Assembly: GCA_013150955.1 (NCBI GenBank)
Contig: JAADJD010000028.1
Location: 53,305 to 117,304, forward strand
Length of the DNA: 64,000 nt
Reading direction: 5' to 3'
From: Calditrichota bacterium
Lineage (GTDB): Bacteria; Calditrichota; Calditrichia; RBG-13-44-9; J042
Shown: positions 1 through 64,000 of the stretch, in pieces
Layout: the number at the start of each line of letters is the position of its first letter
Position numbering within the stretch: the first letter of the stretch is position 1
The notes under the pieces: generated by a model
Databases searched by the model: none
The model's input: only the letters and a program-made list of their open reading frames with translations
Told to the model about the DNA's origin: nothing
Program-made: the position numbers and the translations under genes

Positions 1-366
1 CAGTCCCAGCAAAGGCGCCACACCGGCGATGGTCTCCAGCATGGGGAGTCCGCGGTTCAGGCTGCGTACCTGCTGACGGCCCTCGTCTTCTACCATGGCA
101 CGCAGTTCGTCCAGGGGCAAATCCCGATTATCAATGCAGGTCAGCACGATGCGCGAAAAGGGCCCATCAAACTTTTCACTTACCGAACGGGCCAGGGCAA
201 AGTCCTCCGGGGTTTTTATCTGATCGATGACGGCGATGATTTGCGGAATCAGTATTCGCTTGCGTCTCAGGCTCCAGAATCGTTCCAGAATAATGGCCAG
301 CGCCAGGATGGAGCTGAGGAATAGGGGGTACATCATCCAGCCGCCTTTTTGAAAAATTTCCAGCAT
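1..366 (-). CDS. exbB: ExbB/TolQ-family proton channel subunit (partial)
   Basis: Partial gene: the start is inside the window and the 3' end runs off base 1, leaving 122 codons. The product would use the proton-motive force, with ExbD and TonB, to energise outer-membrane receptors. It starts MLEIFQKGGWMMYPLFLSS, followed by a first membrane helix at about residues 10-28, then a cytoplasmic stretch and the start of a second conserved block (LETIAGVAPLLGL) typical of MotA/TolQ/ExbB proteins. A GGAGAGG ribosome site lies directly before ATG 366. It sits 34 bases downstream of tonB on the same strand, which makes ExbB more likely than TolQ or MotA. ExbD would be expected beyond the window edge. 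Confidence 0.85.
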   Translation of the reverse strand, partial: MLEIFQKGGWMMYPLFLSSILALAIILERFWSLRRKRILIPQIIAVIDQIKTPEDFALARSVSEKFDGPFSRIVLTCIDNRDLPLDELRAMVEDEGRQQVRSLNRGLPMLETIAGVAPLLGL

Positions 367-400
367 ATGCCTCTCCTTGTCTCCTCAAACAACTCATGGA

Positions 401-1294
401 TTATTTCGCATACAGTTCCCGTAAGTTGGGGTAAATCATTTTCATGGTTACCGTCAGGTAAGGATCCGGAAAATCGTCCGGCAATGGCAGAAATGGGAAC
501 GTGCTCTCGATGGCGTTCACACTACTTTCTTCCAGAGAATGATGCCCAACCTGACGCAGCACCCGCAGGTCGTGCAATTTCCCCTGACGGTCGATTTTAA
601 ATTGAACGATGGTGTAGCCGTAGATCAGTCCCAGCCGGTAATACGCCGGTGGCGCATACCAGTGCCGTTTTAACTTACGCTGAAACTCCAGCATGTAAGG
701 AGCCCACTGCCATTTGTAGGTGCTCAGGGCGAAATCACCCACCAGTTCCGCGTCGAAGTCTTTCTGGGTAACTTCGCTTTCCCCTTCCTGGTTTTGTCGA
801 TCCTCCGCTTTGTTCTGCTCCGGTTCCCCTGTGAGCAGCGATTTGGAGAATGTGGGCGGGGGATTGTATGCCAGGATGGCTCCATCCGCATCGAAGGTTT
901 TGAAGCGGGAAGCGGGCTCGGCTTCCTGAGATGCACGGGCGTTTAGTTGGGCATCGGCTCTGGGCGCGGGGGAGTTCGGGGTATTGGTGCGCTGTAGCGG
1001 TGCCGCGGATCGGGAAAATTCGCTGGAAATAAACGGCGTCTGCTCCGGGGCTTCCTGATTGGCATTTGGATTTTCTTTCAGCTCGTAAAACCGCTCTTCT
1101 GGAGGAACCGGTTCAGGTAGTGGGGGCTGAGGCTGTTCGAACACCAGGGTAATGGGCTGAGTCTCTTCCACCAGATTCGCCGGGGGCTCAAATGAGAAAA
1201 TGTCGCCGATGGTTAAAAGTAGAATGAGGAGGATGTGCAATAAAACGGATACGATCAGCGTGTATAAAAATATTTTCCGGTCTTTGTCTTTCAT
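401..1294 (-). CDS. tonB: TonB-like energy transducer with C-terminal TonB domain
   Basis: 297-residue inner-membrane-anchored periplasmic protein that would transmit ExbB/ExbD energy to TonB-dependent receptors. A short basic N-terminus precedes one membrane helix (about residues 8-32). A Pro/Glu-rich linker follows (about 45-190, with a PPLPEPVPPEE run). A TonB_C-like domain fills about 200-297; it contains the YTIVQFKIDRQGKL strand and the LEESSVNAIESTFPFLPLP segment. The gene directly precedes exbB on the minus strand. A TonB-dependent receptor that could use it lies at 30804-33260. The linker is longer than in E. coli TonB, as is common in this group of phyla. The family is secure; the specific receptor partner is inferred. 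Confidence 0.85.
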   Translation of the reverse strand: MKDKDRKIFLYTLIVSVLLHILLILLLTIGDIFSFEPPANLVEETQPITLVFEQPQPPLPEPVPPEERFYELKENPNANQEAPEQTPFISSEFSRSAAPLQRTNTPNSPAPRADAQLNARASQEAEPASRFKTFDADGAILAYNPPPTFSKSLLTGEPEQNKAEDRQNQEGESEVTQKDFDAELVGDFALSTYKWQWAPYMLEFQRKLKRHWYAPPAYYRLGLIYGYTIVQFKIDRQGKLHDLRVLRQVGHHSLEESSVNAIESTFPFLPLPDDFPDPYLTVTMKMIYPNLRELYAK

Positions 1295-1367
1295 GAATCC
1301 TGGTTATTAACCAATGGTTCCTGTTATTGAACGTCATTTTTACCATCAATATGGGATTTGGGTTCAC

Positions 1368-1718
1368 TCAATCCTCTTCCAGGACGCGAATGGCATCTTC
1401 CACCGAATCGAAAACATGAAACACCCGGGTTAATTGGGCGATTCGAATCAACGACTGAATTTTGTCATTGGCATTGACCAGCAGCAGATCGCCTCCACGA
1501 GCGTTTGCCTGGCGTTTCCCGAACAGGAAGGATCCCAGTCCGGAGCTGTCCACGTCCTTGACCTGGGACAAATCCAGAATAATATTAACCGAGCCCTCCG
1601 CCAGCTGATTGAAAAGCAATTCCTTGAGTTCGGGCGCTTTTTCCTGGTTTAGATCCTTTTCCAGAATCTTAAGAATCACCACATTGTTGCGGGTTTCTTT
1701 TTGATATTGAATACTCAT
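1368..1718 (-). CDS. STAS-domain anti-sigma factor antagonist
   Basis: 116-residue single STAS domain of the SpoIIAA/RsbV type. Such proteins bind and inactivate anti-sigma kinases and are switched off by serine phosphorylation. The phospho-site motif VDSSGLGSF is intact around residues 57-65, and LILDLSQV-like strand and helix patterns cover the whole length. ATG 1718 is preferred because AAGGA lies seven bases upstream; a TTG two codons earlier has no better site. No cognate kinase or sigma factor is adjacent. It lies 74 bases upstream of tonB on the same strand, so co-transcription with tonB-exbB is possible. Its partner cannot be named from the window. Confidence 0.85.
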   Translation of the reverse strand: MSIQYQKETRNNVVILKILEKDLNQEKAPELKELLFNQLAEGSVNIILDLSQVKDVDSSGLGSFLFGKRQANARGGDLLLVNANDKIQSLIRIAQLTRVFHVFDSVEDAIRVLEED

Positions 1719-1799
1719 GAGCAATTCCTTTGGCTTCTAATGAAGTAAGATAAATTAAGGCGCAGCGGTTCAAATGTCAAAAGATTTGACAGGTATTTA

Positions 1800-2002
1800 C
1801 CCCGGATTGTGCATCCGACCACGAATGACACGAATTCACACTAAAAAATAAGCCCAGATTGCGCATTGGCCTACGAATGACACGAATGAACACCAATAAG
1901 AATAATAAAATGCACTTGGTTCTATCTGGGTGAAAATCTGTTTTGGGAGGTATTCTGGATTTTGGGAATATGTTTTGGAATCATTCGCGTGATTTGCGGG
2001 CC
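1800..2002. repeat. Palindromic intergenic repeat, copy R1
   Basis: First of nine copies of the family described in the findings. It contains the arm motif CGAATGACACGAATTCACAC followed by a second arm (CCTACGAATGACACGAATGA). The internal block is in inverted orientation (AATAAAATGCACTTG, then CTATCTGGGTGAAAAT), and it ends near CATTCGCGTGATTTGCGG. It fills the gap between the STAS gene and the sulfotransferase 3' end. Confidence 0.8.
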
Positions 2003-2051
2003 ATGCGTCATTGGGATTGGTGGGGCGGAAAAAGATGTAGTTGGGTTACCG

Positions 2052-2906
2052 TCAGGGTGTCCCTTCCGGGATGAGCAGATGATGTTTCCAGAAGTCCGGA
2101 CAGTCCGCCAGCGTTTGAAGGTCGTGCAACTGATATCCAAACTGGCGTACCGGGGCCTCGAAACGATAGGCAAGGTAGCGTTTGTACCACCCATTGATGG
2201 CCTTCCACCGATCGGAATATTTGGAATTGGCGTTTTTCACCTCCTGATCCGGCTGAAACGGTGCCACCCCGATCCATTCGAAAATTCTCTGGAAGTGTTT
2301 CTCCGGTTGCAGAACAAACTGTTCGTAGTACACGATCCGGAAGTGGTTCAGGTGCACCGCGTCCTCTTTGAAGATTCGGTGAGCATGAATCCAGTGTTTG
2401 ACGAGATAGGCCATCGTTTTCCAGCGGGCCCATTTTTGTGTGGCCAGGGCCACCACAATTGGATGGCGCAGGATAATCAGAAAGTAGCTGTTGGGGAAAA
2501 GCGCCTGTAAAAATCGGGTTTGGGTCAGATTTTTGGGCGATTTTTCCACCAGCACGGGCTTTTGAAGATCCCAGTATTGTCCCCATTCCTTCAGCAGTTG
2601 TTCGCGGTTCTCCGGGGTTACCAGAGAAGAATGTTCCGTCAGGTGCGCCCGGGGGTGAAAGGCGAAGCGTCCCGGCCCTCCCAGCTGGATGGCCGGCGGG
2701 AAGACAGTCTGAAGGTGCTGTCCCTCATCTTCGGGGACGCCGGTGTTCTGAAAGCCGCTGATCTCGGGGTGCTGGCGGATCCCCCGATGGAGAATGGACG
2801 TTCCGCTCCGATGCAGTCCCGCAATGAATAGAAAACGATGATCCACGCATCCATCCCATTTTAATTGAGTGGCCACAATTAAATAAGAAGACCGGTGGGA
2901 AAGCAA
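2052..2906 (-). CDS. Sulfotransferase family protein
   Basis: About 284 residues, resembling PAPS-dependent sulfotransferases, which move a sulfuryl group from 3'-phosphoadenylyl sulfate to a hydroxyl or amine. The 5'-phosphosulfate loop is visible as FIAGLHRSGTSILHR near residue 27. The 3'-phosphate-binding region appears as VEKSPKNLTQTRFL and then YFLIILRHP near 120-150. The acceptor cannot be predicted. The start is uncertain: the reading frame opens at a TTG (2906), and a GTG at 2876 is an alternative that still leaves the P-loop-like motif intact. No ATG precedes the motif in this frame. The gene stands alone, with a repeat element just downstream and ssb divergent from it. Confidence 0.8.
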   Translation of the reverse strand: MLSHRSSYLIVATQLKWDGCVDHRFLFIAGLHRSGTSILHRGIRQHPEISGFQNTGVPEDEGQHLQTVFPPAIQLGGPGRFAFHPRAHLTEHSSLVTPENREQLLKEWGQYWDLQKPVLVEKSPKNLTQTRFLQALFPNSYFLIILRHPIVVALATQKWARWKTMAYLVKHWIHAHRIFKEDAVHLNHFRIVYYEQFVLQPEKHFQRIFEWIGVAPFQPDQEVKNANSKYSDRWKAINGWYKRYLAYRFEAPVRQFGYQLHDLQTLADCPDFWKHHLLIPEGTP

Positions 2907-3045
2907 CCGGAATAAATTCTGTCCGGTTCGCGCCGGGAGGGGATGCCAGCCGGCGATGGGCAGAGGAACAGGATTTTGAAGCGTGTTTTTTGTAAAATGC
3001 CGGTTCCATTGGGGGAAGATTTTTTAAATCTGGAAATCAAAATAT

Positions 3046-3073
3046 TTGAATTTTGAAGCGGAATAATTATATT
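3046..3073 (+). promoter_or_regulatory. Putative sigma-70 promoter for ssb
   Basis: TTGAAT at 3046-3051 and TATATT at 3068-3073 are separated by 16 bases, about 40 bases before the ssb ATG. This is a visual match only. Confidence 0.4.
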
Positions 3074-3113
3074 TCGTCAAATCGTTTAACCCCAAAATTT
3101 AAATGGAGGAAAC

Positions 3114-3548
3114 ATGGCTCGTGGAACGGTCAACAAGGTGATTCTTATCGGTCGTTTGGGTGCCGACCCGGAGATCCGTTATGCACCCAGTGGTGCGCCG
3201 GTGGTGAATTTTAATCTGGCCACCAATCATGTGTGGAAGGATCGGGATGGCAACATGCAGGAGGAAACGGCCTGGCATCGCATCGTTGCCTGGAATCGCC
3301 TGGCCGAGATCGTTAAGGAGTATGCCCGAAAAGGCCATCGGCTGTACGTGGAGGGACGGATTCGCTATCGCGAGTGGGAAGATCAAAGCGGGCAGCGGCG
3401 ATTTACCACGGAGATCATCGCAACGGCCATTCAATTGTTAGAGGCCGCACCGGGCAGAGAGCCAAGCACCCCGGAAGTGGAAGAACCGGGCGAATTAACC
3501 CCACCGGATGATCTGGAAACCCCGACGGATGATTCGGTTCCTTTTTAA
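3114..3548 (+). CDS. ssb: Single-stranded DNA-binding protein
   Basis: 144-residue SSB with an N-terminal OB fold (about 1-105). It starts MARGTVNKVILIGRLGADPE and contains TAWHRIVAWNRLAE and LYVEGRIRYREWED, all hallmarks of the bacterial family. A short acidic linker leads to the tip DDSVPF, a variant of the usual DDDIPF that docks replication and repair partners. It coats single-stranded DNA as a tetramer during replication, repair and recombination. A GGAGGAA ribosome site sits at the expected distance. It is not in an rpsF-ssb-rpsR operon here, so this may be a stand-alone copy. Confidence 0.97.
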   Translation: MARGTVNKVILIGRLGADPEIRYAPSGAPVVNFNLATNHVWKDRDGNMQEETAWHRIVAWNRLAEIVKEYARKGHRLYVEGRIRYREWEDQSGQRRFTTEIIATAIQLLEAAPGREPSTPEVEEPGELTPPDDLETPTDDSVPF

Positions 3549-3638
3549 TTTGCAGAGCGGCGCATTTTTTCCCCGCCGGCAATGGAGCTTTCTTCGCCTT
3601 TCGGCGTGAAAAAAAGTGTAAGGAAAATTGAGGAAACA

Positions 3639-4283
3639 ATGATCCGCGTATTTTTAGCTCTCTGTTTGGCCTTCGGCCTTTTCACCCCGGGATGGGGACA
3701 GGTCTTTGTCGAGGACGAAAACCCACCGACCCACAACAATCAAAGTGGAATGACGGTTGTTCTTTCCATGTCGGGATTTGGATTGGGTGGATTCTACCGC
3801 ATAGCACTGCCGCATTTTATCAATGTGGGGGCAAATGCCGAGTTCTTCATCATGCGGGGCGATCGGGAATACCAATATATCGATCCCTATTACGGGTTTA
3901 CTTACTCGTTCAACCGCTATAGCCAGCTGTTTTTCATCCCGGTGAACCTGGAGGTTAAAAAACGGCTGTTTGCTCACGACATTGAAGATAATTTTCGTCC
4001 TCACCTGATTTTCCAGGCAGGGGCGATTTTTGGAATTAACATTCCGGATAAACGGTACTACGAATATTTTGGTCTGGGCGATCCCAAAACCGAATATGGC
4101 GTCACCTACAACCTGGTATTCGGGTTTGGAGTGGAGTTTATTAGTCGGGAAAATTACTTCGTGAGTATCCGTCCTCAGTACCGCTATGCCATTTTCCCCC
4201 AGGAAATTGCCTTTAAAAAGAACCACTCGGCCTTTGAAATCAACATCGAATTTGGGGTTAATTTGGGTGACAAATTAAAATAA
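3639..4283 (+). CDS. Outer-membrane beta-barrel protein, function unknown
   Basis: 214-residue predicted secreted protein. An N-terminal signal peptide (MIRVFLALCLAFGLFTPGWG, cleavage after about residue 21) is followed by alternating amphipathic strands rich in Tyr, Phe and Gly. It ends in an aromatic-alternating strand (FEINIEFGVNLG), the usual layout of small outer-membrane porin-like proteins. The start at 3639 is chosen because GAGGAAACA lies directly before it and it opens at the signal peptide; an upstream in-frame ATG at 3582 lacks both. It is 12 bases ahead of the next small gene. No substrate can be inferred. Confidence 0.75.
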   Translation: MIRVFLALCLAFGLFTPGWGQVFVEDENPPTHNNQSGMTVVLSMSGFGLGGFYRIALPHFINVGANAEFFIMRGDREYQYIDPYYGFTYSFNRYSQLFFIPVNLEVKKRLFAHDIEDNFRPHLIFQAGAIFGINIPDKRYYEYFGLGDPKTEYGVTYNLVFGFGVEFISRENYFVSIRPQYRYAIFPQEIAFKKNHSAFEINIEFGVNLGDKLK

Positions 4284-4295
4284 GGGAGGTACCCC

Positions 4296-4487
4296 ATGGC
4301 TGCTTTCTTTAAGATGAATGAGAAGCAGCGTGCCCGTCATTTGAATCGGGAGATGCTTCGCAATCCCCAATTTATGCAAACCTGGAGCGTGCAGCACATG
4401 AAAATTCTCCGACACGCTGGTCTGGGGGGTAAGAACCACACCTTCGAAAAAGGCCATGTGTACTGGAATCGAAAAGGCAGATGGTAA
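4296..4487 (+). CDS. Small basic protein of unknown function (63 residues)
   Basis: 63 codons preceded by a strong GGGAGG ribosome site and followed by a clear intrinsic terminator, so it is probably real. The product is basic and rich in His, Asn and Arg (for example RARHLNREMLRNPQFM and HTFEKGHVYWNRKGRW). It has no signal peptide or membrane helix. It follows the barrel gene by 12 bases and probably shares its transcript. I do not recognise the family. The abundance of positive charge suggests nucleic-acid or ribosome contact, but that is speculation. Confidence 0.65.
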   Translation: MAAFFKMNEKQRARHLNREMLRNPQFMQTWSVQHMKILRHAGLGGKNHTFEKGHVYWNRKGRW

Positions 4488-4512
4488 TGCCGTTTGAGAT
4501 AGATGAACGCAC

Positions 4513-4546
4513 AAAGGCTCCTCTCACTGAGGAGCCTTTTCTTTTA
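4513..4546 (+). terminator. Intrinsic terminator
   Basis: Perfect 11-bp stem AAAGGCTCCTC (4513-4523) with GAGGAGCCTTT (4529-4539), a five-base loop TCACT and a T-rich tail. It ends the plus-strand barrel/63-residue gene pair and faces the minus-strand gene that ends at 4613. Confidence 0.9.
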
Positions 4547-4612
4547 TCAAGACGCGTGGCGTTGCGGAAGCAATCGACTTTTTGCCGGTACGACAATAGC
4601 CCGGGGGCTTTG

Positions 4613-6046
4613 TTAGAATCGAAACAGCTGGAAGATGCCCTTTTTCTTCTCGCTTTTGAGTTCGTTAATGTATTTTTCGATGACCGTTTCTTCAATGCCG
4701 GCTTCCTCCATTAAATCGCGCAATTTTTCTGGTGCCAGATCCCGGTTGGCAATGAAGATCTGGCGGGCGATTTTCTCATCGTGTTCGATCTTTTTCCGGA
4801 GCACCTGATCTTCCAGATGGTTGGCCTTTTTTAAGTGCTCGTTCAGTCGGTTGTAGGAGTGCTGATATTTTCGGAGCTCCGGCCCGGCGTCCTTAATCCC
4901 CTCCAGCGAATTGATCTTTCGGGAAACGTTGTTTAACGCTACCTGAAGGTGCCGCTGAAGCAGCCGGGCATATTTCAGACTTTCGGCGTAATTCTCCAGG
5001 CGTTCATTCAAATGAATGATCATTTTGAAAGTATTGAACATTTTGGAAAGTTGATTGTCGTACAGCTTGTACTGGATCACCTCCTTGTAAAACTGTACCG
5101 CTTTTTGAATGGCCTCCGATTCGTTGATGGGAAGCTCTGGCCAGAATTTTCGTGCTTCCTGTAAAAACGCATGGTACGATTCAAAGCCGTGGTATGGAAG
5201 GTTCAGGGGATTTTTGTGCAATTTTTCGTATTCTTGCTGAAGCGTCTTACCCAGGGTGAAATAATGTTGCACCGCTGCCAGAATGGGATCCATGTGGTCG
5301 GTGATGGTGCGGTAAATTTGCTGGAATTCTTCCCAGTGGGATTGCCACAGGTTTCGGACGGCCGGCGTTTTGCCGTTTTTCACCTGTTCCTCCAGCCAGA
5401 GGTTCATGTTTTCCACGTTGTGCAGGGTATTCATCACGTGCGACTGGATCAGTTCGTGCTGTTCAAAATAGTCTTTAATCGCCTGTTCGGTGTTGTAATC
5501 CGTCTCATCTTTATTGGCCATGCGGTAAAGCCAGGAGATGCGTAAATAGATGCGCGCGATCTTTTCCGGGTTGCGGGAGTATTTTTCCGGGATCAACTGA
5601 ATGTAGGTGGCCAGAAAGTGAAGGTTGAGCTGGCTCGGGATGTCTTCCGCTGGATACTCCGTATATTGTTGCATGAAGTGCAGAAAACCCGATTGCGGTG
5701 CATGCTCCAGATATTTAGCCTTAACGTCACTGAAGGCAGCAAATTTTTGTTTTTCGGCAGGGGTCAGGAACACCCGTTTTTCATCTGTGTACATGCAGTG
5801 GGGGCAGTGCCACAGATAAAAAAAGTACAGGTTGTATTTTTCGTATTCCTTTTTTCGCCAGTGGTACTTTGCAATAAACATGTCCTCTTCCTGTCGATCG
5901 ACCACGTAGGTGTAGTCTCGCAGGTATCGGTGGACGGTTACCTTTCCGCAAATCGGGCAGCGCACTTCTTTTTCGAAGAAGGGCCGGTCGGGAAGCTCGT
6001 TTTGTTGTCCGGTATTCGCCATCGATGTTTTCACTCCTTCATTCAT
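4613..6046 (-). CDS. DUF2225 family protein
   Basis: 477-residue cytoplasmic protein. The N-terminal region (about 25-100) has two CXXC pairs, CPICGK and WHCPHC, expected to bind one zinc ion, as in the DUF2225 family. The rest is helical and TPR-like, with long charged coiled segments towards the C-terminus (for example residues 370-477, ending KKKGIFQLFRF). The molecular role is not known. Two starts are possible: ATG 6046, or ATG 6022, which has AAGGAG 11 bases upstream. No operon partner is evident: a repeat-filled gap lies upstream and a plus-strand terminator downstream. Confidence 0.75.
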   Translation of the reverse strand: MNEGVKTSMANTGQQNELPDRPFFEKEVRCPICGKVTVHRYLRDYTYVVDRQEEDMFIAKYHWRKKEYEKYNLYFFYLWHCPHCMYTDEKRVFLTPAEKQKFAAFSDVKAKYLEHAPQSGFLHFMQQYTEYPAEDIPSQLNLHFLATYIQLIPEKYSRNPEKIARIYLRISWLYRMANKDETDYNTEQAIKDYFEQHELIQSHVMNTLHNVENMNLWLEEQVKNGKTPAVRNLWQSHWEEFQQIYRTITDHMDPILAAVQHYFTLGKTLQQEYEKLHKNPLNLPYHGFESYHAFLQEARKFWPELPINESEAIQKAVQFYKEVIQYKLYDNQLSKMFNTFKMIIHLNERLENYAESLKYARLLQRHLQVALNNVSRKINSLEGIKDAGPELRKYQHSYNRLNEHLKKANHLEDQVLRKKIEHDEKIARQIFIANRDLAPEKLRDLMEEAGIEETVIEKYINELKSEKKKGIFQLFRF

Positions 6047-6121
6047 CTTTCAATCATCGAAACGATCGATTAAATCTATAAACCAAATTCGCAATTTTGC
6101 CGGATGGTGGACGTTCACTAA

Positions 6122-6366
6122 TCCCAGATAATGCATGGATCCGCGAATCACACGAATGAATTCGAAAATAATCAACAAAATAGCGAATATATGCGGGAAA
6201 GCATTTTCACCCGGGTAGAATCAAGTGCATTTTATTATTTGTGTGAATTCGTGTCATTCGTGGTTCTAATGTATAATCCGGGTTTATTCAGATAACATCA
6301 TGTGGGCGTGTTGTTTTTGTTCGTGTGAATTCGTGTCATTTGTAGGCTATTATATAATCCGGGTTA
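6122..6366. repeat. Palindromic intergenic repeat, copy R2 plus half copy
   Basis: Full element at 6122-6286. The left arm is CCCAGATAATGCATGG plus CGAATCACACGAATGAA; the right arm is TTCGTGTCATTCGTGG plus ATAATCCGGGTTTA. An extra right half copy ends GTAGGCTATTATATAATCC GGGTTA at 6366. It fills the 386-base gap between two minus-strand genes. Confidence 0.85.
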
Positions 6367-6432
6367 GTTTCCGCACTTTTCCCCGGTACAAATTGACCAA
6401 TGACCGGTCTGGGGTTATTGAGGGATGGAGGT

Positions 6433-8358
6433 TCATTGACCGGTTTTGTCTGGATGGGGTTTTAGCCGGAGGTACAGGCGGATGTCGGTGACCCGGTTTT
6501 GCGGAATGGTGTCCCAGTTACTTCCCAGGGTGGATCGATCGGGGTAAAAGCGCTGGCTGATTTTCAGAAACAGATCGACGGATGAGCGCCAGCGGTATTT
6601 AAGGCGGATGAACCAGCGGTAGCCTCGATCGTTCCATAGCGACACCTGAAAATTGTCCGGCAAGTCCGGTTCGTATTCATACATCCTCAGCGAGTAATCC
6701 GGAATCTGGAATTGCGTCCACCGAAAGTCGACCTGAAAGCGCTGATCAACACGGTACGTGAGCTGGTGGTAAAGGGAAAATCCGTACGATAGTAAAAAGC
6801 GTCCCTGGCTCCACAACCGGGTAATTTCCAGCCGCTGGCGAAGGCGAAAGCGCTTCCCGGGATGGAATCGCCATTGCAGACGAAATTCATGCCGCATGGT
6901 GCGGGCAAGATCTGGCCGTTGTTTCCGTGTCCATCGCAGTAATAATTCGGTGGCGGATCCTCGAACCGTCCCCTGCAGCTGGAGGCTCTTTCGGTAAGCG
7001 GGAAAGGTATCGGCCTGTCGCACGGGACGATGGACGTGATAATAGCCGCTCAGGGATACGTTTTCTGCCGGTTGCCAGCCCGCCTGCAGAAAGTAACCCA
7101 CGCGGTTGCCGGGGGATCGGGTCATTTCCCCGAATTCCCGGCCGTGAAACGCCCAGAATTCCGGGTGACTGTAATACACCACCAGGCCGTATCGAAATCC
7201 CCGCTGCTGAAGAAAGAACAGTTGCCGGGTGGCCGGGTATCGTCCGCTCAACAGCGCCACCTCTCCATTCCATCCGGCTGCCGCACTTCCCAGTCGATGA
7301 GCCAGAGTGGCGTACGTCCATCGTGAAGATGCTGCCGCCCACTCCCGCTCCACGGGGTGGGAATAATGAACGATTACCAGGGTGGTAAGAAATTCCCACT
7401 GGGTGCCGGAAAGTTGCCAGCCGCTGCCCGCAATCGTTTCCTTGAAATTCCTGTGGCCAGCCTGTTCTGCCGGTGTGCGGTGCAGTCCCGTGTTCACAAT
7501 GCGCTGGATGCGACTGGAATCTGCAGAGAAGATGCCGTCCCTCGCCATTCGGGAGAAAAACAGCAGCAACGTACCCCGGCCAGGCTCCAGCTGCAGAAGA
7601 CCACCCCTCAGAAACGCCCATTCATTCACCGAAAATTTTGGAGACCCGTCCAGGTGGGATTGGCGGAACAAATACGGGCTATCTGCATAAAGCGGCTGTC
7701 CATACGCCCGGTTTATGACCAGACCCTGTCCCAGCTGGAGGTTGTAATCGCCCATGAATACCTGCCATCCTTTCGCCGGTGGCCGGTAGCGGATGGCAAA
7801 GGAACCGAAGTCGAACCAGTTGGCCTCACCGGGATCCTTTTCCCACACCAGGTGCAATTGCCAGGCATCTGACCATTGCATCCGGAATTTGTGAAAGAGG
7901 TAAAACGGCGTTCCCGAATACCGCTTTTCGGCATAGCCCCGGGCCAGTGGAAGGCGCTGCCGCCATTGCAGACGGTACTCCCACTGTGCCCGGGCGGAAT
8001 GCGGATGCGTCCGGAGAAACGGTTTCAGCAGGTTGAACAGGTCTGGTGTTAACCCGGGAATGGCGATCAGTTCTTCCAGGCGGTCAATTTTTCCGCGCGA
8101 TTTTCGGTATGCAAGAATGGCCTGTGCGGTTTGCCGATCCAGAAACGGGATGCGCAGCAGATCGGCCAGACGGGCCGTGTTTACGTGAATGGGTTGATCC
8201 GCCAGCTCCTGCAGCCGGATGAGCAAATCGGATTGGACGACCGTTTCGCTCTGGAAACTTTCCAGAAACAGTTCCAGATCCAGCGTGTCCCGGGCCAGTC
8301 CGCATCTGCTAAACAGGATCCAGAAAACGGCCATAAAAATGGCGCTTCGATGAACCAT
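6433..8358 (-). CDS. Helix-hairpin-helix / outer-membrane beta-barrel protein
   Basis: About 641 residues. A signal peptide (MVHRSAIFMAVFWILFSRCG) is followed by a region (about 25-110) with two helix-hairpin-helix units. NTARLADLLRIPFLDRQTA and LIAIPGLTPDLFNLLKPFL match the ComEA-like HhH pattern. The remaining 500 residues are rows of aromatic, basic amphipathic strands (such as VFMGDYNLQLGQGLVINRAYG) consistent with a large outer-membrane barrel. Proteins of this architecture are seen in Bacteroidota relatives, but their function is not established. HhH motifs often contact DNA backbones, so DNA handling at the envelope is a possible but unproven role. The start at 8358 opens the signal peptide. 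It is divergent from the next barrel gene. Confidence 0.75.
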   Translation of the reverse strand: MVHRSAIFMAVFWILFSRCGLARDTLDLELFLESFQSETVVQSDLLIRLQELADQPIHVNTARLADLLRIPFLDRQTAQAILAYRKSRGKIDRLEELIAIPGLTPDLFNLLKPFLRTHPHSARAQWEYRLQWRQRLPLARGYAEKRYSGTPFYLFHKFRMQWSDAWQLHLVWEKDPGEANWFDFGSFAIRYRPPAKGWQVFMGDYNLQLGQGLVINRAYGQPLYADSPYLFRQSHLDGSPKFSVNEWAFLRGGLLQLEPGRGTLLLFFSRMARDGIFSADSSRIQRIVNTGLHRTPAEQAGHRNFKETIAGSGWQLSGTQWEFLTTLVIVHYSHPVEREWAAASSRWTYATLAHRLGSAAAGWNGEVALLSGRYPATRQLFFLQQRGFRYGLVVYYSHPEFWAFHGREFGEMTRSPGNRVGYFLQAGWQPAENVSLSGYYHVHRPVRQADTFPAYRKSLQLQGTVRGSATELLLRWTRKQRPDLARTMRHEFRLQWRFHPGKRFRLRQRLEITRLWSQGRFLLSYGFSLYHQLTYRVDQRFQVDFRWTQFQIPDYSLRMYEYEPDLPDNFQVSLWNDRGYRWFIRLKYRWRSSVDLFLKISQRFYPDRSTLGSNWDTIPQNRVTDIRLYLRLKPHPDKTGQ

Positions 8359-8552
8359 GGATATCCCACGGATTTGATCTGCATCCGGGCTCAATCCAGA
8401 GCACCATACTTCCCTGATGTTTATGAGAGAACCTGCTGTGAAGAGGTGACTACACAATTTAGGGAAAATCCCGCAATTGGACAAGCGGTGCCGGAGGCTT
8501 TTTCGGAAAGAGGTGGTAATTTCCGCTGCCCCCTGCCTATATTTGAAAAATC

Positions 8553-10310
8553 ATGGGTCGAAGAGCGGAAAAGGTTTCCTGGAAGTGGATACTGCCCATC
8601 GTTTTGTTCCTTTCCCTGATGGGCGCTGAGGGACAGTCGTCCGAGAAAAGCCCTCCCCTTCCCCTGTCCGGTGGGGAGGATTATTTTTATTCTTTCATAA
8701 CCCGGGAAGAGTATCGTTTTTACCTTAGCGATGTGTTCCCTCTCTCCCTGTCCCAGAAGGGGCGGTTTTATGTGAGCAGTTTTCGGGGCATGCCACCGGG
8801 ATTTTTGCGTGCGGTGTACAATGGATTGCCACTGGTGCGGCCGACGCTGGGATTCTGGAACGAACAGACCACTCCCCATCATCGAATTCGCCGGGATTCC
8901 CTGGTGACGGGGCTGGCGACCGCTGTTTATCAGAATCCGGGACCGTTGAGCCTGAAGCCAACATCCATCATTACCTATTATCAGGACTACATTACCCGAC
9001 TGTCGTATATCGATATCGACTTTACCGAATATTTCCGCCCCGGTCAGTATTTCCAGCTTGCGGGGAACAATTTCTTGCGGGACGGCACCGAGCCTGGAGA
9101 ATATTCCAAAATTCAGGTGAACACTTACCAGGGACGACTGGTTTTACATTTGCCCTGGAAGTGGCGGGCGGACATCAACTTCTGGCAACTCCGGCACCGG
9201 TTTAACATGCCGCCGGAACAGGTCTTTCAGTTCCGGGAAGATTGGTTTAAATCCATTTCGAACCTCTTGTGGATTGACTTCTCGCGATCCGTTTTCGCTG
9301 GCGATTCGCTGCGCTGGACTCCGCGTCTGCGCTGGTTTGATGACCAGTACGCGCAATCCGGGCGAGATCAGCGCAAGTTTCAGCTGAATGCCTTTGGTCA
9401 TTCGCTGGATTACGAATTTCCCCTGGCGGCAGGAACGGTTGGGGTGCAGCTGGAGGGCGACATCTTTCAATCCAGTGGTAAGAATTACTGGCGGCGCCAT
9501 CGGGAGTGGCAGCAATCGGGCTGGCTACGGATTCAGCAGGGGCATACCCGGGCGGAGGTTGCCGTGGCAGTGGGGCTGTTCTGGCATAGCGAATACGATC
9601 CCCGGCAGCAGTATGCGGTGAATCTGACACTGCGAAAACCCGCCTTTTTACGGCTGCAGCTCAGCGCTTTTGAACGTCCCCGTCCGGTGCCCATTCTCTG
9701 GCGCACCTTCCAGGGAGATTCATTCCCCAGCGTTCCCGCAGATCGTCCGATTGTGGAGTCCGGTCAGCAGGTAGCCCTGGGGTTCCAGTCAAAACACATG
9801 CAGGCCAGGGTGGAATGGTTCCGTGTGCAGGCGCGTCATTACCCGGTGCTTCGGCCTGGGGGCCGTTCCTGGGAGCGGGAAACGTTCTGGAATCATGGAG
9901 TGACCCTGCACTGGCAATGGCAATTCCGGAGGTTCTGGGTGCGCCAGCAGGCCACCTTTAACGCCAATTACCGGAAGACCTTCGCCCCCCGGTGGAATGT
10001 GATCTCCGAGCTGGGTGTGCAACGAAGTTTTTTTAACGACGCCCTGAAAATGAAAGGGGTGGTGACCTTTCACTGGCTGGATGAGTTCCGTCAGGTTATT
10101 TTCGATCGGCTGCTGTATCAATATCGCCTGTCCGATGCCGTAGCCGGGCGTTATCCCATTCTGGATGCGCGGCTGTTTGCGCGAATCCAATCGGCCACAC
10201 TGTATTTTGTCTGGGAAAATCTGTTATCGACCGATTATATCCTCATCACCGGCACCGGGGAATTTTACCGGTTGTTCCGATTGGGTGTGCGCTGGACACT
10301 TTTTGATTAA
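8553..10310 (+). CDS. Putative outer-membrane beta-barrel porin/receptor
   Basis: 585 residues with an N-terminal membrane/signal segment (KWILPIVLFLSLMGAEGQ, about 11-28). A short region then precedes many amphipathic strands with Trp/Tyr/Arg-rich girdles, to a C-terminal strand LFRLGVRWTLFD. The motifs VSSFRGMPPGFLRAVYNGLPL and FWNEQTTPHHRI in the first 120 residues resemble a reduced TonB-receptor plug, although no TonB box is visible. It is divergent from the HhH-barrel gene with about 195 bases between them, so the two may share regulation. It is followed by alr after 31 bases. Ligand and partner are unknown. Confidence 0.65.
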   Translation: MGRRAEKVSWKWILPIVLFLSLMGAEGQSSEKSPPLPLSGGEDYFYSFITREEYRFYLSDVFPLSLSQKGRFYVSSFRGMPPGFLRAVYNGLPLVRPTLGFWNEQTTPHHRIRRDSLVTGLATAVYQNPGPLSLKPTSIITYYQDYITRLSYIDIDFTEYFRPGQYFQLAGNNFLRDGTEPGEYSKIQVNTYQGRLVLHLPWKWRADINFWQLRHRFNMPPEQVFQFREDWFKSISNLLWIDFSRSVFAGDSLRWTPRLRWFDDQYAQSGRDQRKFQLNAFGHSLDYEFPLAAGTVGVQLEGDIFQSSGKNYWRRHREWQQSGWLRIQQGHTRAEVAVAVGLFWHSEYDPRQQYAVNLTLRKPAFLRLQLSAFERPRPVPILWRTFQGDSFPSVPADRPIVESGQQVALGFQSKHMQARVEWFRVQARHYPVLRPGGRSWERETFWNHGVTLHWQWQFRRFWVRQQATFNANYRKTFAPRWNVISELGVQRSFFNDALKMKGVVTFHWLDEFRQVIFDRLLYQYRLSDAVAGRYPILDARLFARIQSATLYFVWENLLSTDYILITGTGEFYRLFRLGVRWTLFD

Positions 10311-10341
10311 ATTTGGGGAATTCGAAAAAGGATTGTTGGGG

Positions 10342-11520
10342 ATGGTTGCCTCCAGTGAATCTGGAAACACCCGCGGATGGTTAACCTGGGTGGAGATTTC
10401 GGAGTCGGCTTACGTGCAGAACCTGAAGTTTTTTCGGAAGCGGATTGGCACCGGTGTGGAACTGGCGGTGGTGGTGAAGGCCAATGCCTATGGCCATGGC
10501 TGGCAACAAATCGCTCATCTGGCGGCCAGGCATGGCGCCGATTCGTTCTGCGTCCACTCCCTGGATGAAGCCTTGAAACTGCGTTCGGCCGGCTTCCAGC
10601 AGGATGTCTTGATCATGAGCCATGTGCCGTTTGCTCGCCTGGAAGAAGCCATCCGGGGCAAATTTCGGCTGGTGATTTTTAATCAGGAAGACCTGGTCGC
10701 GGTAGATGCAGCCTCCCGTCGACTGGGTATTCCGGTACGCATTCACCTGAAGCTGGAAACCGGTACCTATCGCCAGGGCATTGATGCAGACCATTTGCCC
10801 GGATTTCTGGACGCCCTGCAGCAAATGTCGTTCGTGCAGCTGGAGGGAGTATATACCCACTTTGCCAACATCGAAGATACCACCAATCACGATTATGCCT
10901 GGTTGCAGTTAACGCGTTTCCAGGAGATGCTTCAAACAATTCGGGAGCGCGGCGTCCATCCGTTGAAGAAACACACCGCCTGTTCGGCCGCCATTTTATT
11001 GTTCCCAGAAACCCATTTCGACATGGTGCGGCTGGGGATCAGCCAGTACGGCCTGTGGCCATCCAGGGAGACATTTGTTTCCTATAAAATCCGGTTCACG
11101 GAGAATGGGGAGGATGTGCTGCAGCCGGTGCTTACCTGGAAAACCCGCGTGGTTCAAATAAAAGACGTTCCCGCAGAGAGCACCATCGGTTACGGCCGAA
11201 CGTACCAGACCACCCGTCCCACCCGCATTGCTGTGTTACCCGTGGGCTATTCCGACGGGTACGATCGGCGATTGTCCAATCAAAGCTACGTGTTGATTCG
11301 TGGAAAGCGGGCCCCGGTTCGAGGCCGGATTTGCATGAACCTGACCATGGTGGATGTGACCGATATTCCCGGTGTGCAATTGGAGGATGAGGTAGTGTTG
11401 ATTGGTCGCCAGGGAAACGAGCAAATCCGGGCGGATGATCTGGCGGGCATGATCGGCACCATTCATTACGAGGTGGTTACCCGCATTAACTGGGACATTC
11501 CCCGCATCGTTGTGCCCTGA
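10342..11520 (+). CDS. alr: Alanine racemase
   Basis: 392-residue PLP enzyme that interconverts L- and D-alanine, supplying D-Ala for peptidoglycan. The PLP lysine is in VVVKANAYGHG (K46). RLGISQYGLWPS binds phosphate, GYGRTYQT holds the catalytic Tyr, and RICMNLTMVDVTDIP is the conserved C-terminal domain motif. An in-frame opening further upstream overlaps the barrel gene and is rejected; AAAAGGA about nine bases before ATG 10342 supports the chosen start. Length and motif order are normal for the family. It is downstream of a barrel gene, with no other wall genes adjacent. Confidence 0.96.
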   Translation: MVASSESGNTRGWLTWVEISESAYVQNLKFFRKRIGTGVELAVVVKANAYGHGWQQIAHLAARHGADSFCVHSLDEALKLRSAGFQQDVLIMSHVPFARLEEAIRGKFRLVIFNQEDLVAVDAASRRLGIPVRIHLKLETGTYRQGIDADHLPGFLDALQQMSFVQLEGVYTHFANIEDTTNHDYAWLQLTRFQEMLQTIRERGVHPLKKHTACSAAILLFPETHFDMVRLGISQYGLWPSRETFVSYKIRFTENGEDVLQPVLTWKTRVVQIKDVPAESTIGYGRTYQTTRPTRIAVLPVGYSDGYDRRLSNQSYVLIRGKRAPVRGRICMNLTMVDVTDIPGVQLEDEVVLIGRQGNEQIRADDLAGMIGTIHYEVVTRINWDIPRIVVP

Positions 11521-11704
11521 TGGCCCACGGTCTGGTACACCTTCCCCAGGTGGGGTAGTTCAGCCCTGCGGCGGAATTTTCTTCCGCAAAAAACCACATC
11601 ATTGTGTAGTTGATCCGTTTTGCATAATCCTCAAATTTCTAAAAAACGGGTGAAGTGGCTTCGTTGCCCTGCTGTGGGATTACACGTTAAGGAGAGGAGA
11701 GGCG

Positions 11705-12232
11705 ATGCCCATCGCATGGCCAGTGTACTGGGGGCCGCTGGTTTATTTGTTCAGCTGGGGTATTTTGCGGGCCATTGCGCGCTATCTGTATTTTTCGTTG
11801 ACGCCGGGGATACCGGAAATCGGCTCTGCCCCGGTGGCCGTCATTCCCTGGCTGTTCTGGAAGTACAACCGTGCCGGAATCAGCCTGCTCACCGATTCGG
11901 CGCTGTTTTTGGTGTGGCTGGTGGCCTGTCTGGTTTACGTTTTACCCGCGCTGCTGGCGGCGGGGTTGAGCGGCAACCGTGCGGATAATCGCCAATTGCT
12001 GTGGGCAATGGGGGTGGTGGGGATCGTCAGCGAATGGCTGGTTGTTCGTTATCGGTTTGCTCTGGTGGATTCCGGGATTATTGCTCCCCACAGCCTTTCC
12101 GTTTTTCTGGAGCCGGCGCTCTGGTGGGTGGGATTGACCCTTCTTGGGTGGGCCGGCGGCCGCTGGATTGCTGCCAAATGGCCAGGAAAAAAATCAGCCT
12201 TTGCCAGAAAATACACATCCAGTTCGATTTAA
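11705..12232 (+). CDS. Small integral membrane protein of unknown function
   Basis: 175 residues with four or five predicted membrane helices (about 8-27, 40-52, 62-90, 98-118 and 135-155) and a basic C-terminal tail. GGAGAGG just before ATG 11705 supports the start. It lies 18 bases ahead of the large LVIVD-repeat gene and is probably co-transcribed with it. I do not recognise a family. The tight spacing suggests a role linked to that secreted protein, but nothing in the sequence shows what. Confidence 0.6.
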   Translation: MPIAWPVYWGPLVYLFSWGILRAIARYLYFSLTPGIPEIGSAPVAVIPWLFWKYNRAGISLLTDSALFLVWLVACLVYVLPALLAAGLSGNRADNRQLLWAMGVVGIVSEWLVVRYRFALVDSGIIAPHSLSVFLEPALWWVGLTLLGWAGGRWIAAKWPGKKSAFARKYTSSSI

Positions 12233-12249
12233 AATCGATGGAGGATCGA

Positions 12250-14469
12250 ATGCGCTCGATTTTATTTGCACTATGGATGGTTTGCCTTTGCGGAGGCTGG
12301 GGAGTGGGGAGCGAGAACAAGGGCGTTCCCGCAGGCCTGGGAATGCCCCTTGTGGAGAGGCACGGAGCGTTGTGGAAACCATCGGTCGCCAGCCAGGATT
12401 CCAACATGGTGTTGTTGGGCCAGTGGCCCAAAGGCCCCCTGCACGAGGTGTTTGTTCAGGGCAACCTGGCTTATGTGCTCTCCGGATGCCAGCTGGTGGT
12501 GGTGGATGTGAGTGATCCCACCAATCCCAACCCGTTGGGACAGGTTTCATTCCGGTATCTACCCCTGCAAATTTATGTGGATGGTGGGTACGCCTACGTG
12601 GGCACCCGGAACGGATGGCTATATGTGGTCAACGTCCATCAGCCGGAAGCCCCTCGCATCGTATATTCGCTGGATACGGAGGCCTATCGCATTTATGACA
12701 TTGTGGTGGCGCAGCCGTACGCGTACCTGTGCCTGAAATTCGATGGATTATTGGTACTGGATGTTTCCAATCCCATTAACCCGGAGGTGGTTCAGCATTA
12801 TGTGGACGACTGGCGCCCCATGGAGGTGGTTATCCGGGATACCCTGGCCTTTGTGGCCGATGATAACTGGGATTTTACAGTATTGAATGTCCGTGATCCC
12901 GCCGCCATTCAGCTGGTGTATCAAACCAGTCTGGATGACGATGGATTTGCCATTGCCTACGCCAACAACCGCATTTTTTTTAAAAACGATGATAATGAAC
13001 TTTATGTATTCGATGTCACCGATCCGGTTAATCCGGTTTATTTATCCTACACCTGGGTAAGAGATGCGCGGGATATTGCGGTCATCGATACGTTGTTGTT
13101 CCTGAGTGAAGAGGAAGAACAGCTGAACATTTATTCTGTAAATGCCAGTGGAGAACTCACGCTTCAGTCCAGCCTGTCGATTGGCGATCCGTATCATGTC
13201 TTTCTGGCGAATGATCGGGTGTACGTTTCGGCGCATCGATATGGCCTGCAGGTCTGGGATTATTCCATGCCCGCCAGTCCCGTTCGCGTTGGGGAATGGG
13301 CTGTTGGCGGGTTTACCCGGGATGTATATGTTCAGAACGGGTGGGTTTACCTGGCCAGTGGAAATAAGGGATTTCGAATGGTGGATATGACCGATTTATC
13401 CAATCCTGTGATGATGGGAGAAGTGCCCACGGATGGTTTTGCGGAGGACATTCAGGTGCGATCCTCTTTCGCGTACGTTCTGGACAGGGACAGCGGCCTA
13501 TACATTTTTAATGTGGAGGATCCTTTGCAGCCGGCGCCCGTTGCCCGCGTATCTCCAGAAGCCCCATTTGGAACGTACGGGGGCATCGACGTGAAGGACA
13601 CCCTGGCCTACATGGGTTGTGGAGACAACATGATCATCCTGAATGTGAAAGATCCGACCCGGCCGGTGGAAGTGGCCACTTATGTGGCCGGGACATTTGG
13701 CCCGATTAGAGAAGTGGTAGTTCAGGATACGCTGGCCTTTCTTGTATACGGGTATTACGGGTTGCGGATCGTGAGTGTGAAAGACCCCTCCAATCCGCAG
13801 TTGTTGTGCATTACCATGTATGATGTAAGCGATGTGGCCGTTCGCGACACCTTACTTTTTGTGGCCGATGGCTGGGATGGGGTGACCATCTGGAGCATTC
13901 GCGATCCCCGATATCCCATTAAGCTGGGATCGTACGCAACCGGGGCTTATGCTTCCGATGTTTATCTGTCCGGCAATATTCTTTATGCATTGGATTGGTA
14001 TTCTGGTTTGAGCGCGCTGGAGGTGTCCGATCCGGAAAATCCCCGGTTGCTGGGTCGATACGATGTTGGAGGCAACGCCATTGAGCTGGACATCTGGCGG
14101 GATACGGTGTATGTGGCCTGCCCCGAGATGGGAGTACAGGTTCTGAAGATTGGCCAGGCGGTTACCATTCCGCCACGGGATGAGGTCAGCCGGGGGTTCC
14201 GATTGTACCCGAATTATCCCAATCCCTTTAATCCTCAAACCCGCATTGTCTATGCACTGGATCGGGTGTCTCGGGTGGAGGTGGCGATTTTCGATGCGCG
14301 TGGAAGGCGGATTCGCACGCTTGTGCGGGGAAGTCAGGCGCCGGGGCGGTACACGGTAACCTGGGACGGTCGGGATGAACAGGGGCGGCCGATGGCATCC
14401 GGAGTGTATTTCTACCGCCTGAAGACCCCCGATTGGCAATCGACCCGGAAAATGATTTTGCTCCGTTAA
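12250..14469 (+). CDS. Secreted LVIVD-repeat protein with FlgD-like sorting domain
   Basis: 739 residues. A signal peptide (MRSILFALWMVCLCGG) is followed by about 15 tandem units of 40-45 residues. Each has a strand such as LVVVDVSDPTNPNPLG, LLVLDVSNPINPEVV, LYVFDVTDPVNPVYL or MIILNVKDPTRPVEV, the LVIVD repeat pattern that builds a beta-propeller. The last 90 residues (about 650-739) form a FlgD/Ig-like fold opening FRLYPNYPNPFNPQT and ending GVYFYRLKTP, the kind of C-terminal domain linked to type IX-like secretion in this group of phyla. GGAGG five bases upstream fixes ATG 12250. It is probably exported to the surface; binding partners are unknown. Confidence 0.85.
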   Translation: MRSILFALWMVCLCGGWGVGSENKGVPAGLGMPLVERHGALWKPSVASQDSNMVLLGQWPKGPLHEVFVQGNLAYVLSGCQLVVVDVSDPTNPNPLGQVSFRYLPLQIYVDGGYAYVGTRNGWLYVVNVHQPEAPRIVYSLDTEAYRIYDIVVAQPYAYLCLKFDGLLVLDVSNPINPEVVQHYVDDWRPMEVVIRDTLAFVADDNWDFTVLNVRDPAAIQLVYQTSLDDDGFAIAYANNRIFFKNDDNELYVFDVTDPVNPVYLSYTWVRDARDIAVIDTLLFLSEEEEQLNIYSVNASGELTLQSSLSIGDPYHVFLANDRVYVSAHRYGLQVWDYSMPASPVRVGEWAVGGFTRDVYVQNGWVYLASGNKGFRMVDMTDLSNPVMMGEVPTDGFAEDIQVRSSFAYVLDRDSGLYIFNVEDPLQPAPVARVSPEAPFGTYGGIDVKDTLAYMGCGDNMIILNVKDPTRPVEVATYVAGTFGPIREVVVQDTLAFLVYGYYGLRIVSVKDPSNPQLLCITMYDVSDVAVRDTLLFVADGWDGVTIWSIRDPRYPIKLGSYATGAYASDVYLSGNILYALDWYSGLSALEVSDPENPRLLGRYDVGGNAIELDIWRDTVYVACPEMGVQVLKIGQAVTIPPRDEVSRGFRLYPNYPNPFNPQTRIVYALDRVSRVEVAIFDARGRRIRTLVRGSQAPGRYTVTWDGRDEQGRPMASGVYFYRLKTPDWQSTRKMILLR

Positions 14470-14490
14470 TGCAAATGATTTGGAGACCTC

Positions 14491-14928
14491 ATGAATCGCC
14501 TGGGTAAAACTGTACTGGAGTATCTGGAAAAATTATTGAATTTACAGGAGCTGTCTGTTCAGAGCGTGGGGTTTGCGCTCCACTGCAACCACTTTTTGCC
14601 TCTGGACGATAGCGGTACCCTGTATACCCAGGTCTGGCGCAGTTTCGGGGATGGCCAGCAAATCGCCGTAGTGGAAGTTCGGGAGGTGGTGACACCCGAT
14701 AACCAGAAAGGCGCGCTGGTCATTCTGGGACTGGAGCCGGAGGTCATTTTGCGGGGCAAAGAAGTTTTACTCCGCTTTGGCGAGCCGGATGAAGTGATTT
14801 TATCCTACCCCGATGGCCCCATCAACGGGCGGATGTATACTTACAAACGTCATGCCCATACGCTGACGTTTGGAGTGGATGGCACCACCGACAAGGTCAC
14901 CCACGTGATCATCGATTATCGGCGATAA
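14491..14928 (+). CDS. Conserved-looking hypothetical protein (145 residues)
   Basis: 145-residue soluble protein, mainly beta-strand by sequence pattern, with a short N-terminal helix (LGKTVLEYLEKLLN). Segments such as LLRFGEPDEVILSYPDGP and MYTYKRHAHTLTFGVDG look like a compact sheet domain. It has no signal peptide or catalytic motif that I can name. TGGAGA lies eight bases before ATG 14491. It begins 21 bases after the LVIVD gene and ends just before a terminator, so it is probably the last gene of that transcript. Function unknown. Confidence 0.65.
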   Translation: MNRLGKTVLEYLEKLLNLQELSVQSVGFALHCNHFLPLDDSGTLYTQVWRSFGDGQQIAVVEVREVVTPDNQKGALVILGLEPEVILRGKEVLLRFGEPDEVILSYPDGPINGRMYTYKRHAHTLTFGVDGTTDKVTHVIIDYRR

Positions 14929-14960
14929 CCGTTGAATTTCCCGGGGGAGTTAACGCCTGA

Positions 14961-14999
14961 TGGAAGTGCCGGGCTCTCGAGCCCGCGCTTCCATTTTTT
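14961..14999 (+). terminator. Intrinsic terminator
   Basis: Stem of about 15 bp between TGGAAGTGCCGGGCTC and GAGCCCGCGCTTCCA (14961-14993, one bulge and one mismatch), followed by six T. It closes the transcript ending at 14928. Confidence 0.85.
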
Positions 15000-15148
15000 G
15001 GGGAGGTACAGATAATCCACCGGGCCTGAGAATCGCGTGTATTTGTAGGGAATGAGGACATTCCCGGATAACGATTCGACCGCGAATAGCCGACCATGTT
15101 TCCGGCAAATCCTTTCCAGACATCGCGCGGGCGGAATTTACTCTTCGA

Positions 15149-15365
15149 GATGCTTTCGCCTACGAATCACACGAATTAACTCAAATTATGCTTTAACCCA
15201 AATAATGCGTTAAACCGCGAATCACGCGAATGAAACAAAAAAATGTCGACAAAAACGCGAATAAACCCCGGAACACATTTTCATCCAGACACAATCCAAT
15301 GCATTTTATTGGTTTTATTTGTGTTAATTCGTGTAATTCGTAGGCTATCGCATAATCTGGGTTTA
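15149..15365. repeat. Palindromic intergenic repeat, copy R3 plus half copy
   Basis: A half arm (CCTACGAATCACACGAATTA) is followed by a full element from TTTAACCCAAATAATGCG to ATAATCTGGGTTTA. It contains the standard centre with ACATTTTCATCCAGACACAA and GCATTTTATTGGTTTTATT. It fills most of the 517-base gap between convergent transcripts. Confidence 0.85.
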
Positions 15366-15445
15366 AAATGAGTTTAATATAGATTTTGGGCTGAGCGGGA
15401 ATCCTCGCCCCCTTGTGTCGCGCGGAGCATTTTCTGAATGCAGGG

Positions 15446-15853
15446 TTAGTCAGCGGAAGGCTGATCCGATGGGCTGCCACAGGCCGGAAACACGTGCTCC
15501 AGATCTTCCAGATGCTTCTGTACCACCTTCTTGAATCGGAACTGGTGATCGAAAACATCCAGTGCTTTGTGAGGGGTGATATCGCTGGTTAAATGGAGGT
15601 CAATGCGTTCTCGCAGGTTATTTAAGTGCTGCTGGATGAGCTCATTTTGTTTGCGGATCAGGAAAATGCCGGGATCGGCGAGTGGATTGGTCAGCGTGCT
15701 GGCAAATGCCCTAACCTGCTGTAAAAACTGTTCCTGCAAATCGCGGATGCGCTGAAAAATGGCTTCATCCGGTTGCTGCAGCAGAATTTCCTGTAACCTC
15801 TCCAGTTCAACGAGAAAATTTCGGGTTGCGGCGATGAAGGCGGGAGCGGTCAT
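15446..15853 (-). CDS. Helical hypothetical protein coupled to hemerythrin-like gene
   Basis: 135-residue, predicted all-helical protein with heptad-like stretches (LVELERLQEILLQQ and LIQQHLNNLRERIDLHL) and scattered histidines. Its ATG overlaps the TGA of the preceding gene (ATGA at 15850-15853), indicating translational coupling. No transmembrane helix or known motif is visible. It may fold as a four-helix bundle and work with the hemerythrin-like protein, but this is inferred only from context. Confidence 0.6.
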   Translation of the reverse strand: MTAPAFIAATRNFLVELERLQEILLQQPDEAIFQRIRDLQEQFLQQVRAFASTLTNPLADPGIFLIRKQNELIQQHLNNLRERIDLHLTSDITPHKALDVFDHQFRFKKVVQKHLEDLEHVFPACGSPSDQPSAD

Positions 15854-16380
15854 GGCTGCTCCTGAACTTTTCGAACTACCTCGCGGTGTCGCGCTTCCAT
15901 TTCGGGAAGAACCGCCTCTTTTTCCATTCGCGGAACATATTCATCCAGATATTTGAACAGAAAATACCGGTCGCGGGCATGGTGATGGTCAAACATGTCT
16001 TTTATAGTACAGTGTTCTTCAAACAATGGCACCCGGTGCAGCGGTGTCCCTTCGGGATCCAGCAGCAACTTACCCATATGGCGGATGAGCTCCGACAATC
16101 GCTTCATGATAAAGTGGTGCTCCCGCACAAAAAACAAGACCGCCCCACCTTCCGGGATTTGCCGGACATATTTTTCGTAAAGGGGCAGCAACAGGCGATC
16201 GGTGTCCTGTTCATGTTGCCGGTAAAGCTCGAATACCAGTTCCAGGTGCCTCATGGCCTGTTCCAGCCGATTGTGCATGATGGCAATCTGATGGGCAACG
16301 AAATGTTCTTCGAAAAAGCGGTTTAGTCTGTCCATGTCGGAGAAGGCGGCATACGTGATGTCAAAAGTCACCGGCGTCAT
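15850..16380 (-). CDS. Hemerythrin-like (HHE) helical protein
   Basis: About 176 residues (184 if ATG 16404 is used). All-helical, with His and acidic residues spaced as in HHE cation-binding proteins: FFEEHFVAHQIAIMHNR, EQDTDRLLLPLYEKY, REHHFIMKRLSELIRH, LFEEHCTIKDMFDHHHARD. Such proteins typically hold a di-iron or single metal site that binds oxygen or senses redox or metal state. The family match is by pattern rather than by full motif, so the metal site is unproven. ATG 16380 follows an 11-codon mini-ORF by one base. It is translationally coupled to the downstream helical gene. Confidence 0.55.
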   Translation of the reverse strand: MTPVTFDITYAAFSDMDRLNRFFEEHFVAHQIAIMHNRLEQAMRHLELVFELYRQHEQDTDRLLLPLYEKYVRQIPEGGAVLFFVREHHFIMKRLSELIRHMGKLLLDPEGTPLHRVPLFEEHCTIKDMFDHHHARDRYFLFKYLDEYVPRMEKEAVLPEMEARHREVVRKVQEQP

Positions 16381-16381
16381 G

Positions 16382-16417
16382 TCAGCTGCCACACTTGATG
16401 GCATCGTGAGTATTCAT
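16382..16417 (-). CDS. Possible 11-codon leader ORF
   Basis: ATG 16417, preceded by AAGGATCCTC, reads MNTHDAIKCGS and stops one base before ATG 16380 of the hemerythrin-like gene. It could serve as a leader that brings ribosomes to that start. It is very short and could be chance. Confidence 0.25.
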   Translation of the reverse strand: MNTHDAIKCGS

Positions 16418-16718
16418 GAGGATCCTTCCAGGTGTTGTTAAACGCAGGCAATTTAATACGGGTTTACAGGCGTGCCCACGTCATTTTTATTTTGTTCCGG
16501 AGAAGCAACTGCAGTCGGAACAATTGTTGAAAATATAAACAGGATTTCCGCGAGAAGGAAAGGGTTTTTGCGGGACGGGGAAAGTTTCTGCCTTCGAGGC
16601 TGAGTGGACAGGTGCGGGTTGGGGAGGGGTGGAAGGCGAACCGGCCTTTCGGAAGGTGGGCAGCAGGATTTTTGAAGACCGCTTTACTTTTAGAGGCGGC
16701 TTTTTTATTTTCCGTTCC
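16418..16718. other. Intergenic region without recognised features
   Basis: About 300 bases between the divergent hemerythrin-like and antiporter genes. I see no repeat copy, RNA or clear promoter. An imperfect GC-rich inverted repeat followed by a T run (about 16679-16710) lies just ahead of the antiporter start, but its stem has mismatches. Confidence 0.4.
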
Positions 16719-18695
16719 ATGAAAATGAAAACACCACACGTTCACTCCCGGATGTCCTTTTTTCTTCTGTTTCTGGTGATGGTTCCGGCGCTGTTTTCGC
16801 AATCGGCGATGGACATCCAGCCACCCCGGATCGTTCTGACGGGGATTGCGTTCAAGATCGAGGCAAAACCCGGTTTCGACTTTTTGATGCGCCATGCGGG
16901 CGATACGTTGCGGTATGCCGTGCTGTCACTGGAAAGCGGACAGGTTATGAAGGAAGGAACCTGGGCCGTTGGCGCAGATACGGAGACGCGACTGGTCATT
17001 TCGGATCTGGTGGTGCACCACACGGGCCGGCAGGCACTGGAATTGCGAGTGGAAAATGTTCGCACGGTGTTTCACGTCCGGGCCATCCCGGCGGTATTGA
17101 GTATTCTCCCACCCCTGTTGGCCATTCTGCTGGCACTGTTAACCCGACAGGTGATCATTGCGCTGTTTTTTGGCATCTGGATGGGAGTGACCTTCATTTA
17201 TGATTACAACGTGGTTCAGGGATTTTTACACACCCTGGATGAATATCTGGTGCAGTCGCTGGCGGATGCCGATCGCGTTTCGATTTTGATTTTTACCCTG
17301 GTTCTGGGGGGCATGGTGGGGGTAATTACCCGATCCGGCGGTACCCAGGGCATTGTGGAAGCGCTTTCTCGCTACGCACGGAATTCCCGATTGGGACAGC
17401 TGGCGACCTGGGCCATGGGCGTGCTGATATTTTTTGATGATTATGCCAACACCTTAATCGTTGGCAATACCATGCGGCCTCTGGCCGACCGGTTGCGGAT
17501 TTCCCGGGAGAAACTATCGTATCTGGTGGATTCCACCGCCGCACCGGTGGCCAACATTGCCATTATCTCTACCTGGATCGGCTACGAGGTGAGTTTAATT
17601 GCCCAGTCCTTTCAGGCCATGGGGATGGAAGGAAATGCGTACATCACGTTCATCCGAACCATTCCTTACAATTACTACCCCCTTTATGCGCTATTGTTTG
17701 GGTTTGCCATTGCCCTGATGGGTCGCGATTTTGGCCCCATGCGGAAGGCCGAGCAGCGGGCCCGCTCCACCGGAAAGGTTTTGCGGGACGGGGCCGTTCC
17801 CCTGATGGATCTATCTTCTCTGGATGTGGCGGCCGATGCCTCCATCGAGAAACGCTGGTACAACGCACTCATTCCCATTGGAGTGGTGATTCTGGTGGTG
17901 AGTGCTGGGCTATTTTATTCGGGTTCTCAAGCGCTGTCTCAGCAGGGAATTTCCCTGGAAGGAAAATCCTGGTTTCAGCAGTTAAGTGTGATTGTGGGGA
18001 ATGCCAATTCGTTTGCCGTCCTGATGTGGGCTTCCTTTTCGGGGAGCATTGTGGCCATTGGACTGGCGCTTTCTCAGCGATTGATTAATTTGCACCAGAC
18101 CATGGATGCCTGGGTCATGGGCATTCGCTCCATGATCATGGCGGCCATTATTTTGACCGCTGCCTGGACGATCGGAACCATTTGCCAGGAACTATTCACG
18201 GCCGATTATGTGATTCATCTTACCCGGAAATTTTTAACACCTCACTGGCTGCCTCTGGTAACTTTCTTGAGTGCAGGAGCCATTAGCTTTGCCACCGGAA
18301 CGTCCTGGGGCACCATGGCCATCTTGATGCCCATCGCCATTCCGCTGGCGCACAAATTCCCATTGATTGATCCATCCATCGATGCCGCCCACGCCATGGG
18401 GTTGCTGCTGAGCACCACGGCAGCCGTTCTGGCCGGGGCTACCTTCGGGGATCATTGCTCCCCGATTTCCGATACCACCATCATGTCCTCCATGGCTTCC
18501 GGGGCAGATCATATCGATCACGTCCGCACCCAGTTGCCGTATGCGGTAACCACCGCGGGAATTGCCATCTTGTTTGGATATTTACCAACCGGTTTTCTGG
18601 GATGGAGTCCCTGGCTGACCCTGCCCCTGGGTGGGGTGGCGACCATTCTGGTTGTTCGGTTCCTGGGACGCAGAAGCAACGATCACACACTGTAG
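16719..18695 (+). CDS. NhaC-type Na+/H+ antiporter with periplasmic N-terminal domain
   Basis: 658 residues. A signal-like hydrophobic segment (about 12-27) precedes an extra domain of about 90 residues with strand-like pattern (QPPRIVLTGIAFKIEAKPG). The transporter core from about residue 125 to the end has roughly 12 helices and the NhaC-family motifs LIFFDDYANTLIVGNTMRPL, SYLVDSTAAPVANIAIIST, SFATGTSWGTMAILMPIA and FGDHCSPISDTTIMSSMA. It probably exchanges sodium for protons, or possibly carries an organic acid or amino acid. The start could be ATG 16719 or ATG 16752. It is a single gene with no operon partners. Confidence 0.85.
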   Translation: MKMKTPHVHSRMSFFLLFLVMVPALFSQSAMDIQPPRIVLTGIAFKIEAKPGFDFLMRHAGDTLRYAVLSLESGQVMKEGTWAVGADTETRLVISDLVVHHTGRQALELRVENVRTVFHVRAIPAVLSILPPLLAILLALLTRQVIIALFFGIWMGVTFIYDYNVVQGFLHTLDEYLVQSLADADRVSILIFTLVLGGMVGVITRSGGTQGIVEALSRYARNSRLGQLATWAMGVLIFFDDYANTLIVGNTMRPLADRLRISREKLSYLVDSTAAPVANIAIISTWIGYEVSLIAQSFQAMGMEGNAYITFIRTIPYNYYPLYALLFGFAIALMGRDFGPMRKAEQRARSTGKVLRDGAVPLMDLSSLDVAADASIEKRWYNALIPIGVVILVVSAGLFYSGSQALSQQGISLEGKSWFQQLSVIVGNANSFAVLMWASFSGSIVAIGLALSQRLINLHQTMDAWVMGIRSMIMAAIILTAAWTIGTICQELFTADYVIHLTRKFLTPHWLPLVTFLSAGAISFATGTSWGTMAILMPIAIPLAHKFPLIDPSIDAAHAMGLLLSTTAAVLAGATFGDHCSPISDTTIMSSMASGADHIDHVRTQLPYAVTTAGIAILFGYLPTGFLGWSPWLTLPLGGVATILVVRFLGRRSNDHTL

Positions 18696-18996
18696 CCGTC
18701 ATTTGATTGTTAGAATCCGTACCCGGAGGTTCATTTCGTTGGGCCGGGAGTGAACCAGAGGGGCGAAAAGCGGAAAAATCGGCTGAAATTCGCTCCATCG
18801 GGTCGATGATGAGGAAAGAGGTGCGAAAATAGAAGGAGAATTCATATTGCCCTAACTGGTTGATAATAAACAGGATAAGAGATTGAAAAAATTATTTATT
18901 TAATTTGGGCCAACAATTATATTGCAAATAGGAAAAAAGTGAAGCCGCAAAGCGGATTTAAAATCGAATGTTTGGTGATGAATCAGGGGAGGCAAT
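18696..18996. other. AT-rich intergenic region ahead of ilvE pair
   Basis: About 300 bases. The first half is unremarkable. The second half (18840-18960) is AT-rich and probably holds the promoter of the aminotransferase genes, though no clear -35/-10 pair stands out. No repeat copy. Confidence 0.4.
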
Positions 18997-20022
18997 ATGG
19001 CAAATACAATTCCATGTGATGGGCTTACCTTTTCGCTGTACAAAGATGCCGACAAGATGATGATGTACGAAAGTTATTATCGGGACGGTGCCTGGGATGC
19101 AGGCCAGCTGGTGCCGTTTCATCCCATCGAGCTGTCTCCGGCGGCCAATATTTTGAATTACGGCCAGGGCATTTTCGAAGGGATGAAAGCCTACCGAACG
19201 GTAAAAGGCAAGATCGTGCTGTTCCGTCCGGAGAAGAACGCGCAGCGATTCGTGCGTAGCTCCGAAAAACTGGCCATTCCTTCCATCGGGGAAGAACGCT
19301 ACTTGCAGGCGGTTAAAGAAGTGGTGCTGGCCAATCAGCGTTTCATTCCCGATAGCGCCGATGGACGGTGCAGTCTGTACATCCGCCCGGTTTGTATCGG
19401 CATTGAGCCTCTGCTGGGAGTTCGGCCTTCCAGAGAATATTTGTTTTACGTGTTCGCCAGTCCCGTGGGCCCCTATTTCGAGAAGGTGGGGGTGGTACGG
19501 TTGATGGTAATGGATGTTCACCGGGCAGCGCCCAATGGAACCGGGGATGCCAAGGCCGCCTGCAATTATCCGGTTACCATGCGGCCAAAGGTAGAGGCCA
19601 AAAAACAGGGATTTGACGATGTGCTGTATCTGGATCCGATCCACAATCGCTTTGTGGAAGAGGCCGGCGCTGCGAACTTTTTCGCGCTGATGGAAAATAA
19701 TGTGCTGGTTACCCCGAAACTGGGCAGTATTCTTCCGGGAATCACTCGCGAGTCGGTCATTCAGCTGGCACGGGATCGGTTTGGACTGGAGGTGCAGGAG
19801 CGGGAACTGGACGTGCAGGAAGTGTGCGAACGGGCAAAAGAATGTTTTTTAACCGGAACCGGCGCAACCATTACCTCTGTGGAAAGCATTGGGTGGAACG
19901 GGCAGGAGTACAATGTCAATCGGAATGATTTTCAGCTGGCCCATCGGCTGTACGATGAATTACTGGGCATTCAGTTGCAAAAAAAAGAAGATCCCTACGG
20001 ATGGATCGTTGAGTTGACATAA
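18997..20022 (+). CDS. ilvE: Branched-chain amino acid aminotransferase (larger, type II-like)
   Basis: 341-residue fold-type IV PLP enzyme that transaminates Leu, Ile and Val with 2-oxoglutarate. Motifs: ILNYGQGIFEGMKAYR near the N-terminus, LYIRPVCIGIEPLLGV, KAACNYPVTMRPK with the PLP lysine region, FVEEAGAANFFALM, LPGITRESVIQLA and FLTGTGATITSVESIG. The N-terminal extension and overall length match the eukaryote-like subfamily. It is followed after 15 bases by a second, shorter paralogue of the other subfamily, so the two are surely co-transcribed. A GGGGAGG ribosome site supports the start. Confidence 0.92.
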   Translation: MANTIPCDGLTFSLYKDADKMMMYESYYRDGAWDAGQLVPFHPIELSPAANILNYGQGIFEGMKAYRTVKGKIVLFRPEKNAQRFVRSSEKLAIPSIGEERYLQAVKEVVLANQRFIPDSADGRCSLYIRPVCIGIEPLLGVRPSREYLFYVFASPVGPYFEKVGVVRLMVMDVHRAAPNGTGDAKAACNYPVTMRPKVEAKKQGFDDVLYLDPIHNRFVEEAGAANFFALMENNVLVTPKLGSILPGITRESVIQLARDRFGLEVQERELDVQEVCERAKECFLTGTGATITSVESIGWNGQEYNVNRNDFQLAHRLYDELLGIQLQKKEDPYGWIVELT

Positions 20023-20037
20023 TCTGGAGGATATTTT

Positions 20038-20973
20038 ATGCCGCGTGAAAGTGATATTGCCAAGTTTATCTGGCACAACGGGAAGTTCATTCCCTGGAAT
20101 GACGCGAAAATACATGTCATGGCCCATGTCGTTCATTATGGTTCTTCCGTGTTCGAAGGCATTCGTTGTTACAAAACACGCAGGGGACGGGCCATTTTCC
20201 GCCTGCGGGAACACATTGAGCGACTGTTTCGCTCCGCCAAAATTTACCGGATGGTGCCGGAAGCCTTTTCTGTGGAAGACATCATCGAGGCGTGTGTGGA
20301 AGCCGTGAAGGTCAATGAATTTGAGGAGTGTTATATCCGTCCGGTCATTCTGCGGGGACTGGGAGAATTTGGTGTGAACCCCTTCAATTCGCCGATTGAA
20401 ACGTACATCGTGACCTGGTTCTGGGGGAAATATCTGGGGGCCGACGCGCTGGAGAAAGGGGTGGATGTTAACGTGGCCACCTGGAACCGATTTGCGCCCA
20501 ATACCATGCCCGCCATGGCCAAGGCTGGAGCTAACTACATGAACTCCCAGTTGATTAAAATGGAAGCCATCCTCAACGGTTATGTGGAAGGCATTGCGCT
20601 GGATACCTATGGATACGTCTCCGAAGGCAGTGGTGAAAACATTTTTGTGATTGTGGATGGGGTGGTGTACACGCCGCCAATAGCCACCGCCATTCTGCCG
20701 GGGATTACCCGCAACAGTGTCATTCAACTGTGTGCCGATCTGGGCATTCCCGTACAGGAAACCAACATTCCCCGGGAGATGCTCTACATTGCCGATGAGG
20801 TGTTCTTTACCGGCACCGCTGCCGAAATTACGCCCATCCGCAGCATCGATCGCATCGAAATTGGTAATGGGGAGCGGGGGCCCATCACCACCCGTTTGCA
20901 GGAGGCATTTTTCCAGATCCTGACCGGCGAGGTGGAGGATCGCCACGGATGGTTGCATTACGTGGATGCCTGA
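20038..20973 (+). CDS. ilvE: Branched-chain amino acid aminotransferase (short, type I IlvE)
   Basis: 311-residue fold-type IV aminotransferase of the E. coli IlvE subfamily. Motifs: [51 protein letters not shown] with the PLP lysine, [29 protein letters not shown] and [29 protein letters not shown] site leads to ATG 20038. It overlaps in function with the preceding gene but is only distantly similar in sequence. The pair may divide biosynthetic and catabolic transamination, or use different substrates (some family members accept aromatic amino acids or Met). The enzymatic class is secure. Confidence 0.94.
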
Positions 20974-21068
20974 TAGCAGGTTGATGATTCAATTTCTCAA
21001 AAGTTTGATTGACAGGCAGGGATCTGTTCTCTATTTTTTGAACGAATCATCAAATGGAGGGGGTCGTA

Positions 21069-21716
21069 ATGACACGCACGGTTTCGCTGTTTATTTTACT
21101 GGCAGGATTGTTGTGGACAATCACTGCCCCGGCCCAGGCACCTTACACCGAATTTAAAGTCGGCAAATTTAACCCGAAGGCGGTAAAATCTGGCTACCTG
21201 TTTGGCGTTCATCTGGGGCGGATGATTGATGAAAGTCTCAGCTGGGGACTGGAAATCAATTACTTCCAGCGGAATTACCGCAAGGACGTGGAAATTGTCT
21301 CAGAGGTAACCCGGGGAGGCACCAAGCCGGAAACCAAAATGCGACTGCTGGAATTTACCACTCACATTGTCCCCCTTTTATTGAAGTTGAATTATGAACA
21401 TCCCATCGCCTATGGCGCCCCGTTTTATGTGCGCGCTTCTGCAGGTGCCGGATGGGAAATGGTCTGGAACAGCGAAAACAATTACGAAGAAGGCATTAAA
21501 GATAACCGATTTTATAGCGGATTTGGCTGGCAGGTGAGTGCCGGTCTGGGATTTGCCATCAGCTCTTCCGGGAATCTGTTTGTGGATGTGTTTTACAACA
21601 ATTCCCGGGTGAAGCGAAATCGAAACGTGGTAAAAAACCTGCCTGTGTGGGAAGAGCTGGACATTTCGGGTCTGGGTGTGAAAGTGGGAGTGAGCATCGT
21701 TGGATTTGGCTGGTAA
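21069..21716 (+). CDS. Outer-membrane beta-barrel protein (PorT-like)
   Basis: 215-residue secreted protein. The signal peptide is MTRTVSLFILLAGLLWTITA, with cleavage near APAQA. Eight or so amphipathic strands follow, with GYLFGVHLGRMIDESLSWGLEINYF, YVRASAGAGWEMVW and a final VKVGVSIVGFGW strand. The pattern fits the outer_membrane_beta-barrel (OmpA/PorT-like) family. GGAGGGGG precedes ATG 21069 at good spacing; an ATG five codons earlier overlaps that site. Function unknown. A hairpin terminator follows the stop. Confidence 0.75.
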   Translation: MTRTVSLFILLAGLLWTITAPAQAPYTEFKVGKFNPKAVKSGYLFGVHLGRMIDESLSWGLEINYFQRNYRKDVEIVSEVTRGGTKPETKMRLLEFTTHIVPLLLKLNYEHPIAYGAPFYVRASAGAGWEMVWNSENNYEEGIKDNRFYSGFGWQVSAGLGFAISSSGNLFVDVFYNNSRVKRNRNVVKNLPVWEELDISGLGVKVGVSIVGFGW

Positions 21717-21743
21717 GCAGATCGACCCCCATGCCTATCATCA

Positions 21744-21775
21744 AAAATCCCCTGTGTTGATCAGGGGATTTTTTC
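21744..21775 (+). terminator. Intrinsic terminator overlapping the next gene's start region
   Basis: Perfect 11-bp stem AAAATCCCCTG (21744-21754) with CAGGGGATTTT (21762-21772), a seven-base loop and a T run. It lies between the barrel gene and the SpoIID-like gene, and its loop holds the best candidate start codons of the latter. Confidence 0.8.
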
Positions 21776-23019
21776 ATTTACCGTGGAGAACGGCGGTACT
21801 GGTTTTCTGGGTGGGGTGGATATTGAGCTGTGCCCCCACACTGCACAAACCGCCCTCACCCCGGGTGGTGGCACCCCCGGTTGAACCGGAAATCCGGGTA
21901 TGCTTAACCGATCGGCCCGCCACCACAAGCCTGCAATTTTTAACCCCTTACCGTTTGCAGCTGGAAGAAGCGGAATACATTCTGGATCGGCGCATCGGCA
22001 TACTACAGGTGCAGCTTTCCGCTGATCGGGTGGTTCTGCGTAACGACAAACGCTATTTTTCCCTTCCCGCTCCCGCGCGATTGGTTTTTGTCCCCGATGG
22101 CGGAACCGGACAATTTGAATGGAATGGCAGGGTGTATCCCGGGGTATTTTCCATTCGGCTGGATCATTCGGGAAGTTACGTCATTAATCAGTTACCGCTG
22201 GAGGAATATTTAAAAGGAGTGATTCCCTTCGAAATGCCCACCGGTCAGGCGGAATATCAGGAAGCCCTGCTGGCCCAGGCGGTTGCGGCGCGCACCTACG
22301 CGCTTTATCGTTTGCGGCAGGAGCCGCGCCACCCGGCATTCCATCTGTATGCCGATGTACGGGATCAGGTTTACGGCGGCCTGGAAAAGGTGAACGACCG
22401 GGTTCTCGAAGCCCTTCGCCGCACCCGGGGACAGGTTTTAACCCGAAGTGAGCAGGTGGCCCACGTGCAATATCATTCCACCTGTGGTGGCTATCTGGAA
22501 AATTATTTGGAGCCACCGGATTCCTCCGCTGATTTGTGGGCGGATCGGGCAGAAGACGGGGACAATTGTCGAATTTCGCCCATCTATCGCTGGATTGAAC
22601 GGCGGGATGTGGGGACGGTGCTGCAGAATCTGCAGCGCCTGGGGCGGATCGATGAGCAAGACCGGGAAGCCTGGCGGCAGCAGGGATTTGCTTTTCGCCT
22701 GCGAGTGAATGAGCGCACCACGACCGGGCGGGTTCAGTCCCTGTACATCCAGGTGGCCGACCGCGAATTCACCATTCAGGGATATGCGATTCGCCGGGTA
22801 CTGGCCGATTCATCTGGCCGGGCACTCCCCAGCAATTTTTTCCTTCTGGTAACTTCACCAACGTTGCCGGAGCAGTTTTACATCATTGGTGCGGGATTTG
22901 GTCACGGGCGGGGCATGTGTCAGTGGGGCGCTCTGGGTATGGCTCTATCCGGTGCGAATTATCGGGAAATTTTACGGTTTTACTTTCCCGCCTATGAACT
23001 CAAGAAGGTTTACCAATGA
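21754..23019 (+). CDS. SpoIID/LytB-domain lipoprotein
   Basis: About 421 residues. A basic and hydrophobic signal segment ends in the lipobox ILSC, so it is probably a lipoprotein. The SpoIID domain follows: YLKGVIPFEMPTGQAEYQ, LLAQAVAARTYALYRLR, HSTCGGYLENY, and the C-terminal GFGHGRGMCQWGALGMALS. SpoIID is a lytic transglycosylase acting on denuded glycan in spore formers; in Gram-negative relatives such as this the role is probably wall or septum remodelling. The start is unclear: GTG 21754 or TTG 21757 lies in the terminator hairpin, and a TTG at 21700 overlaps the previous gene. It overlaps the SPOR gene by four bases. Confidence 0.85.
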   Translation: MLIRGFFHLPWRTAVLVFWVGWILSCAPTLHKPPSPRVVAPPVEPEIRVCLTDRPATTSLQFLTPYRLQLEEAEYILDRRIGILQVQLSADRVVLRNDKRYFSLPAPARLVFVPDGGTGQFEWNGRVYPGVFSIRLDHSGSYVINQLPLEEYLKGVIPFEMPTGQAEYQEALLAQAVAARTYALYRLRQEPRHPAFHLYADVRDQVYGGLEKVNDRVLEALRRTRGQVLTRSEQVAHVQYHSTCGGYLENYLEPPDSSADLWADRAEDGDNCRISPIYRWIERRDVGTVLQNLQRLGRIDEQDREAWRQQGFAFRLRVNERTTTGRVQSLYIQVADREFTIQGYAIRRVLADSSGRALPSNFFLLVTSPTLPEQFYIIGAGFGHGRGMCQWGALGMALSGANYREILRFYFPAYELKKVYQ

Positions 23020-23753
23020 GGGATTTTCGTTTGTATCGAACAGGTCAAATCTTCCTGGTGGTTTTCCTTCTGTTTGCCACATCCACCGTTGTGGCTCAGG
23101 GGGATACAGCGGCCCGTCTGAAAAACTATTTGATGCACACCGACTTTCGGGAGCTCCTGCGCAAGTATGGACAGCATGAGGTGCAATTCCAGATAAAGGG
23201 CGAAGCCGAGAAGCGCCTGGAAGCCTTGCCTTATATTCTGGTGGATGGCTATCGGGTACAGATTTTTGCGGGACGGCAAATCAGTCAGGCACAAAAGGTG
23301 GCTCAACGGGCCCGCCAGGCCAATCTGGATTCGGTATACCTCGTGCACGATGCAGGCGACGGGTTGTACAAAGTTCAGGTCGGTGATTGTCGAGATCGGG
23401 ATGCCGCGCATATTCTTCTGGATCGGCTGTATTACGCCGGATTTCCCGATGGCTGGATCGTCGAAACAAAAGTACGGGTGCCCAAACGCAGACCCTCCGT
23501 TCCTGACCGCGAAGGGGAGCCAGCAGTCGTCTTTGCTGTCCAGGTGCTGGCCACGGCCGATTCGTCCAATGCCAGTCAAATCGCACAGCAGCTTAAGCAG
23601 CGGTTTAACGCGCCCGTTCGCGTGGTGGCGGAGGATCGACTATGGAAGGTGGTGATGGGGGCTTTCCCCACACGGGATCAGGCCAGCCAGCTAAGAGATC
23701 GGCTGATTCAGAACGGATATCCCGACGCCTGGATCACGCAAATTTTTCAGTAA
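23016..23753 (+). CDS. Secreted SPOR-domain protein
   Basis: 245 residues. The signal peptide (about 1-28, IFLVVFLLFATSTVVAQ) is followed by two SPOR repeats. The first is at about 75-150 (YRVQIFAGRQISQAQKVAQ, YKVQVGDCRDRDAAHILLD) and the second at about 170-243 (FAVQVLATADSSNASQIA, WKVVMGAFPTRDQASQL). SPOR domains bind peptidoglycan glycans stripped of stem peptides, often at division sites. Its ATG overlaps the TGA of the SpoIID-like gene, so the two are translationally coupled. The shared substrate, denuded glycan, supports a joint role in wall remodelling. Confidence 0.88.
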   Translation: MRDFRLYRTGQIFLVVFLLFATSTVVAQGDTAARLKNYLMHTDFRELLRKYGQHEVQFQIKGEAEKRLEALPYILVDGYRVQIFAGRQISQAQKVAQRARQANLDSVYLVHDAGDGLYKVQVGDCRDRDAAHILLDRLYYAGFPDGWIVETKVRVPKRRPSVPDREGEPAVVFAVQVLATADSSNASQIAQQLKQRFNAPVRVVAEDRLWKVVMGAFPTRDQASQLRDRLIQNGYPDAWITQIFQ

Positions 23754-23850
23754 TCTGCCATCCCTTTCCGTCAAAATGTCTTTTCACCCCAACGATCAAC
23801 ATGGGCGTATCTTGTTGATATTCAATGGATTAGAAGTTGTGGCATTTGGT

Positions 23851-23879
23851 TTGTATTGATGATAAGTGAATGGGATAAT
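23851..23879 (+). promoter_or_regulatory. Weak candidate promoter ahead of the HPF-sigma gene
   Basis: TTGTAT (23851-23856) and GATAAT (23874-23879) with a 17-base spacer, in an otherwise empty 230-base gap. The -35 match is poor. Confidence 0.3.
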
Positions 23880-23992
23880 TGTTCCTGGAAACGATCATGG
23901 AATGAATGTTCAATCGCACTGGATCTCGGATGAGTGGATAAATGGAGTGTTTTCGTAAAACGGGATGAAATGCTGCGGAAGGAGGGATGTCC

Positions 23993-24985
23993 ATGAATCA
24001 TGTCATTCATCGAAACAATCTGAATCTCAGTCCTCTTGCAGAGAATTTAATTCGGCGAAAAGTGCAAAAATTGGATCGTTTACTGGAGTCGTTTAATCCC
24101 GATCTGGTCTCCTTTAACATTCATTTCGACAGGGTAGAGCGGAAGGACCTGTACGCCACCCGTCTGGTGCTGGAATTACCCCACAAGACCCTCCGCGCCG
24201 AGAAACAGTCCCGGGATTTGATTCAGTCCATTAGCGAGGCGTTTGATGCCCTCTGGCGTGAGTTAAAGCAATACAAGGAATTCCTGCGCCGGGAACCGGA
24301 ATATCGGCGGAAGCAACGTCCCAGTTACAAAGAGCAAATGGCCGAGCAGGCGGATCTGAAGGAGGAAATAAAAGAGGAATATTTGCAGATTGTTTTGCGG
24401 TTGCTAAGGCGCCTGTACAATTTTACCCGTCGTGAGATTCAAATGAACATTTATCAGGGGATGATCCGGCCGGGAGACGTTCTGGTGTCCGAGGTGCTGG
24501 ACGAAGCGGTTGTGGCCGTATTCAATGAACTGCCCGCGGAATATGATGAGCTCTGGATTGAGCGGGCATTGTTTCGCAAAATCATTCAGATTGTGAATCG
24601 CAAGGTGAAAGAGCGTCGCGCCCGTCCGGTTCCGCTGGAAAAGAAGGTTACCGCCGTGGAAGATCTGGATACAGAACTGTATGAATTTTATCAGCCGGAT
24701 TTTCTGTTGCGGCTGGAAGATCTGGTGCCGGATAACCTTTTCCCGGAACCGGATAAAGTTTATGAGGAGGAAGACCTGAAACGCTTTGTGCAGCAAACCC
24801 TTTCAGGTTTACCGGAAAAGTGGCGCCAGGCATTCACGTTGATGGTGTTCGAAGAATTTACTCCGGAAGAAGTGGCAATGATTCAGGGCGTTACGCCTGA
24901 GGAAGTGCAAAAATATGTGCGTTACGCCCGCGAATATCTTCGGGAGCGGTTGAAGGAAACGGGTCTGGAACTTCCGGAAGTATAA
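23993..24985 (+). CDS. HPF/RaiA-like domain fused to sigma-70-like regions
   Basis: 330 residues. Residues about 1-100 resemble the ribosome hibernation domain (S30AE/HPF): LNLSPLAENLIRRKVQKLDRL, then VLELPHKTLRAEKQSRDLIQ and an alpha-helical end. Residues about 125-215 look like sigma region 2 (LYNFTRREIQMNIYQGMI, RPGDVLVSEVLDEAVVAVF). Residues about 265-325 match region 4 (LSGLPEKWRQAFTLMVFEE, FTPEEVAMIQGVTPEEVQKY, then YAREYLRERLKE). The product could link ribosome binding with promoter selection. ATG 23993 has GGAGG seven bases upstream; ATG 23987 overlaps that site. A zinc-finger anti-sigma-like gene follows after 33 bases. Domain calls are by eye; activity of either half is unproven. 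Confidence 0.75.
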   Translation: MNHVIHRNNLNLSPLAENLIRRKVQKLDRLLESFNPDLVSFNIHFDRVERKDLYATRLVLELPHKTLRAEKQSRDLIQSISEAFDALWRELKQYKEFLRREPEYRRKQRPSYKEQMAEQADLKEEIKEEYLQIVLRLLRRLYNFTRREIQMNIYQGMIRPGDVLVSEVLDEAVVAVFNELPAEYDELWIERALFRKIIQIVNRKVKERRARPVPLEKKVTAVEDLDTELYEFYQPDFLLRLEDLVPDNLFPEPDKVYEEEDLKRFVQQTLSGLPEKWRQAFTLMVFEEFTPEEVAMIQGVTPEEVQKYVRYAREYLRERLKETGLELPEV

Positions 24986-25018
24986 AGCAAGGGGAAAGTT
25001 AATATGGAGGTGAAATCC

Positions 25019-25240
25019 ATGACCTGCGAAAAATTCCGCAACCTGGTCTCCCTTTACCTGGACAAAGTGTTAAGCGAGTCTGAGGTGGAAATGTTCGAAT
25101 CCCATCGATCCCGCTGCGAGGCCTGTCGAAAATTTTTTGAGGAGATGGTTTACGTCAATCGGTTTTTTGGTACGGGTGAAGAGGAAGATGTTCCAGAGGC
25201 CATTGTGGAGCGGATAAAGCAAACCATTAAATCGTTGTAA
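25019..25240 (+). CDS. Zinc-finger (ZAS/HC2-like) anti-sigma-like protein
   Basis: 73-residue cytoplasmic protein with the HC2/ZAS layout. MTCEKFRNLVSLYLDKVLSE is followed by HRSRCEACRKFF, i.e. His-x3-Cys-x2-Cys, expected to bind zinc as in RsiW/ChrR-type anti-sigma factors. The C-terminus (about 45-73) is acidic then helical and lacks a membrane anchor. GGAGG eight bases before ATG 25019 supports this start. It follows the HPF-sigma fusion gene directly, the usual place for a cognate anti-sigma factor. Interaction with the fusion protein is inferred from this pairing. Confidence 0.75.
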   Translation: MTCEKFRNLVSLYLDKVLSESEVEMFESHRSRCEACRKFFEEMVYVNRFFGTGEEEDVPEAIVERIKQTIKSL

Positions 25241-25246
25241 AAAATT

Positions 25247-25270
25247 AGACCCCGCGACGCTGGCGGGGTC
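25247..25270. terminator. Terminator shared by convergent transcripts
   Basis: Stem GACCCCGC (25248-25255) with GCGGGGTC (25263-25270) and a seven-base loop. Read on the minus strand it is followed by TAATTTTTT, so it ends the micro-ORF transcript well. On the plus strand the tail is weak (TTCGTCC), but it directly follows the anti-sigma-like gene. Confidence 0.75.
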
Positions 25271-25279
25271 TTCGTCCAA

Positions 25280-25339
25280 TCAGGCGGTCGGTGGCGTATA
25301 GCGTTTAATTTTCATTTTCACTTTGATTTTCAGCTTCAT
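25280..25339 (-). CDS. 19-residue Lys-alternating micro-ORF
   Basis: ATG 25339 to TGA 25280 encodes MKLKIKVKMKIKRYTPPTA. The ribosome site GGAGGG lies six bases upstream and a terminator with a strong minus-strand T tail begins ten bases after the stop. A long hairpin lies 37 bases upstream of the start. Residues 2-12 alternate lysine with aliphatic residues, giving a strand with one charged and one greasy face. The tail RYTPPTA is different. It is convergent with the HPF-sigma/anti-sigma pair and separated from osmC by another terminator, so it would be its own transcript. The function is unknown; a regulatory or ribosome-/membrane-binding peptide would fit. Confidence 0.5.
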   Translation of the reverse strand: MKLKIKVKMKIKRYTPPTA

Positions 25340-25375
25340 GTTGTTCCCTCCGGGTTAATTAAGTTCATATCCAAC

Positions 25376-25419
25376 ATAGTTTCCGGCACTGGATTTTCCT
25401 GTGCACCCGGTCAAACTAT
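25376..25419 (-). promoter_or_regulatory. Long imperfect hairpin upstream of the micro-ORF
   Basis: Outer stem ATAGTTT/AAACTAT, then CCGG/CCGG and CAC/GTG with small bulges, and an inner GG-AAAAT-CC loop. It spans 44 bases and lies in the presumed 5' leader of the 19-residue ORF, with no T tail, so it is more likely a regulatory structure than a terminator. Confidence 0.45.
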
Positions 25420-25534
25420 ACAATAATTATGCCAGAGATGTTCCTGAAAAATTATTTTTTTCAACTCATTGATTTATATAGGGTTATGAATTCAGGCGTC
25501 TGCTGCAAACTTGATGGGGGTCAATTTGGGGATG

Positions 25535-25573
25535 AAAAAAGCGACACTTTGTCTAAAAAAGTGTCGCTTTTTT
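25535..25573. terminator. Bidirectional intrinsic terminator downstream of osmC-like gene
   Basis: Perfect 16-bp stem AAAAAAGCGACACTTT (25535-25550) with AAAGTGTCGCTTTTTT (25558-25573), loop of seven. It ends the minus-strand OsmC/TlpA/PDO transcripts and would also work on the plus strand. Confidence 0.9.
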
Positions 25574-25588
25574 AGAATATTCTTCATC

Positions 25589-26029
25589 TTATTGAGAGGC
25601 GTTTCGGGGAAGTAATTTATAGGTGTAGCTGAAAGGAATTTCTGCCTTGCGAATCATGGCTGAAACCGAACAGTATTTCCACTGGGAGAGTTCAATGGCT
25701 TTCTCAATCTTATCCTTGACGGCTTCCAGATTGTCCCCGTAAAACCGGTATTCCAGATCAATTTTGGTGTACACCTTGGGATGTTCCTCGGCCCGGTTTC
25801 CCTTGACGACGATTTCGAACCTGTCCACATCCACACGCATTTTTTTAAGCAGGGACGCCACGTCGGCGCCGGTGCATCCTGCCAGACTCATTAAAAATAA
25901 TTCCATGGGACGCGTTCCCGCTTCGGAGCCGCCAAAGGCCTCGGGGCCATCCATTACCACCCAATGTCGCGATTCGCCACGTCCCACAAAGGTAATACCT
26001 TCCACCTGTTTCACAATAATTTCTGGCAT
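25589..26029 (-). CDS. OsmC/Ohr-family peroxiredoxin-like protein
   Basis: 146-residue OsmC-fold protein. The two conserved cysteines are in LAGCTGADVASLLKKM (about residue 52) and WKYCSVSAMI (about 118). In this family they reduce organic hydroperoxides, forming a dimer with active sites at the interface. The first residues (MPEIIVKQVEGITFVGRGES) match YhfA-like OsmC members rather than Ohr. GGGAG lies seven bases before the ATG. It follows the TlpA-like gene by 30 bases on the same strand, so it belongs to a thiol-redox transcript. Confidence 0.88.
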   Translation of the reverse strand: MPEIIVKQVEGITFVGRGESRHWVVMDGPEAFGGSEAGTRPMELFLMSLAGCTGADVASLLKKMRVDVDRFEIVVKGNRAEEHPKVYTKIDLEYRFYGDNLEAVKDKIEKAIELSQWKYCSVSAMIRKAEIPFSYTYKLLPRNASQ

Positions 26030-26059
26030 AAATTCGCTCCCTTTGTTTTTGCTGCCGGT

Positions 26060-26569
26060 TTACAACAGTTCTTTAATGCGCTTTTCAAAAAAGGCTTCCG
26101 GGCGGTAGCCAATAATCCGATCAACGATGTGTCCCTGGCGATTGACGATGAACGTGGTGGGAATGGCCTGAATGCCACCGTAATCCAGCACTACTTTCTG
26201 ATTCCCCAGGACGATGGGGTAATTGATGTTGTATTTTTCCATAAAGGGACGGACAACTTCCCAGCCCGGTCGATCTAATGAAATGCCAATAATGGCCAGG
26301 CCATCGTCTTTGTAGCGATCGTACAACCGGACGAATCCGGGAATTTCCTCCCGGCAGGGGCCACACCAGGTTGCCCAGAAGTTAATGATGGTTACCTTGC
26401 CACGGAAGTCGGCCAGGCGTACAATGTTCCCCTGGTGGTCTTCCAGAGCGAAGTCGGGTGCCGCAGCCGGATCCGTGGTCGTCGTCGCGCTTTCTTTCTC
26501 ACCACCGCAACCGGTCAGCAACGCCAGCCCGATGATCGGGATCAGAATAAAAAGCCATTTCTTCATCAT
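26060..26569 (-). CDS. TlpA/ResA-like thioredoxin-fold lipoprotein
   Basis: 169 residues. A lipoprotein signal ending LLTGC (Cys21) is followed by a thioredoxin/AhpC-TSA domain from about residue 38 with the redox motif WATWCGPCREE (Cys69/Cys72) and the cis-Pro segment GIQAIPTTFIVNRQG. It would act as a membrane-tethered periplasmic thiol reductase, for instance in cytochrome c maturation or oxidative repair. It lies between PDO and osmC-like genes, 15 and 30 bases away. ATG 26569 or 26566 could start it; AGGA lies upstream. Confidence 0.92.
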   Translation of the reverse strand: MMKKWLFILIPIIGLALLTGCGGEKESATTTTDPAAAPDFALEDHQGNIVRLADFRGKVTIINFWATWCGPCREEIPGFVRLYDRYKDDGLAIIGISLDRPGWEVVRPFMEKYNINYPIVLGNQKVVLDYGGIQAIPTTFIVNRQGHIVDRIIGYRPEAFFEKRIKELL

Positions 26570-26584
26570 AGAAATATCCTGTGT

Positions 26585-27253
26585 TTAGTTTTCGGAATAC
26601 ATTTGTTTGTACCCTTCCAGCACCCGCTGAACAAAATGGGTTTCCGGCAGGGCACCCTCAATGGCATAGCTCTCTCCCACCATGGTTCGCGGTACCCCGT
26701 GAACGTTGTACCTGACGGCCAGGTGTGGAAATTCAGTGGCTTCCACCATGTCGGCGGTGATGTGTTCGTTGACCATGGCAATTTTATGGGCCAGTAATAC
26801 CGCTGATGGACAATAGGGACAGGTGGGAGTCACAAAGACCTGCAACCGCAATGGCTTGTTGATCTGTGCAATGAGCTGTTTGCTTTGCTCGCTCAGATCG
26901 GGTTCGCCCCTGGCAACCACCTGAATGTCTTCCAGCAGAGAACCAAATTCATAACCGGATGGAATGCCGTAATAACGAATGCCAAAGTCCTTTCCATTTT
27001 CATCCAGAATCACCAGTGCAGGTACTTTGTCTACCTGGTATTGATCAACCTTTTCTTTGTCGTTGATAAAGTTGTAGACATCCAGTGTTACTTTTCCCCC
27101 GCTTAAATCCCGAATTTCTTCCAGCAGTTGACGGGTTTCCCGGCAGTACTGGCATTCCAGCTCCTGGGTAAAATAGACCAGCTGCACCTTTCGCGGAAGC
27201 TTCTCCAGCATATCCCGCACGGTTCTTTCGTTTTCGCCTGTAATAAAGGCCAT
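26585..27253 (-). CDS. Protein disulfide oxidoreductase (tandem thioredoxin folds)
   Basis: 222 residues built from two thioredoxin-like halves, each with its own active site: ELECQYCRETRQ near residue 33 and TPTCPYCPSAVLL near 147. The second half ends with the cis-Pro stretch NVHGVPRTMVG. This is the PDO/glutaredoxin-like layout known from thermophilic archaea and bacteria, acting in cytoplasmic disulfide formation or as a hydroperoxide-system reductase. GGAGGTGTCGA precedes ATG 27253; upstream in-frame sequence lacks a site. It is probably the first gene of the PDO-tlpA-osmC group. Confidence 0.88.
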   Translation of the reverse strand: MAFITGENERTVRDMLEKLPRKVQLVYFTQELECQYCRETRQLLEEIRDLSGGKVTLDVYNFINDKEKVDQYQVDKVPALVILDENGKDFGIRYYGIPSGYEFGSLLEDIQVVARGEPDLSEQSKQLIAQINKPLRLQVFVTPTCPYCPSAVLLAHKIAMVNEHITADMVEATEFPHLAVRYNVHGVPRTMVGESYAIEGALPETHFVQRVLEGYKQMYSEN

Positions 27254-27381
27254 TCGACACCTCCAAAATTTTTGCCTGTTTAACGTTCTCCTACATAGAT
27301 GAGTTTCGGACATAAAGGTTACAAATTGTCCGCGGGTAGAGCCTGCCAGAGACGGGAGAACGTTGCCTTCTTACCGGCATT

Positions 27382-28143
27382 TCACGGCGAATCCGCAATA
27401 TACCATACGGCCGAAAACCATGGGCTGTCCCATTCCTTTCTTTCCAGGTCGATGGTATGTCGGGGCAACAGGGTGCCGGATGGCCAGATGAGGTGACCGC
27501 TGTTGGACTCCACCGGTTCGGTGACGGGAAGACCACACCGCTTCAGTGCCTGTTGGTAGCCCTTCACCGGGCGGAAGAAATCGATCTTCACTTTCTGAAT
27601 GCGCTGGTTTTCCTTGGAAATAAACAGGGTAATGCCGTGGTGCACCACCTCTTTGGAGGTCATGACCACTTCCATGACCACGGCGGTGTGGCTGCCCAAT
27701 CCCAGATTGGTAAAGAATAATTCGTAATCCTTCGCGGTTTCCTGAATTGTATCCCCTGGCTGGGAGAAGATGGCCCGGAAGAAATCCACCGATTTGAACC
27801 GATGTTTCACCGTATCGATGTAGAAGTCCGGGCTGTATAGATTCAAATATTCATAGCCAACAGATGGGGCCCAGATAAAGGCCTTTTTGAATTTCGGGGA
27901 GTGAAATTCGATCCAGTTGCCGACCCGACGGATGACGGTGATGGGTTCCCCTTTCCGGAGCTGACCCAGAATTTTCCCATTGGGACTTTGCCGCACGTTT
28001 TCGCGGGTTACCTGCACGGTGAGCACTTTTCCGGATTCAGAGGCCGGCAGGTGAGTGTCGGATTTCTTGACCGCTGTGGGTAAACAACCCAGTCCCAGCA
28101 GCATGAAACTCCCCAGTATGAATCCGAACATCTTTTGCTTCAA
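27382..28143 (-). CDS. SH3b-like domain lipoprotein
   Basis: 253 residues. The lipobox LLGLGC (Cys20) indicates a lipoprotein. An SH3b-type domain covers about 40-95 (VTRENVRQSPNGKILGQLRKG, ITVIRRVGNWIEFHS), similar to bacterial wall-binding SH3 modules. The C-terminal half (about 115-253) has a beta-rich pattern I cannot assign. The reading frame opens with TTG 28143, supported by AGGAGG nine bases before it; ATG 28131 is an alternative. A repeat element lies directly upstream. Role unknown, perhaps envelope structure. Confidence 0.7.
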   Translation of the reverse strand: MKQKMFGFILGSFMLLGLGCLPTAVKKSDTHLPASESGKVLTVQVTRENVRQSPNGKILGQLRKGEPITVIRRVGNWIEFHSPKFKKAFIWAPSVGYEYLNLYSPDFYIDTVKHRFKSVDFFRAIFSQPGDTIQETAKDYELFFTNLGLGSHTAVVMEVVMTSKEVVHHGITLFISKENQRIQKVKIDFFRPVKGYQQALKRCGLPVTEPVESNSGHLIWPSGTLLPRHTIDLERKEWDSPWFSAVWYIADSP

Positions 28144-28222
28144 CAGACACGTCCTCCTTCGTGTTTATAAAACATCAAATTTACATTTGCCCTGCGGCGA
28201 TTCAAAATTCGAATCTATTTTA

Positions 28223-28442
28223 TCCCAAACCGTGTATTAAACCGCGAATCACACGAATGAAACCGAAATACATCCATAAAAAAGCGAATAGATCGTGAGA
28301 ACAAGTTTTCATCCAGATACAATCCAATTTATTTTATTAATTTTATTTGTGTTAATTCGTGTCATTCGTGGTTTTAATACATAATCTGGGTTTATTTGTG
28401 TGAATTCGTGTCATTTGGGGTCTAATGCAAAATTTGGGTTTA
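28223..28442. repeat. Palindromic intergenic repeat, copy R4 plus half copy
   Basis: Full element with left arm GTATTAAACCGCGAATCAC, centre AAGTTTTCATCCAGATACAA, right arm TTCGTGTCATTCGTGG and ATAATCTGGGTTTA. A half copy ending at 28442 follows. The last TTTA overlaps the stop codon of the sodium:solute symporter gene on the minus strand. Confidence 0.85.
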
Positions 28443-29891
28443 TGATGCGGAATCCGGTGGTTGCTCATTCCGTGTGAGATTAGAGGTGGAACTGGATTCA
28501 CGATGTTTCCTGATTACGTTTCCTGTAACGAAAATCAGTAAGGAGACGAGGAGGCCGGGATACATGGGCTGGATGTTTCCGAAATATTGAATCTGGTAAA
28601 TGGATGGGCTTTGCAGCAGGGATAGCAGCAGAAAAATGAATGAGGTGGTAAATGCCAGGATAAGGTTGGCCAGAATCCATCGCGGACGCGGTCGAATGGA
28701 TGGAAAATAGACCGCCAGCAAGGGGAGCAACATGGGGGGGATGAAGAGTGTCCCGATAATGTACCACAGCTGGATCACCGATGGGAAAAAAATGGCCAGC
28801 AGGATCGATGCAAGGGTGGCAATAAGCAATCCCACTTTAATGGGGGTGATTCGATTCGGGGAAGTACGGGGGCTCAGGCGTTCCCATACATCATGGCCCA
28901 GCGTGATGGCGGCCAGCAGAGAAAGACTATCGATGGTGGACATAATGGTGGCCAGCAGGCCGGTCAGAAACAGCCCGGAAACGAAAGGAGGCAGCAGTTG
29001 ATGCGACAGGGCAGGATACACCAGAGTGGGGGTTGGGATTTCCATCAGGGCACGGGCATATAGCCCGGTGCTGGTGGTCAGAAAGTCGAACACAAACCAG
29101 AATAGCACGGAGATGAGAATGCCCTTCCGCGCGGTGGCAGGATCCCTGGCCGCGTAACAACGCTGATGAAAGCCCGGATCAATGAACGTCCAGCTGGCAA
29201 TGAAAAACCACACCAGCAGGTACGACCCGCTATGCCCACCGGTAAGGGTCAGGTGTTCGGCCGGAAGGTGCGTTTTTAAAAAGGTGAATCCCCCATACTG
29301 ATGATACAGGTACACAAACAAAACGAAAAATCCACCGAACATGAGGACGAATTGTAGCTTGTCCGTGCGAATTACCGATCGAAATCCCCCCAGCCAGACG
29401 TACCCCATGGAGAAAATGGCGCCCAGTACAATACAGATGGCCAGCGGCCAGCCGGTAATCCATTGTAAAAGAATGCCCACCATCAGGATGTAGGGAGCCG
29501 GGAGGGTCATGAAAAAAGTGTAAATCGCACCCAGAAATCCCGCTTTTGGGGAATAGTGAGCGTAAAATTGATCGGGTATGGACAGCATGGAGGTCTGGCG
29601 GATGCGCGGGGCCAGAAAGATGGCAAACGCCAGAGCAAAGACGTAGTAGGGAAAGCCAAACACCAGCCAGTTGGACAGGCCATAGAGGTAAGTGAATTCC
29701 CCCACTCCCAGGATGCCGCCATACCAGGTAGTCACCAGGGTGGCGACAAAAGCCGGCAGGGTCAGGGAACGGCCCGCCAGAACAAAATCCTCTTCCGTTC
29801 CGGTGGTTCGCCTGCGCAGCCCCAGATAGAACAGGACGATCAGGTAAATCAGGATCGGAAGATATTCGGCGGGATGCAGTGAGGTGTTCAT
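28440..29891 (-). CDS. Sodium:solute symporter, probable thiamine transporter
   Basis: 483-residue member of the SSS family with about 13 membrane helices. The core motif region VLAGRSLTLPAFVATLVTTWYGG and GYVWLGGFRSVIRTDKLQFVL are typical. SSS proteins import solutes using sodium. Its ATG overlaps the TGA of thiamine pyrophosphokinase, and the locus begins with a TPP riboswitch and a TonB-dependent receptor, so thiamine (or a precursor) is the inferred substrate. Its stop codon TAA is formed by the end of repeat R4. Family certain, substrate inferred. Confidence 0.85.
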   Translation of the reverse strand: MNTSLHPAEYLPILIYLIVLFYLGLRRRTTGTEEDFVLAGRSLTLPAFVATLVTTWYGGILGVGEFTYLYGLSNWLVFGFPYYVFALAFAIFLAPRIRQTSMLSIPDQFYAHYSPKAGFLGAIYTFFMTLPAPYILMVGILLQWITGWPLAICIVLGAIFSMGYVWLGGFRSVIRTDKLQFVLMFGGFFVLFVYLYHQYGGFTFLKTHLPAEHLTLTGGHSGSYLLVWFFIASWTFIDPGFHQRCYAARDPATARKGILISVLFWFVFDFLTTSTGLYARALMEIPTPTLVYPALSHQLLPPFVSGLFLTGLLATIMSTIDSLSLLAAITLGHDVWERLSPRTSPNRITPIKVGLLIATLASILLAIFFPSVIQLWYIIGTLFIPPMLLPLLAVYFPSIRPRPRWILANLILAFTTSFIFLLLSLLQSPSIYQIQYFGNIQPMYPGLLVSLLIFVTGNVIRKHRESSSTSNLTRNEQPPDSAS

Positions 29892-30517
29892 AAATGTTCC
29901 GGGTAAATGGCGATTACCATTAATAGGCCTTTTTTCAGGGAAATCCGCACCGGGTTTTGAACAATGACGTTGCTCAGCCCTTCCCGAACGCCCCAGGTTA
30001 GCGATTCATCGTTCAGGGGATAGGCCAATCCCTGGGTGGTGATCCCTTCCGCGGAAAACAGGGGAACCAGGGAAATCAGCTGCCCGATTCGTCCCTGATA
30101 ATAAAAGGTGTTCCGCACAAAAAAAATCTCCCCGTCGGGATCCAGTAGGGTCAGATCAAAAACGGTATCGAAGCGGCTGAGCACGGACAGGTTCGTCAGC
30201 GTGTGATCCAGCCGTTTACCGGTAATGCCCAGCAGCGTCAAACGATTCACCCCTTTTTCCTGGCAGAATAGCAGCGTTTTTTCCAGATCGTTTAAATCCT
30301 GAGACGGGCGGTGAATGAATTGAGTCCCCTGCAGCTGCTCGCGCAGCTCATCGGTGATGGAATCCAGGTCGCCTACAACATAGTGGGGCCTCAGCTGCCA
30401 CTTCAGGGCGTGACGGGCACCCCCATCTGCCGCAATGATGAGATCAAACGTTTGTTTGGAAAGGAACCGGATTTCCCGCTCGCTTACTTCGCCATTGGCA
30501 AAAAGAAGAGCATGCAT
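29888..30517 (-). CDS. thiN: Thiamine pyrophosphokinase
   Basis: 209-residue enzyme that converts thiamine and ATP to thiamine diphosphate. Visible motifs are IIAADGGARHALKW (about 28), VVGDLDSITDE (about 48), RPSQDLNDLEKTL (about 70) and GITGKRLDHTLTNL (about 98), the standard catalytic and substrate-binding set. Its presence without thiamine biosynthesis genes suggests salvage. It is translationally coupled to the downstream symporter. Repeat R5 separates it from the TonB-dependent receptor, so it may or may not share the riboswitch transcript. Confidence 0.93.
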   Translation of the reverse strand: MHALLFANGEVSEREIRFLSKQTFDLIIAADGGARHALKWQLRPHYVVGDLDSITDELREQLQGTQFIHRPSQDLNDLEKTLLFCQEKGVNRLTLLGITGKRLDHTLTNLSVLSRFDTVFDLTLLDPDGEIFFVRNTFYYQGRIGQLISLVPLFSAEGITTQGLAYPLNDESLTWGVREGLSNVIVQNPVRISLKKGLLMVIAIYPEHL

Positions 30518-30545
30518 GGCCTGAAAATTTCCCTGGTTGATTTAT

Positions 30546-30714
30546 CCCGGATGATGCATTCGCCTACGAATGACACGAATTCACACCAACAAAAATAATA
30601 AAATGCACTTGATTCTATCTGGATGAAAATGTTTTTCCAGCTATATTGGCTATTTTATTGATTTTTTTCGAATTCATTCGCGTGATTCGTGGCTTAACGC
30701 TTTTATTTGGTTTA
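30546..30714. repeat. Palindromic intergenic repeat, copy R5
   Basis: Inverted-orientation copy: CGCCTACGAATGACACGAAT, AATAAAATGCACTTGATTC, CTATCTGGATGAAAATG and the arm ATTCGCGTGATTCGTGG near the right end. It sits between thiN and the TonB-dependent receptor gene. Confidence 0.8.
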
Positions 30715-30803
30715 TTTGTGCCGGCCTGTTTCGGGATGGGAAACAGACCGGCAATGTTGCGCCAATTTAGGCAAATTCCAGTCAGGAATCTACTGGAAAC
30801 TGT

Positions 30804-33260
30804 TTACAACTGAACCCGGATTCCCGCAATAAAGTTAAATTCCGCACCCGGCCAGTAAAAGTTTTCCCCGGCCCAGCTATCATAATATCCTGCGGTATAG
30901 TATCGCTTATTCAGGATGTTGTTCAGGCGCAGGGTTATTTCAATGTTGGAAAGGCCAAACCGATTTCCCATTCGGTAAATAAAGTGAGCGTTCAGCAAGG
31001 AGAAGGCGGGAATGATCCGGTCTTCTCGGTTGGTATTATCCAGATACTGTTTTCCCACATGCTGCCAGTGCAGGGAGGCAACCAGGGAGCGGCCCCGGTA
31101 GGTTAAGCGGGCGTTGGCCAGAATGTTGGGAAAGCCGGCAATCTGATTGCCACTCAGATCCTCCATCACCATGGTGTCTTTAACCCAGTCGTAAGTATAT
31201 TGTTTAAATTTGAGGTAGCGATTGTCGTTAAATGCAAAGTTGCCGGAAAACTCCATGCGAAATGGCAGCAGGGATTTGAAGGAAAGCTCAATGCCCTGGT
31301 GCAGGGTGGCATCGGCGTTCCCGCGGATGGGGAATCCATCTTTGTCGACCTGGCTGAAGGGCACAATCTCGTTGCGGAAAAACATGAAGAACAGGTTCAT
31401 TTTGGCCTGTAGCGATTGGGTGATGTAGCCGGTTCCCAGTTCCAGGTCGTACAGTTTTTCCGGTTTGACCACCGGATCTTCCCATTTGATTTTCACGATC
31501 TGTCCATTGCGTTTAATTGGCGTGGATCGACGGAACAGCGGGGCCACACCCAGGTCATCGGGCCCCTGCCAGATGTCGTACAGTTCGTCGTCTGCTGGCT
31601 CGCGCTGGGCAATGGAGAAATTCCCAAATAGATTGATTCGATCGTTCAGATTGTAATTGAGGCCAAAACGGGGATTAAAAAAGGTATAGTTGACTTCAAA
31701 CTCATGGCGATTCTCTCCGCGGAAATTGGCAACTTCACCATGCCGGAACCGATACCGGATGTACTGAAAGTGCAGGTTGGCCATGGCGGTTAAGTTCGGC
31801 AGAATGGGATACAATTCGTTAATGTAAAAGGTGACGTAAGACTTATTCCCAAAGTATTGATAGTATTTGAAATTGGGGGTAAAATTCACCAGCTGTTGTT
31901 CCTGGATCCATTCAATTTCCCCCCAGTGGTCGCTGTCGAACAGGCTGAGGTAACTCCCGATGGTCAATTCGCCACCATTCCCGTGGGTGAAGCCAAGCTG
32001 AGAGATCCATCCGTACTGATTTTTCTTCACCCATTTCTGGCGGATGAGGTCGCTTTCGGGTGCCGTGTCTGGATCTGGCCAGAGGCCATATCGCCAGAGA
32101 TTGCGTTCACTCTTGTAACTTTCGTAATACCCCACACCACGGATGTAAAACAGGGTGTTCTTCCAGTAGCTGTTGTCGGATAGTTTGTAGGTATGGTGAA
32201 ATTCGAAATGGGGTTGACTGAAATTGTCGATGGCATTGGAATAGGTAATGGGATTGTGCCGGGGATTGCGTTTCAATTCGCTTTCGGGGGAAGCGTACCA
32301 GGCGGCGTCGGTAATTTCTTTGCCACCGTAAATATTGATCTGGGTGTAGGAACGTTCACCAAATCGGCTGAGCGAGGTAAAGAAGGCCCATTGATCCGTG
32401 CCCGAACGTTCGCGGTATCCGTCGGAGACCAGGCGGGAGAATCGCACGTGAAAATTGTATTTGTTGTTGAACAGCGGAACGCTGAGTTTTACGCCGTAGC
32501 GGCGGGTCTGGTAGCTTCCGAAGTTGGCGTATATTTCCGGGCTGCTCAGGTCTGTGTAGCTGGAGGTAAGCAAATTCAGGGAACCTCCGAAAGTGCTAAC
32601 GCCGTAGAGGGAAGTTCCCACCCCTCGCTGGAATTGAATGTCCTGCAAGCTTTCGGCAAAGTCCGGCATATCCACCCAGTACACCTGATGGTCTTCCGGA
32701 TCGTTCAGGGGAATGCCATTGATCATAACCCCTATGCGCTTCTGGTCAAAACCGCGAACTTTCAGGTAGGAATAGCCGGTGCCATTTCCGGCATCGGAAT
32801 AGGCAAAGACGTTGGGGATTTCCGTTAGCATCATGGGAATATCTTCCACGGTATGCACTTCCCGGATGTATTCCCGATCCAGCGTGGTAAAGACCACCGG
32901 AGTCTTGCGTTCCTCGGCACGGGTGCCCAGCACCACCACTTCTTCTCCGGGAATGATCGCTGGCACCAGCAGAATCTCCAGCTGAACGGTCTCATCCTTT
33001 TTCACCGTTACCGTTTTCTGGAAGGTTTTGTATCCCAGAAAGTCGACGATCAGCTCGTAGGAACCTTCGGCAATGTTTTCCAGCAGGAAAGTGCCATCTT
33101 CATCGGTGGTGGTTCCCATCCGGGTGTCCTTCAGGTACACGTTTGCACCGGCCAGTGGATTTCGGGTGACGTCATCCTTTACCACGCCGATGATCTTGCC
33201 CGTTTGCGCCCCAATTACGCTGAAGGTGAGCAGCAGGGCCAGTAAGCACAACCGTTTCAT
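30804..33260 (-). CDS. TonB-dependent outer-membrane receptor, probable thiamine receptor
   Basis: 818 residues. A signal peptide (about 1-19, LCLLALLLTFSVIGAQ) is followed by a carboxypeptidase-regulatory-like domain (about 22-105, IIGVVKDDVTRNPLAGANVY). The TonB plug spans about 115-235 (RKTPVVFTTLDREYI, VRGFDQKRIGVMINGIPLND, FQRGVGTSLYGVSTFGG) and a 22-strand type barrel continues to the end. It imports a ligand powered by TonB-ExbB. A TPP riboswitch with terminator lies directly upstream, so thiamine or a derivative is the inferred ligand. AAGGAGG precedes ATG 33260. Confidence 0.93.
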   Translation of the reverse strand: MKRLCLLALLLTFSVIGAQTGKIIGVVKDDVTRNPLAGANVYLKDTRMGTTTDEDGTFLLENIAEGSYELIVDFLGYKTFQKTVTVKKDETVQLEILLVPAIIPGEEVVVLGTRAEERKTPVVFTTLDREYIREVHTVEDIPMMLTEIPNVFAYSDAGNGTGYSYLKVRGFDQKRIGVMINGIPLNDPEDHQVYWVDMPDFAESLQDIQFQRGVGTSLYGVSTFGGSLNLLTSSYTDLSSPEIYANFGSYQTRRYGVKLSVPLFNNKYNFHVRFSRLVSDGYRERSGTDQWAFFTSLSRFGERSYTQINIYGGKEITDAAWYASPESELKRNPRHNPITYSNAIDNFSQPHFEFHHTYKLSDNSYWKNTLFYIRGVGYYESYKSERNLWRYGLWPDPDTAPESDLIRQKWVKKNQYGWISQLGFTHGNGGELTIGSYLSLFDSDHWGEIEWIQEQQLVNFTPNFKYYQYFGNKSYVTFYINELYPILPNLTAMANLHFQYIRYRFRHGEVANFRGENRHEFEVNYTFFNPRFGLNYNLNDRINLFGNFSIAQREPADDELYDIWQGPDDLGVAPLFRRSTPIKRNGQIVKIKWEDPVVKPEKLYDLELGTGYITQSLQAKMNLFFMFFRNEIVPFSQVDKDGFPIRGNADATLHQGIELSFKSLLPFRMEFSGNFAFNDNRYLKFKQYTYDWVKDTMVMEDLSGNQIAGFPNILANARLTYRGRSLVASLHWQHVGKQYLDNTNREDRIIPAFSLLNAHFIYRMGNRFGLSNIEITLRLNNILNKRYYTAGYYDSWAGENFYWPGAEFNFIAGIRVQL

Positions 33261-33288
33261 GGTTTAGCCCTCCTTAATTATTTTGCCA

Positions 33289-33325
33289 ATAAAAAAAGCC
33301 GTTTTCCAGCGCAGGAAAACGGCTT
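33289..33325 (-). terminator. Riboswitch expression-platform terminator
   Basis: On the minus strand AAGCCGTTTTCC pairs with GGAAAACGGCTT across a six-base loop and is followed by seven T. It lies between the TPP aptamer and the receptor ATG, so ligand-bound aptamer would favour early termination. Confidence 0.85.
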
Positions 33326-33354
33326 AGAGTCCAAAAAGGCAGTTTTTGCTTTTC

Positions 33355-33449
33355 GAACTCCGTTTCCCTACGCTGGCATTACCCAGTTCAGGTTCAAGGG
33401 GTATAATCTCAGCCTTCCGCGATTGCGGAAAGCACCCCCAACGGAGTTC
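33355..33449 (-). promoter_or_regulatory. TPP riboswitch (THI element)
   Basis: On the minus strand: GGGGGTGC, then GGCTGAGATTATACC, CTTGAACCTGAACTGGGTAA and TGCCAGCGTAGGGAAAC, which are the conserved pyrimidine- and pyrophosphate-sensor segments of the TPP aptamer. The closing P1 stem AACTCCGTT/AACGGAGTT (33440-33448 with 33356-33364) is perfect. It controls the TonB-dependent receptor gene below through the terminator at 33289-33325. Confidence 0.95.
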
Positions 33450-33452
33450 TTC

Positions 33453-33481
33453 ATATTACGGTTTTGGATTATTTTTTACAA
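33453..33481 (-). promoter_or_regulatory. Putative promoter of the TPP-riboswitch transcript
   Basis: TTGTAA (33481-33476) and TAATAT (33458-33453) with a 17-base spacer. The expected transcription start falls at the beginning of the aptamer P1 stem. Confidence 0.6.
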
Positions 33482-33524
33482 TAGAAAAATAAAGCAGTTT
33501 CCAGCCGGGAGAAATTTTCGGATC

Positions 33525-34472
33525 TCAGGGCTGGACGGTGACCTTTTTCAACAGGCAGGCAGCCGAGGCATGTTCATCCAGCTCCCCATCCAGGTGCCGA
33601 TACAGGGCGCGAATATGACAGCCGCGATGATCCTGGATGCCCTTTAAACAGAAAAGTTCCCGGTAGGTGCTGCGACCGTTCCGGTGGTTGGACACATCGA
33701 CCAGCACGCCAAAAGGGCATTGAATGCAGCCAGGGGGTTGAAAGGGAAACGTGGTGGCGGTTTCGCGGGCTACCAGCGCCCTGGAGCGGGTCCACTCTCC
33801 CGGTTCTCCCCGTTCTTCCAGGTCAATGCGGCGCAATTTTTTAAGGATCAACCGCCCGCGATCGGTGACCAGTGTGGCCCGTGCCGTCAACAGGTCGCCT
33901 TTGCCGAACTTCAGGGTTTCCTGCGTCCGCTCCGAAATATGAGCATACACAAAATCCTGGATGAAGGTGCGTTCGATGTAAATTCCCTGAAAAATGAGCA
34001 AAAATCCGCGAAAGGAAACCCGCTCTCCACGGGGAAAGATGGATTTTTCGAAACGTGGTTTCACCCCATAGACCCGGCCGTGGATCTCCCATTCCCTGCC
34101 TTCGTGATCCTGAACCCAGTCCTCGAATTGCTGCATTTCGGCCAGGAAGTCCCGGTAGTGGGATTCATCCACAGCCAGTTCCGGGAAGCAATGCACCGTT
34201 TCCTCGTAGAAATAGCGGCATCCGGGACAGTTTTTACCCACGTACTGGTAACCCCGGTAGCAGGCTTTCCCTTTGTTCATCAGTTTACATTTCCACTTGT
34301 AGTAAACACAACCATGCGGGAAGCAGCGCTTTTCCTTCAGGATATGGTAGACCGACATTTTGCTCTGGAAGCCGTTGTGTGCTTCGTGCCGGCAAATGAA
34401 AATATCCAATCGTTTATAGGCATTTTTCATGATGGTCTGCACGGAATTTTTGTCTCTTTCCACCCGGTTCAT
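33525..34472 (-). CDS. Cysteine-rich protein with central OB-like region, unknown
   Basis: Up to 315 residues (ATG 34472; ATG 34430 is an alternative with no better ribosome site). The N-terminal third has a cluster of cysteines (KRCFPHGCVYYKWKCK, KACYRGYQYVGKNCPGCRYF). The middle (about 125-220) has the strand pattern of an OB-fold (WEIHGRVYGVKPRFEKS, RVSFRGFLLIFQGIYI, LLTARATLVTDRGRLILKKL). The C-terminal part adds GCIQCPFG and LFCLKGIQDHRGCHI. Zinc or Fe-S binding and nucleic-acid binding are plausible but unproven. I do not recognise the family. It is transcribed toward the 3' edge of nothing else on its strand. Confidence 0.65.
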   Translation of the reverse strand: MNRVERDKNSVQTIMKNAYKRLDIFICRHEAHNGFQSKMSVYHILKEKRCFPHGCVYYKWKCKLMNKGKACYRGYQYVGKNCPGCRYFYEETVHCFPELAVDESHYRDFLAEMQQFEDWVQDHEGREWEIHGRVYGVKPRFEKSIFPRGERVSFRGFLLIFQGIYIERTFIQDFVYAHISERTQETLKFGKGDLLTARATLVTDRGRLILKKLRRIDLEERGEPGEWTRSRALVARETATTFPFQPPGCIQCPFGVLVDVSNHRNGRSTYRELFCLKGIQDHRGCHIRALYRHLDGELDEHASAACLLKKVTVQP

Positions 34473-34653
34473 CGAAGCCGGATGGTTAATTTGGTTCCGG
34501 AAAGAAGGAATTGCAAAAGGAAAGTCGGGAATTTTTCCCCTGTGGATGAACTTTCGCTATCCTGAAAAGTATATTACAAATGGATTTATCAGGAAGTTAA
34601 TTCACGGCGGGATGCCTGAATCAGGTTAACCGAAATAATCGGAAGGAGGCACT

Positions 34654-34959
34654 ATGTGGCAGGGCTGGATTAACCTGATTCTGGGCATTTGGCTGGTCAT
34701 TTCCGGGATCTTCACCACGCTGCATCATCCGATTAACATGGTCATTACCGGTTTGCTGGCGATGATTTTTGGTTTCTGGATGTACAAAATGTGGCAGGGT
34801 ATTGTTGTGGGAATTCTGGGGTTGTGGACGATTTTGAGTGGTCTGGTGCTGAATCTGATTGTGCCGGCGAATCTGATCATTGTGGGCTTGGTCATGGGCT
34901 TGCTGGGGCTGTGGATAGGTCTGGGCCACATGCGAGAAATGAAAACCAAGACGGCGTAA
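34654..34959 (+). CDS. Small SPW-repeat-like membrane protein
   Basis: 101 residues with four hydrophobic helices arranged as two similar halves: WINLILGIWLVISGIF with MVITGLLAMIFGFWMY, and IVVGILGLWTILSGLV with LIIVGLVMGLLGLWIG. This two-fold repeat resembles the SPW repeat family of small membrane proteins, whose function is unknown. GGAGG lies six bases before ATG 34654 and a terminator follows the stop. It is divergent from the Cys-rich gene. Confidence 0.7.
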   Translation: MWQGWINLILGIWLVISGIFTTLHHPINMVITGLLAMIFGFWMYKMWQGIVVGILGLWTILSGLVLNLIVPANLIIVGLVMGLLGLWIGLGHMREMKTKTA

Positions 34960-34989
34960 ACCATCGGCCATCCTCCGACGGTGGATTGG

Positions 34990-35026
34990 ACCGGGTCCCG
35001 CATTTTGCGGGACTCGGTTTATTTTT
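34990..35026 (+). terminator. Intrinsic terminator
   Basis: Stem ACCGGGTCCCGCA (34990-35002) with TGCGGGACTCGGT (35006-35018), one G-T pair, loop TTT, followed by TTATTTTT. It ends the small membrane protein gene; its right side reaches the stop of the convergent DUF4412 gene. Confidence 0.9.
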
Positions 35027-35729
35027 GTTGCCCACCCTGCATGCGTTGCTTCATCTGTTGAATGGGATTCAACTTCTTGATGTATCCATCCGGAAGGTCG
35101 AAAAAGTTAGCAGGCAATGAAGAAATTTTCTCCACTTTCTTCAGTTCAGTGGTGGAGGACATTTTCGTGCCCATCATCTCCATGGTGGATTCGGTATATA
35201 CCGGGATGCCATCTACCTCTTTCTCCAGGATCTCAGAAATTTGTTTTAAAGAGGGCATGGCCTTCAGCGTTTGTTTGTAGTATTCGAGGGGGAAGTCCAC
35301 ATCGCGGGAAATCCAGATGTGCTGGGTGATGGGTCCCATGACGATCTGCAATTCGTAAGCCTTCCAGGGACCAACTTTTTTGGTGTTTTTTGTGCGGGTG
35401 ACCACGGGCTTCATGTTTTCGGCATTTCCCAGCATGCCCAGGGCCATCTGTCCCATGGCTTCCAGTTCTTCCATGCCCATCTCCATATACGTTTTTTCGG
35501 CAGGATTCAAAATCCAGATTTTGTTCAGGTCCAGGCGGATGATGGTGGTGGTTTGAGGATCCTCGGTGCGCATTTTATCCTTGGCGTACCAGATTTTTTG
35601 CAGGGTGGTTTTGCTGCCCTGCTGGTACGGATTCTGAACACGCGTTTCCTGTTCCAGATAGTAAATCCCCTGAGACCAGCCAATGGCGAACGCCATCAGC
35701 ACGATTGCAAAAATCCGCAAAATTTGCAT
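35019..35729 (-). CDS. Secreted DUF4412-like protein
   Basis: 236 residues. The signal peptide is MQILRIFAIVLMAFAIGWSQG. The mature part is a sheet-rich domain of the DUF4412 type: YYLEQETRVQ, QKIWYAKDKMRTEDP, TTTIIRLDLNKIWILNPAEKTYMEM, GPITQHIWISRDVDFP. It is rich in Met and Lys and is expected in the periplasm or bound to the outer membrane in a LolA/LppX-like fold. Role unknown. GAGGA lies before ATG 35729. It stands alone and converges on the SPW-like gene. Confidence 0.75.
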   Translation of the reverse strand: MQILRIFAIVLMAFAIGWSQGIYYLEQETRVQNPYQQGSKTTLQKIWYAKDKMRTEDPQTTTIIRLDLNKIWILNPAEKTYMEMGMEELEAMGQMALGMLGNAENMKPVVTRTKNTKKVGPWKAYELQIVMGPITQHIWISRDVDFPLEYYKQTLKAMPSLKQISEILEKEVDGIPVYTESTMEMMGTKMSSTTELKKVEKISSLPANFFDLPDGYIKKLNPIQQMKQRMQGGQQK

Positions 35730-35878
35730 ATTGTCCTCCTGATTCGTTCAATAATGTTTTAGATATCTGTTAAAAATACCGACCGGGGTGGCTGGAAAAA
35801 AGGAATTAATTTTTTGTCCAGCGTCCATTGGGGAGACAACCAATCCCGGATCGATGGACGATCCGGGAAAATCCTGAA

Positions 35879-36265
35879 TTAATCATTAAGTTCAATGTCC
35901 ACCAGAATGGCCCGCAGATCCCGTGTTTTTAACAGCATCTGTGGCTTCCCAAAGTAAACGAACGCTTCCAGATCCGCATCTTCGGTTTTTACCTTCACCA
36001 CGCAGCGCTGGTACAGTTTGCCCTCGTCTTCGTATTCGTCTATCCGTTTCAGGGACTCCGCGTCCACGTTCAGTAGAATGAGCCCCTCCACTTTGTGGCG
36101 CGGATCGGGAAGCAGGAGGGGATAGGAATACGGCGGATCAATCTTCCGATAGCCGTAAAGGATGGCGCGTCGGGTCTCGAACCGTTTGCCCGTAATGGCT
36201 TTTATGATGTGAGGGTCCATCAACGTACCGTAAACGAACACGTGACAAATGTTCTGTCGACTCAT
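35879..36265 (-). CDS. Gamma-glutamylcyclotransferase-like (AIG2/GGCT) protein
   Basis: 128 residues with the family signature VFVYGTLMDPHIIKAITG near the start, then RAILYGYRKI and the acidic site region RIDEYEDEGKLYQR holding the catalytic glutamate. Members cyclise gamma-glutamyl groups to 5-oxoproline or act in related peptide turnover; the substrate here is unknown. AGGAGG lies upstream of ATG 36265; an earlier in-frame ATG (36331) overlaps the end of the DUF1992 gene and is less likely. Probably co-transcribed with that gene. Confidence 0.85.
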   Translation of the reverse strand: MSRQNICHVFVYGTLMDPHIIKAITGKRFETRRAILYGYRKIDPPYSYPLLLPDPRHKVEGLILLNVDAESLKRIDEYEDEGKLYQRCVVKVKTEDADLEAFVYFGKPQMLLKTRDLRAILVDIELND

Positions 36266-36284
36266 TGGCGGAATCGCCTCCTCC

Positions 36285-36914
36285 TTATGGATGTTCCGGT
36301 AATAAAGGAAATTGCTGATTGAATTGATCAAGCCAGGTGCGCACGGGCACCTTCCCCAGTGTGGTCATCACCCGAAATCGGTCCCGATCTTTCAAGCACA
36401 GCTTGATGACCTCTTCGTTATATTCATCAATCAAATCCAGTAGCTGAACCACCATTTCCTGAAACCGCAATGCGTACGATTTTTGCATTTTATTAAACAT
36501 TTGAATGGCCAGTTGAGTTCGGGAGTTGCATTTAATCGCCAGCCAGATTTTTAAATCGTTTTGCAGAAATCGGTGATGTGCCTTCAGATGATCATAATAG
36601 TTTTCTGGTGGATAATACAGATCAACACCCAGTAATTCAACGATCTGCTGAAAACGCCGGCAGTAAGCCCGCCGTACGGTTTCCAGCAATTCATGAATGG
36701 CCTGATATTGTTCCTCAATTTTTTTCTTCAATTCCAGTGGAAGGGGCAAAAAGCGATGGTCTTTCAGGATTTTGTAAAAGAGACGTTCAGAAGGGTTTTC
36801 GTACAAATAGCCGTCGAAGCGATAGGGGGTGCCTTTTAACGGCAAATCGTCGAAAAGACCATCCGCCTGGGCCTGAGCGATTTTCTCTTCCGCAATTTTT
36901 TCGACAAGAAACAT
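36285..36914 (-). CDS. DUF1992 (DnaJC28-like) protein with extended C-terminus
   Basis: 209 residues. The N-terminal 75 residues match DUF1992, found in DnaJ homologue subfamily C member 28: VEKIAEEKIAQAQADGLFDD followed by LPLKGTPYRF and NPSERLFYKILKDHRFLP. The rest is helical with several aromatic and Arg/Lys pairs and is longer than the bare domain. Biochemical function is not known. A well-spaced TTGACA/TAATTT promoter lies just upstream and GAGGGAAC precedes the ATG. The gene precedes the GGCT-like gene by 19 bases. Confidence 0.8.
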   Translation of the reverse strand: MFLVEKIAEEKIAQAQADGLFDDLPLKGTPYRFDGYLYENPSERLFYKILKDHRFLPLPLELKKKIEEQYQAIHELLETVRRAYCRRFQQIVELLGVDLYYPPENYYDHLKAHHRFLQNDLKIWLAIKCNSRTQLAIQMFNKMQKSYALRFQEMVVQLLDLIDEYNEEVIKLCLKDRDRFRVMTTLGKVPVRTWLDQFNQQFPLLPEHP

Positions 36915-36938
36915 GCCGTTCCCTCACATTACGCATAA

Positions 36939-36967
36939 AAATTAGGGGGTGCGGGCATCGCTGTCAA
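36939..36967 (-). promoter_or_regulatory. Promoter for the DUF1992 gene
   Basis: Perfect -35 TTGACA (36967-36962), 17-base spacer, -10 TAATTT (36944-36939), 25 bases ahead of the start codon at 36914. This suggests the main sigma factor reads ordinary sigma-70 promoters here. Confidence 0.6.
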
Positions 36968-37083
36968 GCAAAAAGCGGGCAGGCTGGAAATGAAGACGCC
37001 CCCTGTCGTGGGTTGGCCATCACAGAAAGACGTTTGCGGGAAAGATTTTTCGTTCTGGCGTTTTTATTAGCTGCAGTTTGTGC

Positions 37084-37119
37084 TTAAATTAGGCGCTCAG
37101 AGTGCCGCAAGGTGCTCAT
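37084..37119 (-). CDS. Possible 11-codon micro-ORF
   Basis: ATG 37119, preceded by GGAGGTAAGT, reads MSTLRHSERLI and stops at 37084. It lies directly downstream, on the minus strand, of a strong hairpin. It may be a chance ORF; only the ribosome site argues for it. Confidence 0.2.
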   Translation of the reverse strand: MSTLRHSERLI

Positions 37120-37135
37120 ACTTACCTCCACGAAG

Positions 37136-37174
37136 AGTGGGCAGGACCTTCGGGTCTCTGCCCACTTATTTTTT
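37136..37174 (+). terminator. Orphan plus-strand intrinsic terminator
   Basis: AGTGGGCAGGACC (37136-37148) pairs with GGTCTCTGCCCACT (37153-37166) around a TTCG tetraloop, with one bulge, followed by TATTTTTTGG and a second T run. No plus-strand gene ends here, so it may mark an unannotated transcript. Confidence 0.75.
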
Positions 37175-37207
37175 GGTTTTTTTCCCACGGATGCTCTTCG
37201 GAATTCC

Positions 37208-37837
37208 CTAATGGTCTTTAAATTTCTTTTCTCCCGCTCGCACGGGAAAGGGAAGGTGATTCTCTGCGGGGGGTAGTGCGCAGGAGTATGCGGGATTGTA
37301 CGCGCAGTAGGGATTGTAGGCCAGGTTAAAATCCACCACATAGTGGTTTTCTGGATTTTCTTCCAGGTCGATGTAACGACCGCCGCCGTACGTTTCCCGG
37401 CCGTTGGTTTCATCGGTAAATCCCAGAAAAAGGTGGCGGGTCGCTTCCGGATCGCTGGAAAAGAACTTGTAAATCTGCAATCGGTAGCGCTTTCCGTTGA
37501 ACTGAAATTCAAAATACCCGTAGCGCAGGGCGGGACGGACATCCCCGCCAGTGGCAATGATGGTGTCAATTTCCAGCGATGGATATCGAATGATGGGGCC
37601 TTCAAAGCGGTAGGCCAGATCGATGGGGAAGTAATCCAGTCCCTGAAATTTCTGGCGATCCTCCGGCAACAATGGAGAGTTTTCGCTTTCTTTAAAAAAC
37701 CGGTCTTTTTGCTGACGCCATTCCCGGATTTGCTGGATAATCTGTTGCCGCTCTTGCGGATTCGGGGCGTCGGATTTCTCGGCGCAGGCAAGGAAAAGCG
37801 CCATTCCCACAAAGATCGGTATTTGCCATGTCATCAT
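37208..37837 (-). CDS. DUF1684 family lipoprotein
   Basis: 209 residues. The start at ATG 37837 (or 37834) opens a lipoprotein signal ending LFLAC. The mature part has the DUF1684 hallmarks: PEDRQKFQGLDYFPIDLAYR, FEFQFNGKRYRLQIYKF, LFLGFTDETNGRETYGGGRY, VDFNLAYNPYCAYNPAYSC and PPAENHLPFPVRAGEK. The conserved acidic, Tyr and Cys residues suggest a binding or hydrolytic site, but no activity is established. It is downstream of the YbjQ-like gene on the same strand. Confidence 0.85.
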   Translation of the reverse strand: MMTWQIPIFVGMALFLACAEKSDAPNPQERQQIIQQIREWRQQKDRFFKESENSPLLPEDRQKFQGLDYFPIDLAYRFEGPIIRYPSLEIDTIIATGGDVRPALRYGYFEFQFNGKRYRLQIYKFFSSDPEATRHLFLGFTDETNGRETYGGGRYIDLEENPENHYVVDFNLAYNPYCAYNPAYSCALPPAENHLPFPVRAGEKKFKDH

Positions 37838-37909
37838 GAGGTGTGTTGGCCTCCCGGTTGTCTGGGTTAGACGGGGTGATTTGAACCTTTTGATGGCATG
37901 CGGTTCCAT

Positions 37910-38224
37910 CTATTCCACAACCACGGCGGTACCCGCGGCGGTTACCATCAGCATGCCTTCGCGGACCACCTCATAGTCGATGTCCACACCGACCACCGCA
38001 TTGGCTCCCATCTGACGGGCATTTTCAATCATTTCCTGAACGGCAATCTGTCGGGCTTCAATCAGTTTCGATTCGTAGGCTCCGGAGCGTCCGCCAACGA
38101 TGTCGGTGATGCTGGCGAAAAGATCGCGGATCACGTTGGCACCCATGATGGCCTCCCCGGCCACAATGCCCTTGTACTCCTTAATCCGTCGGCCTTCCAG
38201 TGTTGGAGTGGTGGTGACAATCAT
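37910..38224 (-). CDS. YbjQ/UPF0145 family protein
   Basis: 104 residues matching UPF0145 (heavy-metal-binding-like dodecin-type fold): [55 protein letters not shown] and [14 protein letters not shown]. Family members form ring-like pentamers; no function is known for the bacterial proteins. GGAGG precedes the ATG. It follows the HAD gene by 12 bases. Confidence 0.92.
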
Positions 38225-38236
38225 AAAAACCTCCCT

Positions 38237-39022
38237 TTAAAATTTGAAGAGTTTGGGTAAGTCTGCAAATGTGCCAAGAATTAGATCGGGTTTGACACGG
38301 GCCCGTTGCAGGTCTTCCTCACGAAACTTACCGGTTTTTACCGCAATGGTGAACAGTCCCACCCGTGCACCGCCCTGGATGTCCGCCTCCAGATCGTCCC
38401 CGATAATCGCGATTTTTTCTGCGGGCAACCCCAGCCGTTTAATGGCCTGCCGGAAAAATTCCCTCCGGGGTTTGCCGATGACGATGGCCCGCTTTCGGGT
38501 GGCGTATTCCAGAGCCGCCACAATGGCTCCGGCATCAATGGCCAATCCATCTTCTTTTTTCCAGAAGCGGTTCTTCTGTAACGCAATGATCCGGGCGCCC
38601 CCCATCACCATCCGAAACGCCTGGTTAAGCCGCTCGTAGGTCAGGTCTTCCCCCATATCCCCGATGACGATGTACTCCGGTTTGTAGAGGGTCGATTTGA
38701 ATTCGCTGAATTCCCGAAAGACGTCGCCCCGGACAAACAGATATAGCGATTTTGCCTGATGGGCCCGTAACCACTGGACAGCAGCGTAGGGAGCACTGAA
38801 AATCTGTTCCAGCGGAATGCGAAATCCCATCCGTTGCAGTTTGCTCTGAATGCCAAAGCGGCTTTTGCGGGTGGTGTTGGTGATTAGCAGAAAGGGAATC
38901 TGTTTTTTAAGCAAGAAATGCAGCGTATCCACCGCACCGGGAATGGCCGTTTCCCCTTCGTAAAGCACGCCGTCAAGGTCAATCAAAAATCCGTTTACCA
39001 CCCGTTGATGTTGTGTAACCAT
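38237..39022 (-). CDS. HAD-IIA (NagD/LHPP-like) phosphatase
   Basis: About 261 residues from ATG 39022. HAD motifs I-IV are visible: GFLIDLDGVLYEGE (motif I), FLLITNTTRK (II), VIGKPRREFFRQAI (III) and IAIIGDDLEADIQGGARVG (IV). The C2-type cap lies between motifs II and III. Relatives hydrolyse small phosphates such as nucleotide, sugar or phosphohistidine substrates; the substrate here is unknown. A longer in-frame opening (39079) lacks a ribosome site. It leads a three-gene minus-strand run with the YbjQ-like and DUF1684 genes. Confidence 0.9.
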   Translation of the reverse strand: MVTQHQRVVNGFLIDLDGVLYEGETAIPGAVDTLHFLLKKQIPFLLITNTTRKSRFGIQSKLQRMGFRIPLEQIFSAPYAAVQWLRAHQAKSLYLFVRGDVFREFSEFKSTLYKPEYIVIGDMGEDLTYERLNQAFRMVMGGARIIALQKNRFWKKEDGLAIDAGAIVAALEYATRKRAIVIGKPRREFFRQAIKRLGLPAEKIAIIGDDLEADIQGGARVGLFTIAVKTGKFREEDLQRARVKPDLILGTFADLPKLFKF

Positions 39023-39193
39023 GCGGTACCCAATCTGTTCTGTGGATTTTAAAATAAGAAAAATTTGCATTTCCCGCAAAAATTGAATTTATTTGATCGC
39101 CCTCAGGTTGATGTGCTTTTCCGGGAGAGGCGTAGGATTTCAGCGTCTGGCAACGTAAATTGAGGTTTCAGGTGAACGAAATGTACCCCCAGG

Positions 39194-39904
39194 ATGAGAA
39201 CGACATTTGCCTACGTTAAATTCAGCGGTTTGAATTACGTCCGTCAGCACCGGTACCTGCGGGAACTGGTGGCGGTCATCATTTTTCAGATTTTTTTCAG
39301 GGGATTTCTGTACGACACGGAGCCCGGTCCGGGCATCTGGCTCATTTTTTCCGTATTCGCGATTGTTTTGAACGTGATGACCACGCCATCGGTGTTTTTT
39401 CAGGAAAAGGGGAATACCCTTTATTTTTTGATCGGAAAACCGCAGGGGCGCAAGTATTTTTTCATCTCCCGGATTATTTTGATTGTATTAATCGATTCCC
39501 TCTGGCTGGGATTTTTCATATTGCTTTATGGCTTGCGCTATCTTTCCCTGGATTATTTCCTGGGGTTACCCCTGCACTTTTTTCCGGTCTTCGTGATTCT
39601 GGTGCTTTCCACGATGTTGATCAGCCTGGTTTATACGTACCGTCCACAGCTCAGCTGGTTGCTGTTTCTCCTGGTCATTTTTGGTGGCATTGTGAACAAA
39701 CCGGCGGTGTTTCCTCTGCAGGGGATTCTGGACGGATACAAATTACTGGTTTTTCTGCTACCCCCGTTTCAGGAGCTGAGTTTTTTAAGCGTGTCGCTGG
39801 ATTTCTGGTCCCTGCGGGGCGGATTCCTTCTGGTAGCCCTGGTGCAAATTGCCCTGCTGTACCGCTGGTCGTTTCGGGGGATGTTGCAGAGGGATTTCAT
39901 TTAG
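39194..39904 (+). CDS. ABC-2-like membrane protein without ATPase partner
   Basis: 236 residues with six predicted membrane helices and a long, basic first loop (RRYLRELVAV pattern at about 20-28). The arrangement is reminiscent of ABC-2 permeases of the exporter type, but no motif is decisive. No ATP-binding gene is adjacent: upstream lies a divergent HAD gene and downstream the repeat cluster R6. It could be a lone permease subunit or an unrelated membrane protein. Confidence 0.5.
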   Translation: MRTTFAYVKFSGLNYVRQHRYLRELVAVIIFQIFFRGFLYDTEPGPGIWLIFSVFAIVLNVMTTPSVFFQEKGNTLYFLIGKPQGRKYFFISRIILIVLIDSLWLGFFILLYGLRYLSLDYFLGLPLHFFPVFVILVLSTMLISLVYTYRPQLSWLLFLLVIFGGIVNKPAVFPLQGILDGYKLLVFLLPPFQELSFLSVSLDFWSLRGGFLLVALVQIALLYRWSFRGMLQRDFI

Positions 39905-39967
39905 CAAGTGATTGATCGACCGCTTCGGGCAGATGGTTGGCCGGGTCTACCCCTCTCTGGCTCTTTG

Positions 39968-40331
39968 ACCCAAATCAGGCATTAAACCGAAATGATGCAT
40001 TCAACCGCAAATCACGTGTATGTAACCGAAACGTATCCACAAAATCGCAAATAAACCGCGAAACACATTTTCACTTGTTATGCTAAATTAGGATAAAGCA
40101 AGTATTTTGAAAACCGTTAAAACGGTTAATCCCAAATTAAAACTACGAATTGCACGAATTAACCCAGATTATGCAATAGCCTACGAATGACACGAATTAA
40201 CACGAACAAAAAAATAAAATCCGTTTGATTATATCCGGATAAAAAATGTGTTCCAGGATTTAATCACTATTTTGTTGGTATTTTTAGGGTTCATTCTCGT
40301 GATCCGTGGTTTAACGTTTTATTTGGGTTAA
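39968..40331. repeat. Palindromic intergenic repeat, copy R6 (compound)
   Basis: Compound copy of about 360 bases. A direct-orientation left half (CAGGCATTAAACC, TCACGTGTATGTAACC, CACATTTTCACTTG) is joined to a full inverted-orientation copy (GCCTACGAATGACACGAATT to CCGTGGTTTAACGTTTTATT), ending TTTGGGTTAA. The last TTA forms the stop codon of the metallo-hydrolase gene on the minus strand. Confidence 0.85.
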
Positions 40332-41170
40332 ATGGAGAACGTTTCTTTGAGGGCAAACCCCTTATCCGTTCGCTGAACGGTGGCCGCTTTGATTTCCCGG
40401 TCGTGTTCAAAGATAATCAGGCAATCTTCTTCGGCGGCGCGGGCCAGAATTTCCTTTTTTTCCTGAAGTGTGGTCATGGGATACAGGTCATAGGCCATGA
40501 TCCAGGGGATGGCCACCTGCGGCGCCAGCGGGATCAAATCGCCCGCAAAAAGCAGTGACCGTTCCTCCCCGGCCACCCGAACCAGCTGCTGTCCGGGAGT
40601 GTGCCCATTAACGATAATTAATTCAATATCCGGAAACAGCGGACCTCCCTCATCCAGCAGCTCCAGCTGACCGGCTTCTTTGACGGGGATGATGTTTTCC
40701 GGAAAATAGCTGGCGCGGTCTTTTTCGGAAGGTCGATTGGCCCATTCGAACTGTTGCCGTTGTACGTAATAGCGGGCGTTTGGGAATGTGGGACGCAATT
40801 GGCCATCCGCGTTTCGCACGGTGTTGCCGCCGGCATGGTCGAAGTGAAGGTGGGTGATGATGACATCGGTAATGTCTTCCGGCTGCAGTCCGGCCCCTGC
40901 CAGCGCCCGGTGCAGATTAATCCCATCTTCCACCGCATAAATTTCTTTGAACCGATCGTTATATTTGTCCCCGAGTCCCGTATCCACCAGGATATTGCGC
41001 CCTTCCCCCTGAATGAGGAGCAGGTTGGTGGCCATGGCGATTCGGTTTTTTTCGTCTGCGGGTTTCTGCTTCTCCCAGAGCACTTTGGGGACCACCCCAA
41101 ACATGGCGCCCCCGTCCAGCTTAAATCGCCCTGCTTCTAAAACGGAAATGTTGTAGCGACCAATCTTCAT
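40328..41170 (-). CDS. MBL-fold metallo-hydrolase
   Basis: 280 residues with the metallo-beta-lactamase fold. The zinc motif THLHFDHAGG is near residue 105, and further ligands are seen in VNGHTPGQQLV and FAGDLIPLAP, with IIFEHDRE near the end. This is the lactonase/hydrolase-like branch; AHL-lactonase, arylsulfatase or other ester cleavage are all possible and not distinguishable here. The stop codon TAA is contributed by the repeat R6 end. The ATG follows a GTGT region with a modest GGAGGG site. Confidence 0.85.
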   Translation of the reverse strand: MKIGRYNISVLEAGRFKLDGGAMFGVVPKVLWEKQKPADEKNRIAMATNLLLIQGEGRNILVDTGLGDKYNDRFKEIYAVEDGINLHRALAGAGLQPEDITDVIITHLHFDHAGGNTVRNADGQLRPTFPNARYYVQRQQFEWANRPSEKDRASYFPENIIPVKEAGQLELLDEGGPLFPDIELIIVNGHTPGQQLVRVAGEERSLLFAGDLIPLAPQVAIPWIMAYDLYPMTTLQEKKEILARAAEEDCLIIFEHDREIKAATVQRTDKGFALKETFSI

Positions 41171-41281
41171 ACACCCTCCGTGTTAGGTAGACTAAAACAT
41201 AATAAATTTTACCTTGGGATGGACAGCAAAAACTTACAAAAAGCGGGCTGTGGCACGGCACCCGTTATCCGGGCCGGGGGA

Positions 41282-44200
41282 TCACTCGGTGGCCCCGGCA
41301 GCGGGATCCGGTGTCTGCTGATTTTCCTGCCTGGCCAGGTGGCGAATTTTGTAGGGATTCACCCGGCACATGGCTTCGAAGGGGCAGCGCCGCTGGCCCG
41401 GGGTGCAGTGGGCAGGATCGGTGGTGTGGGTGAATCGTCCCTCCCGGATGCTCTGGTAGTAACGGAATGCCCACGCGAGGCTGCGCTCCAGTATCTGCCG
41501 AAAGGAAAGCGGCTGGTCGTATGCATCCAGAAAGGCGGGTGATCTCCAGGACAGGCCCAGCCGATGGGCCATGTCCGGATCGAAAAGGAAGTGAGTCAGC
41601 CGGATGTCGTTTTCGCTGCTGATTTTATAATAGGCCGCCCCCAGAGGCCGGGTGCCAGGATGACGGGCCTGCAGTAGCGATTCCATGGCCAGCAGGTACA
41701 GGGGCAGTTGAAGGGAAAGTCCTTTGACCACATCGCGGGGTCCCGGATGCGAACCGGTTTTGTAATCGATGATCAGAAACGCCCGGTTGGGATGCAAATC
41801 CACCCGATCCACCACGCCGCGCAGGGCCATTCGCTGTCCCTGCCATTCCAGCACAAAGGGCTCCGATTCGGGAAATTCGCGATTAGGCCGCGGGGGGCGG
41901 TAGCCAAAGGGCAGTTCGAAATGGGTGGGTGTAAACGGCTCGTCCTGCAGCCGCTCTTCTTCCTGACTCCAGAAAGCCGCAAACAGGCCCTGGCGGTGCT
42001 CGTTCCCCAGAAAGGCCGCTTTCTGCAATTCCCAGAGCATTCCCGATGGAAACGGCAGTTTTTGCAATTCCGCTTCGGCGATTTGCAACAGGGCATGCAG
42101 AGAACGCTCTGTTTCAGGAATTTCCGTAAAAAATCGGAATAACACCTGGTGAACCAGATTCCCTTTTTCCAGCGGGGTAAGCGTTTCAGTCATATCCTCT
42201 GCGGGAACAAGCCCCAGAACGCGCTGGAAGAAAAAGAGCTGCGGGCACCGGGCAAACAACTCCAGTGCGGATGCGGAAAAGGGGTGCTGCGGGTAGTACC
42301 AGTTTAAATATGCCCGAATGGTCGGATTTCCCGTCAGCAGACCCTCGTAGTGCGCCGGGGGCTGAAACTGAGCTCGCTGGAGAACGATGGGTTTCTTTAA
42401 CTGATAAAGGGAGAAATTTACCCATTTTTTCAGCCGGGGAATGATCGACGGGGCTTCTTTGCGGGACCTGGTTTCGGCCTCCGCTTGTTCCAGAAAGGAA
42501 AGCCATTCCGCGCGGGAAAGTACCGGCAACGGCTCCGGCTCCTGGATGGGGACACCCGATACACGGGCCAGTTCCTGAAGCAATTCCGATGGCACATTGA
42601 CGGTTTCGCCGTCGCGATGGGGATAAGTGAAAAACAGTTGCCGGTCTGGCCGGTGCAGGCATTCAACAAACATCTGGCGATCTCTGAAAATTTGCTGCTG
42701 GGGAAACAGGCGATCCAGCGGTGCGGGCAAATGACCGAAGGGAGTGGATTCCCCGGTGGGAAAATCCTGATCGGTCATGCCCATGACAAACAGCACCTGG
42801 ACCGAATGGCTGTGGACTTCGGCCAGGGGATAAACCTGAACCCCCGCCGGTTTCGGGAGCGGGGAGCGGAAAGGCGTTGTTTGAATGAGCAAATCGAACA
42901 GTTGAAGGATTTGGGGCGCATTGAAACGGGCCGCCGGATCGATGGTTTCGAGGAATTGTGCCCATGCCTGCACCTGTTCCAGAAGGGTGCGCAGGGCGGA
43001 AAGGTGTTGAGCGGCAACGTCCAGCGAAAGTGCTTCCGCAGTCTCCAGCAGGCGCTGGTTGATCTGATGCTGCTGGATGATGTTCTCCAGAAATTGGAGA
43101 AATTCCTGACCCCCCGGCCGTGCGGACAACGGGGCGGTTTCTTTCTGCAATTGTTCCAGGCATTGTTTGACCCGCGCGAATTGTTCCGGCAGGGAAAGCA
43201 CCCCCTCAGGTGTTTCGTTTTCACGATCTGTCTGCAGAATATCGCTGTCCAGGAATCGTTGAATTTGTTTCAGCATGACCTCCAGCCCGGTCCACACCCG
43301 CAGGCGCTGAAGCACCCCCTCCACATCGGTGCCGGCAAGTCGATCCCGATAGCTCAGGTAGGGGCTCTGGAAAATCTTAAGCACCGTGTGCAGCGGAAAA
43401 TTCTCCACCACCAGTTCCAGGTACAACCGCAGGTGCTGAACAATGGCGCTCCGATCCAGGCGTTCCGGTGCCAGCCACTGAATGGGTATGCCATGGCCAC
43501 GGAAAACGCTTTCCAGCATGGGACGGTAGCCGTCCAGATGGGGTGCCGTAATGCCGATTTCTTCCGGCGAGAGACCTTCCGCCACACAGAACATTTTGGT
43601 TTTTCGGGCCACCCACTCCACCTCTGCCAGACGGTGAGGCAATCGCAGCAGGTGCAGTTTCCCTTTGGGTTGAAAGGTTTTCCCGTCCAGTCGGTAAAGG
43701 GATGGCGTAACCGGGTGGGATGACGGAAGGGAGTTGCTGGATGTAACCTGTTTTTTGATCGATTCTACAAGTGGATTCAAATTGCCGAAAATGTCCGGAT
43801 GGTCGGCATATCGAATGAGCAGGTGGAGATTCGGGACCGATCGGGCCAGTGTTTCCAGCAGGCGCTGCGTTTGGGCAGGTAGAGGATCCTGGATTTCCCA
43901 GAAGACGGTTTCCAGGCCGGGGAAAAGTTGGTCCATCACTTCTGGCGAAAGCAGGGAAATGGCCCGCTGGAGTAGATCCCCCGCGTCCAGCAGATCCGCC
44001 GGCTTCTGTTTCTGGTACGCCTGAAAAACGCGGTGGAGCAGGGAAAGCCCCTGGGGGGCATCGGGTCGTTCTGGCAATTGATCTTCCGGGAATCCGTTCA
44101 GGCGAAGGGTGTGCACGAACCGGTGGATTTCCTTCAGCAGGCCCGCCGGCAGGGGAGGGTCACCCGGGCGATTGCAGATCAGGTGAACCCAGAATTGCTC

Positions 44201-44482
44201 CTCCCGTGGGGTGAGTATCCGGGCGCCCGGATGCAGGGGAAGGATGATCCGCTGCAACAGGGCCGACCGGGTAAAAAACGGCGGCGAAACCAGTCCCCCC
44301 TGGTGATGGCGTTCAAGGAACGCCTCCTCCAGAAATCGTTTTCGATGACCATCCAGGCACACGTAAATCCAGCTATAGGTCACACCCCGGGGTGGTGGCA
44401 ACTGGGGAAGAATCCAGTCCGTGATCTGCCGCCAGCTTTCACCCGTGGTCAGAACGATTTGCCTGTCGGTTGCGTGTTTCAT
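41282..44482 (-). CDS. AddB-like PD-(D/E)XK nuclease / degenerate helicase
   Basis: About 1066 residues. The N-terminal two thirds resemble an AddB-type inactivated superfamily I helicase; no canonical Walker A is visible (the matching spot reads VLTTGESWRQIT). The C-terminal third is a PD-(D/E)XK nuclease domain: LRGVVDRVDLHPNRAFLIID then YKTG and LQLPLYLLAME. Cysteines in FARCPQLFFFQRV and HCTPGQRRCPFEAMCR (C-x6-C-x5-C) match the Fe-S staple of AddB/Dna2/Cas4-type nucleases. It would process DNA ends with an AddA helicase, which is not in the window. ATG 44482 is chosen; a TTG at 44518 is the only earlier start. Confidence 0.8.
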   Translation of the reverse strand: MKHATDRQIVLTTGESWRQITDWILPQLPPPRGVTYSWIYVCLDGHRKRFLEEAFLERHHQGGLVSPPFFTRSALLQRIILPLHPGARILTPREEQFWVHLICNRPGDPPLPAGLLKEIHRFVHTLRLNGFPEDQLPERPDAPQGLSLLHRVFQAYQKQKPADLLDAGDLLQRAISLLSPEVMDQLFPGLETVFWEIQDPLPAQTQRLLETLARSVPNLHLLIRYADHPDIFGNLNPLVESIKKQVTSSNSLPSSHPVTPSLYRLDGKTFQPKGKLHLLRLPHRLAEVEWVARKTKMFCVAEGLSPEEIGITAPHLDGYRPMLESVFRGHGIPIQWLAPERLDRSAIVQHLRLYLELVVENFPLHTVLKIFQSPYLSYRDRLAGTDVEGVLQRLRVWTGLEVMLKQIQRFLDSDILQTDRENETPEGVLSLPEQFARVKQCLEQLQKETAPLSARPGGQEFLQFLENIIQQHQINQRLLETAEALSLDVAAQHLSALRTLLEQVQAWAQFLETIDPAARFNAPQILQLFDLLIQTTPFRSPLPKPAGVQVYPLAEVHSHSVQVLFVMGMTDQDFPTGESTPFGHLPAPLDRLFPQQQIFRDRQMFVECLHRPDRQLFFTYPHRDGETVNVPSELLQELARVSGVPIQEPEPLPVLSRAEWLSFLEQAEAETRSRKEAPSIIPRLKKWVNFSLYQLKKPIVLQRAQFQPPAHYEGLLTGNPTIRAYLNWYYPQHPFSASALELFARCPQLFFFQRVLGLVPAEDMTETLTPLEKGNLVHQVLFRFFTEIPETERSLHALLQIAEAELQKLPFPSGMLWELQKAAFLGNEHRQGLFAAFWSQEEERLQDEPFTPTHFELPFGYRPPRPNREFPESEPFVLEWQGQRMALRGVVDRVDLHPNRAFLIIDYKTGSHPGPRDVVKGLSLQLPLYLLAMESLLQARHPGTRPLGAAYYKISSENDIRLTHFLFDPDMAHRLGLSWRSPAFLDAYDQPLSFRQILERSLAWAFRYYQSIREGRFTHTTDPAHCTPGQRRCPFEAMCRVNPYKIRHLARQENQQTPDPAAGATE

Positions 44483-44788
44483 TAAACGAAATTTACGTTG
44501 TGGGTAAGCGAGACGCAAACATTTCTCCCGCGGGCTGCGAAATGGGTGCCATCGCCAGCGTTTTTTCGGAAAAGAGGTTGCACCGGGGGCATTTGGGTGT
44601 AACTTATGAACGTGGCCGGGAAGGGGTTCCGCCTCCGGTGGTTGCTGGAAATTCTCCGCAGATGTCCGGGCGAGAATGGCAGTAACCTTTTCGCATATTG
44701 AGTGGCGTTCGCAGGTGTTGCAGGTGAAAAAACACCGGGCGGGTATTTTTAATTAAACCAACGATTACGGATAAACATAACCGGATTC
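44483..44788. other. Divergent intergenic region without recognised features
   Basis: About 306 bases between the AddB-like gene and the antiporter gene. No repeat copy, RNA or strong promoter was recognised. A short AT-rich stretch (about 44740-44785) precedes the antiporter. Confidence 0.4.
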
Positions 44789-46003
44789 ATGACGCCAATT
44801 CTGGGTTTTCTACTGGTTATCATCATTGCGCTGATCAGTAAGCTGGTGATTTTACCGCGGATTAACCAGGCCAGTCCCTTTGTTACCGGGTTGGCGGTAA
44901 GCGGATTGCCTTACATCGTTCTGGGAATGGTTCTGGGTCCACGGGCCTTTGATCTACTGGACACCGATATTTTGACCCGTCTGGAGCCATTGATCAGCCT
45001 GGCGCTGGGCTGGGTGGGGATTTTATTCGGCATTCAGCTGCGGTGGAAAAATGTACGCCGTTTTCCGGCCAATTACCTGTTGTTTGCCACCGTGCAGAGC
45101 CTGGTGGCCTTTGGGGTGATTGCCCTGATTTGCCTGGGTGGGATTTACCTCCTGGCACCGCCGGAGGTGGAAAGTCCCCTTCAGGTGGCGCTCATTCTGG
45201 CGGCGATCGGTTCCATTTCCGCGCCCATAACGGTCGGGCGGGCCATGGTCAGCTATCGCGCCCGGGGGAGACTGACCCACCTGTTGCAGTTCGTCTCCAG
45301 CCTGGACGCCTTCTGGGGCATTCTGTTTTCGGGACTCCTGTTTGTATTCTTCCGCAGCGTGGGTAGCCATGATCTTTCCCTGCTTAAAGGGATGCTCTGG
45401 CTGGGGATAAACCTGGGTGCCGGAATCGTCATCGGCGTGGCCTTCCTTTACCTCCTGCGGATTGGTTTCGATGGCGAGGAATTGCTGCTGCTGGTGCTGG
45501 GTCTGGTGATTTTTGTAAGCGGAGTGGGATTTTACCTGGGGCTGTCCCCCATTTTTTTAAACATGATTGTTGGCATCGTGCTGGCACAATCCAGGGTGCA
45601 TGCCAGCCGGGTCATGCGGGTCCTGGCCTACGCCGAAAAACCGATTTATCTGATCCTGCTGGTATTTGCCGGTGCGGTGTGGAATTTCCACGTGGTTACC
45701 GAGGTGGTGATCATCGCCCTCTTTCTGCTGGCCCGTTTTGCGGGTAAAATGATGGGGGGATGGATCTCCAGCCGGCGCATCGACTGTGCCTTTCCCATTC
45801 CTCCGGATGTGGGCAAAATCCTGCTCTCTTTCGGGGGAATTTCCCTGGCCATTGCATTTAATTTTCAGTTGTTTTATGGCGGAATGATGGGTGATCTGGT
45901 GATTAGCGCCACCATTATTGCCATCCTGGTGTTCGATGAGTGGGCGGCCTACAGCACCGTGCGAATTTTAAGGGAGCAGGGTGAGATTCCATTGAGTGGT
46001 TAA
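44789..46003 (+). CDS. CPA2-like cation:proton antiporter
   Basis: 404 residues with about 12 membrane helices and the fold of Kef/NapA-type antiporters: VSGLPYIVLGMVLGPRAFDL near the N-terminus and two-fold helix pattern with GAGIVIGVAFLYLL. It would exchange sodium or potassium for protons, or act as an efflux channel. It lacks the C-terminal RCK/TrkA domain of KefB/C, ending REQGEIPLSG. The start codon has no strong ribosome site. It is a monocistronic gene upstream of aceE. Confidence 0.8.
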   Translation: MTPILGFLLVIIIALISKLVILPRINQASPFVTGLAVSGLPYIVLGMVLGPRAFDLLDTDILTRLEPLISLALGWVGILFGIQLRWKNVRRFPANYLLFATVQSLVAFGVIALICLGGIYLLAPPEVESPLQVALILAAIGSISAPITVGRAMVSYRARGRLTHLLQFVSSLDAFWGILFSGLLFVFFRSVGSHDLSLLKGMLWLGINLGAGIVIGVAFLYLLRIGFDGEELLLLVLGLVIFVSGVGFYLGLSPIFLNMIVGIVLAQSRVHASRVMRVLAYAEKPIYLILLVFAGAVWNFHVVTEVVIIALFLLARFAGKMMGGWISSRRIDCAFPIPPDVGKILLSFGGISLAIAFNFQLFYGGMMGDLVISATIIAILVFDEWAAYSTVRILREQGEIPLSG

Positions 46004-46133
46004 TCAGATTGTGTCCCGCAGGGGCGCATCGAGAAGCCGTCACCTCAGCGCCGGTACCTCCTGATAATCCAGAACAACGAATGGCATGCAGCGGTCAATT
46101 CGCAAAATTTTCTGAGCGGTCAGTTTCCCCACC

Positions 46134-46162
46134 TTGTTTCGGCCAGCATGTGTATGTATATT
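46134..46162 (+). promoter_or_regulatory. Putative promoter of aceE
   Basis: TTGTTT (46134-46139) and TATATT (46157-46162) with a 17-base spacer, about 50 bases ahead of the aceE start. Confidence 0.5.
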
Positions 46163-46211
46163 TAGCGCTTGCATTTGAATATGAACGCAAAGCGAAAGTG
46201 AACAGGAGGAC

Positions 46212-48923
<2,712 letters not shown>

Positions 48924-48992
48924 AATCGTGGACGGAAATCGAAAATCCCTGGGGGGGAATCCGGTCATGGCCTGGATTCCCCCTGTTTGCGT

Positions 48993-49165
48993 TAAACCCA
49001 GATAATGCAATAAACCGCGAATCACGCGTATGAAACTAAAAATGTCCACAAAATCGCAAAAAAACCCCCGAACCAAATTTTCATCCAGATCGAATCCAAT
49101 GGATTTTGTTGTTTTTATTTGTGTTCATTCGTGTCGTTCGTGGTCTCATGCATCATCCGGGCTAA
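48993..49165. repeat. Palindromic intergenic repeat, copy R7
   Basis: Full direct-orientation element: TAAACCCAGATAATGCAATA, CGAATCACGCGTATGAAAC, AAATTTTCATCCAGATCGAA, TTCGTGTCGTTCGTGG and ATCATCCGGGCTAA. It fills the gap between aceE and rsmI. Confidence 0.85.
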
Positions 49166-49229
49166 ACCCTTTTTGAATTTTAATCAATTTTTACTACTTT
49201 GTTGAATCGGCGAGCGTGGGAGGCCCATT

Positions 49230-49916
49230 TTGGCAGGAACTCTGTACATCGTCAGTACACCGATCGGGAATCTGGAAGATATTACCCTGCGGGCCTTGCG
49301 AATTTTAAAGGAAGTGGATTTGATCTGCGCCGAGGACACACGCACCACCCGGAAATTGTTGAACCACTATCAAATCAAGAACAACTTGCTCAGTTGCCAT
49401 TCCTATAACGTGAAGCAGCGGATACCGCAGGTTCTGACCAGATTGCAGCAGGGACAGCAAGTGGCGCTGGTATCCGAGGCCGGTACTCCGGGCATTTCCG
49501 ATCCCGGTCACGCCCTGGTTATGGCGGCGATTCGGGAGCAGATTCCGGTGGTACCCATACCCGGGCCCTCCGCAGCCATTGCCGCCCTGGTGGCCTCCGG
49601 CTTACCCACGGATCGATTCGTGTTCGAAGGATTCCTGCCCCGCAAAAAAGGACGCCAGACCAAGCTGCAACAATTAAAGGACGAGCCGGGCACCATCATC
49701 CTTTACGAGTCGCCCCACCGCATCCGAAAAACAATAGAAGATATTGTAAACATATTCGGAAATCGTTATATTGTCCTTGCTCGAGAGCTAACAAAGCGCT
49801 TTGAGGAATTCATCCGGGGTTACGCCTCGGATATTTTGCAATTACTGGAGGAACGCGATTTAAAAGGAGAAATCGTTCTTTTAGTGGCCGGAACCAAATT
49901 TAAATCGTTTACATAG
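49230..49916 (+). CDS. rsmI: 16S rRNA (cytidine1402-2'-O)-methyltransferase
   Basis: 228-residue RsmI, which 2'-O-methylates C1402 of 16S rRNA with S-adenosylmethionine. Motifs: LYIVSTPIGNLEDITLRAL, ICAEDTRTTRKLLNHY, VALVSEAGTPGISDPGHALV and FEGFLPRKKGRQTKL, then IILYESPHRIRKTIEDI. Translation starts at TTG 49230, with GGGAGG six bases upstream; no ATG is available near it. It begins a three-gene cluster with the CDP-alcohol transferase and inositol phosphate synthase genes. Confidence 0.95.
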   Translation: MAGTLYIVSTPIGNLEDITLRALRILKEVDLICAEDTRTTRKLLNHYQIKNNLLSCHSYNVKQRIPQVLTRLQQGQQVALVSEAGTPGISDPGHALVMAAIREQIPVVPIPGPSAAIAALVASGLPTDRFVFEGFLPRKKGRQTKLQQLKDEPGTIILYESPHRIRKTIEDIVNIFGNRYIVLARELTKRFEEFIRGYASDILQLLEERDLKGEIVLLVAGTKFKSFT

Positions 49917-49929
49917 CAGGACAAGTTGC

Positions 49930-50586
49930 ATGGAAAAGAAACGTTTTACGGTTTTGCCGGAATGGATACAGCAGGGATTTTTGAAACTGATTGATCCGGT
50001 CATCGATCTGATCGTTCAGTTCAATGTCCATCCCCATTTTTTTACCGTGTTGGGGCTGGTCCTCTCCGGCGTGAGTGCGTATTTCTTTGCCACCGGAGAC
50101 CTGCGAATGGGAGGGATGTTCGTACTGCTGGGTGGCATCTGTGATATTCTGGACGGAAAAATTGCCCGCCGCTCGGGGCTATCCTCTAAATTTGGGGCGT
50201 TGCTGGATTCCAGCCTGGACCGCTACGCGGAAATGTTCATGTATCTGGGTATCGGGATTTATTTTGTGCGGGAAGGGAATCCGGCAACAAGCATGATGGT
50301 GTTTCTGGCCCTGGGTGGGTCGCTGATGGTCAGCTATGTCCGGGCCCGTGCCGAAGGATTGGGTTATGATTGCAAAGTGGGGCTGATGCAGCGACCGGAA
50401 CGCATCGTTTACATCGGATTTGGCGCCATTCTCCACGCGTTGATTCTGGAAATCGTGATCTGGATGGTGGCCATTCTGGCAAATTTTACCGCGTTTCAGC
50501 GGATGCAGCATGTCTGGAAGCTGGAGAAAAAGGAAAAGGAAGCAGAGGAGCAGGAAGAGCCTTTAGACGAATCGCTGGGTATTTAA
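49930..50586 (+). CDS. CDP-alcohol phosphatidyltransferase, probable inositol-phospholipid synthase
   Basis: 218 residues with six membrane helices and the CDP-OH-P signature: DILDGKIARRSGLSSKFGA then LLDSSLDR (D-x2-D-G-x2-A-R-x8-G-x3-D-x3-D). It replaces CMP of CDP-diacylglycerol by an alcohol or alcohol phosphate. The basic residues in the loop after the motif (MQRPERIVYIG) resemble the inositol-1-phosphate-using subfamily. The next gene makes inositol-1-phosphate, so phosphatidylinositol phosphate is the inferred product. The C-terminal tail is acidic. Start supported by a modest AGGA-type site. Confidence 0.85.
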   Translation: MEKKRFTVLPEWIQQGFLKLIDPVIDLIVQFNVHPHFFTVLGLVLSGVSAYFFATGDLRMGGMFVLLGGICDILDGKIARRSGLSSKFGALLDSSLDRYAEMFMYLGIGIYFVREGNPATSMMVFLALGGSLMVSYVRARAEGLGYDCKVGLMQRPERIVYIGFGAILHALILEIVIWMVAILANFTAFQRMQHVWKLEKKEKEAEEQEEPLDESLGI

Positions 50587-50608
50587 GGGAAAAACGAAGG
50601 AGAAGTCA

Positions 50609-51937
50609 ATGGAGAAGTTGCCAGCAATTGAAATTCAGCCTGCGAAGGGCCGTTTGGGTATCCTGACCCCCGGTATGGGCGCTGTGGCCACAACCTTTAT
50701 TGCCGGTGTCATTGCCATTCGCAAGGGACTGGGTAAACCCATCGGTTCTCTCACGCAGATGGGAACCATCCGTATTGGAAAACGCACGGAAAAAAAGTTT
50801 CCCCTGATAAAGGAATTTGTGCCTCTGGCCAATCTGGAGGACATCTTTTTTGGAGGCTGGGACATTTTTGAGGATGATGCCTACCAGTCGGCTTTAAAAT
50901 CGGGGGTGCTGGAAAAGACCCTGCTGGATCAAATCCGGCCCGAGCTGGAAGCCATCAAGCCCTGGCCGGCCGTGTTCGACAAACGGTACGTGAAAAAACT
51001 GGATGGTAGCTACGTCAAGCAGGCACGTACAAAGTGGGACTATGCCCAGATGGTCATGGAAGACATTGCCCGGTTTAAGGAGGAGCATCGGCTGGACCGA
51101 CTGGTCATGATCTGGTGCGGCAGTACGGAAGTATACCTGAAGCAGCAGGATGTGCATGAGAGTCTGGAAGCGTTCGAGAAAGGATTGAAAGAGAATCATC
51201 CGGGCATTGCGCCCAGCATGATCTACGCGTATGCGGCCATCAAAATGGGAATTCCCTACGCCAATGGCGCACCGAACCTGACGGTGGACATCCCCGCCAT
51301 GGTGGAACTGGCCAGGGAAACCCGGACGCCCATTGCCGGAAAGGATTTCAAGACTGGCCAGACGCTGATGAAAACCATCATTGCACCGGGACTGAAGGCG
51401 CGCCTGCTGGGATTGCATGGCTGGTTTTCCACCAACATTCTGGGTAATCGGGACGGGGAAGTGCTGGATGACCCCGAAAGTTTTAAAACAAAGGAAGAAA
51501 GCAAACTATCGGTGCTGGAATACATTCTACAACCCGACCTTTATCCGGATCTTTACAAGAATTTCTATCATAAGGTGCGGATCAATTATTATCCTCCGCG
51601 CGGGGATAATAAGGAAGGCTGGGATAATATCGACATCTTTGGCTGGTTGGGCTATTCCATGCAGATTAAAATCGACTTCCTGTGTCGGGACAGCATTCTG
51701 GCAGCGCCAATTGTTCTGGATCTGGCCCTCTTTCTGGATCTGGCCAAACGGGCGGATTTTTCGGGAATACAGGAATGGCTGTCGTTTTATTTCAAGAGTC
51801 CCATGCACCTACCCGAGCTCTATCCAGAGCACGATCTGTTCATACAGCTCATGAAACTCAAAAACACATTGCGCTTTATGCGAGGTGAGGAGCAAATCAC
51901 CCACCTTGGTGCAGATTACTACGATTTCTACAAGTAG
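50609..51937 (+). CDS. ino1: Inositol-3-phosphate synthase (L-myo-inositol-1-phosphate synthase)
   Basis: 442-residue enzyme that turns glucose-6-phosphate into inositol phosphate using NAD. Motifs: GRLGILTPGMGAVATTFIAG (NAD binding), APSMIYAYAAIKMGIPYANG, ARETRTPIAGKDFKTGQTL and GLHGWFSTNILGNRDGEVLD with SKLSVLEYILQPDLYPDLYK. The pattern is that of the longer bacterial type. It follows the CDP-alcohol transferase gene by 22 bases, GAAGGAGAAG lies before the ATG, and a terminator follows. The pair suggests inositol-containing membrane lipids. Confidence 0.95.
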   Translation: MEKLPAIEIQPAKGRLGILTPGMGAVATTFIAGVIAIRKGLGKPIGSLTQMGTIRIGKRTEKKFPLIKEFVPLANLEDIFFGGWDIFEDDAYQSALKSGVLEKTLLDQIRPELEAIKPWPAVFDKRYVKKLDGSYVKQARTKWDYAQMVMEDIARFKEEHRLDRLVMIWCGSTEVYLKQQDVHESLEAFEKGLKENHPGIAPSMIYAYAAIKMGIPYANGAPNLTVDIPAMVELARETRTPIAGKDFKTGQTLMKTIIAPGLKARLLGLHGWFSTNILGNRDGEVLDDPESFKTKEESKLSVLEYILQPDLYPDLYKNFYHKVRINYYPPRGDNKEGWDNIDIFGWLGYSMQIKIDFLCRDSILAAPIVLDLALFLDLAKRADFSGIQEWLSFYFKSPMHLPELYPEHDLFIQLMKLKNTLRFMRGEEQITHLGADYYDFYK

Positions 51938-51960
51938 TGACGGAAAGAGAATAGGGTCAG

Positions 51961-51990
51961 CGGCAGGGGTTCTCCCCTGCCGTTTGGTTT
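51961..51990 (+). terminator. Intrinsic terminator after ino1
   Basis: Perfect 9-bp stem CGGCAGGGG (51961-51969) and CCCCTGCCG (51974-51982), TTCT loop, followed by TTTGGTTT. Confidence 0.85.
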
Positions 51991-52042
51991 CGGGTTGGCA
52001 TTAATTAAGTAAGGAAGTTAGAGTAGGAACGGGTGGGAAAAT

Positions 52043-53389
52043 TTGTCGTCTTCAAAAACATCGCCGTTAAAGGATATATTAAAAACGTCCCTACCTGCCG
52101 TACTGGACCTTTCATCCCAAACAATCACCTGGTTGGTTGAAGCGATTTTCATCGGGCATCTGTCTGCCGCGGCTCTGGCAGGTGTGGGAATTGCCTTGCA
52201 GATTATTCTGCTCACCTTTACGGTGGTGCTCACCTTCGTGGTCGGTGCCTCGGTCATTATCCTGCGCTACCTGGGACAGGAGGACCACTGGAATGCCAAT
52301 CACGTTTTTGGGCAGGCCATGTTCATCGGTGCGGTCATGTCCGTTTTTATTTTTGTGCTGTGGTATTTTGGGGGCACCCAGCTGCTGACCATCATTCGGG
52401 AAGATGAACCGCTGGCCCGGGTGTACGGCGAGCAGTACCTGCAAACGGTTTCCATGTTTAGTTTTTTTATCGTGCTCAATTTTATTGCCCTGGGCATCAT
52501 GCGCATGTCTGGAGATACCCTGATTACCATGAAGGTAAATCTGTTTACCAACGCCCTGCACATGTTTTTATCCTTTTCGATGATTTTCGGGTATTTTGGA
52601 TTTCCCCGATTGGAGGCCCGGGGTGCCGGGCTGGCGGCGGGAATTGCCCATACTACCGCAGCCTTCCTGACGCTCTATTATTTACGCAGCCGAAAGTCCG
52701 TCCTTTTTCTTTCCTTTCGGGAGTTTACCACCGTCAATTTTGCCACCTTCAAAAAATTGTTCAAGCTGGGGGTTCCCACCACGATCGAGCAGCTGGTCTG
52801 GGCCGTGGGGCAGCTGATCCTGAGCTTTTATGCCGCACGGATGGGCATTGTGGTGCTGGCCACCCATCAGGTTTTCCTGCGCATTCAATCCGTGCTAACC
52901 ATGGCGTTTACGGGATTTGGCCTGGCATCCATGACCCTGGTGGGGAAAAATCTGGGGGCGCAGAACGAGCACCAGGCCATTACCACGGGTCGCACCACCG
53001 CCCGGGTGGCACTGATTGCGGCAGTCCTGATTGCGGTGACCATTATTCTCTTTCGCGGCCAGCTGGTGCGTGCCTTTACCGATAATATGGACGTGGTAAG
53101 TTTCGGGTCGAAAGTGATCGTGGTGTTGGCACTGATCCAGATTCCCAAAGCGGTGAATATTGTTTTCACGGGAAATCTCCGCGGCAGTGCGGACATGGTC
53201 TGGTTAATGTGGCTGTCCATTGCCAGCGTTTTCATTTTCGAAACGGTGGCCGCCTACATTCTGGCCTTTGTGTTTCACTTTTCCCTGTATGGGCTGTGGG
53301 CCATCCAGGGAATTGATGAGTCCTGGCGGTTTTTAATGAACTACCGTCGCTTCCGCCTGAAGAAATGGAAAAAACGGAACATTTTTTAA
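52043..53389 (+). CDS. MATE-family efflux transporter
   Basis: 448 residues with 12 predicted membrane helices in two similar halves. Typical MATE segments are visible: LSSQTITWLVEAIFIGHLSA, LAGVGIALQIILLTFT, GIMRMSGDTLITMKVNLFTN and QFLRIQSVLTMAFTGFGLA-like helices with KNLGAQNEHQAI. It would export cationic drugs or metabolites using a sodium or proton gradient. Translation is likely from TTG 52043, with GGTGGG ahead. It is a single gene after a terminator, before tmk. Confidence 0.88.
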   Translation: MSSSKTSPLKDILKTSLPAVLDLSSQTITWLVEAIFIGHLSAAALAGVGIALQIILLTFTVVLTFVVGASVIILRYLGQEDHWNANHVFGQAMFIGAVMSVFIFVLWYFGGTQLLTIIREDEPLARVYGEQYLQTVSMFSFFIVLNFIALGIMRMSGDTLITMKVNLFTNALHMFLSFSMIFGYFGFPRLEARGAGLAAGIAHTTAAFLTLYYLRSRKSVLFLSFREFTTVNFATFKKLFKLGVPTTIEQLVWAVGQLILSFYAARMGIVVLATHQVFLRIQSVLTMAFTGFGLASMTLVGKNLGAQNEHQAITTGRTTARVALIAAVLIAVTIILFRGQLVRAFTDNMDVVSFGSKVIVVLALIQIPKAVNIVFTGNLRGSADMVWLMWLSIASVFIFETVAAYILAFVFHFSLYGLWAIQGIDESWRFLMNYRRFRLKKWKKRNIF

Positions 53390-53564
53390 CGGGAATGAAA
53401 TGTTCCTGGCGATTTAAGCGAATGAATGTGAATAAAGATCAAGTAATGATAAAGCAAGTGGTTTGGATCGACCGGCCCTTCTGCAACATTTCGATAGGGG
53501 CCAGAACGCCTGCGGAATCAGGGGCGGAAAGTATTTCGTCAGAAGTGAACGATTTTATTCGTGT

Positions 53565-53632
53565 CCCGGATTTTGAAATCTGCAAATCCGGGAAAAATTC
53601 GTCAGGTTCGGGTTTTAATGTGTCATCCGGGT
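53565..53632. repeat. Degenerate repeat remnant with hairpin
   Basis: A perfect 9-bp inverted repeat CCCGGATTT/AAATCCGGG (53565-53592) is followed by AATTCGTCAGGTTCGGGTTT and TAATGTGTCATCCGGGT, which reads like a worn right arm of the palindromic element family. It lies just before tmk. Confidence 0.35.
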
Positions 53633-53638
53633 GAATCC

Positions 53639-54274
53639 ATGGTGCAACCATTCCGACACTTCATTTCGTTTGAAGGCATTGACTACTGTGGCAAGACCAC
53701 CCAGATTCAGCGTCTGGTGGAGCGTCTGAAAGAACACGGGGTTGAAGTCGAAGTGGTGCGGGAACCCGGGGGAACGATCATTTCGGAGAAAATCCGGGAG
53801 ATTCTGCTGGACCGTTCCCACGAGGAGATGCACGATCGCACCGAAATTCTGTTGTATGCCGCTGCCCGATCGCAACTGGTGCATCAAAAAATCCTTCCAT
53901 TGCTGCAAAAGGGCGTTTCCGTAATTGCCGATCGCTACTATGATTCGACCACGGCGTATCAGGGGTATGGCCGGGGATTGAACATCGATTTTGTAAAGCA
54001 GTTGAATCAGTTTGCGACCTCGGGCCTGTCCCCTTTTAAAACCATTTTTCTGGACATATCTCCCGAGGAGGCCGAACGCCGTCGATTGCGCAAGGGACAG
54101 ACACAGGATCGGCTGGAGAGCGGCGGGGTGGCATTTTATCGGCGCATTCGGGAGGGGTTTTTCCAGATTGCTCGCGAGGAACCAGAGCGCTTTGTGATCG
54201 TCCCTGCGGAACAGGACATCGATGCAATTGCGGATCAAATCTGGGATCTTGTTCGCCAGTGGTGGCAGTTGTAA
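53639..54274 (+). CDS. tmk: Thymidylate kinase
   Basis: 211 residues catalysing dTMP to dTDP with ATP. P-loop FEGIDYCGKTTQIQRL near residue 12 has Tyr-Cys where Gly-x is usual, but keeps the GKT core. DRYYDSTTAYQGYGRG is the DR(Y/H) motif and RLRKGQTQDRLESGG is the lid. ATG 53639 gives the right N-terminus; longer openings are rejected. It is not next to holB or tatD as in some genomes. The function is secure. Confidence 0.93.
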   Translation: MVQPFRHFISFEGIDYCGKTTQIQRLVERLKEHGVEVEVVREPGGTIISEKIREILLDRSHEEMHDRTEILLYAAARSQLVHQKILPLLQKGVSVIADRYYDSTTAYQGYGRGLNIDFVKQLNQFATSGLSPFKTIFLDISPEEAERRRLRKGQTQDRLESGGVAFYRRIREGFFQIAREEPERFVIVPAEQDIDAIADQIWDLVRQWWQL

Positions 54275-54773
54275 CGGTTCCCTGCCAGGAGCAATTGCAC
54301 GGATTTTTCCCGATGATCGGTAACGGAAGTCCTTTCCCTGAATCTTTACCCGCAGGTTCAGCGTATGAGAAACGTCTTTGAACAGGGGCTGGAAACGGGC
54401 TGCTGGTGTGCACCGGAACCCGCTGGGGTGAGTAAGCGGTGCCGGTGGAAGCTGGCGGATCCAGGAACTCTGTAATGGGAAATGGGAGTCCTTGGACTTA
54501 CCGGGGGCTTCGGGATTTCAAAGTAACGGGTTCATGCGCACTCGGTGATGATCCGGCTCCCGAATGGACAGCTTGTTCGCGATGGGGGCCATTTTTTCGG
54601 GCATTTATCGGGTTTATCCGGAGTTTTGAGGGATTTTGGGTTAATATTTCTGAACTTATAAGCCGAATAATGAACATTGGGTAAATTTTTTATGTTTGAA
54701 AAGCAAACAAAATTCACCGATCGGAAAAATTTTTATTATATTTATGAAATCAGCCATGCTGTGGAGGAATTTT
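54275..54773. other. Intergenic region without recognised features
   Basis: About 500 bases between tmk and the peptidase gene, the largest gap without a repeat copy. No RNA gene or coding region is convincing. The last 130 bases are AT-rich and probably contain the promoter of the peptidase gene. Confidence 0.4.
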
Positions 54774-56465
54774 ATGAAAAGGCATAGACGCACGATTTAC
54801 TGGGTCTCCATTCTTGTATCCGTCCTTCTGATTAGCTGGTTATATAACACCACCGTTGCCGGGAGCGACGATTTATATTACAAGATTGACAAGGGATTGT
54901 TTAATCTAAAGGAAGTGTTCGAGACGCTGTCACGCAATTATGTGGACGAGCTGGATCCCGAGGGTGTGAGCAAGGCCGCTATTCATGGGATGGTGAGTGA
55001 GCTGGATCCTTACACGGTGTTTTTTGAGGATCCGGGATCTCAGCGGCTGGGAATGATTACTCGGGGCAAGTACGGTGGTCTGGGAATGGAAATTGTTAAA
55101 CAGAATGGGCGGATCACCGTGATTGCGCCCATGGAAGATACACCGGCCAAGCGGGCTGGCATCCTGCCGGGCGATGTGATCACCAAAATCGATGGGGAGC
55201 CGACGGACGACATGACGCTGGAAGAGGCCTCTCAAAAATTGCGGGGGAAGGTAGGTACCCAGGTGACCATTGAGATCGAGCGTCCCGGCCTGGACGAACC
55301 CATCGAAATGACGCTCACCCGGGAGGAAATTGTGATCAAAGATGTGACCTATGCCGATTTTCTGGAGCCGGGTACGGTGTTGCTTCGCCTCTCGGGCTTT
55401 TCCGATAAAGCCGCCCGGGAACTGAAGGATGCCATCCATCGCCTGAAAAGCCAGGGCGAGATCGAACGGATCATTCTGGATCTGCGGGGAAATCCTGGCG
55501 GGTTGTTAACCTCGGCCGTGGAAGTGGCCAACATTTTCCTCAGTCCCGGACAGCTGGTGGTATCCACCCGGGGCGCTCACGAAAAAGAAAACAAATTTTA
55601 CACCAAGGAACCCGCCCTGCTGCCGCATCAACCCCTGGTGGTCCTGGTCAATCAATGGAGTGCCAGTGCTTCCGAAATCGTTGCGGGTGCCATTCAGGAT
55701 CTGGATCGAGGGGTGCTGGTGGGAACCCAGACGTTTGGCAAGGGATTGGTGCAAAAAGTGTATCCAATCGACAAAATCAATCAATCCTATTTAAAGATCA
55801 CCACAGCCAAGTATTATACCCCTTCCGGCAGAAGCATTCAGAAGGAAGACTACAAGAAGAACAAGGACATTTTTGTGGATCTGTCGGACAGTGTGGAATA
55901 TGATGATCATATCAATTATTACACCCGGAATGGACGGGTGGTGCACGGTGGCGGTGGCATTCATCCGGACGTGGTGGTTGAAAATGAAAAGATGGATCGG
56001 TTTTTAGCGGCGTTGACCTCCCGCGGATACTTTTTCCGGTTTAGCGTGGAGTATCTGGCGGCACATCCGGAGCTGAAGGAACAGCCGCAATTTGAAGTAA
56101 CCGATGAGATGATCGATGCATTCCTGGCATTTCTGGATAAGGAGGGATTTGATTACGAGCTGGCCGGTGAGGAGGAACTGGAGAAGTTCCTGGAAATTGC
56201 CCGGGAGAATAATTACAACGATGATATTCAGGACCTGGTGCAGGTGGCCATGCAGAAGCTGGAAGTGGAGAAAAGGAATTTGTATCAGAAAGATCGGGAC
56301 AAAATCCGGCGCTATCTGGAGGCAGAATTTGCGGAGAAGCTGGGCGGCAGTCGGGCCCGGATTGAGGCCATGCTGAAGTACGACAAGCAGGTGAAGAAAG
56401 CGCTGGAAGTGCTGCACAATCTTTCGACTTATCAGGAAATTCTGGCGGTGAATAAGAAAAACTAA
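54774..56465 (+). CDS. S41-family C-terminal processing peptidase with PDZ domain
   Basis: 563 residues. One N-terminal membrane helix (about 7-26) anchors it to the periplasmic side. A PDZ domain covers about 100-185 (GLGMEIVKQNGRITVIAPM, then RAGILPGDVITKIDGE). The catalytic core follows: VLLRLSGFSDKAAREL, IILDLRGNPGGLLTSAVEVA, VLVNQWSASASEIVAGAIQD with the nucleophile Ser, and TFGKGLVQKV with the Lys. A helical C-terminal region extends past residue 400. It trims the C-termini of envelope proteins. ATG 54774 has GGAGG eight bases upstream. A terminator follows. Confidence 0.93.
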   Translation: MKRHRRTIYWVSILVSVLLISWLYNTTVAGSDDLYYKIDKGLFNLKEVFETLSRNYVDELDPEGVSKAAIHGMVSELDPYTVFFEDPGSQRLGMITRGKYGGLGMEIVKQNGRITVIAPMEDTPAKRAGILPGDVITKIDGEPTDDMTLEEASQKLRGKVGTQVTIEIERPGLDEPIEMTLTREEIVIKDVTYADFLEPGTVLLRLSGFSDKAARELKDAIHRLKSQGEIERIILDLRGNPGGLLTSAVEVANIFLSPGQLVVSTRGAHEKENKFYTKEPALLPHQPLVVLVNQWSASASEIVAGAIQDLDRGVLVGTQTFGKGLVQKVYPIDKINQSYLKITTAKYYTPSGRSIQKEDYKKNKDIFVDLSDSVEYDDHINYYTRNGRVVHGGGGIHPDVVVENEKMDRFLAALTSRGYFFRFSVEYLAAHPELKEQPQFEVTDEMIDAFLAFLDKEGFDYELAGEEELEKFLEIARENNYNDDIQDLVQVAMQKLEVEKRNLYQKDRDKIRRYLEAEFAEKLGGSRARIEAMLKYDKQVKKALEVLHNLSTYQEILAVNKKN

Positions 56466-56531
56466 TTCGTGAAGCTGATGGTGATTTCGTAGCTGCCAGC
56501 GGATCGCCGGAAAAAACGGTTAAAATCAGAC

Positions 56532-56559
56532 GGGCGGGACGTGACCCGCCCATTTTTTT
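56532..56559 (+). terminator. Intrinsic terminator
   Basis: GGGCGGG (56532-56538) with CCCGCCC (56545-56551), six-base loop, followed by ATTTTTTT. It ends the peptidase gene. Confidence 0.85.
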
Positions 56560-56642
56560 GCCCCTTTTCCATTCCCATAAACGTATTGCTTTCGCTATTG
56601 AAAATCCTTAATATTTTTCTTTCGTTTTTACGGATCGGCAAA

Positions 56643-57644
56643 ATGGACGTACAGAAACCCCGGGTGTTTGTTGCCTGGCAAATTCCCGAAATTGGCATTG
56701 AGCTGTTGCAAGCCCATTATGAGGTTACGGTATATCGGGAAAAGAAGCCCCTTTCGCGGGAAGCGCTGGTCAAACAGTTGCAGGGTGTGGTAGCGCTGCT
56801 CAGTATTTTCAGCACCCGTGTGGATGCCTGGGTAATGGATCGGGCACCGGATTTAAAGATTATCTCCAATATGGCTGTGGGGTACGACAATATTGACGTC
56901 GACCACGCCACCCGGAAGGGCATTGCAGTGACCAATACGCCGGATGTGTTAACCGATGCCACGGCCGATTTAACCTGGGCATTGTTGCTGGCGGTGGCGC
57001 GCCGTGTGGTGGAGGGCGATCGGGTGATGCGCGCCGGGCAGTTTAAAGGGTGGGATCCTCTGTATATGCTGGGTGCGGATATTAAAGGGCGTACCCTGGG
57101 GATTATTGGTGCAGGGCGCATTGGGGCGGCGGTGATGGAGCGGAGCAAGGGATGGCAGATGAAATTGCTTTTTGTGAATCGCTCTCCCCGCCCGGATCTG
57201 GAAGCGCGGCTGGGCGCCCAACAGGTTGATCTGGAAACCCTGTTGCGCCAGTCCGATTTTGTCAGTCTGCACGTGCCTCTCACCCCGCAAACCCGACACC
57301 TGATTGGTGCCAAGGAGCTGTCTTTGATGAAACCCACGGCCTATTTGATTAATACCGCCCGTGGGCCAGTGGTGGATGAACGGGCACTGGTGCGGGCATT
57401 GCAAAATGGGCAAATCGCGGGTGCCGCGCTGGATGTGTTTGAAGACGAACCGCGAATGACCCCGGGACTGGAAACGCTGGACAACGTGGTGCTCACACCG
57501 CATATCGGCAGTGCCACCGTGGGGGCCCGTTCCCGAATGGCCGAAATGGCGGCGCAGAATATTATTCGTTATTTAAACGGGCAGAAGCCCCTGTCTATCG
57601 TAAATCCGGAAGTGATGGAACAGAGAACCGATCAGCAAACATAG
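56643..57644 (+). CDS. D-isomer-specific 2-hydroxyacid dehydrogenase
   Basis: 333 residues, glyoxylate/hydroxypyruvate reductase-like. The NAD(P) Rossmann motif is GRTLGIIGAGRIGAAVMER near residue 155. Catalytic Arg, Glu and His sit in LINTARGPVVDERALVRAL, LDVFEDEPRM and VVLTPHIGSATVGAR. It probably reduces glyoxylate or hydroxypyruvate, but substrate choice cannot be read from the sequence. ATG 56643 is chosen because the earlier reading frame runs through the terminator. It is followed by the DJ-1-like gene after nine bases. Confidence 0.92.
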   Translation: MDVQKPRVFVAWQIPEIGIELLQAHYEVTVYREKKPLSREALVKQLQGVVALLSIFSTRVDAWVMDRAPDLKIISNMAVGYDNIDVDHATRKGIAVTNTPDVLTDATADLTWALLLAVARRVVEGDRVMRAGQFKGWDPLYMLGADIKGRTLGIIGAGRIGAAVMERSKGWQMKLLFVNRSPRPDLEARLGAQQVDLETLLRQSDFVSLHVPLTPQTRHLIGAKELSLMKPTAYLINTARGPVVDERALVRALQNGQIAGAALDVFEDEPRMTPGLETLDNVVLTPHIGSATVGARSRMAEMAAQNIIRYLNGQKPLSIVNPEVMEQRTDQQT

Positions 57645-57653
57645 GAGGCACAC

Positions 57654-58193
57654 ATGGCACGGCTGGAAGACAAACAGGTGCTTTTGGTGGTTGGACAAAA
57701 AAATTATGATGATGAAGAACTGAATCAACTTTTACCCCGTCTGGAAGAAGAGGGGGCAGATGTTTTTGTGGCCAGTAATCGGCTGGAAAAGGCTCTGGGG
57801 CGTCTGGGGGGCTACGTAACCCCGGATCTGGCCATCGAGGAGGCGCAGGCCGGAGATTACCATGCCATTGTCCTGCTGGGTGGATATGGCGCCCGGGTGT
57901 ATCTGTGGAACGATGCGGCAACCCATAAGCTGGTTCAGGAGGCTGCGCAATTGGGAAAGATTCTGGCCGCATCCAGCATTGCTCCCGTGGTGCTGGCCAA
58001 TGCCGGCGTGTTAAGGGGAAAAAAAGCGACCGTATTTCCCGATTACAATTCGGCGATCATCCTGCGGGAGAAGGGAGCGGAACTGGTTCATGAGGATGTG
58101 GTGATCGACGATAATATTATAACCAGCAACCATCATCAGGTTATTGCTGAATTTACGGAGGCATTAATGGAAAAACTGGAACAGATAGAATGA
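57654..58193 (+). CDS. DJ-1/PfpI-family protein lacking the usual Cys
   Basis: 179 residues of the DJ-1/PfpI fold: VLLVVGQKNYDDEELNQLLP at the start, then IVLLGGYGARVYLW and LAASSIAPVVLANAGVLRGK. The nucleophile position, normally in an AICHGP-like elbow, reads AASSIAP here, so both the Cys and its His neighbour are absent. It is therefore probably not a typical glyoxalase or peptidase. AGGAGG precedes the ATG. It overlaps the LOG-like gene (ATGA at 58190) and follows the dehydrogenase. Confidence 0.88.
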   Translation: MARLEDKQVLLVVGQKNYDDEELNQLLPRLEEEGADVFVASNRLEKALGRLGGYVTPDLAIEEAQAGDYHAIVLLGGYGARVYLWNDAATHKLVQEAAQLGKILAASSIAPVVLANAGVLRGKKATVFPDYNSAIILREKGAELVHEDVVIDDNIITSNHHQVIAEFTEALMEKLEQIE

Positions 58194-59005
58194 GCCGACG
58201 ACCGGTAAAAGCGTACCGAAACCAGGAGTTCATGAACAGTGCCGAGGCCCGGGCGCTGCGGATTCTGGCGGAATATCTGGAACCCCAGGCGCGATTTAAA
58301 CGCTACCATGTGGAAGATACGATCGTGTTCTTTGGTTCCGCCCGGGTCATTGATCGGGAGCATGCCCAGAAAGAGTTCGATTACTGGCAGCAGCGGGTGC
58401 AGGAGTCGCCAACAGAAGAGCACCGCCGGGAACTGGAAATTGCCCGAAAACGGCTGGAGATGTCCCAGTATTATGAAGATGCCCGCACACTGGCCCGCAT
58501 GTTAACCGAATGGTCCATGCAGTTGAATCATCAGAACCGGCGGTTTCTGGTGGTTTCGGGTGGGGGACCGGGCATCATGGAGGCGGCCAATCGCGGCGCG
58601 TCGGAAGTTCCCGGGGGACGTTCCATTGGATTAAACATTTCCATCCCCATGGAGCAGGATCCCAATCCTTACATCACCGATGAGCTCAATTTTGAGTTTC
58701 ATTATTTTTTCATGCGAAAATTCTGGTTCATCTACCTGGCCAAGGCACTGGTGGTATTCCCGGGCGGATTTGGCACCATGGATGAGTTGTGGGAAGTGTT
58801 AACCCTGCTCCAGACCAAGAAGGTACAGAAAAAGATGCCAGTTATCATGTACGGTCGGGAATACTGGAACCGGGTGATTAATTTTGATGCCATGGTGGAA
58901 TACATGGTCATCAACGAAGATGATTTGAAATTGATTCACTTTTCCGATACCCCAGAAGAAGCATTTGAATATTTGAAAGATCGCTTGACCGAATATTTCC
59001 TTTAA
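58190..59005 (+). CDS. LOG-family (TIGR00730) Rossmann protein
   Basis: 271 residues. The PGGxGTxxE motif is PGGFGTMDELWEVL near residue 188, and the nucleotide-binding VSGGGPGIMEAANRGA is near 122, as in cytokinin-type phosphoribohydrolases that release the base from nucleoside monophosphates. The first 90 residues are an N-terminal helical extension found in the longer subfamily. It is translationally coupled to the DJ-1-like gene. Its stop codon TAA overlaps the left end of repeat R8 (TTTAACCCAAATA). Confidence 0.9.
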   Translation: MSRRPVKAYRNQEFMNSAEARALRILAEYLEPQARFKRYHVEDTIVFFGSARVIDREHAQKEFDYWQQRVQESPTEEHRRELEIARKRLEMSQYYEDARTLARMLTEWSMQLNHQNRRFLVVSGGGPGIMEAANRGASEVPGGRSIGLNISIPMEQDPNPYITDELNFEFHYFFMRKFWFIYLAKALVVFPGGFGTMDELWEVLTLLQTKKVQKKMPVIMYGREYWNRVINFDAMVEYMVINEDDLKLIHFSDTPEEAFEYLKDRLTEYFL

Positions 59006-59290
59006 CCCAAATAAATCATTAAACCGCGAATCACGCGAATAAAGCCAAACCCTATCCACAAAATCGCGAATAAACCCAAATAATGCACTAAACCACGAAT
59101 CACGCGAATGAATTCGAAAAAAATCAACAAAATAGCGAATATATCCGGGAAAACATTTTCACCCAGTTAGAATCAATTGTATTTTATTTATTTTTATTGG
59201 TGTTAATTCGTGTCATTCGTGGTTTTAATGCATAATCTGGATTCATTTGTGTCAATTCGTGTCATTCGTAGGCTATTGCATAATCAGGGA
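59003..59290. repeat. Palindromic intergenic repeat, copy R8 (compound)
   Basis: Starts with TAACCCAAATAAATCATTA and CGAATCACGCGAATAAAGC, then a second left arm (ACGAATCACGCGAATGAA), the standard centre (ACATTTTCACCCAGTTAG), TTCGTGTCATTCGTGG with ATAATCTGGATTCA, and an extra half copy to 59290. Its first three bases are the stop codon of the LOG-like gene. Confidence 0.85.
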
Positions 59291-59435
59291 TCCATGCCTC
59301 ATTGGGGATAAATGTTGCGCACGGAAAAATTGAAATCCTTGCGTTTATCGCTGCAAAGCCGTATTGTTTACTGTTTGATCGGGAATTGACGGAATGCGTG
59401 TGTGCACCCAATAAACGGTGGCCTCTGGACTATCT

Positions 59436-60299
59436 ATGACGATCGGTTACCTGCTGGCGGTATTAACGGGAATTTGTTTTGGTATACAAGGTGTTTATGC
59501 GAAATGGATTTCCCGGGACATTCCCGCCATTTTTCTTGCCTGGATCACCTTTGCTTTTACCGTTCCGTTTCTGGGGATTCTGGTGATATCCAGTGGCATT
59601 CCGGAAATTCAGTGGCAGCCATTTTTACTGGCAACCCTTACCAGTTTTTGTGTGAATGTGATCGCCTGGTATTTATTTTTCCGGGCACTGCAACTTTCTC
59701 CGATTTATTTGACCATGCCCTTTACCGCTTTGACCCCCCTGTTTTTGATCCCGGTGTCATTTTTGCTGCTGGGGGAATTTCCAAACGTTCAGGGGGGATT
59801 GGGGGTGGGATGCATCATATTGGGTGCGTATGGGTTGCACCTTCGTTCTGGCGACCTGGTCGAGCCCATCCGGGCGTTGTTTCGCGAAAAGGGAACCCGG
59901 CTGATGATGATCGTTGCTCTGATCTGGTCAATTTCTGCCACCGTAGAGAAAGTGGCGGTTTTGAACAGCTCTCCCGTGTTTTACGGTCTGGTCATTCACC
60001 TTCTGCTGGCAGTGGCCTATTTACCGCTTATTGTGTGGCGGCATGGGGAGCGCCTGCGGGCATTACAGCGGGACTGGAAAAAGTTTAGCGGTATGGGGCT
60101 GATTTCGGCGGCGGTGGTGGTGTTTCAATTTACAGCGCTTCAATATTTGCTGGTTAGCTACGTCATTGCGTTTAAACGGGCAGGGATTCTCATCAGTGTG
60201 CTGCTGGGGTATGTGGTGTTTCGGGAGGCCGGGGTGTTGCGGAATCTGGTATTCTCGGCGTTGATGGTGGCCGGAGCGACGCTCATCATGCTCTCTTAA
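59436..60299 (+). CDS. EamA/DMT-family transporter
   Basis: 287 residues with ten predicted membrane helices in two EamA repeats: VLTGICFGIQGVYAKWISRD at the start and ALIWSISATVEKVAVLN at the second repeat. DMT transporters move amino acids, sugars or nucleotide precursors, often outward; the substrate is unknown. The start could be ATG 59436 or GTG 59418. It is a single gene between the repeat R8 and galT. Confidence 0.85.
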   Translation: MTIGYLLAVLTGICFGIQGVYAKWISRDIPAIFLAWITFAFTVPFLGILVISSGIPEIQWQPFLLATLTSFCVNVIAWYLFFRALQLSPIYLTMPFTALTPLFLIPVSFLLLGEFPNVQGGLGVGCIILGAYGLHLRSGDLVEPIRALFREKGTRLMMIVALIWSISATVEKVAVLNSSPVFYGLVIHLLLAVAYLPLIVWRHGERLRALQRDWKKFSGMGLISAAVVVFQFTALQYLLVSYVIAFKRAGILISVLLGYVVFREAGVLRNLVFSALMVAGATLIMLS

Positions 60300-60468
60300 A
60301 GTGAAACTTTATTCACCTTTGGTGGCCATGGCGCAATTGGCAGAATTCATTGAATGGCAATGGGCAGCGCCGGTGCCCATTATTTTTTCTGCTTGCTTAA
60401 ATTTCAAAAAATCAATAAATTTTAAATTATTAAAAAATATTAACTAAACGTGATTTCGGTTTTCCTGC

Positions 60469-61467
60469 ATGCCAGAACTTCGCAAAGATCCGGTCATTGG
60501 TCGGTGGGTGATCATTTCAACCGAGCGGGGACGGCGACCATCCGATTTTGTTCACATTCGAGAACAAAAACGGGGTGGGTTTTGCCCCTTTTGTCCTGGA
60601 AATGAGGATAAAACTCCCCCGGAAATCTTCGCCATTCGCCCTCCGGATTCACCACCCGATACGCCTGGCTGGACCCTTCGGGTGGTGCCCAATAAATATC
60701 CGGCACTCCGGGTGGAAGGTGAGTTGAATCGCCGGGGCGAAGGGATTTACGATATGATGAATGGCGTGGGCGCTCACGAAGTGATTATCGAGACCCCGGA
60801 CCATCAAAAAACCCTGGGCGATCTGGACACCACGGGAATTCTGGAAACCCTGAAGGTCTTTCGGGAACGCATTCTGGATTTGCGAAAGGATACCCGGTTG
60901 AAATACGTGATGATTTTTAAAAACCACGGTGCCGAGGCGGGCGCATCGCTGGAACACAGCCATTCCCAGTTGATCGCCACTCCCATTATCCCCAAAACCG
61001 TTATCGAAGAGATGGAGGGAGCCGGAAAATATTACGGGTTCAAGGAACGGTGTATTTACTGCGATATCATCCGGCAGGAACTCAGGGACGGTATCCGACT
61101 GGTTTATGAGGAAGAGCAGTTCATCGCCATTGAACCGTTTGCGCCGCGGTTCCCATTCGAAACCTGGATATTGCCCAAACAACATGCCTCGCATTTCGAA
61201 AATTCCAGCGACGATGTATTACGACACCTGGCATTAACCTTGAAAGTTGTATTGCAGAAAATCAATCTGGCATTACAGGATCCACCATATAATTTTGTGC
61301 TGCATACTTCCCCCATGCAGGAAGGTCCTCTGGATCATTATCACTGGCATATCGAATTTATGCCCAAACTCACCCGAATCGCCGGTTTTGAATGGGGAAC
61401 GGGTTTTTACATAAATCCAACCAGTCCGGAAGATGCAGCCAAATATCTTGGGGAAATCGTAGTATAA
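60469..61467 (+). CDS. galT: Galactose-1-phosphate uridylyltransferase
   Basis: 332 residues that exchange UMP between UDP-glucose and galactose-1-phosphate. The zinc site includes CPFCPGNEDK (Cys pair), plus CIYCDII near 200. The catalytic His-x-His is in ASLEHSHSQLIATP, with HYHWHIEF in the second half. N-terminal MPELRKDPVIGRWVIIS is typical of the bacterial/archaeal type. The ATG has only a weak ribosome site. It is followed by glgA after 21 bases, suggesting a sugar-nucleotide/glycogen pair. Confidence 0.95.
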   Translation: MPELRKDPVIGRWVIISTERGRRPSDFVHIREQKRGGFCPFCPGNEDKTPPEIFAIRPPDSPPDTPGWTLRVVPNKYPALRVEGELNRRGEGIYDMMNGVGAHEVIIETPDHQKTLGDLDTTGILETLKVFRERILDLRKDTRLKYVMIFKNHGAEAGASLEHSHSQLIATPIIPKTVIEEMEGAGKYYGFKERCIYCDIIRQELRDGIRLVYEEEQFIAIEPFAPRFPFETWILPKQHASHFENSSDDVLRHLALTLKVVLQKINLALQDPPYNFVLHTSPMQEGPLDHYHWHIEFMPKLTRIAGFEWGTGFYINPTSPEDAAKYLGEIVV

Positions 61468-61488
61468 TTTAATGTTAGGGGAATCGGG

Positions 61489-62970
61489 ATGAATAATTTC
61501 AAAATCTGCTATGTGGCATCGGAAGTGTCTCCGTTTGTCAAAACCGGTGGACTGGGAGATGTGGCCTCCGCCCTGCCGGTAGCCCTCAAGGAGCTGGAAC
61601 AGGACATTCGGCTGATGATGCCCAAATATCGCCCCATTAACGAGCGAAAATTTGTTTTGAGAGACGTCATTCGATTGCGCGAAGTAAAAGTCCCGCTGGG
61701 TGGACTCACCCGCATTGCCAGCGGCAAAACCGCTTTCCTACCTCAATCCAAAGTGCACGTGTATTTTCTTTTCATCCCGGAATTGTTCGACCGCAAAGGA
61801 ATTTACGCCGATCCCGAAACCGGCCAGGATTACCCGGACAATGCCGAGCGGTTCGCCTATTTTAGCAAGGCGGTTCTGGAAACCCTGAAATTGCTTTACT
61901 GGCAGCCGGATATTATCCACTGCAACGAATGGCAAACGGCACTCATTCCCTTTTACCTTAAAACCTATTACCAGGATGATGAGTTTTTCCAGAATACCCG
62001 CACCGTGCTCACCGTGCACAACCTGTCTTACCAGGGGCGATTCCCTTTAGAAGTTGCTCCCAGGCTGGATATTCCCGAAGAGCTGGTTGCTCCCGGTGGG
62101 CCGTTTGAATTCCAGGGGGAACTGAACCTCCTGAAAGGAGGCATTCTTTATGCCGACGTGATCAATACGGTTAGCGAACGATATGCCGAAGAGATCGTGA
62201 GCGATCCGGAATACGGCTTTGGTTTCGAAAACATTCTGGCCTCCCGCAAAAAAGATTTGTACGGCATATTGAACGGAGTGGATTATTCGGTTTGGAATCC
62301 GGAAACGGATAAGTATATTCCGGTGAAATACGACAGTAAAACGCTGGAGAAGAAGTCAGGTAACAAGAAAGTGTTGTGCGACCAGAACGGTTTTGCCTTT
62401 AGCGAGGACATTCCCCTGCTGGGGATGGTGACCCGATTGATTGAACAAAAGGGCATTGAGCTGGTGCTGGAGGCCATGGACGAACTGATGAAGCGGAATC
62501 TGTACATGATTATTCTGGGGACAGGTGAAGAGAAGTATCAGAAGGCCCTGGAAAAATTTGCACGCAAGTACAAAAAGAAACTGGCGGTTCATTTTAAGTT
62601 TGATGAACGTCTGGCCCACCTGATTGAAGCTGGAGCGGACATGTTTTTAATGCCTTCCAAATTTGAACCCTGTGGATTGAATCAGATGTACAGCCTGCGG
62701 TATGGTACCGTGCCCATTGTACGGGAGACCGGTGGACTGGCCGATACGGTCAAGGATTTTGATCCGGAAACGGGGAAGGGAAACGGCTTTACGTTTAAGG
62801 AGTTTTCGGCGGCCGCCATGCTGGAAGCCATTGATCGGGCACTGGCAATTTATCCAGACCGCAAGACCTGGACTAAGATTCAGAAAGCGGGCATGCGGGC
62901 CGATTTTTCCTGGCAGGTGTCTGCAAAAAAGTACCTCAAGTTGTACGAAAAAGCCCTGAAAAAGAAATAA
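61489..62970 (+). CDS. glgA: Glycogen/starch synthase
   Basis: 493-residue GT5 synthase that extends alpha-1,4-glucan chains from ADP- or UDP-glucose. Motifs: FVKTGGLGDVASALPVALKE near the N-terminus, the middle IIHCNEWQTALIPF, and the C-terminal EPCGLNQMYSLRYGTVPIV with GGLADTVKDFDPETGKGNG. A linker of acidic and Lys-rich segments lies between domains. GGGGAATCGGG precedes the ATG. It follows galT closely and precedes a terminator. Confidence 0.95.
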   Translation: MNNFKICYVASEVSPFVKTGGLGDVASALPVALKELEQDIRLMMPKYRPINERKFVLRDVIRLREVKVPLGGLTRIASGKTAFLPQSKVHVYFLFIPELFDRKGIYADPETGQDYPDNAERFAYFSKAVLETLKLLYWQPDIIHCNEWQTALIPFYLKTYYQDDEFFQNTRTVLTVHNLSYQGRFPLEVAPRLDIPEELVAPGGPFEFQGELNLLKGGILYADVINTVSERYAEEIVSDPEYGFGFENILASRKKDLYGILNGVDYSVWNPETDKYIPVKYDSKTLEKKSGNKKVLCDQNGFAFSEDIPLLGMVTRLIEQKGIELVLEAMDELMKRNLYMIILGTGEEKYQKALEKFARKYKKKLAVHFKFDERLAHLIEAGADMFLMPSKFEPCGLNQMYSLRYGTVPIVRETGGLADTVKDFDPETGKGNGFTFKEFSAAAMLEAIDRALAIYPDRKTWTKIQKAGMRADFSWQVSAKKYLKLYEKALKKK

Positions 62971-63004
62971 AGAGTCCACGCTGGGGTGCGTAGGACGAGG
63001 GTGG

Positions 63005-63040
63005 GGGCTTCTGGCACGTTTCGTGCCGGAGGCCCTTTTA
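63005..63040 (+). terminator. Intrinsic terminator after glgA
   Basis: 14-bp stem GGGCTTCTGGCACG (63005-63018) with CGTGCCGGAGGCCC (63022-63035), two G-T pairs, loop TTT, followed by TTTTATATT. Confidence 0.9.
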
Positions 63041-63075
63041 TATTCCAGACAATGCTCCCGGTGCCGGAAGGAAAG

Positions 63076-63684
63076 ATGAGCGGAGTAGGGATGACCGTGG
63101 AAAAGAAAGACCCCCGGCCGGCGATTTTTCTGGATCGGGACGGAACGATCATCGAGGAAATCGGCTATATCGACGATCCGGAAAAGGTGCAGTTGCTCCC
63201 GGGAGCGGTGGAAGCCCTCCGGATTTTCCGCCAACTCCGTTTCTGGATCCTGGTGCTTTCCAACCAGAGTGGGGTCGCCCGGGGATTTTTTCCCGAAAGC
63301 CGGGTGGGCGCGGTAAACCAGCGATTACAGGAGCAGCTCCGTGCGCAGGGCGTGGAAGTGGATGCCTTTTATTATTGTCCCCATCACCCGCAAGCGGCCG
63401 TGCCAGCCTATCGGGTCGAATGCGATTGCCGCAAACCCCGACCTGGAATGATCCAACAGGCCATGCGAGAGTTTCCGGTTGTGCTGGATCGTTCCGTCAT
63501 CATTGGGGATCGATATTCCGATGTGGAAGCCGGAAAGCGGCTGAACCTTACGGCGATTCTGGTGTTAACCGGGTATGGCGCCAACGAATATAGCCTTTAC
63601 GGACAGGATGCTTCCCGCACCCAGCCAGACTTTGTGGCCAGAGATCTGCTGGAGGCCGCCCACTGGGTAGAAAATCGGCTTTAG
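63076..63684 (+). CDS. gmhB: GmhB-like HAD-IIIA phosphatase
   Basis: 202 residues resembling D-glycero-D-manno-heptose 1,7-bisphosphate 7-phosphatase, used for LPS core heptose. HAD motif I FLDRDGTIIEEIGYI, motif II VLSNQSGVARGFF, the zinc loop YCPHHP...CDCRKPRPGM and motif IV IIGDRYSDVEAGKRL are all present. The histidinol-phosphatase-like relatives share most of these. ATG 63076 follows AAGGAAAG; ATG 63091 is possible. It follows a terminator and is last before the final repeat. Confidence 0.88.
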   Translation: MSGVGMTVEKKDPRPAIFLDRDGTIIEEIGYIDDPEKVQLLPGAVEALRIFRQLRFWILVLSNQSGVARGFFPESRVGAVNQRLQEQLRAQGVEVDAFYYCPHHPQAAVPAYRVECDCRKPRPGMIQQAMREFPVVLDRSVIIGDRYSDVEAGKRLNLTAILVLTGYGANEYSLYGQDASRTQPDFVARDLLEAAHWVENRL

Positions 63685-63687
63685 GAG

Positions 63688-63908
63688 TAAACCCAAATCA
63701 TGCATTCAGCCGCGAATCACGCGAATAAATCTAAAAATATCAAGAAAATCGTGAACAAACCCTGGAACACATTTTCATCCCGACACAATCCAATGTATTT
63801 TATTGGTTTTATTTGTGTTAATTCGTGCAATTCGTGGTCTAATGAATAATCTGGGTTTATTAGTGTTCATTCGTGTCATTCGTGGTTTCATGCATAATCT
63901 GGATTCTA
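63688..63908. repeat. Palindromic intergenic repeat, copy R9 plus half copy
   Basis: Starts TAAACCCAAATCATGCATTC four bases after the GmhB-like stop, continues CGAATCACGCGAATAAATC, centre ACATTTTCATCCCGACACAA, arm TTCGTGCAATTCGTGG and TAATCTGGGTTTA. A half copy ending ATAATCTGGATTC follows. Confidence 0.85.
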
Positions 63909-64000
63909 AATCCCGAGTTTGACAGCAAAATTTTGCTAAGCCTTGTAATATCAACAGGATATCTCAAACCAAAAATGGGCGATTTGTCACTACAAAGCAT

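Follow-up and report, generated by a model that had tools for sequence, protein, structure and literature searches.

The window analysed here, a stretch of 64,000 nucleotides from a contig of a Calditrichota bacterium, carries a gene whose product joins an HPF/RaiA-type ribosome-hibernation domain to a sigma-like half, and this gene is followed by one for a small zinc anti-sigma-like (ZAS) protein (Table 1). Alternative starts exist for both, an in-frame ATG at 23987 for the fusion gene and a start at 25004 for the ZAS gene. A GC-rich hairpin behind the ZAS gene is the likely end of the unit, and a similar hairpin lies 3′ of the ZAS gene in a second genome of the same genus (G026). The sigma-70 promoter scan returned no more matches than chance. 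Just upstream of the fusion gene lie SpoIID-like and SPOR-domain genes (window positions 21700-23753), in an order that is kept at loci L004, L009 and L010, and genes for OsmC-like, ResA/TlpA-like and thioredoxin-fold proteins on the minus strand (25589-27313) face the ZAS gene. The redox neighbourhood formed by these latter genes would suit an RsrA-like zinc sensor.

Table 1. Features of the fusion gene and its surroundings, in window coordinates.
Feature	Position	Strand	Basis
HPF-sigma-like fusion gene, 330 aa	23993..24985	+	ORF, Pfam/NCBIfam, AlphaFold model, solved-structure matches
S30AE / HPF-RaiA domain, residues 1-105	23993..24307	+	Pfam, model, Z to RaiA/HPF
Sigma2-like helical domain, residues 122-210	24356..24622	+	TIGR02937, model, alignment with control sigmas
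Asp170, equivalent of the region 2.2 Gln, family-invariant	within sigma2-like domain	+	alignment
ELYEFYQPD motif in the sigma2-sigma4 linker; E231, Y233, Q234, P235 and D236 invariant	24674..24700	+	family alignment
Sigma4-like HTH domain, residues 253-323	24749..24961	+	PhyR_sigma-like, Sigma70_r4_2
Sigma4 recognition helix, net charge 0	~24893-24937	+	charge count
Small soluble zinc anti-sigma-like gene (ZAS, RsrA-like), 73 aa	25019..25240	+	zf-HC2, TIGR03988
GC-rich hairpin 3′ of the ZAS gene	25247..25271	.	likely end of unit

An earlier note on this DNA had read the N-terminal ~100 residues of the fusion protein as an HPF/RaiA domain and the remainder as sigma regions 2 and 4, and both readings were borne out by profile searches, structure prediction and comparison with solved structures. 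In Pfam, residues 5-98 matched Ribosomal_S30AE (E 3.8e-10), and residues ~266-314 matched PhyR_sigma-like (8e-8), the best region-4 match, as well as Sigma70_r4_2 (6e-7). The NCBIfam sigma70-ECF profile (TIGR02937) covered residues 132-320 at 9e-11, with a bit score slightly below the curated cut-off. Pfam matched neither a receiver domain nor the C-terminal S30AE_C dimerisation domain of long HPF in the window protein, and the sigma fold stands in the place of the latter. Structure prediction of the full protein, which had been proposed as a check, revealed both the S30AE/HPF fold and the sigma2/sigma4 topology; this AlphaFold model, built on a 20-sequence alignment, reached pLDDT ~90 for the HPF, sigma2 and sigma4 domains and low values in the linker (residues 215-250). 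Solved structures of RaiA/HPF matched residues 1-105 with Z 14-15, and those of ECF sigmas matched residues about 122-329 with Z 13.5-15.9. The best match of the sigma half was the EcfG-type RpoE held by the anti-sigma NepR (5uxx; Z 15.9 over 150 residues, 2.9 Å), and the next were SigW, CnrH and PhyR (Z 12.2 for PhyR). The sigma half was modelled in the closed conformation, as in 5uxx; since AlphaFold may be biased towards closed ECF sigmas, this anti-sigma-bound pose is weak evidence. The helix-turn-helix-like string that had been pointed out earlier corresponds to residues 289-308 and falls inside sigma4.

The H-x3-C-x2-C zinc anti-sigma pattern described in the following gene also proved to be real. 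The product matched zf-HC2 in Pfam (3.7e-8) and the RsrA-type anti-sigma profile TIGR03988 in NCBIfam (2e-6), and its zinc motif runs C3...H29-x3-C33-x2-C36, with a cysteine 26 residues before the histidine, a spacing that fits RsrA. Among the ~30 fusion loci inspected, a ZAS gene adjoins the fusion gene in the window genus and at no locus outside it. The co-occurrence of the two genes in relatives, which had been named as a point to be checked, therefore holds within the window genus and fails at the other loci, and the proposed role of the anti-sigma as a second input is not a feature of the family.

A contig scan with the single window protein returned no relatives, and an alignment-based profile was needed to detect members. 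Full-length homologues with 40-50% identity were found in Calditrichota, where 6 of 40 genomes (the window genome and five others) carry the fusion. A profile-guided scan of 84,980 species added members in Alpha- and Gammaproteobacteria, in Comamonadaceae (Betaproteobacteria) and in one Gaiellaceae actinobacterium, and the two-phylum samples gave matches in 5 of 398 genomes (two of them partial) and in 1 of 246, with the query genomes counted in. The domain order, for which a search across Calditrichota/FCB genomes had been suggested, is the same in these six genomes and is kept throughout the wider family. The fusion is thus a rare but real family, and in its tree Calditrichota, Alpha/Gamma and a group that includes the form found in the tLST heat-resistance island stand as separate clades. 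A chance or artefactual fusion was considered and rejected, as the same order occurs in several phyla together with a common linker motif. Among the PDB sequences, the family profile picked up E. coli sigmaE (1e-12) as well as HPF of Thermus and E. coli (~1e-8 to 1e-7), which means that neither homology depends on a single member. Conservation within the family peaks at E-x-Y-Q-P-D, usually inside [LF]YE[FY]YQPD[DE], which is located in the linker and not in a textbook sigma region. Two alphaproteobacterial sigma-like ORFs (L057, 4001-4537; L075, 1384-2100) have a YE[FW]YQPDE motif with no HPF domain seen, which assigns the motif to the sigma-like module.

The tLST form is represented by one 381-aa protein that recurs in Pseudomonas, Pantoea and other genomes. 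In the heat-resistance island of E. coli G3/10 this protein, annotated as 'hypothetical protein', lies between HdeD and trx-GI, and by this position it is orf11 of the tLST; its relatives were found on 303 plasmids, mostly of Klebsiella and Enterobacter (tblastn). According to PMC8290217, no protein of known function shares 30% identity or more with tLST orf11, and a 'sigma 24 like' factor is encoded by a divergent tLST of Methylobacillus. Against Pfam and NCBIfam, neither domain of ORF11 was significant. In a profile-profile comparison (hhalign), ORF11 and its near relatives aligned with the Calditrichota proteins over 301 columns with E 4e-34, which identifies tLST ORF11 as a full-length homologue of the fusion protein. 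The AlphaFold model of ORF11 agreed, with Z 13.9 to HPF and a closed sigma2-sigma4 arrangement with Z 14.4 to 5uxx and 10.9 to PhyR. ORF11 therefore has the same two folds and linker motif as the window protein, but it is 21% identical to it, mobile, situated upstream of trx-GI, and below Pfam/NCBIfam detection in its domains. In many proteobacteria the gene is surrounded by stress genes of the tLST type, and the neighbours of the proteobacterial members include genes for ClpK or ClpK-like AAA proteins, FtsH, Hsp20, HdeD, YfdX, Trx, KefB and cardiolipin-synthase-like proteins; beside the Calditrichota fusion, no tLST genes were found at the four loci scanned (L033-L036).

The sigma half departs from working sigma factors at several positions. 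The net charge of the sigma4 recognition helix ranges from -3 to +1 (mean -1.0) in 20 members, against +1 to +5 (mean +3.3) in 35 control proteins, which are mostly ECF sigmas from six genomes and include a few duplicates and one non-sigma row; charge is a proxy here, and the rows are related, so that the p-value of the rank test overstates their independence and is indicative only. The region 2.2 Gln, which corresponds to sigma70 Q406 and, according to work on sigma70, is important for core binding, is replaced by Asp in 20/20 members and is present in nearly all aligned controls. The aromatic positions for −10 melting are mostly lost family-wide. Region 2.3-2.4 stays basic (+4 to +7) in the Calditrichota members, in which some nucleic-acid contact may survive there. 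PhyR is a known sigma mimic that acts as an anti-anti-sigma factor; its recognition helix carries a charge of -4 and that of a PhyR-like protein -3, versus +4 to +6 in the EcfG sigmas of the same genomes (the G223 locus, intended as a PhyR control, gave its EcfG sigma and was left out of the mimic controls). The losses in the sigma half resemble those of the PhyR sigma mimic. The promoter-choosing sigma factor envisaged in the earlier note conflicts with the loss of helix charge, with the Asp in region 2.2 and with this PhyR-like pattern, and a coupling between ribosome and transcription is possible via a mimic or docking module rather than through direct promoter recognition.

The comparison with known systems can be drawn more closely. 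With PhyR, the fusion shares the degenerate sigma2-sigma4 unit without a basic recognition helix, as well as the Pfam and structure matches given above, but its partner domain is an N-terminal HPF instead of the C-terminal phospho-receiver of PhyR, and there is no NepR nearby. With the ECF sigmas (RpoE, SigW, CnrH, EcfG), it shares the fold and order of sigma2 and sigma4 and a profile homology of 1e-12, and it differs in the loss of positive charge from the recognition helix, the region 2.2 Asp, the unique YEFYQPD linker and the HPF domain in front. With short and long HPF/RaiA proteins, it shares the N-terminal fold (Z 14-15) and basic residues at the positions of E. coli HPF R83 and K87 (20/21 and 19/21 members, respectively), but its C-terminal half is sigma2-sigma4 instead of the long-HPF dimerisation domain, and every Calditrichota genome with the fusion keeps a separate short HPF besides. 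The K23/K26 positions are basic in all Calditrichota members and in few others. From the fold and the kept basic residues, we infer that the HPF domain would bind the small subunit of idle ribosomes, like other HPF/RaiA domains.

The two modules can separate, as seen in G026. At the corresponding place in this genome (L009, 1244-1926), the gene ends with the HPF half; of the sigma half, only reading-frame remnants with stops are left, and the ZAS gene comes next, with its first Cys, a zinc ligand, changed to Trp. Comparison of the window with G026 shows strong constraint on the HPF half (omega ~0.09, YN00), although dS is saturated with NG86, so that this omega does not speak to selection after the loss of the sigma half. 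At the syntenic place in G035, whose genome is 62% complete, nothing but an HPF-like stretch (L010, 100-444) was seen, and its frame is disturbed inside the domain.

Established here are the two folds, the losses at promoter and core contacts, the new linker motif with its invariant residues, and the existence of the family together with its setting in stress islands; ribosome binding, the binding of an anti-sigma or another partner, and the direction of the signal are inferred. We tentatively propose, with slightly less than even confidence, that the protein is a paralogous (second) hibernation factor whose sigma-like half mimics a sigma in order to dock to another protein, possibly as a trap for an anti-sigma. 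The C-terminal half (sigma2-linker-sigma4) would derive from an ECF sigma, degraded to the point that promoters are no longer read, and would act as a docking mimic in the manner of PhyR. Its most likely specific use would be to hold an anti-sigma, which in the window genus would be the adjacent ZAS protein, and a true sigma would then be released under stress or when ribosomes fall idle. In the tLST relatives, the partner would be supplied by the host, as a host anti-sigma or RNA polymerase, because no anti-sigma of their own was found among the tLST genes checked. The anti-sigma trap is the most specific form of this idea and fits both the ZAS neighbour in the window genus and the PhyR-like wear; the lack of an anti-sigma gene beside the fusion outside the window genus counts against the mimic or trap, as does the basic region 2.3-2.4 of the Calditrichota members. 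A wider version, in which the HPF domain senses idle ribosomes, the sigma mimic traps an anti-sigma or RNA polymerase, and this partner switch has been spread by the heat-resistance island, is conceivable but doubtful.

In the main rival, the sigma2-like part would not recognise promoters but would bind core RNA polymerase at the beta′ clamp and keep the polymerase parked beside idle ribosomes, by which the transcription and translation machines would both be shut down. This would agree with region 2.2 being among the better conserved parts (D-x2-[VI]-D-E-A), and a universal target is attractive for a mobile tLST form that occurs in many hosts and has no anti-sigma among the genes checked. However, the core-binding Gln of the same region is Asp in every member, and we consider such a tether or silencer unlikely. 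The switch suggested in the earlier note, in which the HPF domain and the ZAS protein would gate a true sigma factor, would be in keeping with the complete sigma2/sigma4 fold, the match of the family profile to E. coli sigmaE, the basic region 2.3-2.4 of the Calditrichota members, the ZAS gene adjoining the fusion in the window genus, and the deposited annotations of members, which sometimes read 'sigma-70 family'. It is nevertheless quite improbable, given that the recognition-helix charge, the region 2.2 Gln and most of the −10 aromatics are lost family-wide and that ZAS is not conserved.

It is also conceivable that the sigma-like half is purely structural, replacing the long-HPF C-terminal domain in dimerisation or rRNA contact, and that the protein acts solely on ribosomes. 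The long-HPF C-terminal domain is indeed missing from the Pfam matches of the window protein, the fusion comes on top of another HPF in every Calditrichota genome in which it occurs, and the HTH surface is no longer DNA-like. On the other side, sigma2 and sigma4 have stayed together, the linker motif is highly conserved, and the motif-bearing ORFs without HPF at L057 and L075 imply that the sigma-like module has a life apart from HPF; we give this explanation a low probability. The docking mimic remains the reading that we prefer.

Each of the two folds and sigma mimicry itself were known already; the searchable literature yielded no report of an S30AE-sigma fusion, of an HPF domain in the tLST or of the identity of ORF11. 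ORF11, described in the tLST literature as being without known function, hereby gains a concrete identity. Hundreds of plasmids in Klebsiella, Enterobacter, Acinetobacter and E. coli bear the tLST island, and the heat-resistance island with ORF11 spreads among Klebsiella, E. coli and Pseudomonas. In E. coli, deletion of orf11 left lipid oxidation unchanged, and orf11 is not listed among the genes whose deletion lowers resistance to heat or chlorine (PMC8407380); therefore, no phenotype yet supports any mechanism, and these results do not bear on ribosome phenotypes. With this family, the possibility that a single protein connects ribosome hibernation with the transcription machinery becomes open to experiment, and both ends of the connection are amenable, in laboratory strains of E. 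coli, to standard ribosome and RNA polymerase assays. In two E. coli copies of the tLST (L093, 1459-4563; L094), orf11 is split by inserted genes for a mechanosensitive channel and a hypothetical protein. Furthermore, tLST segments in Desulfovibrio sp. MES5 (L050) and in a Spirochaetia MAG (L052), on which the argument does not depend, encode an ORF11 identical to the Pseudomonas/Pantoea tLST protein, and these copies reflect either recent transfer or assembly contamination.
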